From a virus: 38,067 nucleotides of DNA. The notes beneath the pieces were generated by a model, which made no database searches, had not been told where the DNA came from, and was given only the letters and a program-made list of their open reading frames with translations. Positions within the stretch are counted from its first letter, which is position 1. Each line of letters opens with the position of its first letter. The position numbers and the translations under genes are program-made. Of this stretch, positions 1 through 38,067 are shown piece after piece. The stretch covers positions 1 to 38,067 of the IMG/VR virus record IMGVR_UViG_3300042508_000157; one strand, given 5' to 3'.

Positions 1-195
1 TTTCGCGGCCCCGCTTTCGGGCAGCGAGTCGAGCGCCGCCATGACCGTCTTCAGCAGGGCGACGGTGAGCTCGCCAAACTCGGCGACCGTGATGCCGTCG
101 GCTGCGGCCGAGCGGGCCGTTGCGATGAACGCGGCGACCTTGTCGGCCACCGTGTAGAGGTTGCTGGCCACGGTGATCGGTGCAGACGAGATCAT
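1..195 (-). CDS. Partial small phage protein, cut by the window edge
   Basis: The first 65 residues of a protein that continues beyond base 1. It starts with MISSAPITVASNLYTVADK, followed by an alanine-rich helical stretch (about residues 15-60) with no clear membrane segment or known motif. The ATG at 195 overlaps the stop of the preceding gene as ATGA, so it belongs to the same coupled operon. I do not recognise a function. A role near the end of the tail or in lysis is possible from position only. It is real by frame openness and coupling, but its length and C-terminus are unknown. Confidence 0.7.
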   Translation of the reverse strand, partial: MISSAPITVASNLYTVADKVAAFIATARSAAADGITVAEFGELTVALLKTVMAALDSLPESGAAK

Positions 196-689
196 GCCTT
201 CACTCCTACGACGTACAGTTCCACATCAGCCGCGGCGGCTCCGTTGTTCGTGATCGCGATCACCTTGTCGCTCGCCGTGGTCGCGTAGCCCGCCTTCGGG
301 TGCGAGACGTAGAGCACGCCGTCGGGGCCGACCGTCGTCGCGCCGGCCGCGAGGGCCGTCCAGCGGTTCGAGGTCGTGCCACCGACCGACAGGCTCGCCG
401 CCGTCGAGCGGTTCTTCACTAGTAGTGTCTTGACCTTGGCAAGCGACAGCGTCCCGGTGCCGCCCATGATGTTGAGTGAGAGCGCCCGCAGATCGACGGT
501 CGCCGTGCCGCCGGCCGCGATGGTCAGCACGTCTTTGTGGTAGCCGTTCGCCTGGTCGTTGCCCGTGCCGTCGGCCAGCGTGAACGCCAGATTCGCCGTC
601 GCCGTGTCGGTGACGGTGGTCGTGTTCATGTCGTCGATCCACCGCGGGACGATCCGCAGGGAACCGGTGAGCGAGAAACTAGCTGCCAC
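192..689 (-). CDS. Beta-rich phage protein, paralogue of the gene before it
   Basis: A 165-residue protein rich in Thr, Ala, Gly and Val, with alternating polar and hydrophobic stretches typical of a beta-sandwich. Its plan matches the preceding 177-residue protein: an N-terminal stretch beginning MA, a central segment ending in a conserved LLV, and a C-terminal strand pattern (IAITNNGAAAADVELYVVG here, IRIANPNASAVTYELYLFG in the other). The two overlap by 11 bases. This looks like an old tandem duplication of a virion surface or decoration domain. The role is inferred from fold style and place only; no family is recognised. There is no signal peptide. Confidence 0.7.
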   Translation of the reverse strand: MAASFSLTGSLRIVPRWIDDMNTTTVTDTATANLAFTLADGTGNDQANGYHKDVLTIAAGGTATVDLRALSLNIMGGTGTLSLAKVKTLLVKNRSTAASLSVGGTTSNRWTALAAGATTVGPDGVLYVSHPKAGYATTASDKVIAITNNGAAAADVELYVVGVKA

Positions 690-1212
690 TGCCGCTGCCT
701 CCCGCTGCCGTCGAGGTGCCGAACAAATACAGTTCGTAGGTGACCGCCGACGCGTTGGGATTCGCGATGCGGATCACGCTGTTGGCCTCGGTGACCTCCC
801 ACGAGTCGGTCTGATTCACGGAAAACCACTCCGAGCCGGGGCCAACCTCGGCCGCGTAGACGACCGTCGGCCGCCCGGGGTCCACGCCCACCAGGAGCCG
901 ACGCCCCGGCGTCGTCGTGGTGTTCGCCACGCGGATGGCCCGCAGCTGCCGGAAGGTGAATGGCACCGTCACTCCGAGCGATTGCTGCGTGAGGTTGAGC
1001 AGGTCGAACGACTCGATGGTGTTGGCCGGGATCGTGCGAGCGTCGGCAAACACAAGGTCCGCCTCGCCCGGCCCGTCGCCGTCGGTGATCGCGTAGGTGC
1101 CAGACACGGTCTTGCGGTTCGTGATCGACCCGACCTCTTGCGTGTCGAGGCGCGTCCACGAGAGCGTCGTGCGGATCGTGCCGGTCAGTGCGTCGGTCAA
1201 AGACTCAGCCAT
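679..1212 (-). CDS. Beta-rich phage protein, paralogue of the gene after it
   Basis: A 177-residue protein with predicted beta strands and a Gly/Ser-rich tail (AAGGSGSGS) that overlaps the next start. It has the same architecture as the 165-residue neighbour, with shared features LLVGVDPGRP / LLVKNRSTA and the closing YELYLFG / VELYVVG. Its ATG overlaps the end of the upstream 79-residue gene by 8 bases. Paralogous pairs like this often decorate virions or form neck or tail whiskers, but nothing in the sequence fixes the role. It lies after the tail-tip genes, in a block that also has enzymes, so it could equally be a non-structural protein. Confidence 0.7.
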   Translation of the reverse strand: MAESLTDALTGTIRTTLSWTRLDTQEVGSITNRKTVSGTYAITDGDGPGEADLVFADARTIPANTIESFDLLNLTQQSLGVTVPFTFRQLRAIRVANTTTTPGRRLLVGVDPGRPTVVYAAEVGPGSEWFSVNQTDSWEVTEANSVIRIANPNASAVTYELYLFGTSTAAGGSGSGS

Positions 1213-1444
1213 TGACGAGCCCCGCGTTGATGGCCTGGAGGAGGGCGGCCGGCTTTACGCCCGCCCTGAACGCCGCCAATTCGATGTCAGCCTTGGAATG
1301 CTTGGCGGGTCGCTTGCTCGTCACCTTGCCCCAGAACTGCTGCTGTGGCGTGTAGTTCGCCGCAATCGACGTGATGTCGCCCGGGGCCGCGATCGGCTCG
1401 CGGCCGTCTGCACCGCCTCGGCGAAAGTGGGCGTGAGCGATCAC
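1205..1444 (-). CDS. Small phage protein of unknown function
   Basis: A 79-residue protein starting at a GTG. The C-terminal half (AFRAGVKPAALLQAINAGLVNG) looks like a helix-turn-helix or small helical domain; the middle is basic (TSKRPAKHSK). No good Shine-Dalgarno sequence stands before the GTG; instead a -10-like GACCCT ends 6 bases upstream, as in the phage promoter family described elsewhere in this list. The end overlaps the next gene by 8 bases. The function is not recognised. Confidence 0.55.
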   Translation of the reverse strand: MIAHAHFRRGGADGREPIAAPGDITSIAANYTPQQQFWGKVTSKRPAKHSKADIELAAFRAGVKPAALLQAINAGLVNG

Positions 1445-1485
1445 GCCCCTAGGGTCGCCGCCAGAGGGGGCAAAACGGAGGGGCT
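1445..1485 (-). promoter_or_regulatory. Weak fifth copy of the ACCCCCTGCGG-type promoter
   Basis: On the minus strand AGCCCCTCCGT (1485-1475) matches 8 of 11 bases of the ACCCCCTGCGG box. It is followed after 18 bases by GACCCT (1456-1451), then 6 bases (AGGGGC) and the GTG start at 1444. The -10 part closely resembles that of the copy at 4860-4900 (TACCCTAGCGGC then ATG). The upstream box overlaps the stop codon of the preceding gene. This is weaker than the other four copies and could be chance. Confidence 0.35.
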
Positions 1486-2236
1486 ATGGACGGCGACACT
1501 CGGCTCGGCAGGCGGCGTAGCCGGCAGCGTCGATGTCGTTATCGGGATGGTCGTCGGGGCCTCTGCTGCGAGCGATCTTGTCCAGCTGCATGATCGTCGC
1601 CCAGTCCTCGGGCCGGAAGTTTGTTCCGAAGGCGGCGTTGACCAGAGCGACCGTGATCTTGAAGTGCTCGAGCGGCGGCCCGTACTTCTGGCGGCGGTCG
1701 CGGACGGCGGCGGCGGCATCGAGGAGCAGCCGCTCCGACGGGCTCACGTCGTCTGGCGTGACTGCCTTCCAGCCGAGCGGGGCGACGAACGTATTGCCGC
1801 GAGCGGGCGACTCGTTCAGCAGGCTATCGCCACGCAGTCGCTGCCCTTCGAGCTCGCGGTGCCCACGCAGAATCCAGTCGTCGGGAATGCTGGGCGTGTC
1901 AGAGTCGGCGGCGTCGCTGGGCACCGGATCGACGGTCGTGTCGAAGCACCGGGCCGCGGCCTCCTGTGCCGGCTTGCATCCGGCCAAAGAAGCGGCCATC
2001 GGCGTGTAGCCGCGATGCTTCGGATCGGCAGGGTCGGTCGCTTCCATGCGAGCGGCAACGGCCTCGCGAAGAGATTGGTTGTCGGCTTCTAGGCGGTCGA
2101 ATGCTGCGGTCATAGCTTCCCTTTCGTGGATCAATCGAATGACATCGGCGGCGAGCGTGCCGCTTGTGCCCGTGTAAGCACCAGAGAATCGGCGAGCGCG
2201 GTGCTCTGCTGCCGTTATGTAGTCAGCGTCAAGCAC
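1484..2236 (-). CDS. DUF6378-like phage protein
   Basis: About 250 residues. I chose the GTG at 2236 because the frame is protein-like from there (LDADYITAAEHRARRF) and it overlaps the stop of the phosphoesterase gene by 8 bases; an ATG at 2112 is a shorter alternative. The N-terminal third is helical with a probable coiled coil (DRLEADNQSLREAVAARME). The C-terminal part (AAAAVRDRRQKYGPPLEHF, then FRPEDWATIMQLDKIARSR and the final DIDAAGYAACRAE) fits the DUF6378 family of phage proteins, an all-helical domain of unknown function. The aspartate-rich C-terminal helices resemble nucleotide-handling all-alpha folds such as MazG, but that is only a suggestion. Confidence 0.75.
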   Translation of the reverse strand: MLDADYITAAEHRARRFSGAYTGTSGTLAADVIRLIHEREAMTAAFDRLEADNQSLREAVAARMEATDPADPKHRGYTPMAASLAGCKPAQEAAARCFDTTVDPVPSDAADSDTPSIPDDWILRGHRELEGQRLRGDSLLNESPARGNTFVAPLGWKAVTPDDVSPSERLLLDAAAAVRDRRQKYGPPLEHFKITVALVNAAFGTNFRPEDWATIMQLDKIARSRGPDDHPDNDIDAAGYAACRAECRRP

Positions 2237-3428
2237 GAGCGGCACCAGCGACGAGCATGCCGGCGAGTCCGCCGCCGGGGGCGTAGAACCACGTCTCCAT
2301 CGCCTGCCGTGATCCGAGGTAGCCTTCCTGCGAATGCCAGTCATCGGGCGGGCACAGAGCCGGTGCGATCCGCACGACCACGCCGTCAACCGTGTCGATG
2401 CCGTCCGTGTCGATCACTCGCCGCATGCGCGCCGCTTGCTTGTGAAGGTGGCCCGTGTGGAACTCGCGGTAGCGGCAGCGGCTCCAGGCGTCGGGCACTT
2501 CAAGGGCCATGAGCGACGGCAGTTTCCCGCGGGCCTTGTCGCCGTGAGCGAAGCCGATGAGGTTTCCGGCGTGCTCCAGGTACTGCCGGTGCGTGTAGGT
2601 TTCGTGGATCGTCACCCGCTTGTCGGCCTTGAAGTGCGTCGCCAGTAGCAGGCGAAACCACGCGGTCATCGTCTCATCGTGATTGCCCGGGACGCAGACG
2701 ACATCGGTCGGGCAGGTCTCCGCAGACCGATCGACGAGGTAGGTCGCCGCGGCCGTCCCAGTCTCGATCATCTTTTCGAGGCGGCCGTCACGCTCCAACT
2801 GCGTGCCGCGCGTCGTCTTCGCGTCGGGCGTGTCGTAGTGATACACGTCGCCAAGGAAGGCGATCGTCCGCCGGGCCGGCTCTTGCCGGTCGCCAGCGTC
2901 GATGAGCCGTAGCCCGGCGTCTCGCACCAGGCGGTCGGCATGATCAAGGTCGTAGTCGTCGCCGCCCGTCGTCTTGCCCCATGCGTATTTGCCGAAGTGC
3001 GGATCTGCGACAACGAGCACCTGCCAGACGCCGTCGCGTTTGGCCTTTGCCGCCTTCGCCCTGGGCTTGCCGATGCGGCCCGAGGCGGCAGCCCCGGCGA
3101 TCATCGCCTCGACCGCCTCGCGGATGCCCGGCCCGGCTTTCGGGCGTAGCCGAACGTGCACGCGGTGTAGCTCAGTGACAACCGGCTCGCCCGTCTCGCG
3201 GTCTGCGGTCAAGCCCTCCCACTTGGTCGCCTCGCTGGTGGCGATCTCGAAGCGGGTCATATCGGCCTCGATGTGCCGCAGCAGATCCTCGACGGTGCGG
3301 ATGCGAGCCGAGACGCTCTTCACCTCCAGGCCGTCGGGGGTTTCCTTTTTGGAAACCTCCTCGATGGTCAAGCCTTTGTCGCCGTTGATCTGGGCAGCAA
3401 CCTCAGCGACTACGCTCTTTCGAGCCAT
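2229..3428 (-). CDS. Calcineurin-like metallophosphoesterase
   Basis: A 399-residue protein; the start ATG at 3428 follows a GGGGGTGC stretch and overlaps the previous gene by 19 bases. The N-terminal ~130 residues are a helical, Lys/Arg-rich region without a known motif. From about residue 136 the metallophosphoesterase motifs appear in order: DPHFG (D142, H144), GDVYHYD (193-199), PGNHDE (247-252), HGD (295-297) and GHLH (326-329). These provide the two-metal site that hydrolyses phosphoester bonds. Phage members of this family are often annotated as DNA-repair or SbcD-like nucleases. The real substrate here is not visible. The cytoplasmic location is inferred from the lack of a signal peptide. 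Confidence 0.85.
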   Translation of the reverse strand: MARKSVVAEVAAQINGDKGLTIEEVSKKETPDGLEVKSVSARIRTVEDLLRHIEADMTRFEIATSEATKWEGLTADRETGEPVVTELHRVHVRLRPKAGPGIREAVEAMIAGAAASGRIGKPRAKAAKAKRDGVWQVLVVADPHFGKYAWGKTTGGDDYDLDHADRLVRDAGLRLIDAGDRQEPARRTIAFLGDVYHYDTPDAKTTRGTQLERDGRLEKMIETGTAAATYLVDRSAETCPTDVVCVPGNHDETMTAWFRLLLATHFKADKRVTIHETYTHRQYLEHAGNLIGFAHGDKARGKLPSLMALEVPDAWSRCRYREFHTGHLHKQAARMRRVIDTDGIDTVDGVVVRIAPALCPPDDWHSQEGYLGSRQAMETWFYAPGGGLAGMLVAGAARA

Positions 3429-3661
3429 GCGAGCACCCCCTGAAATTGGACGGCTGCAATGCCGCGATCTTTCAGCGTCCGTGCAATCGCCTCGGCCGCC
3501 GGCTTCTTTTGCTTGCCGAACCGGCCCGCGAGGTAGGCGTCTTTGATCTGCCGCAGCGTGTCGGCGTGCTCGGGGGCGATCCGCTGATACCACGCCTGTG
3601 GCTGCCGCTCGCTAATGTTGCCGAGCACCTCGTCGATGATGTCGCCTTTGGCCTTGCCCAT
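3410..3661 (-). CDS. Small helical, possibly DNA-binding phage protein
   Basis: An 83-residue basic, helical protein (AWYQRIAPEHADTLRQIKDA, then a KKPAAEAIARTLKDRGIAA segment ending in AWLERA). The second half reads like a helix-turn-helix, with a putative recognition region around KDRGIAAVQFQGVLAWL. It has a strong Shine-Dalgarno (GAGGAGTG) before the ATG at 3661. It is sandwiched between a metallopeptidase-like gene and a phosphoesterase that it overlaps by 19 bases, so the three are probably co-translated. The family is not recognised; a small regulator or a partner of the phosphoesterase are both possible. Confidence 0.7.
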   Translation of the reverse strand: MGKAKGDIIDEVLGNISERQPQAWYQRIAPEHADTLRQIKDAYLAGRFGKQKKPAAEAIARTLKDRGIAAVQFQGVLAWLERA

Positions 3662-3664
3662 GCG

Positions 3665-3952
3665 TCACTCCTCGTGGTCATCGGGCTGTCGGAACCCCTC
3701 GGCATCGAGCACGCCCGACAGGGTCTCGGAAAACTCCGCGACGGCTTCCTCGCTCAGGTCTGGCCACCGGGCGTGTATCAACTCATGAAGCAGGGTATCT
3801 AAGAGGTCAACGCCGTGGAGCGTGTCGGCGATGCGGATCGTCTTGGCGTTGTAGTCGCACTGGCCGTCGTCGTTGCGGAGTCGCTTGCGGAGGATCTTCC
3901 ACCGTTGCTCGCCCACGTAGACGGTCCGCTGCTTGCGTTGGCGGCGAGGCAT
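3665..3952 (-). CDS. Minimal HExxH metallopeptidase-like protein
   Basis: A 95-residue protein with the zinc-protease signature HELIH (about residues 56-60) in LLDTLLHELIHARWPDLSEE, followed by a Glu about 7-9 residues later that could be a third ligand (SEEAVAEFSE). The N-terminus is basic (PRRQRKQR). This is far shorter than SprT-type proteins, so it is a minimal gluzincin-like domain as found in small phage peptidase-like genes. The ATG at 3952 sits 4 bases after the stop of the glycosyltransferase. The likely role is cleavage of a protein in the infected cell or in the virion, but activity and target are inference. Confidence 0.75.
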   Translation of the reverse strand: MPRRQRKQRTVYVGEQRWKILRKRLRNDDGQCDYNAKTIRIADTLHGVDLLDTLLHELIHARWPDLSEEAVAEFSETLSGVLDAEGFRQPDDHEE

Positions 3953-3956
3953 CGCG

Positions 3957-4859
3957 CTACCCTGCGAGCCGGCGGTCGTATTCGGCCTTGGCGTCCGGTG
4001 CGAACCGGCGATTGATCAGCGACTTGATGATCGCACCGCCAGCAATCTCGGCCTTCGCTTGGCATGCGTGCTGGAAGACGAGGTTGCCGTCGCTGTCGTG
4101 CTGGCAGATCGCTGGGTGACGCCAGACGGGATTCCGGGGCGGCAGGTGGTAGCGGTGACCGCAGAGGTGCCACGCGAGGAGGAACGTGTCCTTGTCGCCG
4201 TAGACGAACTGGTAAACCTCGTCGCTCCAGTCGTTCAGGCAGAGGGCCACGTCGAGAGCCTGGAAGTGCCGGCGGCGATCCACGAGGATCTGCCCCGACT
4301 CGAACGGCCTCGCCCCGGGCACGGGCTCCAGGCCCACGGCCCGCCACGCACCCTCGGGCACCCACTGGCCACGCTCGCGGCTCGGCGGCAGGTCGGGCCA
4401 AAACATCGCGCCGGCCCGCTCGTAGGCCTTGTCGTGGAAGAGGTAGGTCGGGTCGGTCGCCGGCACGTTGTCGGCGTCGATCAGCATGGCCTCGGCAAAG
4501 CACGTGTGAGCGAGGGCGAACGACTTGAGCCACCACCCCGAGTGCTGGGCGGATCGGCCCGCCACGGCCCGCGTAGCGATCCCACGCTCGCGACAGAACT
4601 GGCCCACATCCACCAGCCGCACGCCGGGCTCGGGGGCGAACACGCCACGGATCGCGGCGGGCATCTCGTGCGAGAAGTGCCAGAGCTCGACGGGCAGCCG
4701 GCAGCCGAGGCCACGGAGGGCGGTGATCAGGTGGAATGCAAGCCGGCTGTAGAGATCGCCGCCGGCCACGATGACCACGCCGCGGAGCTCGCGGATCGGC
4801 GGCACCAGGAGCGGCGGGTGGTCGAGCCGGTCGGCGAGGGCCAGGCGAAAGGGGGACAT
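3957..4859 (-). CDS. GT71-like (MNN1-type) glycosyltransferase
   Basis: A 300-residue protein resembling the mannosyltransferase GT71/MNN1 family: a Rossmann-like start (GVVIVAGGDLYSRLA), VELWHFSHEMP (57-67), the WWLKSFALAHTCF helix, then the DxD-like metal and sugar-nucleotide motif LIDADNVP (126-133; D128, D130). A later FESGQILVDRRRHFQAL and YGDKDTFLLAW match the acceptor-side motifs of the family. There is no signal peptide or membrane anchor, unlike eukaryotic members, so it should act in the cytoplasm. It is transcribed from its own promoter-like element and lies after the tail-tip genes. It probably glycosylates a virion protein or modifies a host surface glycan; the sugar donor cannot be read from the sequence. 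Confidence 0.8.
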   Translation of the reverse strand: MSPFRLALADRLDHPPLLVPPIRELRGVVIVAGGDLYSRLAFHLITALRGLGCRLPVELWHFSHEMPAAIRGVFAPEPGVRLVDVGQFCRERGIATRAVAGRSAQHSGWWLKSFALAHTCFAEAMLIDADNVPATDPTYLFHDKAYERAGAMFWPDLPPSRERGQWVPEGAWRAVGLEPVPGARPFESGQILVDRRRHFQALDVALCLNDWSDEVYQFVYGDKDTFLLAWHLCGHRYHLPPRNPVWRHPAICQHDSDGNLVFQHACQAKAEIAGGAIIKSLINRRFAPDAKAEYDRRLAG

Positions 4860-4900
4860 GCCGCTAGGGTACGGGGCCTGTCGAGCCGGCCGCAGGGGGT
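4860..4900 (-). promoter_or_regulatory. ACCCCCTGCGG-type phage promoter before the GT71-like gene
   Basis: On the minus strand ACCCCCTGCGG (4900-4890) is followed by 18 bases and TACCCT (4871-4866), then AGCGGC and the ATG at 4859. The start has no Shine-Dalgarno sequence. The expected transcription start is at or next to the A of the ATG, so the message may be leaderless. Three other near-identical arrangements exist in the window (14576-14619, 18422-18464, 28832-28874). Confidence 0.6.
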
Positions 4901-4907
4901 GGCTGGC

Positions 4908-7900
4908 TCAGGTCTTCCGAATCCGCCAATACCACGTCCGCGTGCCGTCTGGGATTCCGGACGCCCGAACCATCACGTCCTCGCCTTCCGCCAGCTGCTC
5001 CTCTTGGAACTTGTTGAGCACGAGCACGTCGGAGATGTCGGCGCAAAACTGGTGCGTGACACTGCGAGAATCGGCCTCCGTGGCGTCTTCAAGCTTTTGC
5101 CATGCGGCGAGGCCGCCAAGCAGTGCAAACCCTTGCTTGTACGGTGACTGCCGCTCGTACTCGCCTGGGTCGGACGAAGCGCCGCCAATGAACGCCCCTC
5201 CGTTGGTTGTGCCTCGCGACGCAATCCAGTTTGGACCTAACTGGCCCTGCAATAAAGCATCGTCTTCGTACTCGTACAACTCAGCCCAATTCGCGTCTCC
5301 GCTTACCGTAGCGAAAAGCTGCGGCTCTAGCTGCCAATCCACGTAATCGACATCGGCTCGCAATGTGACGCGCACCGAGATCGCCAGCGACAGATCACCA
5401 AGCGTCGTTGTCTTGAGTGCCGGATACGTGCGATGATCTCGCCACGCAGACAAACACGCTTGTAGGCCCGTCTGCGTAATCGCTCCGCCCGACAACTGCC
5501 GGACGACGCCGCTATCTTCGTGGCGAATTACAGACCAGTCATCAGGCCACACTTCCGGCGGGCGACGATAGAGCCACCAGGGAATTAGCTTTCCAATCGT
5601 TGACGGCGCATGAAAACTGCCCCCCGCATATCTGTCGCCTGGCAGGAATTCAATTTCTTCAGGATCGTAAAAGCCGCCAACAGGTCCGTTTACTATTGTG
5701 CCGTCGGCTCGTTGCACGTCCGGCATAGCGGCCAGCATCGGCTCCCACTCCAATACCTCGGCTTGCGAATACATCTTGTTCTCAAACGTGTATCGCACGC
5801 GATACCACTCGCCCTCATAGTCGCCGCTCGTCCGCACCGCGTCGGGCGGGCGCGAAACGGCTTCGCGGATTGGCAGTTCGGCCCCGCGCACCGACTCGAC
5901 GGCCATCCAGACGTTCTGCGGTAGCGTCTCGCCCTGGAGCGTCTTGGCAAACGAGATCGGCCCACCGTCTTTGGCGAGGAGTATTGCGGCCGTGGTTGTT
6001 GCTGGACTTGCTTCGCTATTGGTCGGAACGACGGAAAAGTCGCCGACGTTGCCGTAATCCGTCTTCGTAAAATCGGCCTCGGCATTGCCCTGGTACGCGA
6101 CGAGCTCAACCTCAAAGCCGTCGATGTCCTCGTCGCAGCGGATCGCGGAAGCGTGTAGTTGGGCCGCCGACGGCGCGACGCACGCCGAAAGGCTGGCCGG
6201 CGGGCAGGGATCGATTGTGGTCGTCAGCCCGAAATACGAATGCCCAGGAGGCGGCGACGTAAGCGGCGGCACGCCCGGCACGTAGCCGTCGCGGATCAGT
6301 CGCGGCGAATACTCGCCGATTGTCACAGGAACGGTCACGGTCGCAGACGCCGATACGGTGGACAGCTTTTTGGAGGCATTCTCAAAGGCAGTCTTGCCGA
6401 GCGTCACTGTCCCGGAGAGGCTTGCCACTCGCCCGATGGCATACGGCCCGGTCGTCGAGCTCGTGTCGATGAGCCGCGGCCACCCGCTTTCGTCGGCCAT
6501 CAGCCACGACGTTCGAGCCGCAAGCACGCACGGCTCTGGATCGTAGGGAAACCCGGCTAGGTCTACCGGCGGATCGCCCTCCTCTAGGTCGTGATACCCG
6601 ACAGGACCGGTGCTCACGCCGAGGGCTCGCCCCCAGTACGAACGCTTGGTCTGCTCTGGATCTTCAGGGTCCGGGTAGACGTAGATCGCTTTGACTTGCC
6701 CCGGCTGAGGGCGGCGATCAATCGACGAGAGTTCAATGGTCACAATGTCGTCGGTGAATACATCGCCTGCCGGGTCGTACGTAAGCACCAAGAACATTCG
6801 CTCTTCTTGAGCGGCGGTCGGCACCGTGACCTTCCACTCCCGGCTGCCGTCGCCAACTGCCTCGACCTCAATGCCATCCACGTCTTCCTGCGTGCCGTCG
6901 GGCAGCCATTTCGTGAGCGTGAACTGGCCGACATCGACGCCTTCTGGGTCAATCTTGCGATCAAACGTCAGCGTGACAGACGACACCTTTTCTGACTGCC
7001 TTCGCGCCCGCCAGTATTCGCACGTCTGCAGGCCAACGTCCGTAAGCGTTGCCACTGCGCCGCGATGGTTGTCGGCGGGGATTTGGTGCGACTTCCATGG
7101 CACCGCTGGAATACCGAGCGGGGCGTTTCCAGCCTCGTCGCTCGTCGCCAAAACACCGATATTCCATTCCGCGAGAAACGCCAGGCTGAAATAGGGACTG
7201 AGTGTGTAATCCCCCGGCCCTGAGATGTACGCTCCGCTGGCCGCATCGCGGAATGCAATCCGACTACTCGGCCTCGCAAAAAATCCATTTGCCCGCTCGT
7301 CTGGCTCGCACAGGTATTGCTTGCCGGTGACGTTATATCCCGGGCGCTTGCCAGATAGCGGCTCAGTGGAGACAACACGGCCGGCTGGAAGATATTTCGG
7401 CTGGCCAAAAAAATCGAGCTCCCAGAACAGATCGTTTGGGACCGTGTATCCAACGGCCGGTTTCGTGATGTCGCGAATAAAAGACGAATAGGCCTTATGG
7501 AACCCGGGGTTCCATCGCCTGAAGTCTGGGCCTGAGCCTTCCCATGGATCCTCGGCAGGCACCGTCACGACGAGATACGAGCCCTCGGCCTTGGTTGCCG
7601 CATTGATTGCCTCTTGCGTCGGATTGACTGCCGTAAGCACTTCGACGCCGTCGCGATAGTAGGTCGCGTGAGACTTCGCCGCGTCCTGGCCGTTGTATGA
7701 CGAAGGAATCGAAGCAGGCCCGCGGCTCGCAAATGCAGTGCAAAAGCCATTCGCCGGAATCTCCTCCGCCGTGCCGCTCGCCAGGCACACAATCCCAACG
7801 TCGAGGCCGGCTGGAGTGCTGAAGCCGGAATAGATGTGGCCGGCGACGATCAGCATCGTCTGGCCTTGAAACTCCAACGACCTTTTAGGGTCAAAACCTT

Positions 7901-8819
7901 CTGTGTTGGGCGGCGTGTTTCCAGAGTAACCGCTAACGCCCGGCAGGTGCGCGGCCCAGGCCAGTTCGTTGCCAGTCGCGAGTGGCTGAAGCGAAACCGA
8001 TTCGGCGTAGATGACGACCGACTCCAACTCCTCCAACGGCCGCTCTATAAAGTCGTTGAGCAGCGTGCCTGGGTGGGCCGGGAGGGATCGAGTTCCAGCG
8101 AGGGTGGCAACGTCGCCTGCCGGCTCGGGAAGGTCTGTCAATGCCCTGACGAGAAACGGCTTAAAGTCGCCGCTGTACGGATCAAGCGGTGAGCCGAAAT
8201 CCAGCGATTCAACGATGGACGCCTGAACATCGACAAAATATGCGCTGCGAATGTAGTGCGATCCGAGTCCGTTGTAGCCAAGATAGTAGCCGCGAGTGGG
8301 CTCTAGTGAATTGGGCCAATTGGTCGCATTAAGCGTTGGCGGATCGGCTGGGTCAAAATAAATCATCCACGAATCCGCAAAACCCTCAGGCGCGTCACGC
8401 GCGATAAGCTCGCCTCTGGCCGTGGCTTGCGTTGTCCCAAAAAGCGACACGGACGCCGCGACGTTTTTCTCCGCCTGCGTAGGCGGATGCTCTTCGTCGT
8501 AGATGTAGACGTTGCCTGTCTCTCGCCCCGGCACAGGGCTCCACGTCGCTCCGATGCGTACGCTAAATGCCCCGAGGTCAAACGACGAACTTCCGCCGGT
8601 GGCCGTGCCCGTGATCTGCCCGAAAATCTCATACGCATCCACGGACCACGCCCGCGATGTCGTGACCGTTGACGGGTGTGCCACGGCACTACAGTCGATG
8701 AGCGTGCCGCCTTGCGTGAGCAGCGACTGAACGGCCGAGAACGTGTAGCGTGAGTTGCCGTATGCGTACTTGTGCAGCACGTCAACAACAATGCAGCCGC
8801 AGCAGTTGCAGTTGGCCAT
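4908..8819 (-). CDS. Large tail-tip or central fibre protein (1303 residues)
   Basis: The largest gene of the window. The N-terminus is Cys-rich (MANCNCCGCIV); most of the protein is beta-rich with many Pro, Gly, Tyr and Trp. An Ig-like or flagellar-hook-like strand pattern occurs mid-protein (SVTLTFDRKIDPEGVDVGQF, near residue 620). The C-terminus closes with VMVRASGIPDGTRTWYWRIRK. It comes third after the tape measure gene, where siphoviruses keep the baseplate hub, tail-associated lysin or tip fibre genes, and its length fits. I see no lysozyme, peptidase or lyase motif. There may be metal-binding or disulfide Cys at the N-terminus. It has a slightly lower GC and more AT-rich codons than its neighbours. 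Confidence 0.75.
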   Translation of the reverse strand: MANCNCCGCIVVDVLHKYAYGNSRYTFSAVQSLLTQGGTLIDCSAVAHPSTVTTSRAWSVDAYEIFGQITGTATGGSSSFDLGAFSVRIGATWSPVPGRETGNVYIYDEEHPPTQAEKNVAASVSLFGTTQATARGELIARDAPEGFADSWMIYFDPADPPTLNATNWPNSLEPTRGYYLGYNGLGSHYIRSAYFVDVQASIVESLDFGSPLDPYSGDFKPFLVRALTDLPEPAGDVATLAGTRSLPAHPGTLLNDFIERPLEELESVVIYAESVSLQPLATGNELAWAAHLPGVSGYSGNTPPNTEGFDPKRSLEFQGQTMLIVAGHIYSGFSTPAGLDVGIVCLASGTAEEIPANGFCTAFASRGPASIPSSYNGQDAAKSHATYYRDGVEVLTAVNPTQEAINAATKAEGSYLVVTVPAEDPWEGSGPDFRRWNPGFHKAYSSFIRDITKPAVGYTVPNDLFWELDFFGQPKYLPAGRVVSTEPLSGKRPGYNVTGKQYLCEPDERANGFFARPSSRIAFRDAASGAYISGPGDYTLSPYFSLAFLAEWNIGVLATSDEAGNAPLGIPAVPWKSHQIPADNHRGAVATLTDVGLQTCEYWRARRQSEKVSSVTLTFDRKIDPEGVDVGQFTLTKWLPDGTQEDVDGIEVEAVGDGSREWKVTVPTAAQEERMFLVLTYDPAGDVFTDDIVTIELSSIDRRPQPGQVKAIYVYPDPEDPEQTKRSYWGRALGVSTGPVGYHDLEEGDPPVDLAGFPYDPEPCVLAARTSWLMADESGWPRLIDTSSTTGPYAIGRVASLSGTVTLGKTAFENASKKLSTVSASATVTVPVTIGEYSPRLIRDGYVPGVPPLTSPPPGHSYFGLTTTIDPCPPASLSACVAPSAAQLHASAIRCDEDIDGFEVELVAYQGNAEADFTKTDYGNVGDFSVVPTNSEASPATTTAAILLAKDGGPISFAKTLQGETLPQNVWMAVESVRGAELPIREAVSRPPDAVRTSGDYEGEWYRVRYTFENKMYSQAEVLEWEPMLAAMPDVQRADGTIVNGPVGGFYDPEEIEFLPGDRYAGGSFHAPSTIGKLIPWWLYRRPPEVWPDDWSVIRHEDSGVVRQLSGGAITQTGLQACLSAWRDHRTYPALKTTTLGDLSLAISVRVTLRADVDYVDWQLEPQLFATVSGDANWAELYEYEDDALLQGQLGPNWIASRGTTNGGAFIGGASSDPGEYERQSPYKQGFALLGGLAAWQKLEDATEADSRSVTHQFCADISDVLVLNKFQEEQLAEGEDVMVRASGIPDGTRTWYWRIRKT

Positions 8820-8821
8820 GG

Positions 8822-9364
8822 CTATCCAATCACGGCGGCCATGACCCCGTCAGTGCCGGAGCCCATCCACACTATTCGTAGAGGCCCGCACTCGGCCGTG
8901 ATGAGTTGCGTGACATCGTCGGCCCGCCCTCGGGCGTACTTGTGGGCCGTCGTCAGGATTTTGATTTTGGCCGGAAACCGACCGGAAATAGCCACGCGAC
9001 CGACCGCTCCAGCGGCGATTGGCTCGACGGCCACCCCGACGGCCTGGTCGCCGCCTTGTGGCATTACGCCGGAGAGCACCATGTCAGACGTGAATTGAGC
9101 CGAGGAATTACTTGCGGTTGAGGTGACTGGATTGCCAAGGCCAAGCACGCCCAGCCACGGCACATCTTCGCCGCTGTTGTTTCGCACAAGCAAGATGTTT
9201 GACGCCCGAGGCGGCCCCTCCTGTCCTGGCGATAAGAATTTATCTCGCTCGCCGAGCACGATGTCGGCCGCATCCTGCGCCCGGTTCCACGCGCGGGCCG
9301 AGATAGCGGAGCCAAGCTTCTGGCCCGGCTCAATGCGGCCATCCTTGCGAGTAGGGTTGCCCAT
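8822..9364 (-). CDS. Tail-associated structural protein
   Basis: A 180-residue protein between the two larger tail-tip genes. It starts with a basic, Gly-rich stretch (MGNPTRKDGRIEPGQK), then a helix (ARAWNRAQDAADIVLGERDK), and a beta-rich rest with IAAGAVGRVAISGRFPAKIKI. The latter resembles capsid cement or trimeric spike folds that display a small beta-barrel. Its ATG overlaps the previous stop as TAATG, and it ends 2 bases before the 1303-residue gene. No family recognised; the structural role is inferred from position. Confidence 0.7.
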   Translation of the reverse strand: MGNPTRKDGRIEPGQKLGSAISARAWNRAQDAADIVLGERDKFLSPGQEGPPRASNILLVRNNSGEDVPWLGVLGLGNPVTSTASNSSAQFTSDMVLSGVMPQGGDQAVGVAVEPIAAGAVGRVAISGRFPAKIKILTTAHKYARGRADDVTQLITAECGPLRIVWMGSGTDGVMAAVIG

Positions 9365-10266
9365 TAGAGCCCCGTCGTGTCAGTGCCGATGCTTAGATCG
9401 GCGAAGTTGCTCTCGCGGTAGACCTGGTGCACCCACACGATCTTGGGCACCTTCCAAATTTTGTTATCCCGTACGTCGTCTTCGTAATACGTGTTGAGGT
9501 ACTCGTGGCCCTTCTTTTCGATGTTTACGATCTCGCCGATCGTAAGTGCCGGCAGCGTCTGGTCGGCCCCAGCGTTGGGAGACACGGCAAACTTATACGC
9601 CAGCGCCCAAGGCCCGTCGCCTTTGTCCTTGTCCCACTCCTGCGATCCAGAGCATCCAATAAACAGCACCTCACCCGCCTTGAAGCCCCGGAACTCGGCG
9701 TTGTTGGTCGTGCCCGTGCACTGCGAAACTTTCTTGATGTACTCGGCCTTCACGTACGACGACGGCACCTCGTAGTTTTCTTGCCACGACAACTGCGGCA
9801 CGATCACGTCCACGCCGTTGACGTTCTGGCCGTCAAAGCCGATCACCTTGTCGCCGTCAGTCAGGTTGGGCGTCTTCCCTTTTTCCGACACCTTGCCTGC
9901 AATGGCCTGCGTAATGTGCTCTTGGCCGCCGCCCGTGTCGAACGATCGCGAGCGGCGAATCGGCCCCTCCTGCTCTTCGTCCTCCGCTCCCTCCTTGGAG
10001 TAGTTGACCGTGAGGTGCCACGCGTCGCCGCCAAGGTATTCGAGGGTGTAGCTGTCGGCCTGCAACTGCCCAGCCGCAGAGCCGGCCGGATAGTTCCAGT
10101 AGAGAGCCCGGACGTTCAGGTTGCGAACGACATCGGCGTGCACCTCGATGTCGTCCGTGGAACCAAACAGCTTCCACGACTTCACCATCGTGCTTGTGGC
10201 CTTGCGGCCCGGCCGTACGATCGTGGCTGTCCGCGACTCGTTGTCTTCGACCCACTGGATCGCCAT
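9364..10266 (-). CDS. Tail protein after the tape measure (possible distal tail protein)
   Basis: A 300-residue protein immediately after the tape measure gene (3-base gap, GGAGTAGCGG Shine-Dalgarno). The N-terminal half contains ALYWNYPAG, DAWHLTVNYSKEG and an acidic linker (EGAEDEEQEG); the second half has VDVIVPQLSWQENYEVPSS and NTYYEDDVRDNKIWKVPKI. The position is that of the distal tail protein (Dit) that joins tube and tip in siphoviruses, but I do not recognise a Dit signature, so this is positional inference. No catalytic motif, signal peptide or membrane segment is visible. Confidence 0.7.
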   Translation of the reverse strand: MAIQWVEDNESRTATIVRPGRKATSTMVKSWKLFGSTDDIEVHADVVRNLNVRALYWNYPAGSAAGQLQADSYTLEYLGGDAWHLTVNYSKEGAEDEEQEGPIRRSRSFDTGGGQEHITQAIAGKVSEKGKTPNLTDGDKVIGFDGQNVNGVDVIVPQLSWQENYEVPSSYVKAEYIKKVSQCTGTTNNAEFRGFKAGEVLFIGCSGSQEWDKDKGDGPWALAYKFAVSPNAGADQTLPALTIGEIVNIEKKGHEYLNTYYEDDVRDNKIWKVPKIVWVHQVYRESNFADLSIGTDTTGL

Positions 10267-10269
10267 CCG

Positions 10270-12774
10270 CTACTCCTTCACGACGCCGCCGTCGCCTTCG
10301 CGCGTGTTTTGCTCGATCCGTTGCAGCGTCTCTAGCTGCTTCTGCGGGATGCTGCCGCCCACACCCATACCACCAGCTGCAAACGCGGAGAACGAACCGA
10401 CGCTCTCGCCTTGGTTCTGTGCGGCCTGACCGGCAGCGTCTTGGATGCCTGCCGGGTCGGCCGCTTTTCCGCCAGCGCCAGCCGCTGCGGCCCCGCCTGC
10501 TGCGGCACTGCCGGCCTTGCTGATCCGCTCCTGGGCGTCTTCGAGGGCCGCCTCAATCGTGGCGGCTTGCTGCGCCGAAAGCCGGCCGTTGGACGAGAGG
10601 GCGTCGAACTCGCCGTAGAGGTCCTGGAGTTGCTCGATCGACGACGCGGATTCAATGTTCTTCAGGAGGTCGGCGAACTGCTCGCCCTGGACGCGTCGGT
10701 TCTTGGCTCCGCTGGCCTTCTGTCCGAGGGTCTGCTCCGCTGCCACCGTATTGGCCCGTCGCTCCTCGGCTCGCCTGTCGTTTTCCGCATGCCGACCGGC
10801 CGCGATATCATCGGCCTTCTTCATTTCGACATCTGAGCCACGGGCCGCCTCCCGCTCACGCTTGCGGGCCGCGTTGGCGTCGGTGACCTTCTTGTTTTCA
10901 GCTTCGAGGTCGAAGCCCTTTTTGATGAAGCTCTGGACGTAGTTCCAGCTTTTCTGGACGGCAGCGACCATGTCGTCAAACGCGTTGAGCACCCAGTTGA
11001 TCGAGTCGCCGAACACGCCCTTGATGCCGGCCCACATGTAGGTCACGGTGTTCTGCACGAACGCCGACCACGAATCGACCGAGCCCATGATCGCCTCGGA
11101 CCCGCGAGCCCAGGCGGCGTAGAGCCCGGCCATGGCGATGTCCATTGCGCCCTGGAGGTCGCCGCCGGCAATGGCTTCGTACAGCCCCGAGAACGTCGTG
11201 CTGCCGATGTTGCCAAGGTCGGTCAGAAGTGTCGTCGCATCGCTCACGGCCGTAGCAAACCCGCCGCTCAGTGCAGACGAGATGCCTTCAAAGCCTCCGA
11301 GCATGTAGAAGACGAAGCCGCCCGCGGCAGCGAGCACCGCCACAAGGGCTAAGAGCGGGGCGTTGGCCACGGCCCACGCAGTACCGGATGCAACGGCCGC
11401 CGCCACCGACGCGGCCGAGTAGGCGAGCACGCCAGCCGTGGCCGACACGAACGACATGACCAACCCGGCCAGCGTGGTGATGATGCCCATGATCGGAGCC
11501 ACGACGAGCGACGCGGCGTTGATCAGGCCGCCCAGCCCAAACGACACCAGTTGCAGCGAGCCCCCGACGCCGACCAAGACAGCGCCGACAGCGCTAAACA
11601 CGGCCACGCCCTTGGCGATGTTGGCCACGAGCTCTTGGTTGTTGCTCACGATTGACGCGAAGCCGTTGACCACCGCCGTGATTGGCCCGGCGAGGGCCAT
11701 CAGAGCCGGGGCCACGGCATCGCTTACAGCGATCGCCAGCCGCTCCATCGCGGCGAACAGGCTCGCCATCGCCCCCGACAGCCCGCTCGACATCGTGGCG
11801 AACTTGTCGCCCACCGACATCGCACCGGCCATCCCGTCCCGCATGGCGTTGAAGCCATCGACGCCGGCCGAAGTCATCACGGCGGCGGCCCGGATCGCGT
11901 CGGACCCAAAGATGCGGCGGAAGATGTCGTCCTTTGCCGCCTGGTCCATGCCTTCGAGGGCGGTCGAGAGCGTGCCGATGATCTCGACCATCGGCTTCAT
12001 CGTGCCGTCGGCGTTGCGGAACGACTGCACCGATAGGCCCACCTGCTCCAAGGCTCCGACGGCATCGTCGGCTGGTGCCATGAGCCGCATCAGCATCGTC
12101 TTCAGGCTCGTGCCGGCGTCTGATCCCTTGATGCCCGCGTTGGCCAGCACAGCCAACGCAGCGGCCGTGTCCTGAATGGATTGGTTGGCGAGCCCAGCGA
12201 CGGCCGACACCTGCGAGAACGCTTGGGCGATGCCCTCGATCGAGGTCGAGCTCGCGTCGGCCGCAGCCGAGAGCGTGTTCGCCGCCACGTCGCCGCTCAC
12301 CTTGAACACGTTCATGGCGTCGGCCATCACGACCGCGGCGTCAGCCACGGCCATGCCGCCGACCTTGGCAAACGCGATCGCCGCCTCGCCGGCACCGCCG
12401 AGCACCTGCTCTAGCGACATGCCAGCCTTCAGCAGTTCAAGGAAGCCGGCAGCGGCCTCGGTCGGCCCGACGCCGAGGGCCTGCGACATCGACAGGGCAG
12501 CCTTGCGGACCTGGTCGATCTCGGCCGCAGTCGCCCCGGTGGACGCCTGGACGTTGAGCAGCACGTCCTGGAACCGTGCCCCGGCCATAGCCGAGGCCAC
12601 GAACGGGGCGGCCATGCCGGCACCGATGGCGGTCATCCTTCCGCCAACGCCCGCCATCGACTTGCCGATCTTGCCGATCTGGGCGTTAATCTTGCCGAGC
12701 GCCGCAAAGAACTTGCGCGGGTCGGCACCGATCTCGACAAACGCCTGACCGGCCCTGACCTTCGATGCGCTCAT
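10270..12774 (-). CDS. Tail tape measure protein
   Basis: An 834-residue protein of the TP901 core tape-measure type. The N-terminus (FVEIGADPRKFFAALGKIN) leads into the conserved core with QDVLLNVQASTGATAAEI and long Ala-rich helices through about residue 350, including DAGTSLKTMLMRLMAP. Several hydrophobic segments follow (about 375-500, with AVFSAVGAVLVGVGG and APLLALVAVLAAAGGFVFYM), as expected for a protein injected into the host membrane. The C-terminus is charged, then Gly/Ala-rich. Its length sets the tail length: by analogy with lambda (853 residues, about 135 nm) the tail should be near 130 nm. The ATG overlaps the stop of the chaperone extension (ATGA). Confidence 0.92.
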   Translation of the reverse strand: MSASKVRAGQAFVEIGADPRKFFAALGKINAQIGKIGKSMAGVGGRMTAIGAGMAAPFVASAMAGARFQDVLLNVQASTGATAAEIDQVRKAALSMSQALGVGPTEAAAGFLELLKAGMSLEQVLGGAGEAAIAFAKVGGMAVADAAVVMADAMNVFKVSGDVAANTLSAAADASSTSIEGIAQAFSQVSAVAGLANQSIQDTAAALAVLANAGIKGSDAGTSLKTMLMRLMAPADDAVGALEQVGLSVQSFRNADGTMKPMVEIIGTLSTALEGMDQAAKDDIFRRIFGSDAIRAAAVMTSAGVDGFNAMRDGMAGAMSVGDKFATMSSGLSGAMASLFAAMERLAIAVSDAVAPALMALAGPITAVVNGFASIVSNNQELVANIAKGVAVFSAVGAVLVGVGGSLQLVSFGLGGLINAASLVVAPIMGIITTLAGLVMSFVSATAGVLAYSAASVAAAVASGTAWAVANAPLLALVAVLAAAGGFVFYMLGGFEGISSALSGGFATAVSDATTLLTDLGNIGSTTFSGLYEAIAGGDLQGAMDIAMAGLYAAWARGSEAIMGSVDSWSAFVQNTVTYMWAGIKGVFGDSINWVLNAFDDMVAAVQKSWNYVQSFIKKGFDLEAENKKVTDANAARKREREAARGSDVEMKKADDIAAGRHAENDRRAEERRANTVAAEQTLGQKASGAKNRRVQGEQFADLLKNIESASSIEQLQDLYGEFDALSSNGRLSAQQAATIEAALEDAQERISKAGSAAAGGAAAAGAGGKAADPAGIQDAAGQAAQNQGESVGSFSAFAAGGMGVGGSIPQKQLETLQRIEQNTREGDGGVVKE

Positions 12775-13172
12775 GTTTCTACCGTGTGCCAGTCAGGCCC
12801 AAAAAGCTTTGCGATCTCTTCTGGTGTGGCCTGGCGGACTGCTTTCTTGCGAGCGAAGGGGTGTAGCTTTGACGGGTCGATTGGCGGCTTGCGGCGGTCC
12901 CTGTTCACATTGAAGATCGCCGCCATCACGTTGGCGGTGTGCCACCAGTCGTGTTCGAGGCGGGCGTCTCGGGCTGCGGCGAGTTGCCGGAAGGTCCACT
13001 CGCCGGGGTGGACGCCGAGGATTCCTGCGGCTTCCCAGATCGCACTCCAGGCAGATCCGACGCCTTCACCTCCGCCAGCCCCGCCTCCGCCTTGTCGAGC
13101 ATCTCGCCGGCCACTTCGTCCATCTTTGCCGCGAGGAGCCCGACCATTCGACGGAGGCGCTGGGGGAAAAAA
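12771..13172 (-). CDS. Tail assembly chaperone extension (gpT-like) reached by -1 frameshift
   Basis: This frame has no early start codon but is open from the slippery site to a TGA that overlaps the tape measure ATG. Its C-terminal part reads IWEAAGILGVHPGEWTFRQL, then an ARLEHDWWHTANVMAAIF segment and NVNRDRRKPPIDPSKLHPF, which is typical of the second tail-chaperone ORF in lambda-like phages (WxxA..LG, helix with a bulky WWH, then N.nr.p). The linker upstream is Gly/Pro-rich. Translation is most simply explained by a -1 shift at UUUUUUC (13172-13166), giving a fusion of about 251 residues with the first 120 of the G-like protein. The exact shift site is inferred. Confidence 0.7.
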   Translation of the reverse strand, partial: FFPPAPPSNGRAPRGKDGRSGRRDARQGGGGAGGGEGVGSAWSAIWEAAGILGVHPGEWTFRQLAAARDARLEHDWWHTANVMAAIFNVNRDRRKPPIDPSKLHPFARKKAVRQATPEEIAKLFGPDWHTVET

Positions 13173-13525
13173 TCGACAAGCTCCTGTTCCAGGGCCTTCG
13201 CTCCCGCCTCTAAGGAATCGCCGCGAAGCCCGTCGAGGAACTGATCCTTCGTCAGCTTCCGCTCCTCAACCTGCTTGGTCAGGATCGCGTACAGCGACTC
13301 GCCCACTTTGGCGAACTGGCCGCGAAGCACCTGGAACGTCTGCGACAGCGACGCCACATCGACAAGGTCAAAGGGCAGCGTCTTGCGTTCAGTCTTCACG
13401 CCGCCGTCTGGCAACTCCTCCTCGACCGTCACGTCCACCGTGACCATGTTCCGCACCCGCAGGGCAGATGCCACGGTTAACGCCACCTGCCAGGGACGAC
13501 CCTCGTTGTCACGAAACTCCCGCAT
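12926..13525 (-). CDS. Tail assembly chaperone (gpG-like)
   Basis: A 199-residue protein starting MREFRDNEGRPWQVALTVAS, followed by the Leu-rich helical domain typical of gpG-like chaperones (FDLVDVASLSQTFQVLRGQ, KLTKDQFLDGLRGDSLEAGA). The last ~40 residues are a low-complexity Ser/Pro/Thr tail, below which the -1 frame encodes the gpT-like domain. It sits between the last tail-tube-like gene and the tape measure, its universal place. The start at 13525 has GAGGTG 5 bases upstream. It is expected to keep the tape measure soluble and recruit tube subunits during tail assembly. Confidence 0.85.
   Translation of the reverse strand: MREFRDNEGRPWQVALTVASALRVRNMVTVDVTVEEELPDGGVKTERKTLPFDLVDVASLSQTFQVLRGQFAKVGESLYAILTKQVEERKLTKDQFLDGLRGDSLEAGAKALEQELVDFFPQRLRRMVGLLAAKMDEVAGEMLDKAEAGLAEVKASDLPGVRSGKPQESSASTPASGPSGNSPQPETPASNTTGGTPPT
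13166..13172 (-). promoter_or_regulatory. Candidate -1 ribosomal frameshift site (UUUUUUC)
   Basis: In the gpG-like frame the codons are GAU UUU UUC CCC, so the heptamer U UUU UUC has the classic X XXY YYZ pattern at Asp118-Phe120. After a -1 slip the reading frame stays open to the gpT-like stop at 12771. I found no better heptamer nearer the junction. The long linker this creates is unusual, so a shift further downstream remains possible. Confidence 0.5.
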
Positions 13526-13533
13526 TATTCACC

Positions 13534-13899
13534 TCACGTAGGGGCCAAGCCGTCGCGACATAGCCGTGCTTCCACGGTCCAGGTCACCACTCCATCGACG
13601 GGTTGGTTTTCGGAAAAGCTTGTAATCACGGCAGGCATCGTGAGCCCCGCGCCGCCGGTGCTGAGGACTAACAACTGCTGCCCGTTAATGAGCGCCTCGC
13701 GGAAGCCGCCAGCGTCATCCGAATCGTTGAATTCGCACGAGAGCACGGTGTCGTAACCAGTGGAGTAGACGGTTGCCATCCGGCTCCCGAACTCCTCTAC
13801 GTCGATCGTGCGGGCGGTACGCTGGACGCTCACCTGCCGGGCGGAAAAGACCTGCCCGCCGATATCGACGGCGCAATCTTTGCCCAGCAGGATCGCCAC
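13534..13899 (-). CDS. Tail-tube-like protein, third tandem paralogue
   Basis: A 121-residue protein starting at GTG with MAILLGKDCAVDIGGQVFSA and ending VDGVVTWTVEARLCRDG. The opening M(A/S)(I/V)xLGKD and the closing DG(V/A/I)xT(W/F)T(V/I)xA are shared with the two preceding genes, showing that all three belong to one family. The beta-rich pattern (VSVQRTARTIDVEEFG, TVLSCEFNDS, AVITSFSENQPVDGVV) fits the double beta-sandwich or barrel of siphovirus tail tubes. It stands directly upstream of the chaperone pair. A GGAGG-like sequence precedes the GTG. Confidence 0.8.
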   Translation of the reverse strand: MAILLGKDCAVDIGGQVFSARQVSVQRTARTIDVEEFGSRMATVYSTGYDTVLSCEFNDSDDAGGFREALINGQQLLVLSTGGAGLTMPAVITSFSENQPVDGVVTWTVEARLCRDGLAPT

Positions 13900-13903
13900 G
13901 GGA

Positions 13904-14221
13904 TCAAGCCTCCCGTGCGGTGATCGTGAACGTCACGGCTCCGTCGATGCCGATGTTCTCGTTGACGCTCATGACCGTAAAACCAGACGACGCGTTTGTG
14001 GTCAACTGCGTGACCACGCCCGTGGCGTCGTGGCACTCGATCTCCCACATCTTCGTCTTGAAACCGGCCTTGTAGGCCCGATAACCAGCTTCACCTGCCG
14101 CGCCGCCTTCGTTAGCGCGGTTCGTCACGTCGATGACTTCGCACTCTTCCGTATAGGTCGCCGAGATGATGTCAGCGCCGAACGGAGGGGCCGAGCCGTC
14201 CTTACCAAGAACAATGGACAT
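13904..14221 (-). CDS. Tail-tube-like protein, second tandem paralogue
   Basis: A 105-residue protein, MSIVLGKDGSAPPFGADIIS..., with TYTEECEVIDVTNRA and the closing NIGIDGAVTFTITAREA. The same signature as the neighbours before and after is clear at both ends. It has a Shine-Dalgarno CAGGAG. The first strand contains an insertion (APPFGADI) relative to the others, so the copies have diverged well beyond a recent duplication. Any one of the three could be the major tube protein; the others could form the tube initiator or terminator or decorate it. Confidence 0.8.
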   Translation of the reverse strand: MSIVLGKDGSAPPFGADIISATYTEECEVIDVTNRANEGGAAGEAGYRAYKAGFKTKMWEIECHDATGVVTQLTTNASSGFTVMSVNENIGIDGAVTFTITAREA

Positions 14222-14236
14222 GGAGATGCTCCTGAG

Positions 14237-14551
14237 TTATGCGGCGTGGCGGCTGGCGGATACGGTCCACGTCTGAATCCCATCGACCGGATCGGCTTGC
14301 GCGACGCTGGTCACGACGTACGCGACGTTTCCGGTACGCGTTCCACCGAGCGTGAACGTGTTTCCGGCCTCGACGCCTGGGTCGTCCACGCATTCGACCT
14401 CGACGGTCTGCTCGATAAGCGCCTTTCGGAACTTGCGGGCCGTGTCTCCGAACTTGGTCACGTCGATCTCGCTCGCCGAGTTGTTGACCGTGACACTGCG
14501 GGCGTTTGCGATGCCCGTGATCGTCACGTCCTTGCCGAGGGTCACTGCCAT
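14237..14551 (-). CDS. Tail-tube-like protein, first tandem paralogue
   Basis: A 104-residue protein MAVTLGKDVTITGIANARSV..., with SEIDVTKFGDTARKFRKALI and the end DPVDGIQTWTVSASRHA. The shared ends identify it as the first of three tandem paralogues. It is the first gene downstream of a promoter-like element (14576-14619) and has a short leader with GGAGC before the ATG, so it may be strongly expressed, as needed for a major tube protein. It is shorter than the usual lambda tube protein (about 250), closer to the minimal tube domain. Confidence 0.8.
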   Translation of the reverse strand: MAVTLGKDVTITGIANARSVTVNNSASEIDVTKFGDTARKFRKALIEQTVEVECVDDPGVEAGNTFTLGGTRTGNVAYVVTSVAQADPVDGIQTWTVSASRHAA

Positions 14552-14575
14552 GTGGCCTGCTCCGTGTGCGGGGTG

Positions 14576-14619
14576 TGCCGCTCACGATAGGGCTGGCGGG
14601 CAGGGTCGCCGCAGGGGGT
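14576..14619 (-). promoter_or_regulatory. ACCCCCTGCGG-type phage promoter before the tail genes
   Basis: On the minus strand ACCCCCTGCGG (14619-14609), 19 bases, TATCGT (14589-14584), then 7 bases and an A at 14576 as the likely start point. Here a leader of about 25 bases with a GGAGC Shine-Dalgarno site leads to the ATG at 14551, unlike the leaderless-looking copies. It is the best -10 match of the family. It sits after the gp10-like gene and should drive the tail module. Confidence 0.6.
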
Positions 14620-14628
14620 GTGGATGCG

Positions 14629-15333
14629 TCACGGGCCGGTGATTTTGCCCCGCCACTTCTCAGCGAGCTTGGCCCGCTTGGCGTCGAGGCCCTTCGCCAT
14701 GAACCGCCCCGGCTTGATCTTGCCCGTGTCGCGAAGGAGCACCTTGTGCACCTTTCGGGTATGGGCCGGATCGACCCAGATACCGACGTACGCGGCCCCG
14801 CGGCGGTATCGCCCCCGCTTGTCGCGGGCCTGCGTTCGCCCGCCGCCAGCGTTGCCGAGCATCCCGGCAGGCGGCTTGAACTTCTGCAGGAGCTTCGACT
14901 TCCCCGGGTAGCGACCGATCAGTTTCAGGACGCGAGGGGCCGAGCCGCCGAACTCCTGAAGCTTGTTGAGCCAAGTCGCCTTGTCCATCGGCCCAATCAC
15001 GACCGACTCTTTCCGGTCGTCCCGTCGATACTCGACCATCGTCCGCAGGAAACCGGTAGTCGTGGCCCCGCGGCCCCGAGGGTTCTTCCAGCTGGTGACC
15101 TTGCCGGCCGTTGGGGGCCGGAACTCCATCGAGAGCACGGGCCGCCCGTCTTTCTCGCCGACCTTCTGCCACTGCGGCTTTTTCTTTACCGTCCGGTGCG
15201 AGAACTGTTTCTTGGCCGACTGCCGCACCATCGAGCCCGCGGCGTCGAGGGCCTTGTTGTTGCCCGCCTTGTAGCGGTTGCGGACGTGCCGCACGTTCAT
15301 CTTGACCCGCGTCTTCACAGTGACGCCGATCAT
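14629..15333 (-). CDS. HK97 gp10-like neck or minor tail protein
   Basis: A 234-residue, strongly basic protein (many Lys and Arg) starting MIGVTVKTRVKMNVRHVRNR. It has the usual plan of HK97 gp10-like proteins: N-terminal helix (KALDAAGSMVRQSAKKQF), a middle strand region with FLRTMVEYRRDDRKESVVIGP, then a C-terminal helix. It is somewhat longer than lambda gpZ (192 residues). The ATG overlaps the stop of the tail terminator-like gene as TGATG. In siphoviruses such proteins join the tail to the head or complete the neck. The family call rests on motif style and place. Confidence 0.7.
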   Translation of the reverse strand: MIGVTVKTRVKMNVRHVRNRYKAGNNKALDAAGSMVRQSAKKQFSHRTVKKKPQWQKVGEKDGRPVLSMEFRPPTAGKVTSWKNPRGRGATTTGFLRTMVEYRRDDRKESVVIGPMDKATWLNKLQEFGGSAPRVLKLIGRYPGKSKLLQKFKPPAGMLGNAGGGRTQARDKRGRYRRGAAYVGIWVDPAHTRKVHKVLLRDTGKIKPGRFMAKGLDAKRAKLAEKWRGKITGP

Positions 15334-15770
15334 CAGCGGAACGTCCTGTACGTGACCGAGATCACGGCCCGCCAGACGTTGCGTTCCTGCAGGCCCTCGT
15401 CTGGGTTGATGTCGAGGCTGATCGACATTGGGCTCGTCGCTGGAAATTGCAGTTCGCCCCAGTCGTTCGCGAGCAGCACATCGACGATTTCTTCCGCAAA
15501 CTCCAGCATTTGGTTTGCGGCAGACTCGGTCGGGGTGTGCCGGCCAACAAACACATTTATTTCGTAGTCGAATTGGTGCTTTGAGCGATCGACCCGAGTG
15601 ATTTCGTTTTGACTCCCTGGCGAGACCACGATCACCGGGTTGGCCATGTCGTCGATATCAACGCTTGGCCAGTTAGATCGCGATACAGACGGGGCCGCAT
15701 CCACAGTGCTCCACGAATAGCCGGTCAAGGCTTCCGCCAAGGCGTCGGCGAGGTCTTTGAGCAGGCTCAC
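15333..15770 (-). CDS. Tail terminator (gpU-like) or tail completion protein
   Basis: A 145-residue protein starting at GTG, with a GGAGG Shine-Dalgarno, overlapping the glycosyltransferase stop as GTGA. It reads LLKDLADALAEALTGYSW at the start, a middle strand pair (FDYEINVFVGRHTPTESAAN) and RNVWRAVISVTYRTFR at the end. The alternation of an N-terminal helix, beta strands and a long helix (NQMLEFAEEIVDVLLAN) is that of tail terminator or completion proteins, which cap the growing tube. It is the first structural gene after the sugar-modifying block. Confidence 0.7.
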   Translation of the reverse strand: MSLLKDLADALAEALTGYSWSTVDAAPSVSRSNWPSVDIDDMANPVIVVSPGSQNEITRVDRSKHQFDYEINVFVGRHTPTESAANQMLEFAEEIVDVLLANDWGELQFPATSPMSISLDINPDEGLQERNVWRAVISVTYRTFR

Positions 15771-16816
15771 GCGGCGGCCTCCAGGATTCGCTCCATTGCC
15801 TCGACGTTGCCCGTCAGGCGTGGGTCTCCCGGGCATCGTGCCACGGCTTCCCTCGCCAACTGGAGGGCCTCGGGCCGCAGGCCGAGATTCCAGGCCGCCA
15901 CGCTGGCGAGGTCGTAGGCCTTTGTCTTGGCCTCGGGATCGGTCGCATGCGTGCCCTGGCCGTCGGCGTTGATCGCTTGGGCGGCGAAGGCGTGACACTC
16001 CCGCCATTCCTGCCGCTTGTAGTGGCAGAACGCCAGCTGCTGCCAGGCGTCGGGCTCGCCGGTCGCCTCCTTCGCCGCGTGGTGTAAATGCTTCTCGTCG
16101 CCCGTCAGGCGAAACAGGGCGCGGTAGGCGTAGGCCCGCTCGGTCCACATGCCGCCTTTCATTCCGAGGTAGTGGACGAACGTCGCCGCAGCCTGCGGGT
16201 CGCCGGCCCACTCCATTTCGCGGGCGAGATACCACCAGGCACGGGCGTCGTGCGGGGCCTCTCGCACGGCCACCTGGAGCAGGGCGAGATCGGTCTTGTG
16301 CCGCTTGCCGGCGTCGCGGTGATGGTGGATTTCCAGCCCCTCGACAAACTTCTGCCGTTTCTCGCCGTTCCAGGCGACGAGCCCTTCATGCGTCGCTGCC
16401 GTCCAGCGGAATCCGTGACGGGCGTGGATGCGGTCAGAGTAGAAGACGAGCCCCGGCGCGCCGTCGGCCTTCCACGACCACACATAGCGATAGCGGAGGT
16501 TGTTGTGGGCGTCGTCCCACTCCCGCTCGATCACCTCACGCCACCCGGGCTGCAGCCGCTCGTCGAGGTCAAGCCGGATGCAGACATCGACATCGGGCGG
16601 CAGATGGTGGAGCGACAGGTTGTGGGCATCGTCCCACCGCCAGGGCACGACGTAGCCGTTACAGACCGTAACGCCCTGTTGCATCAGGATCCCCGGCGTG
16701 CCGTCGGTGGATCCTGTGTCGGTGACCACCCGCACGTCGGCCTCCCGGCACGAGTCGGCCCACGCCTCTACGTGCTTTCGTTCGTTCTTTGCCAGAGCGT
16801 AGACGCCGATCTTCAT
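15767..16816 (-). CDS. GT2-family glycosyltransferase with C-terminal TPR-like region
   Basis: A 349-residue protein; the ATG at 16816 overlaps the methyltransferase stop (ATGA). The start MKIGVYALAKNERKHVEAWA followed by VVTDTGSTDGTPGIL (about 29-43) is the classic GT2 nucleotide-binding region, and CIRLDLDERLQPGW (about 83-96) contains the DxD/DxDE motif. Residues ~190-345 are helical repeats (ARAWWYLAREMEWAGDPQAA, DAWQQLAFCHYKRQEWRECH, AYDLASVAAWNLGLRPEALQ) typical of TPRs. There is no membrane segment. It probably transfers a sugar to a protein or glycan in the cytoplasm. It is co-translated with a methyltransferase and a GH130-like protein, pointing to a joint modification pathway. Confidence 0.85.
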   Translation of the reverse strand: MKIGVYALAKNERKHVEAWADSCREADVRVVTDTGSTDGTPGILMQQGVTVCNGYVVPWRWDDAHNLSLHHLPPDVDVCIRLDLDERLQPGWREVIEREWDDAHNNLRYRYVWSWKADGAPGLVFYSDRIHARHGFRWTAATHEGLVAWNGEKRQKFVEGLEIHHHRDAGKRHKTDLALLQVAVREAPHDARAWWYLAREMEWAGDPQAAATFVHYLGMKGGMWTERAYAYRALFRLTGDEKHLHHAAKEATGEPDAWQQLAFCHYKRQEWRECHAFAAQAINADGQGTHATDPEAKTKAYDLASVAAWNLGLRPEALQLAREAVARCPGDPRLTGNVEAMERILEAAA

Positions 16817-17361
16817 GTGATGACCGCTGCCTCCCGAAGCCCGTCGTTCATAAAATCCACGCGCCGCCGCTTCTCGCGGGCAAACTCCTCGACCGCCTTC
16901 CGCACCTCGGGGTTGCAGCAGTCGTCGGCCAGGATCACCGGCACCTGGGCCACGAGGTGCAGGTCGTGCAGCGCCCCGGCGTAGGAGTGGTCGCCGTCTA
17001 CGTGGGCAAAGTCGGCCGGCGGCAGGCTGCGAACCGCCCGGCTGTTGACCACCACAAGCGAGGCGTCGATCGCCCATCGCTCCACCACGCTCTGCCAGTG
17101 GGCGAGGCAGTCGAGGCTGTCGTCATCGGCCGCCCCGTCGATGCACAGGTAGCGGGCGTCGGGGCAGGCCGTGGCGAACGACACAAGCGAGTAGCCGCAC
17201 CGCGTGCCGATCTCAATTACCCGCTTCGGCCGCACGTCGGCGGCCACGCTGGCCTTGCGGTAGTAGTGCCGGGCGACCCGCTCGTCGAGTTGGAACCAGT
17301 CGTGTGGCCGCCACGCATCGGCCAGCGTCTTGGAAATCTTCACCTCAAACGGTGACGGCAT
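16813..17361 (-). CDS. Class I SAM-dependent methyltransferase
   Basis: A 182-residue protein; the ATG at 17361 overlaps the preceding gene by 17 bases. It has the SAM-binding glycine loop VIEIGTRCGYSLVSF (about 48-62), the acidic strand end YLCIDGAADD, and the DFAHVDGDHSYAGALHDL motif (about 118-135) typical of the Methyltransf_24-like group that often modifies sugars or lipids. No target-recognition domain is present. Its place between a GH130-like protein and a GT2 enzyme suggests O-methylation of a sugar chain. The substrate is not readable. Confidence 0.85.
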   Translation of the reverse strand: MPSPFEVKISKTLADAWRPHDWFQLDERVARHYYRKASVAADVRPKRVIEIGTRCGYSLVSFATACPDARYLCIDGAADDDSLDCLAHWQSVVERWAIDASLVVVNSRAVRSLPPADFAHVDGDHSYAGALHDLHLVAQVPVILADDCCNPEVRKAVEEFAREKRRRVDFMNDGLREAAVIT

Positions 17362-18421
17362 AGAGCATCCTCCGCAGGTCGTCGGCTTCGATCGCCGTGA
17401 TCCACGCCTCGGCGTCACGTACGCCGTAGCTGGCCACCAGCCGGTGGCCGTTGACCGCCAGCCCGGCGGCAAACTCGATCGCCTGCCTTTCGCGAAACGC
17501 GAACGCGGGCGAGACCCGCAGCAGTTCAAGGTCGGCGTCCAGCCAGATAAACCGGTGTTCGTAGACGCGGCGGTTGCCGAGGCCCGCCACCTCGTGCACC
17601 AGGCCGAGCCAGCCGTCGTCGAACTGGAGCAGTTGCGAGCCGCCACGGAACCGCTTGGCGAGGGCCGGCGACGGGCGACGCTGCGAAATCTGCCACGCTC
17701 CCGGGATCGAGCCGTTGGGGTCCACCGTGACGACGTGGCCGTTGTGGTTCGCCGCGTAGAGCCAGCCCTCGCGGCCCACAAACGGCATCCAGTTCTTTTC
17801 GTGGTCCTGGACGTGGATCCCGTCGAGCACCCGCAGCCCCGAGAACGTGGCCGCCCGCAGATCGAGGTCCGCGGTCGCGATCCGGCAGCGGCCGTCGAAG
17901 GGGCTCACGTCGCGGACGGTGGCCGAGACGCCTATACCCGTTTGGGTATATCGCAGCCGGCAGTCCTCCAGGCCGGTGACTGCGAAGCCGGTCCGTGGGT
18001 AGTCGGGGCCAGTGACGACGCGTGCCGAGGCGACGGTGAGGTCGGGCCGCAGCCTGACGAGCACGTTCTCGGTACGGATGCAGCCGCCGTCGGCCGCAGG
18101 CATCTCGTAGCGGCCGTCGATGATCTGGTAATTCGAGGATCGCACCAGGGCGACTAGGTCGCCGCCGTAGCTCGCGAGCGTGGGGTTGAACAGGCTCCAG
18201 CCCTCATGGGCCGGCTCTACGTCGATCCGCTGGTGGTGGACGCTGGCGAGCTCGTCGAGCGTGGGCGTGTACCACGTCCGGTTGGTCCGCACCATGTGCT
18301 CGATCTCTTCCGTGAGGTCGGGCCGGGCGAGGATCCGCTCGCACGCCCGGCGTCCGGCGTCGAGCTCGCCGACGTAGTAGCTGTGGACGCAGAGGGCGAG
18401 GTCGTGCTCATGGCCGGTCAT
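17345..18421 (-). CDS. GH130-like five-bladed propeller protein
   Basis: A 358-residue protein; I chose the ATG at 18421. A short TPR-like helix pair (residues 8-40) is followed by a propeller with glycan-enzyme motifs: SLFNPTL (76-82), GLEDCRLRY (150-158, compare the E-D of GH130 enzymes), DHEKNWMPF (206-214), RFRGGSQLLQF (257-267) and VHEVAG with a later YEHRF. GH130 members phosphorolyse or hydrolyse beta-mannosides; proteins of this shape also occur next to glycosyltransferases. Catalysis is not proven here. No Shine-Dalgarno precedes the ATG; a promoter-like -10 (ACACTT) ends 7 bases upstream, so the message may be leaderless. A 17-base palindromic repeat lies in the gene. Confidence 0.75.
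   Translation of the reverse strand: MTGHEHDLALCVHSYYVGELDAGRRACERILARPDLTEEIEHMVRTNRTWYTPTLDELASVHHQRIDVEPAHEGWSLFNPTLASYGGDLVALVRSSNYQIIDGRYEMPAADGGCIRTENVLVRLRPDLTVASARVVTGPDYPRTGFAVTGLEDCRLRYTQTGIGVSATVRDVSPFDGRCRIATADLDLRAATFSGLRVLDGIHVQDHEKNWMPFVGREGWLYAANHNGHVVTVDPNGSIPGAWQISQRRPSPALAKRFRGGSQLLQFDDGWLGLVHEVAGLGNRRVYEHRFIWLDADLELLRVSPAFAFRERQAIEFAAGLAVNGHRLVASYGVRDAEAWITAIEADDLRRMLYAVTV
17933..17950. repeat. Palindrome TATACCCGTTTGGGTATA inside the GH130-like gene
   Basis: Two 7-base arms (TATACCC / GGGTATA) with a 4-base GTTT centre. The inner 17 bases occur again at 18498-18514, about 560 bases upstream of this copy in gene order. As coding sequence it gives R-Y-T-Q-T-G-I-G. Matching copies before and within a gene suggest an operator pair, but a chance repeat cannot be ruled out. 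Confidence 0.5.
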
Positions 18422-18464
18422 GGCGGCCAAGTGTGCCGACCGCGGCGGGCGAGCCGCAGGGGGT
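18422..18464 (-). promoter_or_regulatory. ACCCCCTGCGG-type phage promoter before the sugar block
   Basis: On the minus strand ACCCCCTGCGG (18464-18454), 19 bases, ACACTT (18434-18429), then 7 bases and the ATG at 18421. The box is identical to those at 4890-4900, 14609-14619 and 28864-28874. It would drive the GH130-like, methyltransferase and GT2 genes, which overlap one another. Confidence 0.6.
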
Positions 18465-18497
18465 CAGTCAGCGGCGGCACCTCGCCGCAGTAGCGTC

Positions 18498-18514
18498 ATA
18501 CCCGTTTGGGTATA
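18498..18514. repeat. Second copy of the palindrome, upstream of the sugar block
   Basis: ATACCCGTTTGGGTATA, identical over 17 bases to 17933-17950 and lying about 34 bases upstream of the promoter box at 18454-18464. Arms of 6 bases around GTTT. It lies between the stop of a small upstream gene and the promoter, where an operator or activator site would be expected. Confidence 0.5.
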
Positions 18515-18527
18515 GCCGCACTTTCGC

Positions 18528-18695
18528 TCAGTAGCGCACCGCCGCCCGCCGCTTGCGGGCTGGGCCAGCAGCCTTCCGAAGCCGCCTGCGAAGTTCATCG
18601 ACGGCGTCTTGATCGCAGTCTACGGCCCGAAACGGAACGTGCCGAATCTCTCGCAAAAACTGCCTGACAAGTGATTTCAGTTCACGGTGTGTCAT
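18528..18695 (-). CDS. Small basic phage protein, 55 residues
   Basis: MTHRELKSLVRQFLREIRHV opens a 55-residue, Arg-rich protein that ends KAAGPARKRRAAVRY. It has a GTAGAGA Shine-Dalgarno-like sequence 6 bases before the ATG, and starts 27 bases after the stop of the 81-residue neighbour, in the same direction. No known motif; a nucleic-acid-binding helical peptide is suggested by its charge. It is short, so it is less certain than its neighbours. Confidence 0.55.
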   Translation of the reverse strand: MTHRELKSLVRQFLREIRHVPFRAVDCDQDAVDELRRRLRKAAGPARKRRAAVRY

Positions 18696-18722
18696 TTGCG
18701 TCTCTACCTGCGGCGTGTATGG

Positions 18723-18968
18723 TCACTTCGTTCGCTCTAGCAATCCCCAAAGGGTTGCCTCAATCCTCTCGCACTCTCGGTCGTCGTTATTCTCGCCGTA
18801 GGCGTTCATCGCAGTCTGGATCGCCTCCCGCTCCGCGTCGGTGAGCGTGAACGGCGTCAGCGAGCAGTGCAGCGTGGTTCTGCCGACAACGTAAGGGCAG
18901 GGCTGCGACCGCAGGCGAGCGATCTCCGCAGCCTGCTCGTCCAGTTCATCCAGCGGATCGCCGTTCAT
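18723..18968 (-). CDS. Small accessory protein with TLTDAEREA motif (copy 2)
   Basis: An 81-residue protein. It has an N-terminal helix (LDELDEQAAEIARLRSQP), then FTLTDAEREAIQTAMNAYGE and the end ATLWGLLERTK. The segment TLTDAEREA and the closing L-x-G-L-L-x-R-T are shared with the next small protein upstream (19090-19323), so they are paralogues. The function is not recognised; it has no membrane or catalytic motif. A weak GAGAC Shine-Dalgarno precedes the ATG. Confidence 0.7.
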   Translation of the reverse strand: MNGDPLDELDEQAAEIARLRSQPCPYVVGRTTLHCSLTPFTLTDAEREAIQTAMNAYGENNDDRECERIEATLWGLLERTK

Positions 18969-19089
18969 GCGTGTCTCTGTGGCGTGTTGTGCGTTTCCCT
19001 GATTCAGTCAGTTTCCGACGCCGGAAACTCCCCGATCATATGGTCAATCTGTAAGCATTAATGCCACGTTTTTCTTCCAGACTGCGCAT
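18969..19089 (-). other. Non-coding gap with inverted repeat between small accessory genes
   Basis: A 121-base stretch more AT-rich than its surroundings. It holds the inverted repeat GTTTCCG-ACGC-CGGAAAC at 19011-19028 (7-base arms) but no T run, so it is not a typical terminator on either strand. A TTGACC occurs at about 19043-19048 on the minus strand without a clear -10 partner. Confidence 0.5.
19011..19028. repeat. Inverted repeat GTTTCCG/CGGAAAC
   Basis: Perfect 7-base arms with a 4-base loop in the gap between two small accessory genes. It may be a protein-binding site or a weak hairpin; no T run follows. Confidence 0.45.
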
Positions 19090-19323
19090 CTATTGGCACT
19101 TCTCGTCAGCTTGTGTGCGGGCAAGCAGCCCGAACAAGGCGTCGTGGTGCATGCGGTAGTCGGCGGAGTCAGCGAACGCCCAACCGTCTGCGGCGACCGC
19201 CGCGTGTCGGAGCATGAACGCCACCGCCTCGCGCTCCGCGTCGGTGAGCGTGTTGTCCCGAGCGGGAACGTCATCGCCCAAATCGCGTGTTTTGCAATCG
19301 GACTGTCCCGAGCGGGAATTCAT
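19090..19323 (-). CDS. Small accessory protein with TLTDAEREA motif (copy 1)
   Basis: A 77-residue protein: MNSRSGQSDCKTRDLGDDVP, then NTLTDAEREAVAFMLRHAAV, and the end ALFGLLARTQADEKCQ. It has the same arrangement as the 81-residue protein at 18723-18968, with a shared 21-base stretch of DNA coding for part of the motif. The ATG overlaps the preceding stop (ATGA). Unknown function, probably a phage accessory gene. Confidence 0.7.
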   Translation of the reverse strand: MNSRSGQSDCKTRDLGDDVPARDNTLTDAEREAVAFMLRHAAVAADGWAFADSADYRMHHDALFGLLARTQADEKCQ

Positions 19324-19535
19324 ACCAGCAACTCCACAAGCTCGTGCGGGATCAGGCTGCGAATCTCCTCCAAGGCCCGCTCCGTCTCAGGCGACGGCTC
19401 GCCGTGCTTCAGGAGCGACCGGCAGCGGTTGTCGATCACATCCAGGGCGATCAAGGCATCCCGGCCCGCCAGGGCGTAGCGATGCTCGCGGGCGTCGTCG
19501 GGGTCGCTCAGGTCGAACCGTAGCAGAGCCTTCAT
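19320..19535 (-). CDS. Small acidic phage protein, 71 residues
   Basis: MKALLRFDLSDPDDAREHRY, then ALAGRDALIALDVIDNRCRS and the end RSLIPHELVELLV. This resembles a widespread small phage protein family with an F-D-L-x-D/P-D-D start and a CRSLLKxG segment; its function is unknown to me. The ATG comes only 6 bases after a -10-like TAGGCT and lacks a Shine-Dalgarno sequence, so its message could be leaderless. It is the first gene of a set of small accessory genes. Confidence 0.75.
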   Translation of the reverse strand: MKALLRFDLSDPDDAREHRYALAGRDALIALDVIDNRCRSLLKHGEPSPETERALEEIRSLIPHELVELLV

Positions 19536-19569
19536 GCCCGCAGCCTACCGCCGCCGTCAATCGGGTCAA
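19536..19569 (-). promoter_or_regulatory. TTGACC-16-TAGGCT promoter before the 71-residue gene
   Basis: On the minus strand TTGACC (19569-19564), 16 bases, TAGGCT (19547-19542), 6 bases and the ATG at 19535. A second TTGAC lies 9 bases downstream of the first. The sequence is strikingly similar to that at 21273-21300. It is close to the bacterial sigma-70 consensus in the -35 box. The -35 overlaps the stop codon of the upstream gene. Confidence 0.6.
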
Positions 19570-19787
19570 CGCTCGTCCTGGCTCGCGATCCGGCTGGCGG
19601 CCTCGGTGTCGAACGCATCGGCACGGCCGAGGTCGAACCAGTGGGGATAGTGCCGCAGCAGCCGCCTAGCCTCCTCGCGGACGGGCTTCGGGATGCCCTT
19701 CAGACCGCCGTTGTACGGCGATGCGAGCCGCAGCAGGAAATCCTGCGTGCGGATGACGCTACTGGTTCGTTCGGCGGGGAGGGTCAT
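19566..19787 (-). CDS. BPSL0761-like small protein
   Basis: I chose the ATG at 19787 (73 residues), where MTLPAERTSSVIRTQDFLLR matches the start of the BPSL0761 family of small bacterial and phage proteins; the next conserved parts are KPVREEARRLLRHYPHWFDL. The family function is unknown to me. The ATG overlaps the stop of the upstream frame as ATGA. Longer readings of this frame have no better start. Helical and basic. Confidence 0.7.
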   Translation of the reverse strand: MTLPAERTSSVIRTQDFLLRLASPYNGGLKGIPKPVREEARRLLRHYPHWFDLGRADAFDTEAASRIASQDER

Positions 19788-20026
19788 TTTCCATTTTCCC
19801 GAAATGCGAAAGCTCGGTTGGTTTCGTTGCAAAGCCACTGCCCCCGTCCCATCGTCGCCACGCCGTTGTCGGGCCGCGTTACGCCTGGGGGCTGCCCACC
19901 GTCAGCCCCATAGACGCCGTAGGGCGCGGCGTCGGCTGGCGGCGGGGTGTGTTCGGTGTTCGCGAATCGCGACCGGCTTTTCCTACGGTGTGTAGCGTCA
20001 TTCAGTTCCCGCAGTAGCCCTCGCAC
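19784..20026 (-). CDS. Possible small protein coupled to the BPSL0761-like gene
   Basis: An 80-residue frame from a GTG at 20026 with AGGACGA upstream, overlapping the end of the PP-loop gene. Its C-terminal half (QPPGVTRPDNGVATMGRGQW, then NRAFAFRENGK) looks protein-like, and its stop overlaps the next ATG as ATGA. The N-terminal half is low in structure, and a rival 39-residue frame starts at 20001. No family recognised. Confidence 0.4.
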   Translation of the reverse strand: MRGLLRELNDATHRRKSRSRFANTEHTPPPADAAPYGVYGADGGQPPGVTRPDNGVATMGRGQWLCNETNRAFAFRENGK

Positions 20027-20877
20027 TCGTCCTGAAACCCGCGTAGGTGCTTGAACATATTCATCTGCCCGCTCTTTTCGTCGGCTGGCCGCAGGTCAAC
20101 CTCGTCTAGCGGCTGGCAGGATTTGTGCAGGTAGCGGTGGGCATCCAAGCCTGTACCAGTGCGGCACACCTTGTCGATGTGTACGGCCCGATCCCAGCCG
20201 TTGGGATCGTCGGCCTTGAGACGCCGCCACTCCTCGTCTGACTTGAACGGGCAGAACACGCAGGCCGACCGTGGCACTTCGTATGGCATCCGCTCCCGCA
20301 GGTAGGACTTGCAATCGCCGCGATCCCACTGCATTTCCCAAAGCGGGAAATGCACCTTCCAGTTCGACGGCTTTGCCATGAACCGCTCTTTTACGCGGAT
20401 GACCCGCTTCGGCTCGTCAAACGACAGCCCCATGTACTGGTGGACGATTACTTCCTTCGGCAGCGGCCTGCCGAACTGCCCGCCGCAGTGCTCGCGGATC
20501 AGTCGCTCAATCGGCTTGACCTTGAAGTCGGCTGTGCATTGCCGCTGTATGATTCCCTTCTGTCCTGTCTGCGGATGGATGGTGAACGCTGGGATTGAAA
20601 TGTAATGGCTGCCGTCAGTGCATTTGTTTCCTCTTGCGTCCGATCCTTGATCCAGCGCATCGCCCAGCCGCCCCGCTGTCGTCCTCACAATCGGCGGCCC
20701 GCCCTGCTTCTCCAGCCACTCAAGGTGCCGGTAGACCTCGTCCGGCTCCTCCTGTGTGTCGGCGAAGATGGCCGCATCGAATCGCGGCACTTCCGGCTCG
20801 TCGCCGTCGATGCTCAAGAGGTAGAGGGCCGTCGATTGGACGCCAGCGCCGAGATTGAGGAAGTGGTGTTCAGGCAT
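20002..20877 (-). CDS. PP-loop ATPase of the PAPS reductase-like family
   Basis: A 291-residue protein. The PP-loop is LNLGAGVQSTAL (about 7-18), where the family usually has SGGxxS; next come FDAAIFADTQEEPDEVYRHL and a conserved RQCT (112-115). The C-terminal half has C206-x2-C209 (SACVFCPFK) and ECEGYCG at the end (C285, C289); with C114 these could hold a metal or Fe-S cluster. Family members activate substrates with ATP by making adenylates or move sulfur. Phage members of this group are common but their reaction is mostly unassigned. It overlaps the upstream small gene by 8 bases and belongs to the accessory block, so it may be a host-metabolism or nucleic-acid-modifying enzyme. Confidence 0.8.
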   Translation of the reverse strand: MPEHHFLNLGAGVQSTALYLLSIDGDEPEVPRFDAAIFADTQEEPDEVYRHLEWLEKQGGPPIVRTTAGRLGDALDQGSDARGNKCTDGSHYISIPAFTIHPQTGQKGIIQRQCTADFKVKPIERLIREHCGGQFGRPLPKEVIVHQYMGLSFDEPKRVIRVKERFMAKPSNWKVHFPLWEMQWDRGDCKSYLRERMPYEVPRSACVFCPFKSDEEWRRLKADDPNGWDRAVHIDKVCRTGTGLDAHRYLHKSCQPLDEVDLRPADEKSGQMNMFKHLRGFQDECEGYCGN

Positions 20878-21247
20878 TGCGTGTCGTGCTCCATGTCGTC
20901 ATGCCGTCAGCGTCCACGGTCATGTACGAGTCTTGCCCAAGCTCGTCGCGGAGCTTCTCAGCCAAGTCTGCGGCCGTCGCCCGCAGCGTGCAGGAGTCGG
21001 ATGGGAATCGCGGGTAGTTGCGAAAGCCCACAACGAACCCCGTCTCCTCGCCGCCCCGATAGATAAATGTCGTCGGCGTGACGGTTACGCAGCAGGGAAC
21101 GTCACGGCAGAAACGCCGGATTACTTGCTTGGCGTGGCCGATGTCGCCGGCCATGAACACTTCGACCGTCCTGGTCGGCTCCGTTAGCGAGCGGCTGCCA
21201 TGGGCAGCACCGCAGGCAGCCTTGACCTTGGTTGCATCGCCGTACAT
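20870..21247 (-). CDS. Small accessory protein, 125 residues
   Basis: Starts at the ATG at 21247 with a strong GTAGGAG Shine-Dalgarno. Mixed alpha/beta, with CRDVPCCVTVTPTTFIYRGG and CTLRATAADLAEKLRDELGQ, ending TVDADGMTTWSTTRNA. No known domain. It is the first gene after the TTGACC/TAGGCT promoter-like element and overlaps the PP-loop gene by 8 bases, so they probably work together. Cys residues at about positions 12, 47, 52 and 53 may matter. Confidence 0.65.
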   Translation of the reverse strand: MYGDATKVKAACGAAHGSRSLTEPTRTVEVFMAGDIGHAKQVIRRFCRDVPCCVTVTPTTFIYRGGEETGFVVGFRNYPRFPSDSCTLRATAADLAEKLRDELGQDSYMTVDADGMTTWSTTRNA

Positions 21248-21265
21248 TCGCGTCTCCTACGGGTA

Positions 21266-21300
21266 CAACGCGAGCCTACGCGCTGCGTCAACTGGGTCAA
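21266..21300 (-). promoter_or_regulatory. TTGACC-16-TAGGCT promoter before the accessory block
   Basis: On the minus strand TTGACC (21300-21295), 16 bases, TAGGCT (21278-21273), then a short leader with GTAGGAG before the ATG at 21247. It has the same TTGACCC-x2-TTGACG tandem core and the same spacing and -10 as 19536-19569. It would start transcription of the PP-loop operon. Confidence 0.65.
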
Positions 21301-21348
21301 TGCTTATCCAGACCCGGCGCGACCGCACTCTGTGGGTGTAGCGCAGCG

Positions 21349-21663
21349 CTAGAGTGGCGGCGACGGCGGCAGCAACGCAACCGCGTCAGCCAGCGGCATC
21401 ACCACCACTTGTGCGTTTAGCACGCTCTTGTCTGCCGCCGCCCACATCGGCGCGAGCCAGCCGTCGCCTTCGATGGCAGTCAGTAAGTCAGCCCCCAGCA
21501 TCAGCCGCCCGTCAGACAGGGTGGCTGGAACAGGTACGCAGTCTGGCCTGCCATACTGGGCGTGCAGTTCAGCCAGCCGGGCCGCAAGCTGCGGCGTGAA
21601 CACCAGGGCGTATTGGATGGCGTCAGCGTAGGAGATTGGCAGCGTCAAGTCGCCTAGTGTCAC
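21349..21663 (-). CDS. Small protein coupled to the fibre gene
   Basis: A 104-residue protein from a GTG (21663) that overlaps the fibre stop as GTGA. It starts TLGDLTLPISYADAIQYALV, followed by helical segments and VVVMPLADAVALLPPSPPL. It could be a fibre assembly partner or chaperone, as commonly encoded just after tail fibres, but it matches no family I recognise. Confidence 0.65.
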   Translation of the reverse strand: MTLGDLTLPISYADAIQYALVFTPQLAARLAELHAQYGRPDCVPVPATLSDGRLMLGADLLTAIEGDGWLAPMWAAADKSVLNAQVVVMPLADAVALLPPSPPL

Positions 21664-22514
21664 TTGTTCCTCCCCAGTGCCGTCTGGAACGCTTGGATGG
21701 CGGCGTAGTATGCCGCAGCCTGCGTGGCGTTAAGGGACGGGCCGAATGAGTAAGCGGCTAGGCGGGAGTCGGTGCCGAGGGCGGCGAGCGGAGAGGATGC
21801 AGAGTTATTGAACACCGCCAGTTCGCCACTCCAAGGCTGATTCGTAACTGTACTGCTTGTCGCTATAGACGCACCTGCGGAATAGCAGGCATGCGCAGAG
21901 CCACTGGTTGAGGTGCCAATGAAATGCCCCGTAAACGAAGACGCTGAACTAAGCAAATCCATCGAAGAGTATTTGTAAAACGCACCAGAGCCGGAGGAAT
22001 AGGTCGGCCCAATAAAGCCCGTGCCGTTCCCCGCCCAGTAGTTGAACGTGTTTCCTGAGTCGGCTGCTGTGACATAGGCCGATATGTGGACGTTGCCATT
22101 CCCAGCGAAGGCGACAGTGGCATTATCCAGTCCGGTGGCGAGAACCTTGGCGGTACTGGTGGAGCCCTTCAGTCCGCCGTTGGCCCCTGTTTCAGCGTAG
22201 TCGCCCTGGACGAAGTTGATATTGGTGTCGATGGTGCCGCCGAGTCCTGTGCCACCGAACGACGTAGAGCGATACAGCGGCGTCCGGACAGCGTTCAGGC
22301 TGGCGTCGGAGTTGCCACACAGCAGGCTAAGGCGAGCGAAACGGCCGCGAATGCCAGCGGCGTCGATGGCCGCACAGAATGCGGAAGCCGCCGCGAGCGT
22401 GTTGGTGCTGACGCTGCCGCCGTTGGTGGTCACGCGGGACGCCCAATCGACAACTTCCGGGTGGACGGCGGTGCCGCTGGCCCTGGGTCGGAGCAAACGG
22501 GGCGACATCGGCAT
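21660..22514 (-). CDS. Fibre or receptor-binding protein
   Basis: About 284 residues from the ATG at 22514 (MPMSPRLLRPRASG; ATG at 22508 is a close alternative). No clear Shine-Dalgarno is seen. It is rich in Ser, Thr, Gly, Ala and Asn, with FARLSLLCGNSDASLNAVRT, TPLYRSTSFGGT and a large beta-rich middle (FVQGDYAETGANGGLKGSTS), ending in a helix LNATQAAAYYAAIQAFQTAL. This composition is typical of phage fibre tips with a lectin-like (jelly-roll or LamG-like) fold. It follows three collagen-like genes and a small partner comes after it. The receptor is unknown. Confidence 0.7.
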   Translation of the reverse strand: MPMSPRLLRPRASGTAVHPEVVDWASRVTTNGGSVSTNTLAAASAFCAAIDAAGIRGRFARLSLLCGNSDASLNAVRTPLYRSTSFGGTGLGGTIDTNINFVQGDYAETGANGGLKGSTSTAKVLATGLDNATVAFAGNGNVHISAYVTAADSGNTFNYWAGNGTGFIGPTYSSGSGAFYKYSSMDLLSSASSFTGHFIGTSTSGSAHACYSAGASIATSSTVTNQPWSGELAVFNNSASSPLAALGTDSRLAAYSFGPSLNATQAAAYYAAIQAFQTALGRNK

Positions 22515-22546
22515 GGGGGAATGTCCGTACTGTAAGGGATGTAAGG

Positions 22547-23140
22547 TCAGACGACCCGCCACACGGACGAGGTCGCGTCGTACACGATCAGGGCCGCCCC
22601 GCCGTTCGCACTCATGACGAACGTCCCGGCCCACGGCACGGCGAATCGGGCGTTTTCGTTTGGCCCGGTCGCGTGCTGCAGGTTGATCGGTGCCGTCGCC
22701 CCGACGTTGACCAAGAGCTTGGCGTCGCCGTCAACTCCGGTGATCCCGAGACCCCAGAGGTTGACGCCCGTCGAGCCGGTGACGGCCAGGCGGTAGATGT
22801 CGCCCGAGCCGGGGTTGTAACCAGTGACGGTCGTGTTGGCCGTCAAGGCCGTCGGGGTGACCACGACGTTGGTGTAGCTCGAACCCGTGGGGCCGGTCAC
22901 GCTTGGGCCGGTGGCTCCGTTGGCCCCCGCCGGGCCGGTTACAGTCGAGGCGGCACCGGCTTGGCCGGTCGGGCCAGTCGAGCCAGCGGCACCTGCCGAG
23001 CCGGCAGTGCCAGTCGGACCCGTGGGTCCAGCGATACCAGAGCCGACGAGCTCCCAGGCCTGGCCATTCCACGAGTAGGTGCGACCGCCCGTAGTGGTCT
23101 GCTGGTTGAGCGACGGGTTGGAGGGAAAGGTGAGAGGCAT
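22547..23140 (-). CDS. Collagen-like fibre protein 3
   Basis: A 197-residue protein. An N-terminal cap with an aromatic strand (GRTYSWNGQAWELVGSG) resembles the trimerisation domain of phage fibres, then Gly-X-Y stretches (GPTGPTGTAG and GPTGQAG, about 40-90), and a beta-rich C-terminal domain with VTPTALTANTTVTGYNP and WGLGITGVDGDAKLLVNVGA, likely a knob or spike. Gly-Pro-Thr triplets form triple helices in phages. It follows two related genes. Confidence 0.75.
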   Translation of the reverse strand: MPLTFPSNPSLNQQTTTGGRTYSWNGQAWELVGSGIAGPTGPTGTAGSAGAAGSTGPTGQAGAASTVTGPAGANGATGPSVTGPTGSSYTNVVVTPTALTANTTVTGYNPGSGDIYRLAVTGSTGVNLWGLGITGVDGDAKLLVNVGATAPINLQHATGPNENARFAVPWAGTFVMSANGGAALIVYDATSSVWRVV

Positions 23141-23156
23141 TGCTTGTTCCTAGTTA

Positions 23157-24029
23157 TTAGCCGCCGGCAAGCGTAATTGAATTCCAGTTATTACCATCCC
23201 ACACAACGATGACGGCAGGGCTAAATACATTAAGCGTCGCGATACCGGTCGCTGTGTTTGTTTTGACGAAAAGCGAATATGTGGCCGTGGCGTCAGTGTT
23301 TTTTATGACGTAGTTCGCTCCGGTTGCTGACCCTGTTGGTAGCACAACGTCTTGGTTTGCGCCCGACGGCTGGATGAACTGGTATTTGGCCGAGCTCGTG
23401 TCGAGCGTCAGCGTGCCCGTGATCGAGGCGACGTTGATCCCGCCTTGTGCTCCAGGACCAGTCGGCCCGGTTGGCCCGCCAGACGGACCAGTTGGCCCCG
23501 TGATCGTCGAGGCTGTGCCCGTAGGCCCCGTCACCGATGCGCCCGTAGGCCCGGTCACCGTTGACGCTGCGCCCGTAGGCCCCGTCACTGATGCGCCCGT
23601 AGGCCCCGTGATCGTCGAGGCTGCACCCGTTGGGCCGCGTTCGCCCTGGACGCCGATCTCGACCCAGTTCGTCGCGTAGCGGACGAAATACTTGCCGGTT
23701 GAGTCGTCGAGCCAGATGGCCCCCGCAGCGGCGATGCCAGCCCCGGTCGGTGCCGTCGGGCCGGTGGCCGCAAACGCGTAGCCGCCGGTAGGGCCGGTCA
23801 CCTGCGGACCCGTAGGCCCCGTGATCGTCGAGGCCGCGCCCGTCGCGCCCGTAGGCCCGTTGCTCAGGTCGATGCCCGTAGGCCACCCGCTAACCGCGTC
23901 CTTCGGCCCGTAGAGCAACTTCGCAGCACGGTCGATGAACAAGTCGCCCGCATTGCCGACGCCGCCAGTGGGCGCAGTCGTGCCGGCGAGCACGGGCGAG
24001 GCTCCAGACGGTAGCGAGAAAAACGGCAT
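23157..24029 (-). CDS. Collagen-like fibre protein 2
   Basis: A 290-residue protein. The N-terminus (MPFFSLPSGASPVLAGTTAP) is followed by a first short domain (LFIDRAAKLLYGPKDAVSGW), a Gly-Pro-Thr region from about residue 60, the module AIWLDDSTGKYFVRYATNWV (also seen in the preceding gene), a second set of GPTG repeats (about 130-190) interrupted by AASTITGPTG, and a C-terminal beta domain (TLTLDTSSAKYQFIQPSGAN). The repeats are nearly identical at DNA level, so their number may vary between relatives. Fibre on the capsid or tail; the receptor or partner is unknown. Confidence 0.8.
   Translation of the reverse strand: MPFFSLPSGASPVLAGTTAPTGGVGNAGDLFIDRAAKLLYGPKDAVSGWPTGIDLSNGPTGATGAASTITGPTGPQVTGPTGGYAFAATGPTAPTGAGIAAAGAIWLDDSTGKYFVRYATNWVEIGVQGERGPTGAASTITGPTGASVTGPTGAASTVTGPTGASVTGPTGTASTITGPTGPSGGPTGPTGPGAQGGINVASITGTLTLDTSSAKYQFIQPSGANQDVVLPTGSATGANYVIKNTDATATYSLFVKTNTATGIATLNVFSPAVIVVWDGNNWNSITLAGG
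23500..23640. repeat. Tandem DNA repeats coding for Gly-Pro-Thr triplets
   Basis: Several near-identical units built on GCCCGTAGGCCCCGTCA follow one another in the collagen-like gene. They translate on the minus strand to GPTGA blocks such as AASTITGPTG and ASVTGPTG. Such repeats slip easily, so unit number may differ between related phages; this is not a CRISPR array. Confidence 0.7.
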
Positions 24030-24037
24030 CGGCTACC

Positions 24038-24382
24038 TCACGGGTAATGCTTGCCGCCCACTTCGACCCACAGGCCGGCGTAGCGGGTGAAATACTTGCC
24101 AGTCGCCGTGTCCAGCCAGGTCGCGCCCACAGCGGCCACCGCGGGGGCCGTGTCGCTCTGATAAATCTCGCCAGCCCCGGCAGGGCCGGTCGGTCCCGCC
24201 GCGCCTGCGCTGCCAGAGCCGCCCGCTGGCCCCGTCGGTCCCGTGGCCCCAGCCGAGGCGAAGAAACTCGACAGCGTCGTGAGCGTGACCCGCTTCGTCG
24301 CGCCGTCTGACACGATCGGCACGACATCCGGCCCGGTGACGGCGGTATCGAGCGGCAGCTGCGTGATTTTCTTTTGGGCCAT
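24038..24382 (-). CDS. Collagen-like fibre protein 1 (short)
   Basis: A 114-residue protein. The N-terminal domain (KKITQLPLDTAVTGPDVVPI) is the attachment-type module of phage fibres; then a short Gly-X-Y stretch (ATGPTGPAGGSGSAG) and the module TWLDTATGKYFTRYAGLWVE, which also occurs in the next protein. It probably forms the base of the fibre, or a capsid-head fibre since it sits next to the connector and capsid genes. The ATG comes just after the connector gene stop. Confidence 0.75.
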   Translation of the reverse strand: MAQKKITQLPLDTAVTGPDVVPIVSDGATKRVTLTTLSSFFASAGATGPTGPAGGSGSAGAAGPTGPAGAGEIYQSDTAPAVAAVGATWLDTATGKYFTRYAGLWVEVGGKHYP

Positions 24383-24385
24383 GCG

Positions 24386-24817
24386 TCACACCACCAGGAG
24401 GTCGCCGTCTTCCGTAATCAATTGGTCGCCCGCCTCGGTCACAAGGAAGGCCGCACCGCTTTCGATCTGCTTCGTATGGATCCGCACCACCGACCGGAAG
24501 GCGTCGCCCGGGTGGAACACTGGCACGCCCCGAGGGGCCGCCACTTCGTATTCGCACAGGTCGCCGCCAACCGTCTCAACAATCACATCACCACGCAACG
24601 GCTCGCCATACGGCAAATCGCCGTACGTGATCAAGTAATCCCGGCTTTCCCAGTTCTCGACCACGCCGCTTTGCGACTGGGCCTCGAACTCGGAACGCCC
24701 GATGGTGGCGGTGACCTCTGCCTCGTCGAGCCCGCGGCGATACGTGACGGTGCTGCCGGCAGCCGCTTTCAGCTGACCGGCAAGCCACGCAGAGCCAATG
24801 GCGAGCATGTCGGGCAC
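24386..24817 (-). CDS. Head-tail connector (gpFII-like) protein
   Basis: About 143 residues if the GTG at 24817 is the start (GGAGGTG stands just upstream); the next ATG is at 24808. It reads MLAIGSAWLAGQLKAAAGST, EVTATIGRSEFEAQSQSGVV, then PVFHPGDAFRSVVRIHTKQI, ending in two similar turns (VTEAGDQLITEDGDLLVV). The mixed beta fold and the place after portal, capsid and cement genes fit the head-tail joining proteins. The family call is moderate. Confidence 0.65.
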   Translation of the reverse strand: MPDMLAIGSAWLAGQLKAAAGSTVTYRRGLDEAEVTATIGRSEFEAQSQSGVVENWESRDYLITYGDLPYGEPLRGDVIVETVGGDLCEYEVAAPRGVPVFHPGDAFRSVVRIHTKQIESGAAFLVTEAGDQLITEDGDLLVV

Positions 24818-24895
24818 AGACCACCTCCACCACGCCACAACGCCCCGGCGGCGCGCGGAGGGGAAACGCGCACCGACCGGGGGTTGCGGAGAGGA

Positions 24896-25213
24896 CTACT
24901 TGTTGACGTTCACATGCACCGACGTGTCGCCGACGAGCCTCGGCTTGGCGAGCTTGCCAGCCGCGACGCCCGTCGAGGCATGAGCCACGCCGGAGACCGC
25001 GTACCAGTTGATGGCCGAGCCCTGGGCACCGGTGGCACCCGTGGCGACCGGCATCTCGAACACGCCCTCGACTTGCAAAGAGCCGAGCGTGTTCGCGGCG
25101 ATGGGCCGGGGGGCCACGCCGACGATCGCGCCGATCACGACCACGTCGCCCGCCGCGACGGCCGAAGCCGGCGTGTGGTCGAGGACATCGCCCTTGGAAA
25201 CGTAAGAAGCCAT
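24896..25213 (-). CDS. Capsid cement (decoration) protein, DUF2190-like
   Basis: About 105 residues from the ATG at 25213, with AGCAGGTG upstream. ASYVSKGDVLDHTPASAVAA, then DVVVIGAIVGVAPRPIAANT and LGSLQVEGVFEMPVATGAT. This is the pattern of the DUF2190 family, formerly mis-annotated as RecA-like but now seen as cement proteins that lock the capsid. It follows the major capsid gene after a strong hairpin. Confidence 0.8.
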   Translation of the reverse strand: MASYVSKGDVLDHTPASAVAAGDVVVIGAIVGVAPRPIAANTLGSLQVEGVFEMPVATGATGAQGSAINWYAVSGVAHASTGVAAGKLAKPRLVGDTSVHVNVNK

Positions 25214-25248
25214 TGAGATCACCTGCTTTCTGGGTTTGGGGTTGGGAT

Positions 25249-25282
25249 CCCAGCGGGCCGGAAATGGTCCCGGCCCGCTGGG
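25249..25282. terminator. Strong GC hairpin between capsid and cement genes
   Basis: Perfect 13-base arms (CCCAGCGGGCCGG and its complement) around an 8-base loop, just after the stop of the protease-capsid gene. No T run follows on the minus strand, so it may slow or partly end transcription, or protect the 3' end of the capsid message, rather than be a full terminator. Confidence 0.6.
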
Positions 25283-25288
25283 TCAAGA

Positions 25289-27130
25289 TCACGACACGTC
25301 GGCCTTGATGCCGGCGAGGTACTCGGCCTTGGCCACGCCAAAGTCGAAGTAGCCACGCATCTGGATGCCGAGCACGTTAAAGTCGGCCTCGGCCGTCTCC
25401 ACCACCGGGCTCTGCACGCCGTTGAGGAACGCCACCTCCATCGAGGCCAAATCGGCCGGCGATGCGAGGAGGTAGTAGTCGTCGGTGTTGGTCAGGTAGG
25501 TCGTGGCGACCACCTGGTAACGACCGGCGAGCACGTTCCGATCTGGCTGGCCGCTCGTGGCACCGCTCTGGATCAGGGTCGAACCCATGATCTCGGCGGC
25601 GGCGAGCTCCTGATCAACCGGCACGAGCAGGATCCGCGGCTCGACCGCGACGGGGTTGCCGTCGGGATCCTTGAGCTTGCGGAACGCCGTGGCGATGGGC
25701 TTCAGGTTGGCGAGCGACAGGGCACCGGCGCTCGTCTTCTTGTTGCCACGGCCCGTGGTGAAGAAGCTGGCGTCGTCCTGGAACTCGGTCCAGAACACGT
25801 CGTTGAGCTTCAGGGCACCACCGCGACCGATCCGCTGCGGCACTGCGGTCAGAGCCGAGAGGTCGTCGTTGATCAGGTCCGTACGGGTGACCGAGGTCAT
25901 GATCCCGTAGGTCTCGGCGCTGATCGTCCGCTGCTCATCGCTGGCGGCAGCGTTCTTGAGCTCGCCACCGTTGGCGACCTTGTCGAACTTGAAGCCGCCG
26001 TTGAGACGGTAGCTGGTCAAGGTCTTGAAGTCGTTGACCGAACGCACCGACGCGATCGACCGCCACGAGCTCTCGACGCTGTTGAACCCCGCGAGGAGGC
26101 TCTTGTTGGCCGTGTTGCTCAGGATGCCGGCGATCGAGTGGGTCGCCCACGCGGCCTGCAGCACCGGACGCAGCGTCGAGGCGGTGAGCCGCCGCGGGCC
26201 GTCGTAGCCGTTGCTGATAGCCGCCTGGAGCAGCACCTCGCCCAGCGAGATGTCCCGGCGAGCCTTGTGGGCCGCTTCGAGCACCTCGGGCTTGAACGCC
26301 TTCTCGACGTTTGGCAGGCCGCCCTGAAGGGCGAACGCCGCCTCGATCACCTCGGCCGACGGGGCCGACGGGGTCACGACGTGCACCGCCGGGGCGGCGG
26401 GCCGCTCGTCACGGGTCGCGTTGAGCTTCTGCATCTGCTCGACTTTCTGGGTGAGGATTTCGACCTGGGCCTTGAGCTCGTCGCTCGACGTGGCCTCGAT
26501 CTTCGGGCTCTCCACGGCGACCTCCGCCGTGGCCGCCACGACCGGGGTCTCGATGACCTCGTCCGTGGGCTTCTGGGTGGCGTCAGCCGCCATAGAAACC
26601 TCCTCCGCGACCTCTTCAGCCGCGATGGCGACGCTGGTAGCTGCATCAGCGCCAAGGGTGACAAACGAGACCTCCCGCAGCGCGGAGGCTTTGACGATGC
26701 GAACCGGCCCGACGTGGGCCTGCCCGTTGACTTGCACGACGCCGTCGGCGTCCACCTTCTGGTGCCGACGCACGTCAGCACCCACCGAGGCCTGGAACTG
26801 GTAGCCAGCCTCAGCGAGCGCGAGCACCTGGTCGGCGTTGCCGTTCTTGGCGAGGATCTCGCCCTCGACGACGATCTGCCCGTTCTCGACCGACGGCGTG
26901 CCCTGCCCGAGGATCGAGCCGAGGGCGTAGTCGTGGCCGATCACGACGGGCACCGTCTTCGGCAACTGCATGCCGGCCACGTCGATCACGACGGGCTCGC
27001 GGCTCCAGCCCTGCCGGATGGGAGCGCCGGTGTAGGCGACGATCTTGAACCGCCTCGGCCCCGGCGAGGCTTCGCCCTCGGCGGCCTGCAGGAAGGTCAC
27101 GGTCGTGTCGAGCTTGATTGCGTTGCTCAT
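25289..27130 (-). CDS. Fused prohead protease and major capsid protein
   Basis: 613 residues, ATG at 27130 (an in-frame GTG lies one codon upstream). The N-terminal ~170 residues read as a phage prohead protease: VVIGHDYALGSILGQGTP (His in GHD), YQFQASVGADVRRHQ (Ser in ASVG) and SFVTLGADAATSV. A charged, Ala/Glu-rich linker with a coiled coil (SSDELKAQVEILTQKVEQMQ, about 220-240) would act as scaffold delta-region. From about residue 300 it reads as an HK97-fold major capsid (ETYGIMTSVTRTDLINDDL, AVEPRILLVPVDQELAAAEI) with the end VLGIQMRGYFDFGVAKAEYL resembling Mu gpT-type capsids. Fusion of protease, scaffold and capsid in one protein is known but not usual. Cleavage would be self-directed. 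Confidence 0.85.
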   Translation of the reverse strand: MSNAIKLDTTVTFLQAAEGEASPGPRRFKIVAYTGAPIRQGWSREPVVIDVAGMQLPKTVPVVIGHDYALGSILGQGTPSVENGQIVVEGEILAKNGNADQVLALAEAGYQFQASVGADVRRHQKVDADGVVQVNGQAHVGPVRIVKASALREVSFVTLGADAATSVAIAAEEVAEEVSMAADATQKPTDEVIETPVVAATAEVAVESPKIEATSSDELKAQVEILTQKVEQMQKLNATRDERPAAPAVHVVTPSAPSAEVIEAAFALQGGLPNVEKAFKPEVLEAAHKARRDISLGEVLLQAAISNGYDGPRRLTASTLRPVLQAAWATHSIAGILSNTANKSLLAGFNSVESSWRSIASVRSVNDFKTLTSYRLNGGFKFDKVANGGELKNAAASDEQRTISAETYGIMTSVTRTDLINDDLSALTAVPQRIGRGGALKLNDVFWTEFQDDASFFTTGRGNKKTSAGALSLANLKPIATAFRKLKDPDGNPVAVEPRILLVPVDQELAAAEIMGSTLIQSGATSGQPDRNVLAGRYQVVATTYLTNTDDYYLLASPADLASMEVAFLNGVQSPVVETAEADFNVLGIQMRGYFDFGVAKAEYLAGIKADVS

Positions 27131-27189
27131 CACAGGAACTCCACGAGGTCACAGCCGTCGTCGTCGCACTCGTATTCGATGTCTCTCAT
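27130..27189 (-). CDS. 19-residue micro-ORF between portal and capsid genes
   Basis: MRDIEYECDDDGCDLVEFL. The ATG overlaps the portal stop (ATGA), and the stop TGA overlaps the capsid ATG (TGATG). Even if the peptide has no role, the overlaps suggest translation coupling between portal and capsid. The two Cys and acidic run are notable. It might be a mere relay or a small metal-binding peptide. Confidence 0.4.
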   Translation of the reverse strand: MRDIEYECDDDGCDLVEFL

Positions 27190-28628
27190 GCGGCGTCCTC
27201 CGCATTGGGATCGCCTTCGCCGCCGTAGTTCACTTCCGGCGTCGGGTCGATGAAGAGGTTGAGCTCCTTCATTAACTCGATCTCAGCGGCGCGTTGCCGC
27301 AACTCGACATCCCACCGTTTGCCCTGCCGGGCGTATTCAGCGGCGAGCGTGGTCGTGTGCGTGCGGAGCCTGGTCTCGGCTGCGTTGGCTTCCTTGGCCG
27401 GATCGACGTGATCCTTGCCGTCCCACACCCAGCCCCAGTTCCATTCGGAGAAGGGCGGCATGCCATCGGGCAGGATGCCGGCGAGCGACGCCTCGTTGAC
27501 CCACGCCGAGAGCACGCGGTCGAGCATCGTCCGCTCTAGCTGGTCGCGTTCGACCCGCTGGTTCATCGCGTGGACCTGGTGGTCCATGCGGCCCGACGCG
27601 TAGTTGTAAGACGACGAGTCGAGGGCGGCGACGTTGTAGGGCAGCTGCAGGCAGCGAGCGATTTCGTTCAGGATCGCCCGCACGAACGCCGGATACTGCG
27701 TGGTCGGTTGCTCGGCCTTGAGTTGCGAGATGTCCCAGCCTTCGGGCAGCGTGGTGAGCGTCCGCTTGCTGATCTCCAGGGCCGCGAACGACTCGACCTC
27801 GTCCACCTCCGCGGCCGGGCTGTTTGAGTGAATGAACGCCGCCAAGTCGGCCGCGGTCTCGGCCGCAGCGATCACGGCCTCGGTGTAGCGACGCAGCTGG
27901 CCGAAGAGCTTCAAGGCCGGGGCCACCTCGGGCACGCCGCGATGCTGGCCAGGCCGCGACGGCTTGAACCAATGCACCATCTGCGCCGCCGGCACCCGCT
28001 GAAACTCCAACGTATTGACGCGGAAGTTCGCCCCGGGGTGGTAGTTCAGCACCTGGTAGGAGACCACGTTTCCGATTTGGTCGAACTCAACGCCATCGAC
28101 CGTGTTGCCCTCGGGCGTGATGGTCTGGGCCATCAACTCAGTCGGCGTCGCGACCATCTCGGCCTCGACGAGCCGCAGGTCGAGTGTCACGCCGCCACCG
28201 AGCCGGGGGTTGGTGATCATCAAGGCGAAGGCTTCGCCGTCGGTCACCAGGGCTTCCCGCATCGTCCGCAGCTTGGCCGGCAGATCGACGGTCCAGCCCC
28301 AGTCGAAGAACAGCCGCTCGACGAGCCGGTCGGCTTCCACGTCGCCCGTGTCCAGTTGAAGCCGGGGGCCGGTGCCGATCAGGTCGTTGGCCAGCGTCGC
28401 CGAGATCCCGGCGAGGTACGAGTTATTTCCCCGCTCGTAGCGAGCCCGGTTGCGAAGCGTCCGCCGCACGGACGGCGAAAGGGCCGCGTCGGCCGCGAAG
28501 GCGTCGGCGTTGGCCCAGTGGCGGTAGTCGTCGCCACGCTCGGCAGCGTCGTACTTGGCGCGGACAACTGGCACGGCCGCCGGGCGGGGCTTCTGTTGGC
28601 CTCGGAGGAGGTTGCCGAAGAGGCCCAT
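27186..28628 (-). CDS. Portal protein
   Basis: A 480-residue lambda-type portal. The opening MGLFGNLLRGQQK, the RNRARYERGNNSYLAGISAT stretch, GWTVDLPAKLRTMREALVTD and HWFKPSRPGQHRGVPEVAPA are conserved features; the C-terminal half holds LPYNVAALDSSSYNYASGRM and AWVNEASLAGIL. It forms the dodecameric ring through which DNA enters and leaves the head. Its ATG overlaps the stop of the gpW-like gene as TAATG. No unusual features. Confidence 0.9.
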   Translation of the reverse strand: MGLFGNLLRGQQKPRPAAVPVVRAKYDAAERGDDYRHWANADAFAADAALSPSVRRTLRNRARYERGNNSYLAGISATLANDLIGTGPRLQLDTGDVEADRLVERLFFDWGWTVDLPAKLRTMREALVTDGEAFALMITNPRLGGGVTLDLRLVEAEMVATPTELMAQTITPEGNTVDGVEFDQIGNVVSYQVLNYHPGANFRVNTLEFQRVPAAQMVHWFKPSRPGQHRGVPEVAPALKLFGQLRRYTEAVIAAAETAADLAAFIHSNSPAAEVDEVESFAALEISKRTLTTLPEGWDISQLKAEQPTTQYPAFVRAILNEIARCLQLPYNVAALDSSSYNYASGRMDHQVHAMNQRVERDQLERTMLDRVLSAWVNEASLAGILPDGMPPFSEWNWGWVWDGKDHVDPAKEANAAETRLRTHTTTLAAEYARQGKRWDVELRQRAAEIELMKELNLFIDPTPEVNYGGEGDPNAEDAA

Positions 28629-28831
28629 TAAATCGTGCCCGGCGGGATGATCTTGTTGAATCGGAGGCCGCGGTGTGTGTTGGTGGATCGAGCGGCGTTC
28701 TTCGCGGCGAGGTACTTGTCCGCCTCGATCATCTGATCGAGATCGTGTGCCTCGACCTCACCGGCGTCGGTGCGGACCCTCTTCGGGCCGACGGCCGCCT
28801 CGGCGAGCTTGTTGGAAACCTCGTCGCTCAT
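28628..28831 (-). CDS. Head-to-tail joining protein (gpW-like)
   Basis: A 67-residue protein with the gpW-like plan: charged start, a strand VRTDAGEVEAHDLDQMIEAD, then ADKYLAAKNAARS and a basic tail GLRFNKIIPPGTI. Located between terminase and portal, as gpW is in lambda. The ATG is 7 bases from a -10-like TACCGT and no good Shine-Dalgarno is visible, so it may be translated from a leaderless message. Confidence 0.7.
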   Translation of the reverse strand: MSDEVSNKLAEAAVGPKRVRTDAGEVEAHDLDQMIEADKYLAAKNAARSTNTHRGLRFNKIIPPGTI

Positions 28832-28874
28832 AGAGGCGACGGTACGGGGCCAGAGGGGCTACACCGCAGGGGGT
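28832..28874 (-). promoter_or_regulatory. ACCCCCTGCGG-type phage promoter before the head genes
   Basis: On the minus strand ACCCCCTGCGG (28874-28864), 19 bases, TACCGT (28844-28839), 7 bases and the ATG at 28831. The box is identical to three others in the window and lies just after the acetyltransferase stop. It could drive the portal, capsid and connector genes. Confidence 0.6.
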
Positions 28875-28878
28875 ATGG

Positions 28879-29292
28879 CTAGGCAACGGCCCATTCGGAG
28901 CCGTTCCTGACGTAGCGAATCGGCGTCAGTTCGAGCCGCCGTGCGATCCGCTCGGTCTGTTCACTGAACACCGCGACGGTCTCGCGTTGCTCCAGCACGC
29001 CGGCCGCAATCAGCGCCGCCGTCAACGCCGTGCCGATACCCCGGCCGCGATGATGCTCGTCAGTGAACTGCTCCAACGTCGGCAGGTCTCGCCAGTGATG
29101 CGAGCAGGCCCAGCCGATCAACGCCCCGTCGCCGTGCCACAAGGCAATGGGCGTGCAGCTGGACGCCGCACCTTCGAGCACCTCGCGGATCTCGACCTGC
29201 CACTCGCTACCCGGCTTCGTGAGGCGGTAGCAGATCGCCAGGCAGTCGCCCGGCTCCAGGCCGTCGGCCGTCGAGAGCGTGATGTGATTCAT
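28879..29292 (-). CDS. GNAT-family acetyltransferase
   Basis: A 137-residue protein: IALWHGDGALIGWACSHHWR (strand-turn), then EQFTDEHHRGRGIGTALTAA, where RGRGIG (82-87) is the acetyl-CoA-binding motif A; the end holds RRLELTPIRYVRNGSEWAVA. Enzymes of this family acetylate amines on proteins or small molecules. It lies between terminase and head genes; phage members there are seen but their targets are unknown. The ATG overlaps the terminase stop (ATGA). Confidence 0.85.
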   Translation of the reverse strand: MNHITLSTADGLEPGDCLAICYRLTKPGSEWQVEIREVLEGAASSCTPIALWHGDGALIGWACSHHWRDLPTLEQFTDEHHRGRGIGTALTAALIAAGVLEQRETVAVFSEQTERIARRLELTPIRYVRNGSEWAVA

Positions 29293-31379
29293 GTGCCCAG
29301 CCTCTTCACCGTGATCACCTTCCGGCCGCCCGGCCCGCTCGGCATCTCAACCTTCCGCCGCCGCCGGCCGCCCGATTCCGTAGCCGTCGGCTCGACGCCA
29401 AGGATGCTGGCGGCACACGCGGCACCGACGAGGCAGTCCCACCAGTGATTCTCGAACCGCGTACCCGAGAGCTTCCACTCGTCCACCACACGACCGCGAG
29501 AACTCTCCGTCCGCACAGGGTATTCGTTCGTCAGGTGATCAAAGAGGAGGTCGTGATCGCCCTGGTGGAAGACAATCGCCTCGGGATCGCCGGTCGCCAG
29601 ACGCAGCCGCGCCGCAGTGAACGTCTTCCAGAAGTTCGTGTCGTAGGTGCACGACCGCTGCCCGTTGACTGAGCCGATCCGCCAGTTGAGCCCGAGCCGG
29701 TCGCCCCTCGCCTTGTTGCGGTCGTTCAGCCCCGGGCTCGATGCCCCGATGCCGCGGCCGTGACTCGGCAGGATCGCGTTGGCAAACGGCGACCGCTTCA
29801 CGAACGTCCGCACCGTCTGCGTGCTCTTGCCCCAGTTGGCGTCGATCATCATCTGCCCAATGCGGATCGCCGTCCCGTCCTCGCGGACCCAGTCCTTGGC
29901 AAACAGCGTCTGCGTCAGTTTCTCCAACCCCGCGTTGAGTGACGCCTCAAACCCCTCGACGCCCGAGGCTTTCGCGAGCGTCCGCTTGGCACTGCCCGCC
30001 TCGAAGTAGCTCACGCCCTGATCTGGGAACGTGCCGTACTGCACGATGTGCCCGCCGAACTGGTCAGACCACGACGCCACGAGCCAGAAGAGCAGCCGAT
30101 CCTGCACGTCGATGAACGCCGTCAACCGATGGTGATTGGCCGGCACGCGGCCCTTTTCTAGCGGCGTCACCCGGGTTGCGAGCGCCCGCTTGTCGAGCTT
30201 GTCGCTCGCCACGTCTTCCGCGACGGGCTGGTTTTGGTACTCGGCCCAGAAGGCCGACTCGCCCCGGTCGATCCGCAGATTCCACGCGTGCTGGATCGCC
30301 GTCAGTTCGTCCTCGTTCTTCCGCTCGGGCCACGCGACCTTGGCCCCGGCGTCCATCTCGGCCTGCCGCTCCGCGTAGAACTTGTCGGCCTCGGCGGTGC
30401 CCGCGCCGTTGCGTTGACCCGTGCGGCGAAGCTCGCCGTATTCGAGCCAGAGGTCGTCGGCGGTCGGCCATTCGTAAACGAGCCGCGTCCGCTCGCCCTG
30501 CCAGGCCGGATGCCTCGCCCGATCGAGCAGCCGGTCGGCCAGGTCGTCGGGGCGGATCACCGTGATCGTGCACAGGCCCGCGATCCGCGTCCCGGGGCCG
30601 GCGAGCCCGAGGATGGCCCCCGAGAGGATCTTCTCCCGCGTCGCGCACTGCGACGGGCTGCTTGCCGACTCGTCGGTCTGTGGGTCGTCGATCAGCACCA
30701 GCGAGGGGCGGATGGTCTTCCCGTCGGGACGCGTGTGCTTTAGACCGCGGATGCGGCCCGTGATGCCGGCCACCCGCACGCAGGCCCCGGCGGACGGCGA
30801 GCCCGTGATGAACGGCAGCGTCACCTGGTCGGCGGCCCAACTGATCTCGGTCGGCTTGCCGTGGTAGGTCTGCCCCTTCGCCCGCTGGGCGATCCGGTCG
30901 AGCTTCCGCACCGGGTAGCACGCCTCGGGGAAATCCTCCAAGAGCGTGTCGTTGTTCTCGATCTGGGCCTTCAGGCTGTCGGCCATCGCGGACGCAATCG
31001 TCTGGTCGGCACCCACGAGCACGATGAACGGCCGATGTCCGTAGAGCATGGCCCAGAGGCAAGCCGCCTCGCAGAGCGTGGTCTTGCCCGAGCCGCGGGG
31101 CATCGCAAAAGCGAAGAGCTCGCCCCGAAGGACGGCCCCCTCGATCTTGCGGATCGCCGTCAGGTGGTCGGGCGACCACGCCAACGGGAACGACTCAGCG
31201 AGGTACGTCTCACAAAAGAGGCGGAAGTCCTTTGAGCACGACGCCCGCCGCTTCGGCTTCCCGACCGGCGGAAGATCGCCGATCTCGCGCCCCTTCGCCG
31301 AGACCGATCGCCGCGCAGCTGCGGCCCGCTGCTTCTCGCGTTCGTAGGCGGCCGGCTGGGTTGGCTTGGGTTTGGGCAT
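29289..31379 (-). CDS. Terminase large subunit (TerL)
   Basis: A 696-residue protein of the gpA-like type. FAMPRGSGKTT (91-101) is Walker A and SLVLIDDPQTDES (226-238) is Walker B with the catalytic acidic residues. The C-terminal nuclease carries RLTAFIDVQDRLLFW and GQMMIDANWGKSTQT, whose Asp residues bind metal. It cuts concatemeric DNA and pumps it into the head through the portal. No small terminase is obvious next to it. The sequence ACCCCCTG overlaps the start region but lacks a -10 partner, so it is not counted as a promoter. Confidence 0.92.
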   Translation of the reverse strand: MPKPKPTQPAAYEREKQRAAAARRSVSAKGREIGDLPPVGKPKRRASCSKDFRLFCETYLAESFPLAWSPDHLTAIRKIEGAVLRGELFAFAMPRGSGKTTLCEAACLWAMLYGHRPFIVLVGADQTIASAMADSLKAQIENNDTLLEDFPEACYPVRKLDRIAQRAKGQTYHGKPTEISWAADQVTLPFITGSPSAGACVRVAGITGRIRGLKHTRPDGKTIRPSLVLIDDPQTDESASSPSQCATREKILSGAILGLAGPGTRIAGLCTITVIRPDDLADRLLDRARHPAWQGERTRLVYEWPTADDLWLEYGELRRTGQRNGAGTAEADKFYAERQAEMDAGAKVAWPERKNEDELTAIQHAWNLRIDRGESAFWAEYQNQPVAEDVASDKLDKRALATRVTPLEKGRVPANHHRLTAFIDVQDRLLFWLVASWSDQFGGHIVQYGTFPDQGVSYFEAGSAKRTLAKASGVEGFEASLNAGLEKLTQTLFAKDWVREDGTAIRIGQMMIDANWGKSTQTVRTFVKRSPFANAILPSHGRGIGASSPGLNDRNKARGDRLGLNWRIGSVNGQRSCTYDTNFWKTFTAARLRLATGDPEAIVFHQGDHDLLFDHLTNEYPVRTESSRGRVVDEWKLSGTRFENHWWDCLVGAACAASILGVEPTATESGGRRRRKVEMPSGPGGRKVITVKRLGT

Positions 31380-31564
31380 CAGGGGGTCAAAGGCAGGCGT
31401 AACACAGTGTTTTTTCTTGGCTGCTCGCGGCTGGGGTCATGCTTTGGACGCCCCGGGAGAACCTACCCCACCCCCCCCCTTATGCAGGGGTGCCATTCTG
31501 GCATGTGCGTTTTGTGCCCATTTTTAAGCTGTTTTTGTGCGTCACGATACAAAAACCCCTTGTT
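31380..31564 (-). other. Intergenic region before the terminase gene
   Basis: 185 bases of more AT-rich, low-complexity sequence with a C/G run (31471-31489), several T runs and a small palindrome at 31491-31503. No gene is supported. It probably holds the end of the early operon and a start for late genes, but I see no convincing -10/-35 pair. Confidence 0.6.
31491..31503. repeat. Small palindrome TGCCA-TTC-TGGCA
   Basis: Perfect 5-base arms around 3 bases in the region upstream of the terminase gene. A plausible operator or protein-binding site because the phage encodes several helix-turn-helix proteins; it is short enough to be chance. Confidence 0.3.
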
Positions 31565-31924
31565 TTATAGGCTTTTCTGCACATGCTCGCATCTTTCCTG
31601 TGAATCCACAATTTCGCGTGCCAATCGCAACAAATTCTGCGTTTCGATGATCACGACGCTTGGCTTCCCATTTCGCCTGTGCCACACAAGTGGGATTTTC
31701 CCACCAGCGTCTTTGTGGGCCTGCTCAATCGCAGCGTAGAGATTCAACGCCTCTACACGCTTGGCCTCGACGTGCACGTTCACGCCTTCGAGCACCACGT
31801 CTGGCGAGTCTGGCCCACCTTGGTATTGCACGCCCCTACGTGCGTCACAGGCGAACACAACAGCGAGCTCGGCTGCTGCCTCACGTTCGCCTCGCTTGCC
31901 CTTCTGGCGACTCATGCGACCCAT
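31565..31924 (-). CDS. PD-(D/E)XK-type endonuclease, possible Holliday junction resolvase
   Basis: A 119-residue protein from the ATG at 31924, with GAGGG upstream; a second ATG at 31915 overlaps the previous stop. MGRMSRQKGKRGEREAAAEL is followed by the catalytic-like SPDVVLEGVNVHVEAKRVE (Asp then ExK), and KIPLVWHRRNGKPSVVIIE. This resembles Hjc-like or VRR-NUC-like small nucleases. It could resolve branched DNA made by the RecT-like protein before packaging. It lies just upstream of the terminase. Confidence 0.75.
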   Translation of the reverse strand: MGRMSRQKGKRGEREAAAELAVVFACDARRGVQYQGGPDSPDVVLEGVNVHVEAKRVEALNLYAAIEQAHKDAGGKIPLVWHRRNGKPSVVIIETQNLLRLAREIVDSQERCEHVQKSL

Positions 31925-32394
31925 AACGAGCCCTCGCTGTAGACGGCGTGACGAGCGTCGAACGCATAGCAACGGATCTCCACCGTGCCATCATCCTGCG
32001 CAACTGGCCTGCGTGCCCTGATCTCTGCGGCACGCTCTGCGATCTCTTCTGGCGTTGGGTCGGCGACAGTACGCCCGTTGTTCTCGGCCTTCTGCGGCAA
32101 CCTTTTCGGCAAATGGTGCTTGCGGGCCAGTCGGCCTACGTAGGCTTCGCTGACGCCAAGCACATGAGCAATTTCTCGCACCTCGACTTCGCGGCCCCAA
32201 AGCTTAAACAGCAGCGGAACGTCGATCTGTTTGGTTTTGCCTTTGCTGACGCGTCGCGGCAGTCCAAGGCCTCTCGCTTTTTGATACGTGGCGTCGTAAG
32301 TCAGGCCGCACGCCTTTTGCACGTCGCGGATTGATTTGGCCGTCGCCCATAGCTGGCGAAACTCATCGTCCGTGACATCCCTGATCGCTTCCAT
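31912..32394 (-). CDS. Helix-turn-helix DNA-binding protein
   Basis: 160 residues from the ATG at 32394 (GAGG Shine-Dalgarno); a longer reading from 32451 adds 19 residues but lacks a clear site. Two helix-turn-helix-like segments: RDVQKACGLTYDATYQKARG and VREIAHVLGVSEAYVGRLAR, then a basic stretch and a helical tail (DPTPEEIAERAAEIRARR). Could be a regulator of late genes or, from its place before the terminase, a small terminase-like DNA recogniser. Unassigned. Confidence 0.7.
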   Translation of the reverse strand: MEAIRDVTDDEFRQLWATAKSIRDVQKACGLTYDATYQKARGLGLPRRVSKGKTKQIDVPLLFKLWGREVEVREIAHVLGVSEAYVGRLARKHHLPKRLPQKAENNGRTVADPTPEEIAERAAEIRARRPVAQDDGTVEIRCYAFDARHAVYSEGSLWVA

Positions 32395-32455
32395 GCGTTC
32401 CTCGTTGGTGTGAGCCGCAGCGCCAGCCCGATTGCCGACGCTGCGGCCCATAGCG

Positions 32456-33568
32456 TCAGGATGGATCGAGCGGCATCACCACCGCTCGGCATCGGTCGGC
32501 GCGAAAGACGACGGCCGATTGCTTGTCCTTCGCTTCGATGGCGATCGTCTCAGCCGGGTCAAGCGTCACGAGCCAGTCGGAGACAAAGGCCGGGTCGAGC
32601 TTGACCGTTGTGCACTTGCCAACGTCGGCGAGGTCGCACGTAGCCGACGACTCGCCGTTTTCGCTAGAGCGGCCCGAGAGAAACAGGCCCTCCTTCGTGA
32701 ACGTGAAATCGACGCCTCGGCTGGCCTCGCTCGTGCACACGTCGGCCGCGTTGCAGGCGCGGATCAGGTTCTCGACGAGCACCATGGAGGGGGGGTCTTC
32801 GTAGTTCACGTCCACATCACGCCACCGGGGGAACTTTCCGTCGAGGAGCCGGGCCTGCACCGTGGTCTCGCCAATGGTGGCGAGGATCTCGGTGGTGCTC
32901 GCCTGGAGCTCGATCTCGTCGGCGTGCACCGCGAGCTTCTGAAGCACGTTGATCGTCCGCCGCGTCACCAGCGTCTGCGAATCGTCGAGGGCCTGGTCGA
33001 TGTCGGCCGACGCCGCATAGAGCCGGCGACCGTCAGTGGCGATGAACGTCAATTCCCCGTCGCTGAACTCGATCTGGACGCCCCCGAGGGCGTAACGGCT
33101 CGACTCGTTGTCCGTGGCCTCCTTCACAGTCTTGACCAGCGCCGAAAACTGATCGCCAGGGAGGCGCGGAAGCCTTGCCCCAGAAAAATCACCCCCCCGG
33201 GGGTATTCAGCCGCATCTTCGACGGGCAGCCGCCACGTCCCGCCGCTGGCCTGGACGACCGCCGAAGAGCCTTCGACCGCAATCGTCACCTCGACCGTCG
33301 GGTGGAGGTTCGACACGATCGCCTTCAGCCGCGCGAACGGCAAAAGCACGGTCAGGCCGTCACTCCCGGGCAGCGGCGTCGTGATCCGCAACTCCAGGTC
33401 CGTGGCCGAAAGCATCCCGCCATCGAGAAGCACGTAGTTCAGGATCGGCTTCGGCGTTTTGCCGGGCACCGCATCCGCCACAGTGTCGAGCGCAGCCTTG
33501 AGCGCCGCCCTGGTCACCGTCACACCATTCGCCTTGGCCCGCTTGGGCCTCGTCATTGTCGCCGTCAT
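32456..33568 (-). CDS. dnaN: Phage-encoded DNA polymerase III sliding clamp (beta)
   Basis: 370 residues, the usual length. RAALKAALDTVADAVPGKTP at the start, then the three-domain repeat pattern: ILNYVLLDGGMLSATDLELR, RYALGGVQIEFSDGELTFIA with TDGRRLYAAS, and FTKEGLFLSGRSSENGESSA; the C-terminus ends VFRADRCRAVVMPLDPS, matching the M-P-(I/L/M) tail of bacterial clamps. The clamp tethers polymerases to DNA. No phage polymerase is seen, so it probably serves the host's Pol III. Strong AAAGGAAGT Shine-Dalgarno before the ATG. Confidence 0.88.
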   Translation of the reverse strand: MTATMTRPKRAKANGVTVTRAALKAALDTVADAVPGKTPKPILNYVLLDGGMLSATDLELRITTPLPGSDGLTVLLPFARLKAIVSNLHPTVEVTIAVEGSSAVVQASGGTWRLPVEDAAEYPRGGDFSGARLPRLPGDQFSALVKTVKEATDNESSRYALGGVQIEFSDGELTFIATDGRRLYAASADIDQALDDSQTLVTRRTINVLQKLAVHADEIELQASTTEILATIGETTVQARLLDGKFPRWRDVDVNYEDPPSMVLVENLIRACNAADVCTSEASRGVDFTFTKEGLFLSGRSSENGESSATCDLADVGKCTTVKLDPAFVSDWLVTLDPAETIAIEAKDKQSAVVFRADRCRAVVMPLDPS

Positions 33569-33677
33569 AACGCACTTCCTTTCGCGTCAGGGATGAACCA
33601 ACCAACAACCCAGCGGCGAACACCGCCGCCTGGGAAACACAACCAGCTGCGACCCACGCCCAGTCCGACCAGGTCAT
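33360..33677 (-). CDS. Possible small membrane protein overlapping the clamp gene
   Basis: MTWSDWAWVAAGCVSQAAVF continues into a hydrophobic segment (AAGLLVG) and then charged sequence. The ATG overlaps the LexA-like stop (ATGA), and the first ~36 residues lie outside the clamp gene; the rest is out of frame with the clamp and looks like a shadow. Perhaps only the N-terminal part matters. Confidence 0.3.
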   Translation of the reverse strand: MTWSDWAWVAAGCVSQAAVFAAGLLVGSSLTRKEVRYDGDNDEAQAGQGEWCDGDQGGAQGCARHCGGCGARQNAEADPELRASRWRDAFGHGPGVADHDAAARE

Positions 33678-33907
33678 GCGTCGCACTCCAGAGCCCGCAG
33701 GGATCGGCCGACGCCGTCCACCCACGTCACCATGCCACGCTCACGCATGGGCTTCAGGTGGCAGACCACGCCGTTGGGCGACTTGATGCCGAAGGCCTTG
33801 CCGATGTCGCGGAATGACGGGCTGTACCCGTTGTCCGCCATGAACTTGGTCACCCACGCGTGGATCTCACGCTGCCGAGCCGTTGGGGCCGTAACCGTCG
33901 CTGTCAT
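33674..33907 (-). CDS. LexA-type DNA-binding domain without peptidase
   Basis: 77 residues that match the N-terminal winged helix of LexA: TARQREIHAWVTKFMADNGY, PSFRDIGKAFGIKSPNGVVC and the end GVGRSLRALE. The Ser/Lys autoprotease part is missing, so it cannot cleave itself. It could bind operators as a repressor not sensitive to RecA, or serve as a decoy at host SOS boxes. The ATG overlaps the previous stop as ATGA. Confidence 0.8.
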   Translation of the reverse strand: MTATVTAPTARQREIHAWVTKFMADNGYSPSFRDIGKAFGIKSPNGVVCHLKPMRERGMVTWVDGVGRSLRALECDA

Positions 33908-34734
33908 GCCGTCACCTCTTTCTGAGAAAGCTTCCGCCTCGTGTACTCAAAGGCATCCGCTGCCTCTCCGACGAACGCCTTGGGCGGTGCTGGGGCGTCG
34001 CCAAAATCCTTTCCGGCTGTCCTGCTGCCTTTCCGCTCGTCGTAGGAGCCGCCGAGGCAGTGCATGACGAACTCGGGGCCGCAGAACTGGTTCAGCGTCA
34101 CCGGGCTGTCAAAGAAACGGCACGACCGCAGCCGGGCGATTGCCTCGCCGTACTGGGGCACCCATTCCGGGTCAGCCAGCCGGTCAACGGCCTTCTGCGG
34201 AGGGTTGAGTGGCTTCCAGGCCTTCCCCGGCCCAGCGTTCCATGCCTTCCGCAACGCCTGCCACGCTTCTTTGTCAAACCCATCACGCGGAAGAGGAGGA
34301 AGTTCTTCTCTTCTCTCGTCTTCTCTGGTCCGGGTGGTTGCCGGACACGGTCGCGCAGGTGTGTCCGGTTCGTTGCCGGACACGGCATCAATGTCGCGGG
34401 CCGCAGCCTTGCGGGACGCGTCTAACGCCCGCTGTTTGGCTGTTTCCGAGTTGTGCCGGTCCCATTTCGGGATGACGATCCCGCCCTGGTCCTCGGCAAG
34501 CCACCCGACACTGACGAGTGCCGTAGCGAACCCGGAAAAACCCACGATTTCATCGACCAAATCAACCGTTTCGTCGTTGACGCGGCCGTTGCAGCTGTGG
34601 CGGTCGAACCAACTCCACAACCTGAACAGCTTGCCATGTACGTCGTCCTTCGTGACGCCGATCGCCTTGGACAGCCGCCGAATTTCCGGGGCGTCGATCA
34701 GGTCGTGACGCATTTTGATCCAGCTACCGGCCAT
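33904..34734 (-). CDS. Replication initiator or organiser-like protein
   Basis: 276 residues. The N-terminal WIKMRHDLIDAPEIRRLSKA, then LFRLWSWFDRHSCNGRVNDE and the SVGWLAEDQGGIVIPKWDRH region are typical of the winged-helix N-terminal domain of phage replisome organisers and DnaD/GntR-like initiators. A variable linker (about 120-165) and a C-terminal helical part (QKAVDRLADPEWVPQYGEAI) follow. It may bind the phage origin and load a host helicase. The start has AAAGGAGG; it ends QKEVTA with the GAGGTGACGGCATGA junction. Confidence 0.7.
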   Translation of the reverse strand: MAGSWIKMRHDLIDAPEIRRLSKAIGVTKDDVHGKLFRLWSWFDRHSCNGRVNDETVDLVDEIVGFSGFATALVSVGWLAEDQGGIVIPKWDRHNSETAKQRALDASRKAAARDIDAVSGNEPDTPARPCPATTRTREDERREELPPLPRDGFDKEAWQALRKAWNAGPGKAWKPLNPPQKAVDRLADPEWVPQYGEAIARLRSCRFFDSPVTLNQFCGPEFVMHCLGGSYDERKGSRTAGKDFGDAPAPPKAFVGEAADAFEYTRRKLSQKEVTA

Positions 34735-34750
34735 CCTGGCCTCCTTTCAA

Positions 34751-35338
34751 TTACGCTCCGCCGCGTCGAAGCGGCGTCGAATGCCTGCGCCGCAACTGCT
34801 TAAGTCGCGTTTCTTGGTTGCAAGACCATCCCGACTCGCTTTCGAGTGCCGGCCGAGGCGGGCAAATGATTCGCCTGGCGAGCGCAACCACGCACTTAAA
34901 GTCATCAACTTGGTGCGGTGGTTGCCAAGTTTTTTGGCAAACGTGGTCCACAAGGTATTGGTCCCAAATTTGATGCGATGCTAGTTCGTAGCAGTCGGCA
35001 GACACATGAATCCGGTGCTCGCCATACACGGCCCCAGAGATAAATACGCCTATAACGCCAGCCTTAATGGCCCACACGCCGCTCTGGCAGAGCACGTGGC
35101 ACTCGTCATCATCTGTCGCAAGCCTTAAAGACGGCGGCACGTAAATGTCGCCGCCCTTGCCTTGGTTACAGGCAACGCACGCCGGGACAAGGTTTTCCTC
35201 GTCATCACTGCCTCGCTTGCATCGCGGAATCAAATGGTCAATTTGCAGACAGGACCGGCCGGGCTTTTCGCCACAGTACGCACACTTAAAGCCCCATTTC
35301 TCGCAAACACGAAATGCCTTTTTTGTGCTGACAGCCAT
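34751..35338 (-). CDS. HNH endonuclease
   Basis: 195 residues from the ATG at 35338, with GGAGGG upstream and a 1-base overlap with the winged-helix gene. HNH motif: C19-x2-C22, then IDH (33-35), N49 and C54-x2-C57 (VPACVACNQGKGG), so a zinc-stabilised HNH of the McrA-like type. The C-terminal ~110 residues show no known motif, with VWAIKAGVIGVFISGAVYGE. It nicks or cuts DNA; it could act in packaging, recombination or homing. Confidence 0.8.
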   Translation of the reverse strand: MAVSTKKAFRVCEKWGFKCAYCGEKPGRSCLQIDHLIPRCKRGSDDEENLVPACVACNQGKGGDIYVPPSLRLATDDDECHVLCQSGVWAIKAGVIGVFISGAVYGEHRIHVSADCYELASHQIWDQYLVDHVCQKTWQPPHQVDDFKCVVALARRIICPPRPALESESGWSCNQETRLKQLRRRHSTPLRRGGA

Positions 35339-35655
35339 CACGCAACCCTCCACACGTCCGCATTCCGTCCGCTCGCCGTCTTCCTGACGCCGGCCTTCTG
35401 GATCATCCCGGCCTTCGCAAGCTCGATGCGTCGCGGCCTCTGCGTTGACGGGTTCATTGCCAGACGACGCTGCATCTCCTCGTCGGTCAGCCCCTCGGGC
35501 GTGGCCTGGAGCAGGGCGAGCACTTTGCGTTGCATCGCGTTCAGCGTCGCCGGCGTCAGCGCGTCGGCCGCCTGGGCCGACGTGATCGAGCCGTTGACGG
35601 CTGGGGCTCGCTGCGTGAACAGCGGTAGCGGTGCCTCGATGTAGTAGTCGCTCAT
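35338..35655 (-). CDS. Winged-helix DNA-binding protein
   Basis: 105 residues, with AAAGGAGG 10 bases before the ATG. The C-terminal half is a winged helix: TLNAMQRKVLALLQATPEGL, DEEMQRRLAMNPSTQRPRRI and KAGMIQKAGVRKTASGRNAD. This sequence type is frequent in phage early regions as a small regulator. It lies just after the integrase gene, so it might control lysogeny or integration. Confidence 0.75.
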   Translation of the reverse strand: MSDYYIEAPLPLFTQRAPAVNGSITSAQAADALTPATLNAMQRKVLALLQATPEGLTDEEMQRRLAMNPSTQRPRRIELAKAGMIQKAGVRKTASGRNADVWRVA

Positions 35656-35672
35656 CCGTGAGCCTCCTTTGA

Positions 35673-36494
35673 TTACCGCACCAGTTGCGGTGCCCGTGGC
35701 GTGTTCTTCCGTAGCTGGGTCCAGTCGGCGTATGCCTGCTCGAAAAGCCCGACCGACCGATGACCCAGGTGCATCCGGCCCGCCCCTGGTGAAGCCATCT
35801 CGCAGTGAGTGGCCCCTGAGCGCCTCAACCACTTCGAGGTGCCGCCGACGCCAACGTCGTCGAGCAACTGACGCATGAGCCGCATCGCCTGCCGTGGTTG
35901 GCACGCCCAGCCGAGGAGCCGGCCGTCGGGGCTGGCTTTGAGCATGGCCCGACAGGCTTCGAGGCAGGGCTCGGACAACAAGCGGACGATCGCGTCGCCC
36001 GTTTTGCCCTGCGTCCACGCGATGGCGTCGCCGTCCAGGTGCTCGCCCGTGAATCGCCAGAGGTCGCCGTGCCGGGCTCCGCATTCGTAGCCCAGCAGCA
36101 CCCACGCCCGCAGGAACTGGCCCTTGTCGGCCCCGCTGCGAAGTATCCGCTTGTCGTGCTTCTTCGTCGCCTCGATCACGGCCTGCAGCTGCGCGACGGT
36201 CCACGCCCGAGTAGGTGCCCGGCGAGCCTTTACCCGCATGATGCCGCGAGGGGCTTCGTCCACGACCCCGGCCTCGTAGGCCCACTTCCAGAGCGAGACG
36301 AGGATCACCCGCTCGCTGCGGACGGTCACCGTGCTAAGGTCGGCCAGCCGGCGGCGAAGGTACGCGTTGATCGCCTCTGCCGAGACCTTCGGGCATCCGC
36401 GACAGACGCGGCGGACGTTGTGGGCGTAGAGCTTTGAGACCACGCGCTCGGCGAGGTAACGCTCGGCTATGTCGGCCATCTTGATCGTCTTCAT
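35673..36494 (-). CDS. Tyrosine recombinase (phage integrase)
   Basis: 273 residues. Catalytic residues of the C-terminal domain: R141 in ECGARHGDLWRF, K164 in TQGKTGD, R224 in SKWLRRSG, H245 in LGHRSV and nucleophile Y255 in FEQAYADW. The place normally held by His in the HxxR motif is K221 here, a rare substitution. The N-terminal ~90 residues form the core-binding domain (AINAYLRRRLADLSTVTVRS). Inserts and removes the phage genome at an attachment site. No attP can be picked out with confidence. Confidence 0.9.
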   Translation of the reverse strand: MKTIKMADIAERYLAERVVSKLYAHNVRRVCRGCPKVSAEAINAYLRRRLADLSTVTVRSERVILVSLWKWAYEAGVVDEAPRGIMRVKARRAPTRAWTVAQLQAVIEATKKHDKRILRSGADKGQFLRAWVLLGYECGARHGDLWRFTGEHLDGDAIAWTQGKTGDAIVRLLSEPCLEACRAMLKASPDGRLLGWACQPRQAMRLMRQLLDDVGVGGTSKWLRRSGATHCEMASPGAGRMHLGHRSVGLFEQAYADWTQLRKNTPRAPQLVR

Positions 36495-36655
36495 GCTTCC
36501 TGCTTCCTTGTGCGGTTGCCCCGTTTCGTGGGGCTTCCGGCCTCGTCACCGGCCATGGAGAAGCGGCCGAGGCTGCGGTGGTTACTCGCCACTCCCGCGG
36601 GGCGACCCATGCGGCTCCGATGTAAGCCGCTGCGGCAAGGGCGTGCCGGTCGCAT
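36491..36655 (-). CDS. Possible small basic protein before the integrase gene
   Basis: 54 residues (MRPARPCRSGLHRSRMGRPA...), very Arg-rich. It starts as TAATG with the stop of the gene before and ends as ATGA with the integrase start. Basic peptides of this size beside an integrase can be excisionases, but no helix-turn-helix is seen and this could be plain spacer DNA with the attachment site. Confidence 0.3.
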   Translation of the reverse strand: MRPARPCRSGLHRSRMGRPAGVASNHRSLGRFSMAGDEAGSPTKRGNRTRKQEA

Positions 36656-36900
36656 TACCATTCCCCGCCGTAGCGGGCCTTCATCCGGTTGCTGTACTCG
36701 TCTTCCATGCCGACCTCCCACGCACGCAGCGCGTGATGGTTGCCCGGCTTGATCACGATCTCGGGCTTGGCGTCGAGCACCTTGCCGATGTCGGTCTCCA
36801 CCGTCTGCGGCTCGGCCTTGACCTCAGCCGCCAGGTCGTCGAGCCGCTTCCATTCGCGGCGCTGGGCCTGCATGCGGTCCTCGTCGGGCTCGTCGCTCAT
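36655..36900 (-). CDS. Small acidic phage protein, 81 residues
   Basis: From the ATG at 36900, with GGAGGTGACCGC upstream: MSDEPDEDRMQAQRREWKRL, LDDLAAEVKAEPQTVETDIG and NHHALRAWEVGMEDEYSNRM. Helical and acidic; it may be a partner of the RecT-like protein or an anti-repressor, but no family is recognised. The ATG overlaps the stop of the 49-residue gene (ATGA). Confidence 0.65.
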   Translation of the reverse strand: MSDEPDEDRMQAQRREWKRLDDLAAEVKAEPQTVETDIGKVLDAKPEIVIKPGNHHALRAWEVGMEDEYSNRMKARYGGEW

Positions 36901-37046
36901 GCGGTCACCTCCGTGGTGATCTCTTCGAGGTAGGGCAATGCCGCTTCCAGGAGCGTGCGGCACGACAGACGCTCGGCCTCGGGCGTGTGCTCGTTTTGGG
37001 CGAGCGCGGCCTTGGCCACGACGATGAGGGCGTCAAGCGAAGTCAT
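36897..37046 (-). CDS. Small phage protein, 49 residues
   Basis: MTSLDALIVVAKAALAQNEH, then a helix with CRTLLEAALPYLEEITTEVTA. ATG at 37046 overlaps the RecT-like stop; its own stop overlaps the next ATG, both as ATGA with the same GAGGTGACCGC ahead. Probably real because of the tight coupling. Unknown function; it may bind the neighbouring recombination protein. Confidence 0.6.
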   Translation of the reverse strand: MTSLDALIVVAKAALAQNEHTPEAERLSCRTLLEAALPYLEEITTEVTA

Positions 37047-37843
37047 GCGGTCACCTCCTCGCTCGCCGTGAGGATCTCGGCCTTGACCATCGCCAGTTGG
37101 GCGAGCTCGCCGCCCTGCTCGGACGTGAACGTGCCCTGCTCGACCCGCTCGGCAATTCGACGCCGCAGCGTGTCCACGGCATCGACCGTCTTGGCGTTGC
37201 TGATCGCCAGGCGGGCGCGGGCGACCGGGTCGTCCTCAAGCCGCTCGGTGGTGAGCGGCGCGACATCGGCCGGCGTGGTTCGCACGTCGGGCTGGTGGAA
37301 CTTGGGCCGGACCTGCACCGGCTCGCGGGCCGGCTCCGCGGCCGGGAACTCTTCGCTCTTCAACTCGTCTGGGTCGTAAGCGCCGATAGCACCTTCCCAA
37401 CCGATGCTTTTGAGTCCCGCGGTGATGGCGCGACTCCGAAGCATCGCCTTCGGGAACTTGCTGTAGTTGCTGTTTGACGCCAGCCCAGCACGCTTGGCAT
37501 CTTCAAAAGTGAAGGTCTCGGTGTGCTTGTCGCCGTTTGGGTGAATCAGGTGAAGAACGGCCTTCGACTCATCGAGAACCTCAAATTGCGACCGGCCGCC
37601 CGCTGCCTTGAAACGTGCCAGCTGCGAGTCCGCAGACTCGACCACCTTGCCTTTGACCATCGCCAGCGACCGGATCGCCCGCATCGGCTGCATTCCGAGC
37701 TCGTGGCCGGTCGCAGCGATCACCGCAAACTGCCAGCCGGTTTTGATGTGATCCGGCAACATTCCGGTCTTCACTGCGTGCTCGCCGTTAGAGGCGAGCT
37801 CGTTCATCGACGTTGCACGTTGCGTGCTGATCTCTGTCGTCAT
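37043..37843 (-). CDS. RecT-like single-strand annealing protein
   Basis: 266 residues. LPDHIKTGWQFAVIAATGHE, GMQPMRAIRSLAMVKGKVVE, FTFEDAKRAGL and SKFPKAMLRSRAITAGLKSI match the RecT/Redbeta-type core, which coats single-stranded DNA and anneals homologous strands. The C-terminal part is Pro/Glu-rich and ends SEEVTA. There is no companion exonuclease in the window; a small PD-(D/E)XK nuclease lies far downstream. Shine-Dalgarno AAAGGA before the ATG at 37843. Confidence 0.8.
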   Translation of the reverse strand: MTTEISTQRATSMNELASNGEHAVKTGMLPDHIKTGWQFAVIAATGHELGMQPMRAIRSLAMVKGKVVESADSQLARFKAAGGRSQFEVLDESKAVLHLIHPNGDKHTETFTFEDAKRAGLASNSNYSKFPKAMLRSRAITAGLKSIGWEGAIGAYDPDELKSEEFPAAEPAREPVQVRPKFHQPDVRTTPADVAPLTTERLEDDPVARARLAISNAKTVDAVDTLRRRIAERVEQGTFTSEQGGELAQLAMVKAEILTASEEVTA

Positions 37844-38067
37844 CGTCGCGTCCTTTCGTTGCGTCCTTTGAAAATCCCGCTCTGCGTCATGCTCGGCGGG
37901 CTGGTTCGTGCGTCCTTGCTACTGGTGTCTCCGACACCCTTCCTTCCGCCGGTTGAATCCTTCTTGCGGCGGTCCTGTACGTCTGTGATCCCTCAGTCGG
38001 GCAAGAAAAATAACCGGGGGGGGGGGGGGGGGGGGCCAACCCCCGGCCGGTTGCCCCGGGTTTTAAC
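37844..38067 (-). other. Upstream region of the RecT-like gene and contig end
   Basis: 224 bases without a gene. It holds repeats of GCGTCCTTT, a palindrome at 37924-37938 and a 20-base G run at 38016-38035 followed by C-rich sequence. The last ~50 bases look like a sequencing or assembly end. A promoter for the early genes should lie here, but no box is convincing. Confidence 0.6.
37924..37938. repeat. Palindrome GGTGTC-TCC-GACACC before the RecT-like gene
   Basis: Perfect 6-base arms around 3 bases, about 80 bases upstream of the first early gene. Operator-like in size and place; the LexA-like or winged-helix protein of this phage would be a candidate binder. No second copy was found. Confidence 0.35.

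Follow-up and report, generated by a model that had tools for sequence, protein, structure and literature searches.

A gene block among the virion genes of a Planctomycetota-type phage as a candidate module for glycosylation of collagen-like fibres

What is the role of a block of sugar-modifying genes that lies among the structural genes of a virus? The DNA analysed, referred to below as the window, comprises 38,067 nt (IMG/VR record IMGVR_UViG_3300042508_000157, positions 1 to 38,067), and the host of the virus is a Planctomycetota-type bacterium. The original prediction had proposed a glycan pathway that might decorate the virion, change the surface sugars of the host, or protect against host defence.

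Layout of the block and its promoter-like motif

An ORF check on the sequence confirmed the claimed three overlapping genes, all on the minus strand (18421-15767). The block and the features associated with it were as follows.

17345..18421, minus strand: five-bladed propeller protein of GH130 fold, 358 aa; one of the two conserved outer genes
16813..17361, minus strand: SAM methyltransferase (Methyltransf_24, PF13578); occupies the variable slot of the block
15767..16816, minus strand: GT2-TPR glycosyltransferase, 349 aa, with TPR at the C-terminus; phrog_13126
15333..15770, minus strand: presumed tail terminator, function taken from position only
18453..18464, minus strand: late-promoter-like motif ACCCCCTGCGGC, 32 bp before the first ATG of the block
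28863..28874, minus strand: motif copy with 1 mismatch, upstream of the portal gene
14608..14619, minus strand: motif copy upstream of the major-tail-like genes
4889..4900, minus strand: motif copy upstream of the GT71-like gene
3957..4859, minus strand: GT71-like mannosyltransferase (PF11051); another glycosyltransferase gene preceded by the motif

The GH130-like gene starts with the ATG at 18421, and a TTG is present further upstream at 18430. The methyltransferase gene overlaps the GH130-like gene by 17 bp, and the GT2-TPR gene overlaps the methyltransferase gene by 4 bp (ATGA). Moreover, the GT2-TPR stop and the presumed tail-terminator gene, which was kept immediately 3' of the block in relatives, overlap by 4 bp (GTGA). 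The block had been described as inserted among the structural genes; its position was borne out, but the overlap of its last gene with the tail genes, to which this gene is probably translationally coupled, means that the block does not stand alone as an insert. The block genes were conserved, with dN/dS values of 0.07-0.19 that indicate purifying selection.

The promoter-like motif of the block, ACCCCCTGCGG, is found ahead of the portal, major tail, and GT71-like genes as well; therefore, the block shares this motif with virion genes. Allowing at most one mismatch, ACCCCCTGCGGC occurred four times in the window (28874, 18464, 14619, and 4900), always on the minus strand and in intergenic gaps, compared to a mean of 0.53 in the shuffled window, and 0/100 shuffles reached 4, in agreement with the claim that the block has a promoter-like element of its own. 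In related loci, 69 copies were found on the coding strand and 1 on the opposite strand, and the gene next to the copies was portal (22), major tail (25), GH130 (10), or GT71 (10). The motif is not sigma-70-like, and a sigma-70 promoter scan found none. A 17-bp palindrome, TATACCCAAACGGGTAT (17934 and 18498), was rejected as the shared promoter since it was absent near the GT71-like gene. The separate GT71-like enzyme, predicted to stand under the same kind of promoter, was recovered with the motif copy at 4900; its ORF scored 123 bits against PF11051 (Mannosyl_trans3; cutoff, 22).

The GT2-TPR enzyme and the collagen-like fibres

The GT2-TPR protein matched phrog_13126, 'beta-1,4-glycosyltransferase' (E 1.4e-71), and Pfam placed TPR matches in it (TPR_19, 31.1 bits; cutoff, 25), the C-terminal TPR domain being also seen in the model. 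GT2 folds were matched, and the nearest solved folds were SunS (Z 20.9) and ThuS (Z 20.2), whereas GmaR was a weak profile match (E 0.0064). In the N-terminal GT-A domain, the DxD-type motifs DTGSxD and LDxDE were invariant or nearly so in 9 diverse GT2-TPR relatives, and DADN was conserved in the GT71-like protein. Thus, the lack of an active site in both glycosyltransferases, named beforehand as evidence against a glycan pathway, was not observed. By analogy, GT2-TPR is proposed to be an initiating protein O-glycosyltransferase, whose candidate acceptors in the window are the following.

23157..24029, minus strand: collagen-like fibre protein, proposed main acceptor; 12 GPT triplets, 16% Thr
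22547..23140, minus strand: collagen-like tail-fibre-type protein, proposed acceptor; tail fibre PHROGs, 22.9 bits against PF01391 (below the cutoff of 27.2)

These collagen-like ORFs (24029-22547) belong to the same gene cluster as the GT2-TPR gene and lie approximately 6 kb upstream of it, not adjacent to it; in many relatives, the collagen gene is the immediate upstream neighbour. Their collagen tracts are short, with approximately 19 strict triplets, 8 of which contain Thr/Ser.

The linkage between the two kinds of genes was examined in 80 IMG/VR relatives of GT2-TPR, in none of which homologues of the structural genes of this phage were detected. A collagen ORF was present within approximately 6 kb of the GT2-TPR gene in 42/80 relatives, or in 26/44 clusters at 75% identity; roughly half of the loci had none within 6 kb, in some because the contig ends. 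The linkage was significant against a PAPS-reductase control (Fisher p 3.8e-6) and directional: 51 collagen ORFs were upstream and 4 downstream of GT2-TPR, with 55/55 on the same strand, and collagen was found upstream in 27/49 and downstream in 3/59. In these unrelated phages, the collagen genes are Thr-rich and GT2-TPR lies downstream of them. The same pairing was observed in phage DSL-LC01, the gut scaffold MT838491, and a Peribacillus plasmid (the only match when plasmids were searched with the gut homologue), and two planctomycete genomes (G280 and G506) carry a GT, a kinase, and a GPT-collagen gene consecutively. Thr/Ser collagen triplets were more numerous in block-positive regions (p 0.002), which is a contrast between two clades only. 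The Thr/Ser fraction of collagens did not differ between block-positive and block-negative regions (p 0.93), and Thr-rich collagens occur in some sister phages that lack the block. Among the three roles offered by the original prediction, decoration of the virion at its collagen-like fibres has much the strongest support, since relatives adjoin Thr-rich collagen genes and SgtA, the collagen glycosyltransferase of Clostridioides difficile, has a matching architecture.

A different virion acceptor, such as the major tail, tail terminator, or capsid protein, would also suit a block that overlaps tail genes and shares its motif with portal and tail genes. In the relatives from PaBG and HRDY3, the gene is near head/tail genes and no collagen is annotated near it, and glycosylation of capsid and tail tube is described for mycobacteriophages (PMC12363180) such as Che8, Corndog, and Myrna. 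Nevertheless, the family-wide linkage is to collagen genes and SgtA acts on collagen Thr, so that we regard such an acceptor in place of the fibres as unlikely.

The GH130-fold protein and the exchangeable middle slot

The propeller protein had been called GH130-like. Its score against PF04041 was 13.5 bits, below the cutoff of 26; an assignment to GH130 by sequence alone was therefore rejected, and the protein is filed as GH130-fold rather than as a GH130 member. The fold itself was upheld by the structural search against GH130 members, in which the predicted model (pLDDT 90) matched the five-bladed fold of GH130 phosphorylases (VIA Z 22.6, 278 residues, rmsd 3.4; Foldseek E 4.5e-11). The best Foldseek match was the mannoside synthase 9erg, and the GDP-Man-dependent transferase MPT-2 (GT108) matched with a Z of 17.8, below the GH130 score. 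The N-terminus of approximately 55 aa is helical. E152-D153 was invariant among 31 relatives and was placed on the EDPR motif by a global alignment that was forced and had a low probability; in BT3780, the catalytic Asp is D142, after E141 (PMC4599007). Profile-profile comparison with GH130 gave a probability of 1.8% only. A profile search of solved structures returned repeat-protein noise and a partial match to 5b0p, and was set aside. For a cellular source of the gene, 294 Planctomycetota genomes gave 0 matches at 1e-8, which proves little.

Since known GH130 enzymes mostly break down beta-mannosides (PMC4599007) and the fold matches are phosphorylases, the protein could instead degrade host mannan as a phosphorylase or hydrolase, with no functional tie to the other two genes. 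However, it is inseparable from GT2-TPR in 38/38 contigs and shares an operon with biosynthetic enzymes, and its top match is a synthase, with a transferase also matching. We consider degradation improbable, a little more so than a different virion acceptor.

A comparison of gene presence in close relatives showed that the GH130-like and GT2-TPR genes were both kept as the outer genes in 38/38 related contigs, whereas the whole block was missing from 80 sister-clade loci. The slot between them holds swappable methyltransferases and glycosyltransferase-like genes; the methyltransferase of this phage (PF13578, 41 bits; cutoff, 26.3) is substituted or accompanied by other enzymes in relatives. 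In cyanophage DSL-LC02, relatives of the GH130-like and methyltransferase genes adjoin a collagen gene and tail fibres.

Such variable middle genes resemble antigen clusters, and phage glycosyltransferases can change the host serotype, according to a review statement quoted in PMC12619734; the block might thus remodel host surface glycans, leading to a receptor change or a superinfection block. The block, however, is part of the virion operon and has the shared motif in front of it, the fold neighbours of GT2-TPR are peptide/protein glycosyltransferases, and relatives adjoin collagen genes, which makes remodelling very unlikely. Phage glycosyltransferases are known to glycosylate modified bases of the phage's DNA as a way around restriction, and this role has been proposed too for freshwater actinophages (PMC10202952). 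It is scarcely credible here, as no hydroxymethylase or base-hypermodification gene was recognised among the annotated ORFs, and TPR architecture and collagen linkage favour protein acceptors. The other two roles in the original prediction, a change of host surface sugars and protection against host defence, gained no support.

Proposed pathway and comparison with known systems

Of the predicted glycan pathway, expression with virion genes was supported by the shared motif, and GH130 applies to the propeller protein as a fold assignment only. We think it probable that the block is a virion-glycosylation module for late-expressed O-glycosylation of the collagen-like fibres, in which the GH130-fold enzyme and the methyltransferase extend and cap the glycan; donor, linkage, and acceptor are those that we infer. 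Late in infection, GT2-TPR would bind the new collagen-like fibre protein via its TPR domain and, like SgtA on BclA3, would start the glycan by linking the sugar of a nucleotide-sugar donor to Thr/Ser of GPT-type triplets. The GH130-fold protein would next add a beta-linked, mannose-type sugar, working as a synthase or transferase and not as a hydrolase, and the methyltransferase would cap the glycan through O-methylation. The separate GT71-like enzyme may lengthen the same glycan. Fibres carrying it may gain stability, or protection from proteases, grazers, or host recognition. Because relatives exchange the middle enzymes, the glycan should change among them.

In environmental phages, collagen-like fibres and 'orphan' glycosyltransferases are both frequent, and annotation usually treats them apart, some of the latter being guessed to target DNA. 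The directional, family-wide GT2-TPR/collagen link and the match in architecture to a bacterial enzyme of known reaction bring them into one testable system. On this view, many phage fibres should prove to be glycoproteins, and host range, stability, and recognition would be affected. Our analysis suggests that phrog_13126 is better read as a candidate protein O-glycosyltransferase than by its present label. More tentatively, and with rather more doubt than confidence, SgtA-like collagen O-glycosylation may be common in tailed phages; in this Planctomycetota-phage lineage, it might have become a modular glycan factory, in which the initiating GT2-TPR and the GH130-fold synthase are fixed and the tailoring enzymes can be exchanged, giving the collagen fibres a phage-specific glycan coat.

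Several known systems share parts of this arrangement. SunS and ThuS, the closest solved folds to GT2-TPR, are peptide glycosyltransferases, but they are S-glycosyltransferases with a Cys acceptor on bacteriocins (glycocins) and approximately 14% identity, and no gene for a glycocin was noted here. GmaR, a flagellin GlcNAc-transferase, likewise has a GT2 domain followed by TPR and a protein acceptor (PMC9638930). It differs in its length of 637 aa, its antirepressor domain, and its flagellin acceptor. For mycobacteriophage virion glycosylation, we know of no GH130-fold partner or collagen link. Phage-encoded glycosyltransferases decorate the virion in Che8, Corndog, and Myrna too, with capsid and tail tube as the acceptors. 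Mimivirus L230 is a viral glycosyltransferase acting on viral collagen-like proteins, but it puts glucose on hydroxylysine, is a GT-hydroxylase fusion, and belongs to a eukaryotic giant virus (PMC4691112). The mannoside phosphorylases and mannosyltransferases of GH130/GT108 share the five-bladed propeller and perhaps the invariant Glu-Asp pair with the phage protein, which is unlike them in falling below the Pfam GH130 cutoff, in its 12-17% identity, in forming a phage-specific clade, and in its helical N-terminus.

SgtA (358 aa; GT-A 1-260, TPR 262-358) attaches beta-O-GlcNAc to Thr of the collagen GPT repeats of C. difficile BclA3, and its gene is directly upstream of bclA3 (PMC7157674). GT2-TPR has the same size and domain order, lies in one gene cluster with a GPT collagen gene, and would use a Thr acceptor, a likeness of architecture; in the phage, the gene sits in a virion operon, accompanied not by spore genes but by those for a GH130-fold protein and a methyltransferase. 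Some bacteria cover the collagen-like hairs of their spores with sugar, and the enzymes of this phage probably do much the same to its own fibre proteins.

The block in its phage

The original prediction had placed a sugar-modifying block among the structural genes, and its coordinates and gene identities proved correct:

18421-17345, minus strand: ORF 1, GH130-like
17361-16813, minus strand: ORF 2, methyltransferase
16816-15767, minus strand: ORF 3, GT2-TPR glycosyltransferase

ORF 1 and ORF 2 overlap by 17 bp, and ORF 2 and ORF 3 by 4 bp; another 4 bp are common to the GT2-TPR ORF and the next gene (15770-15333), the presumed tail terminator. Compared with the close relative L003, the three ORFs gave dN/dS values of 0.10, 0.07, and 0.19, respectively, and they are under purifying selection.

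The 38,067-base virus record is a tailed phage with most genes on the minus strand, arranged as follows:

mostly minus strand: DnaN, terminase, portal, fused protease-capsid, collagen-like fibres, block, tail genes, tape measure

Capsid-protein relatives occur in MAGs of Planctomycetota and also in Zavarzinella formosa, inside a prophage-like region where terminase, portal, and tail homologues follow one another in order, which makes a planctomycete the probable host. Positions 13534-14551 hold three major-tail-like paralogues, arranged in tandem and diverged from one another (104, 105, and 121 aa). Within 3665-4859, an SprT-like gene follows the GT71-like gene, in the same order as in the relatives L125-L135, L223, and L224. 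Between the fibres and the block lies a PAPS-reductase-like gene (phrog_424, 20002-20877), which might supply sulfate chemistry or have no relation to the block.

Four copies of ACCCCCTGCGGC (at most one mismatch), all intergenic and on the coding strand, precede the portal, block, major tail, and GT71-like genes. In the fetched loci, some of them near-identical or overlapping so that counts are not independent, its 11-base core occurred 69 times on the coding strand versus once on the other; the gene next after it was major tail (25), portal (22), GH130-like (10), or GT71-like (10). We read the motif as a putative late promoter, or as an element that controls late genes in some other way. The 17-bp palindrome TATACCCAAACGGGTAT has perfect copies at 17934-17950, inside the GH130-like gene, and at 18498-18514, upstream of it; none is expected by chance, and close relatives carry one to three.

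In all 38 contigs with both a GH130-like gene and a tail terminator, GT2-TPR lay between them. The slot between the outer block genes held Methyltransf_24 alone in 19 contigs, Methyltransf_24 with a FkbM methyltransferase in 6, and, in the remaining 13, unassigned glycosyltransferase-like proteins, either by themselves or together with another methyltransferase or a second GT2. These glycosyltransferase-like proteins, provisionally labelled HtrL1/HtrL2 (both names may cross-match one gene), had no match in Pfam or PHROGs. The block was present at 0 of 80 sister-clade tail-terminator loci, and six long sister-clade records gave no GH130-like match.

The GH130-fold protein

The predicted model (pLDDT 90) ranked closest among solved folds to GH130 phosphorylases/synthases; Leishmania MPT enzymes came second (Z 17.8) and GH43 third. 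The label 'GH130-like' applies to the fold alone. Function-unassigned giant-virus and phage proteins, including BFVD Pithovirus LCPAC entries, are closer in fold than any solved structure. The Glu-Asp pair at residues 152-153 is invariant.

In cyanophage DSL-LC02 (L373, 3264-9708), a GH130-like relative annotated as beta-mannosyltransferase adjoins a collagen-like gene and two FkbM methyltransferases, and this set, a parallel module, sits between tail fibre genes. Another relative, in phage DSL-LC01, adjoins a methyltransferase. Because of these neighbours, a biosynthetic role gains support, short of proof.

Collagen genes and the GT2-TPR enzyme

With the diverse family alignment A7, 80 GT2-TPR relatives were taken from IMG/VR; no homologues of the window phage's structural genes were detected at these loci. 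A collagen-like ORF lay within about 6 kb in 42/80, loci that are not fully independent; after clustering at 75% identity, 26 of the 44 clusters had one. All 55 such ORFs (55/55) shared the GT2-TPR strand; 51 of them lay upstream and 4 downstream. When only loci with complete flanks were counted, collagen was upstream in 27/49 and downstream, the internal control, in 3/59. Control loci carried collagen in 3/35 (PAPS-reductase, drawn in part from the window's own lineage) and 15/80 (sister tail-terminator). Thr/Ser occupied about 61% of Y positions in the collagen-like ORFs near GT2-TPR. The pair recurred in phage DSL-LC01, gut scaffold MT838491, and a Peribacillus plasmid. In planctomycete genomes G280 (L231) and G506 (L253), GT2-TPR, a Ser/Thr protein kinase, and a GPT collagen-like protein form a three-gene array, in that order; the kinase in G506 carries leucine-rich repeats. 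The array resembles a cellular system for modifying collagen.

Within the lineage, capsid-to-tail-terminator regions with the block had more Thr/Ser collagen triplets (nine versus fifteen regions, p 0.002), weak evidence, since essentially two clades are compared. The Thr/Ser fraction of collagen triplets did not differ between block-present and block-absent regions (p 0.93).

We favor, with some reserve, a virion-glycosylation module that is expressed late and modifies collagen-like fibres. The main rival, in which another virion protein is the acceptor, appears rather unlikely; the weights given to the rivals are not fully separate, since the GH130 rival bears on one of the three genes only.

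The GT2-TPR model (pLDDT 87.6) best matched the folds of SunS (Z 20.9) and ThuS (Z 20.2), and GmaR was a weak profile match (E 0.0064). C. difficile SgtA, which adds beta-O-GlcNAc onto Thr in GPT collagen repeats, matches the window GT2-TPR in size and domain order (PMC7157674), a likeness of architecture.
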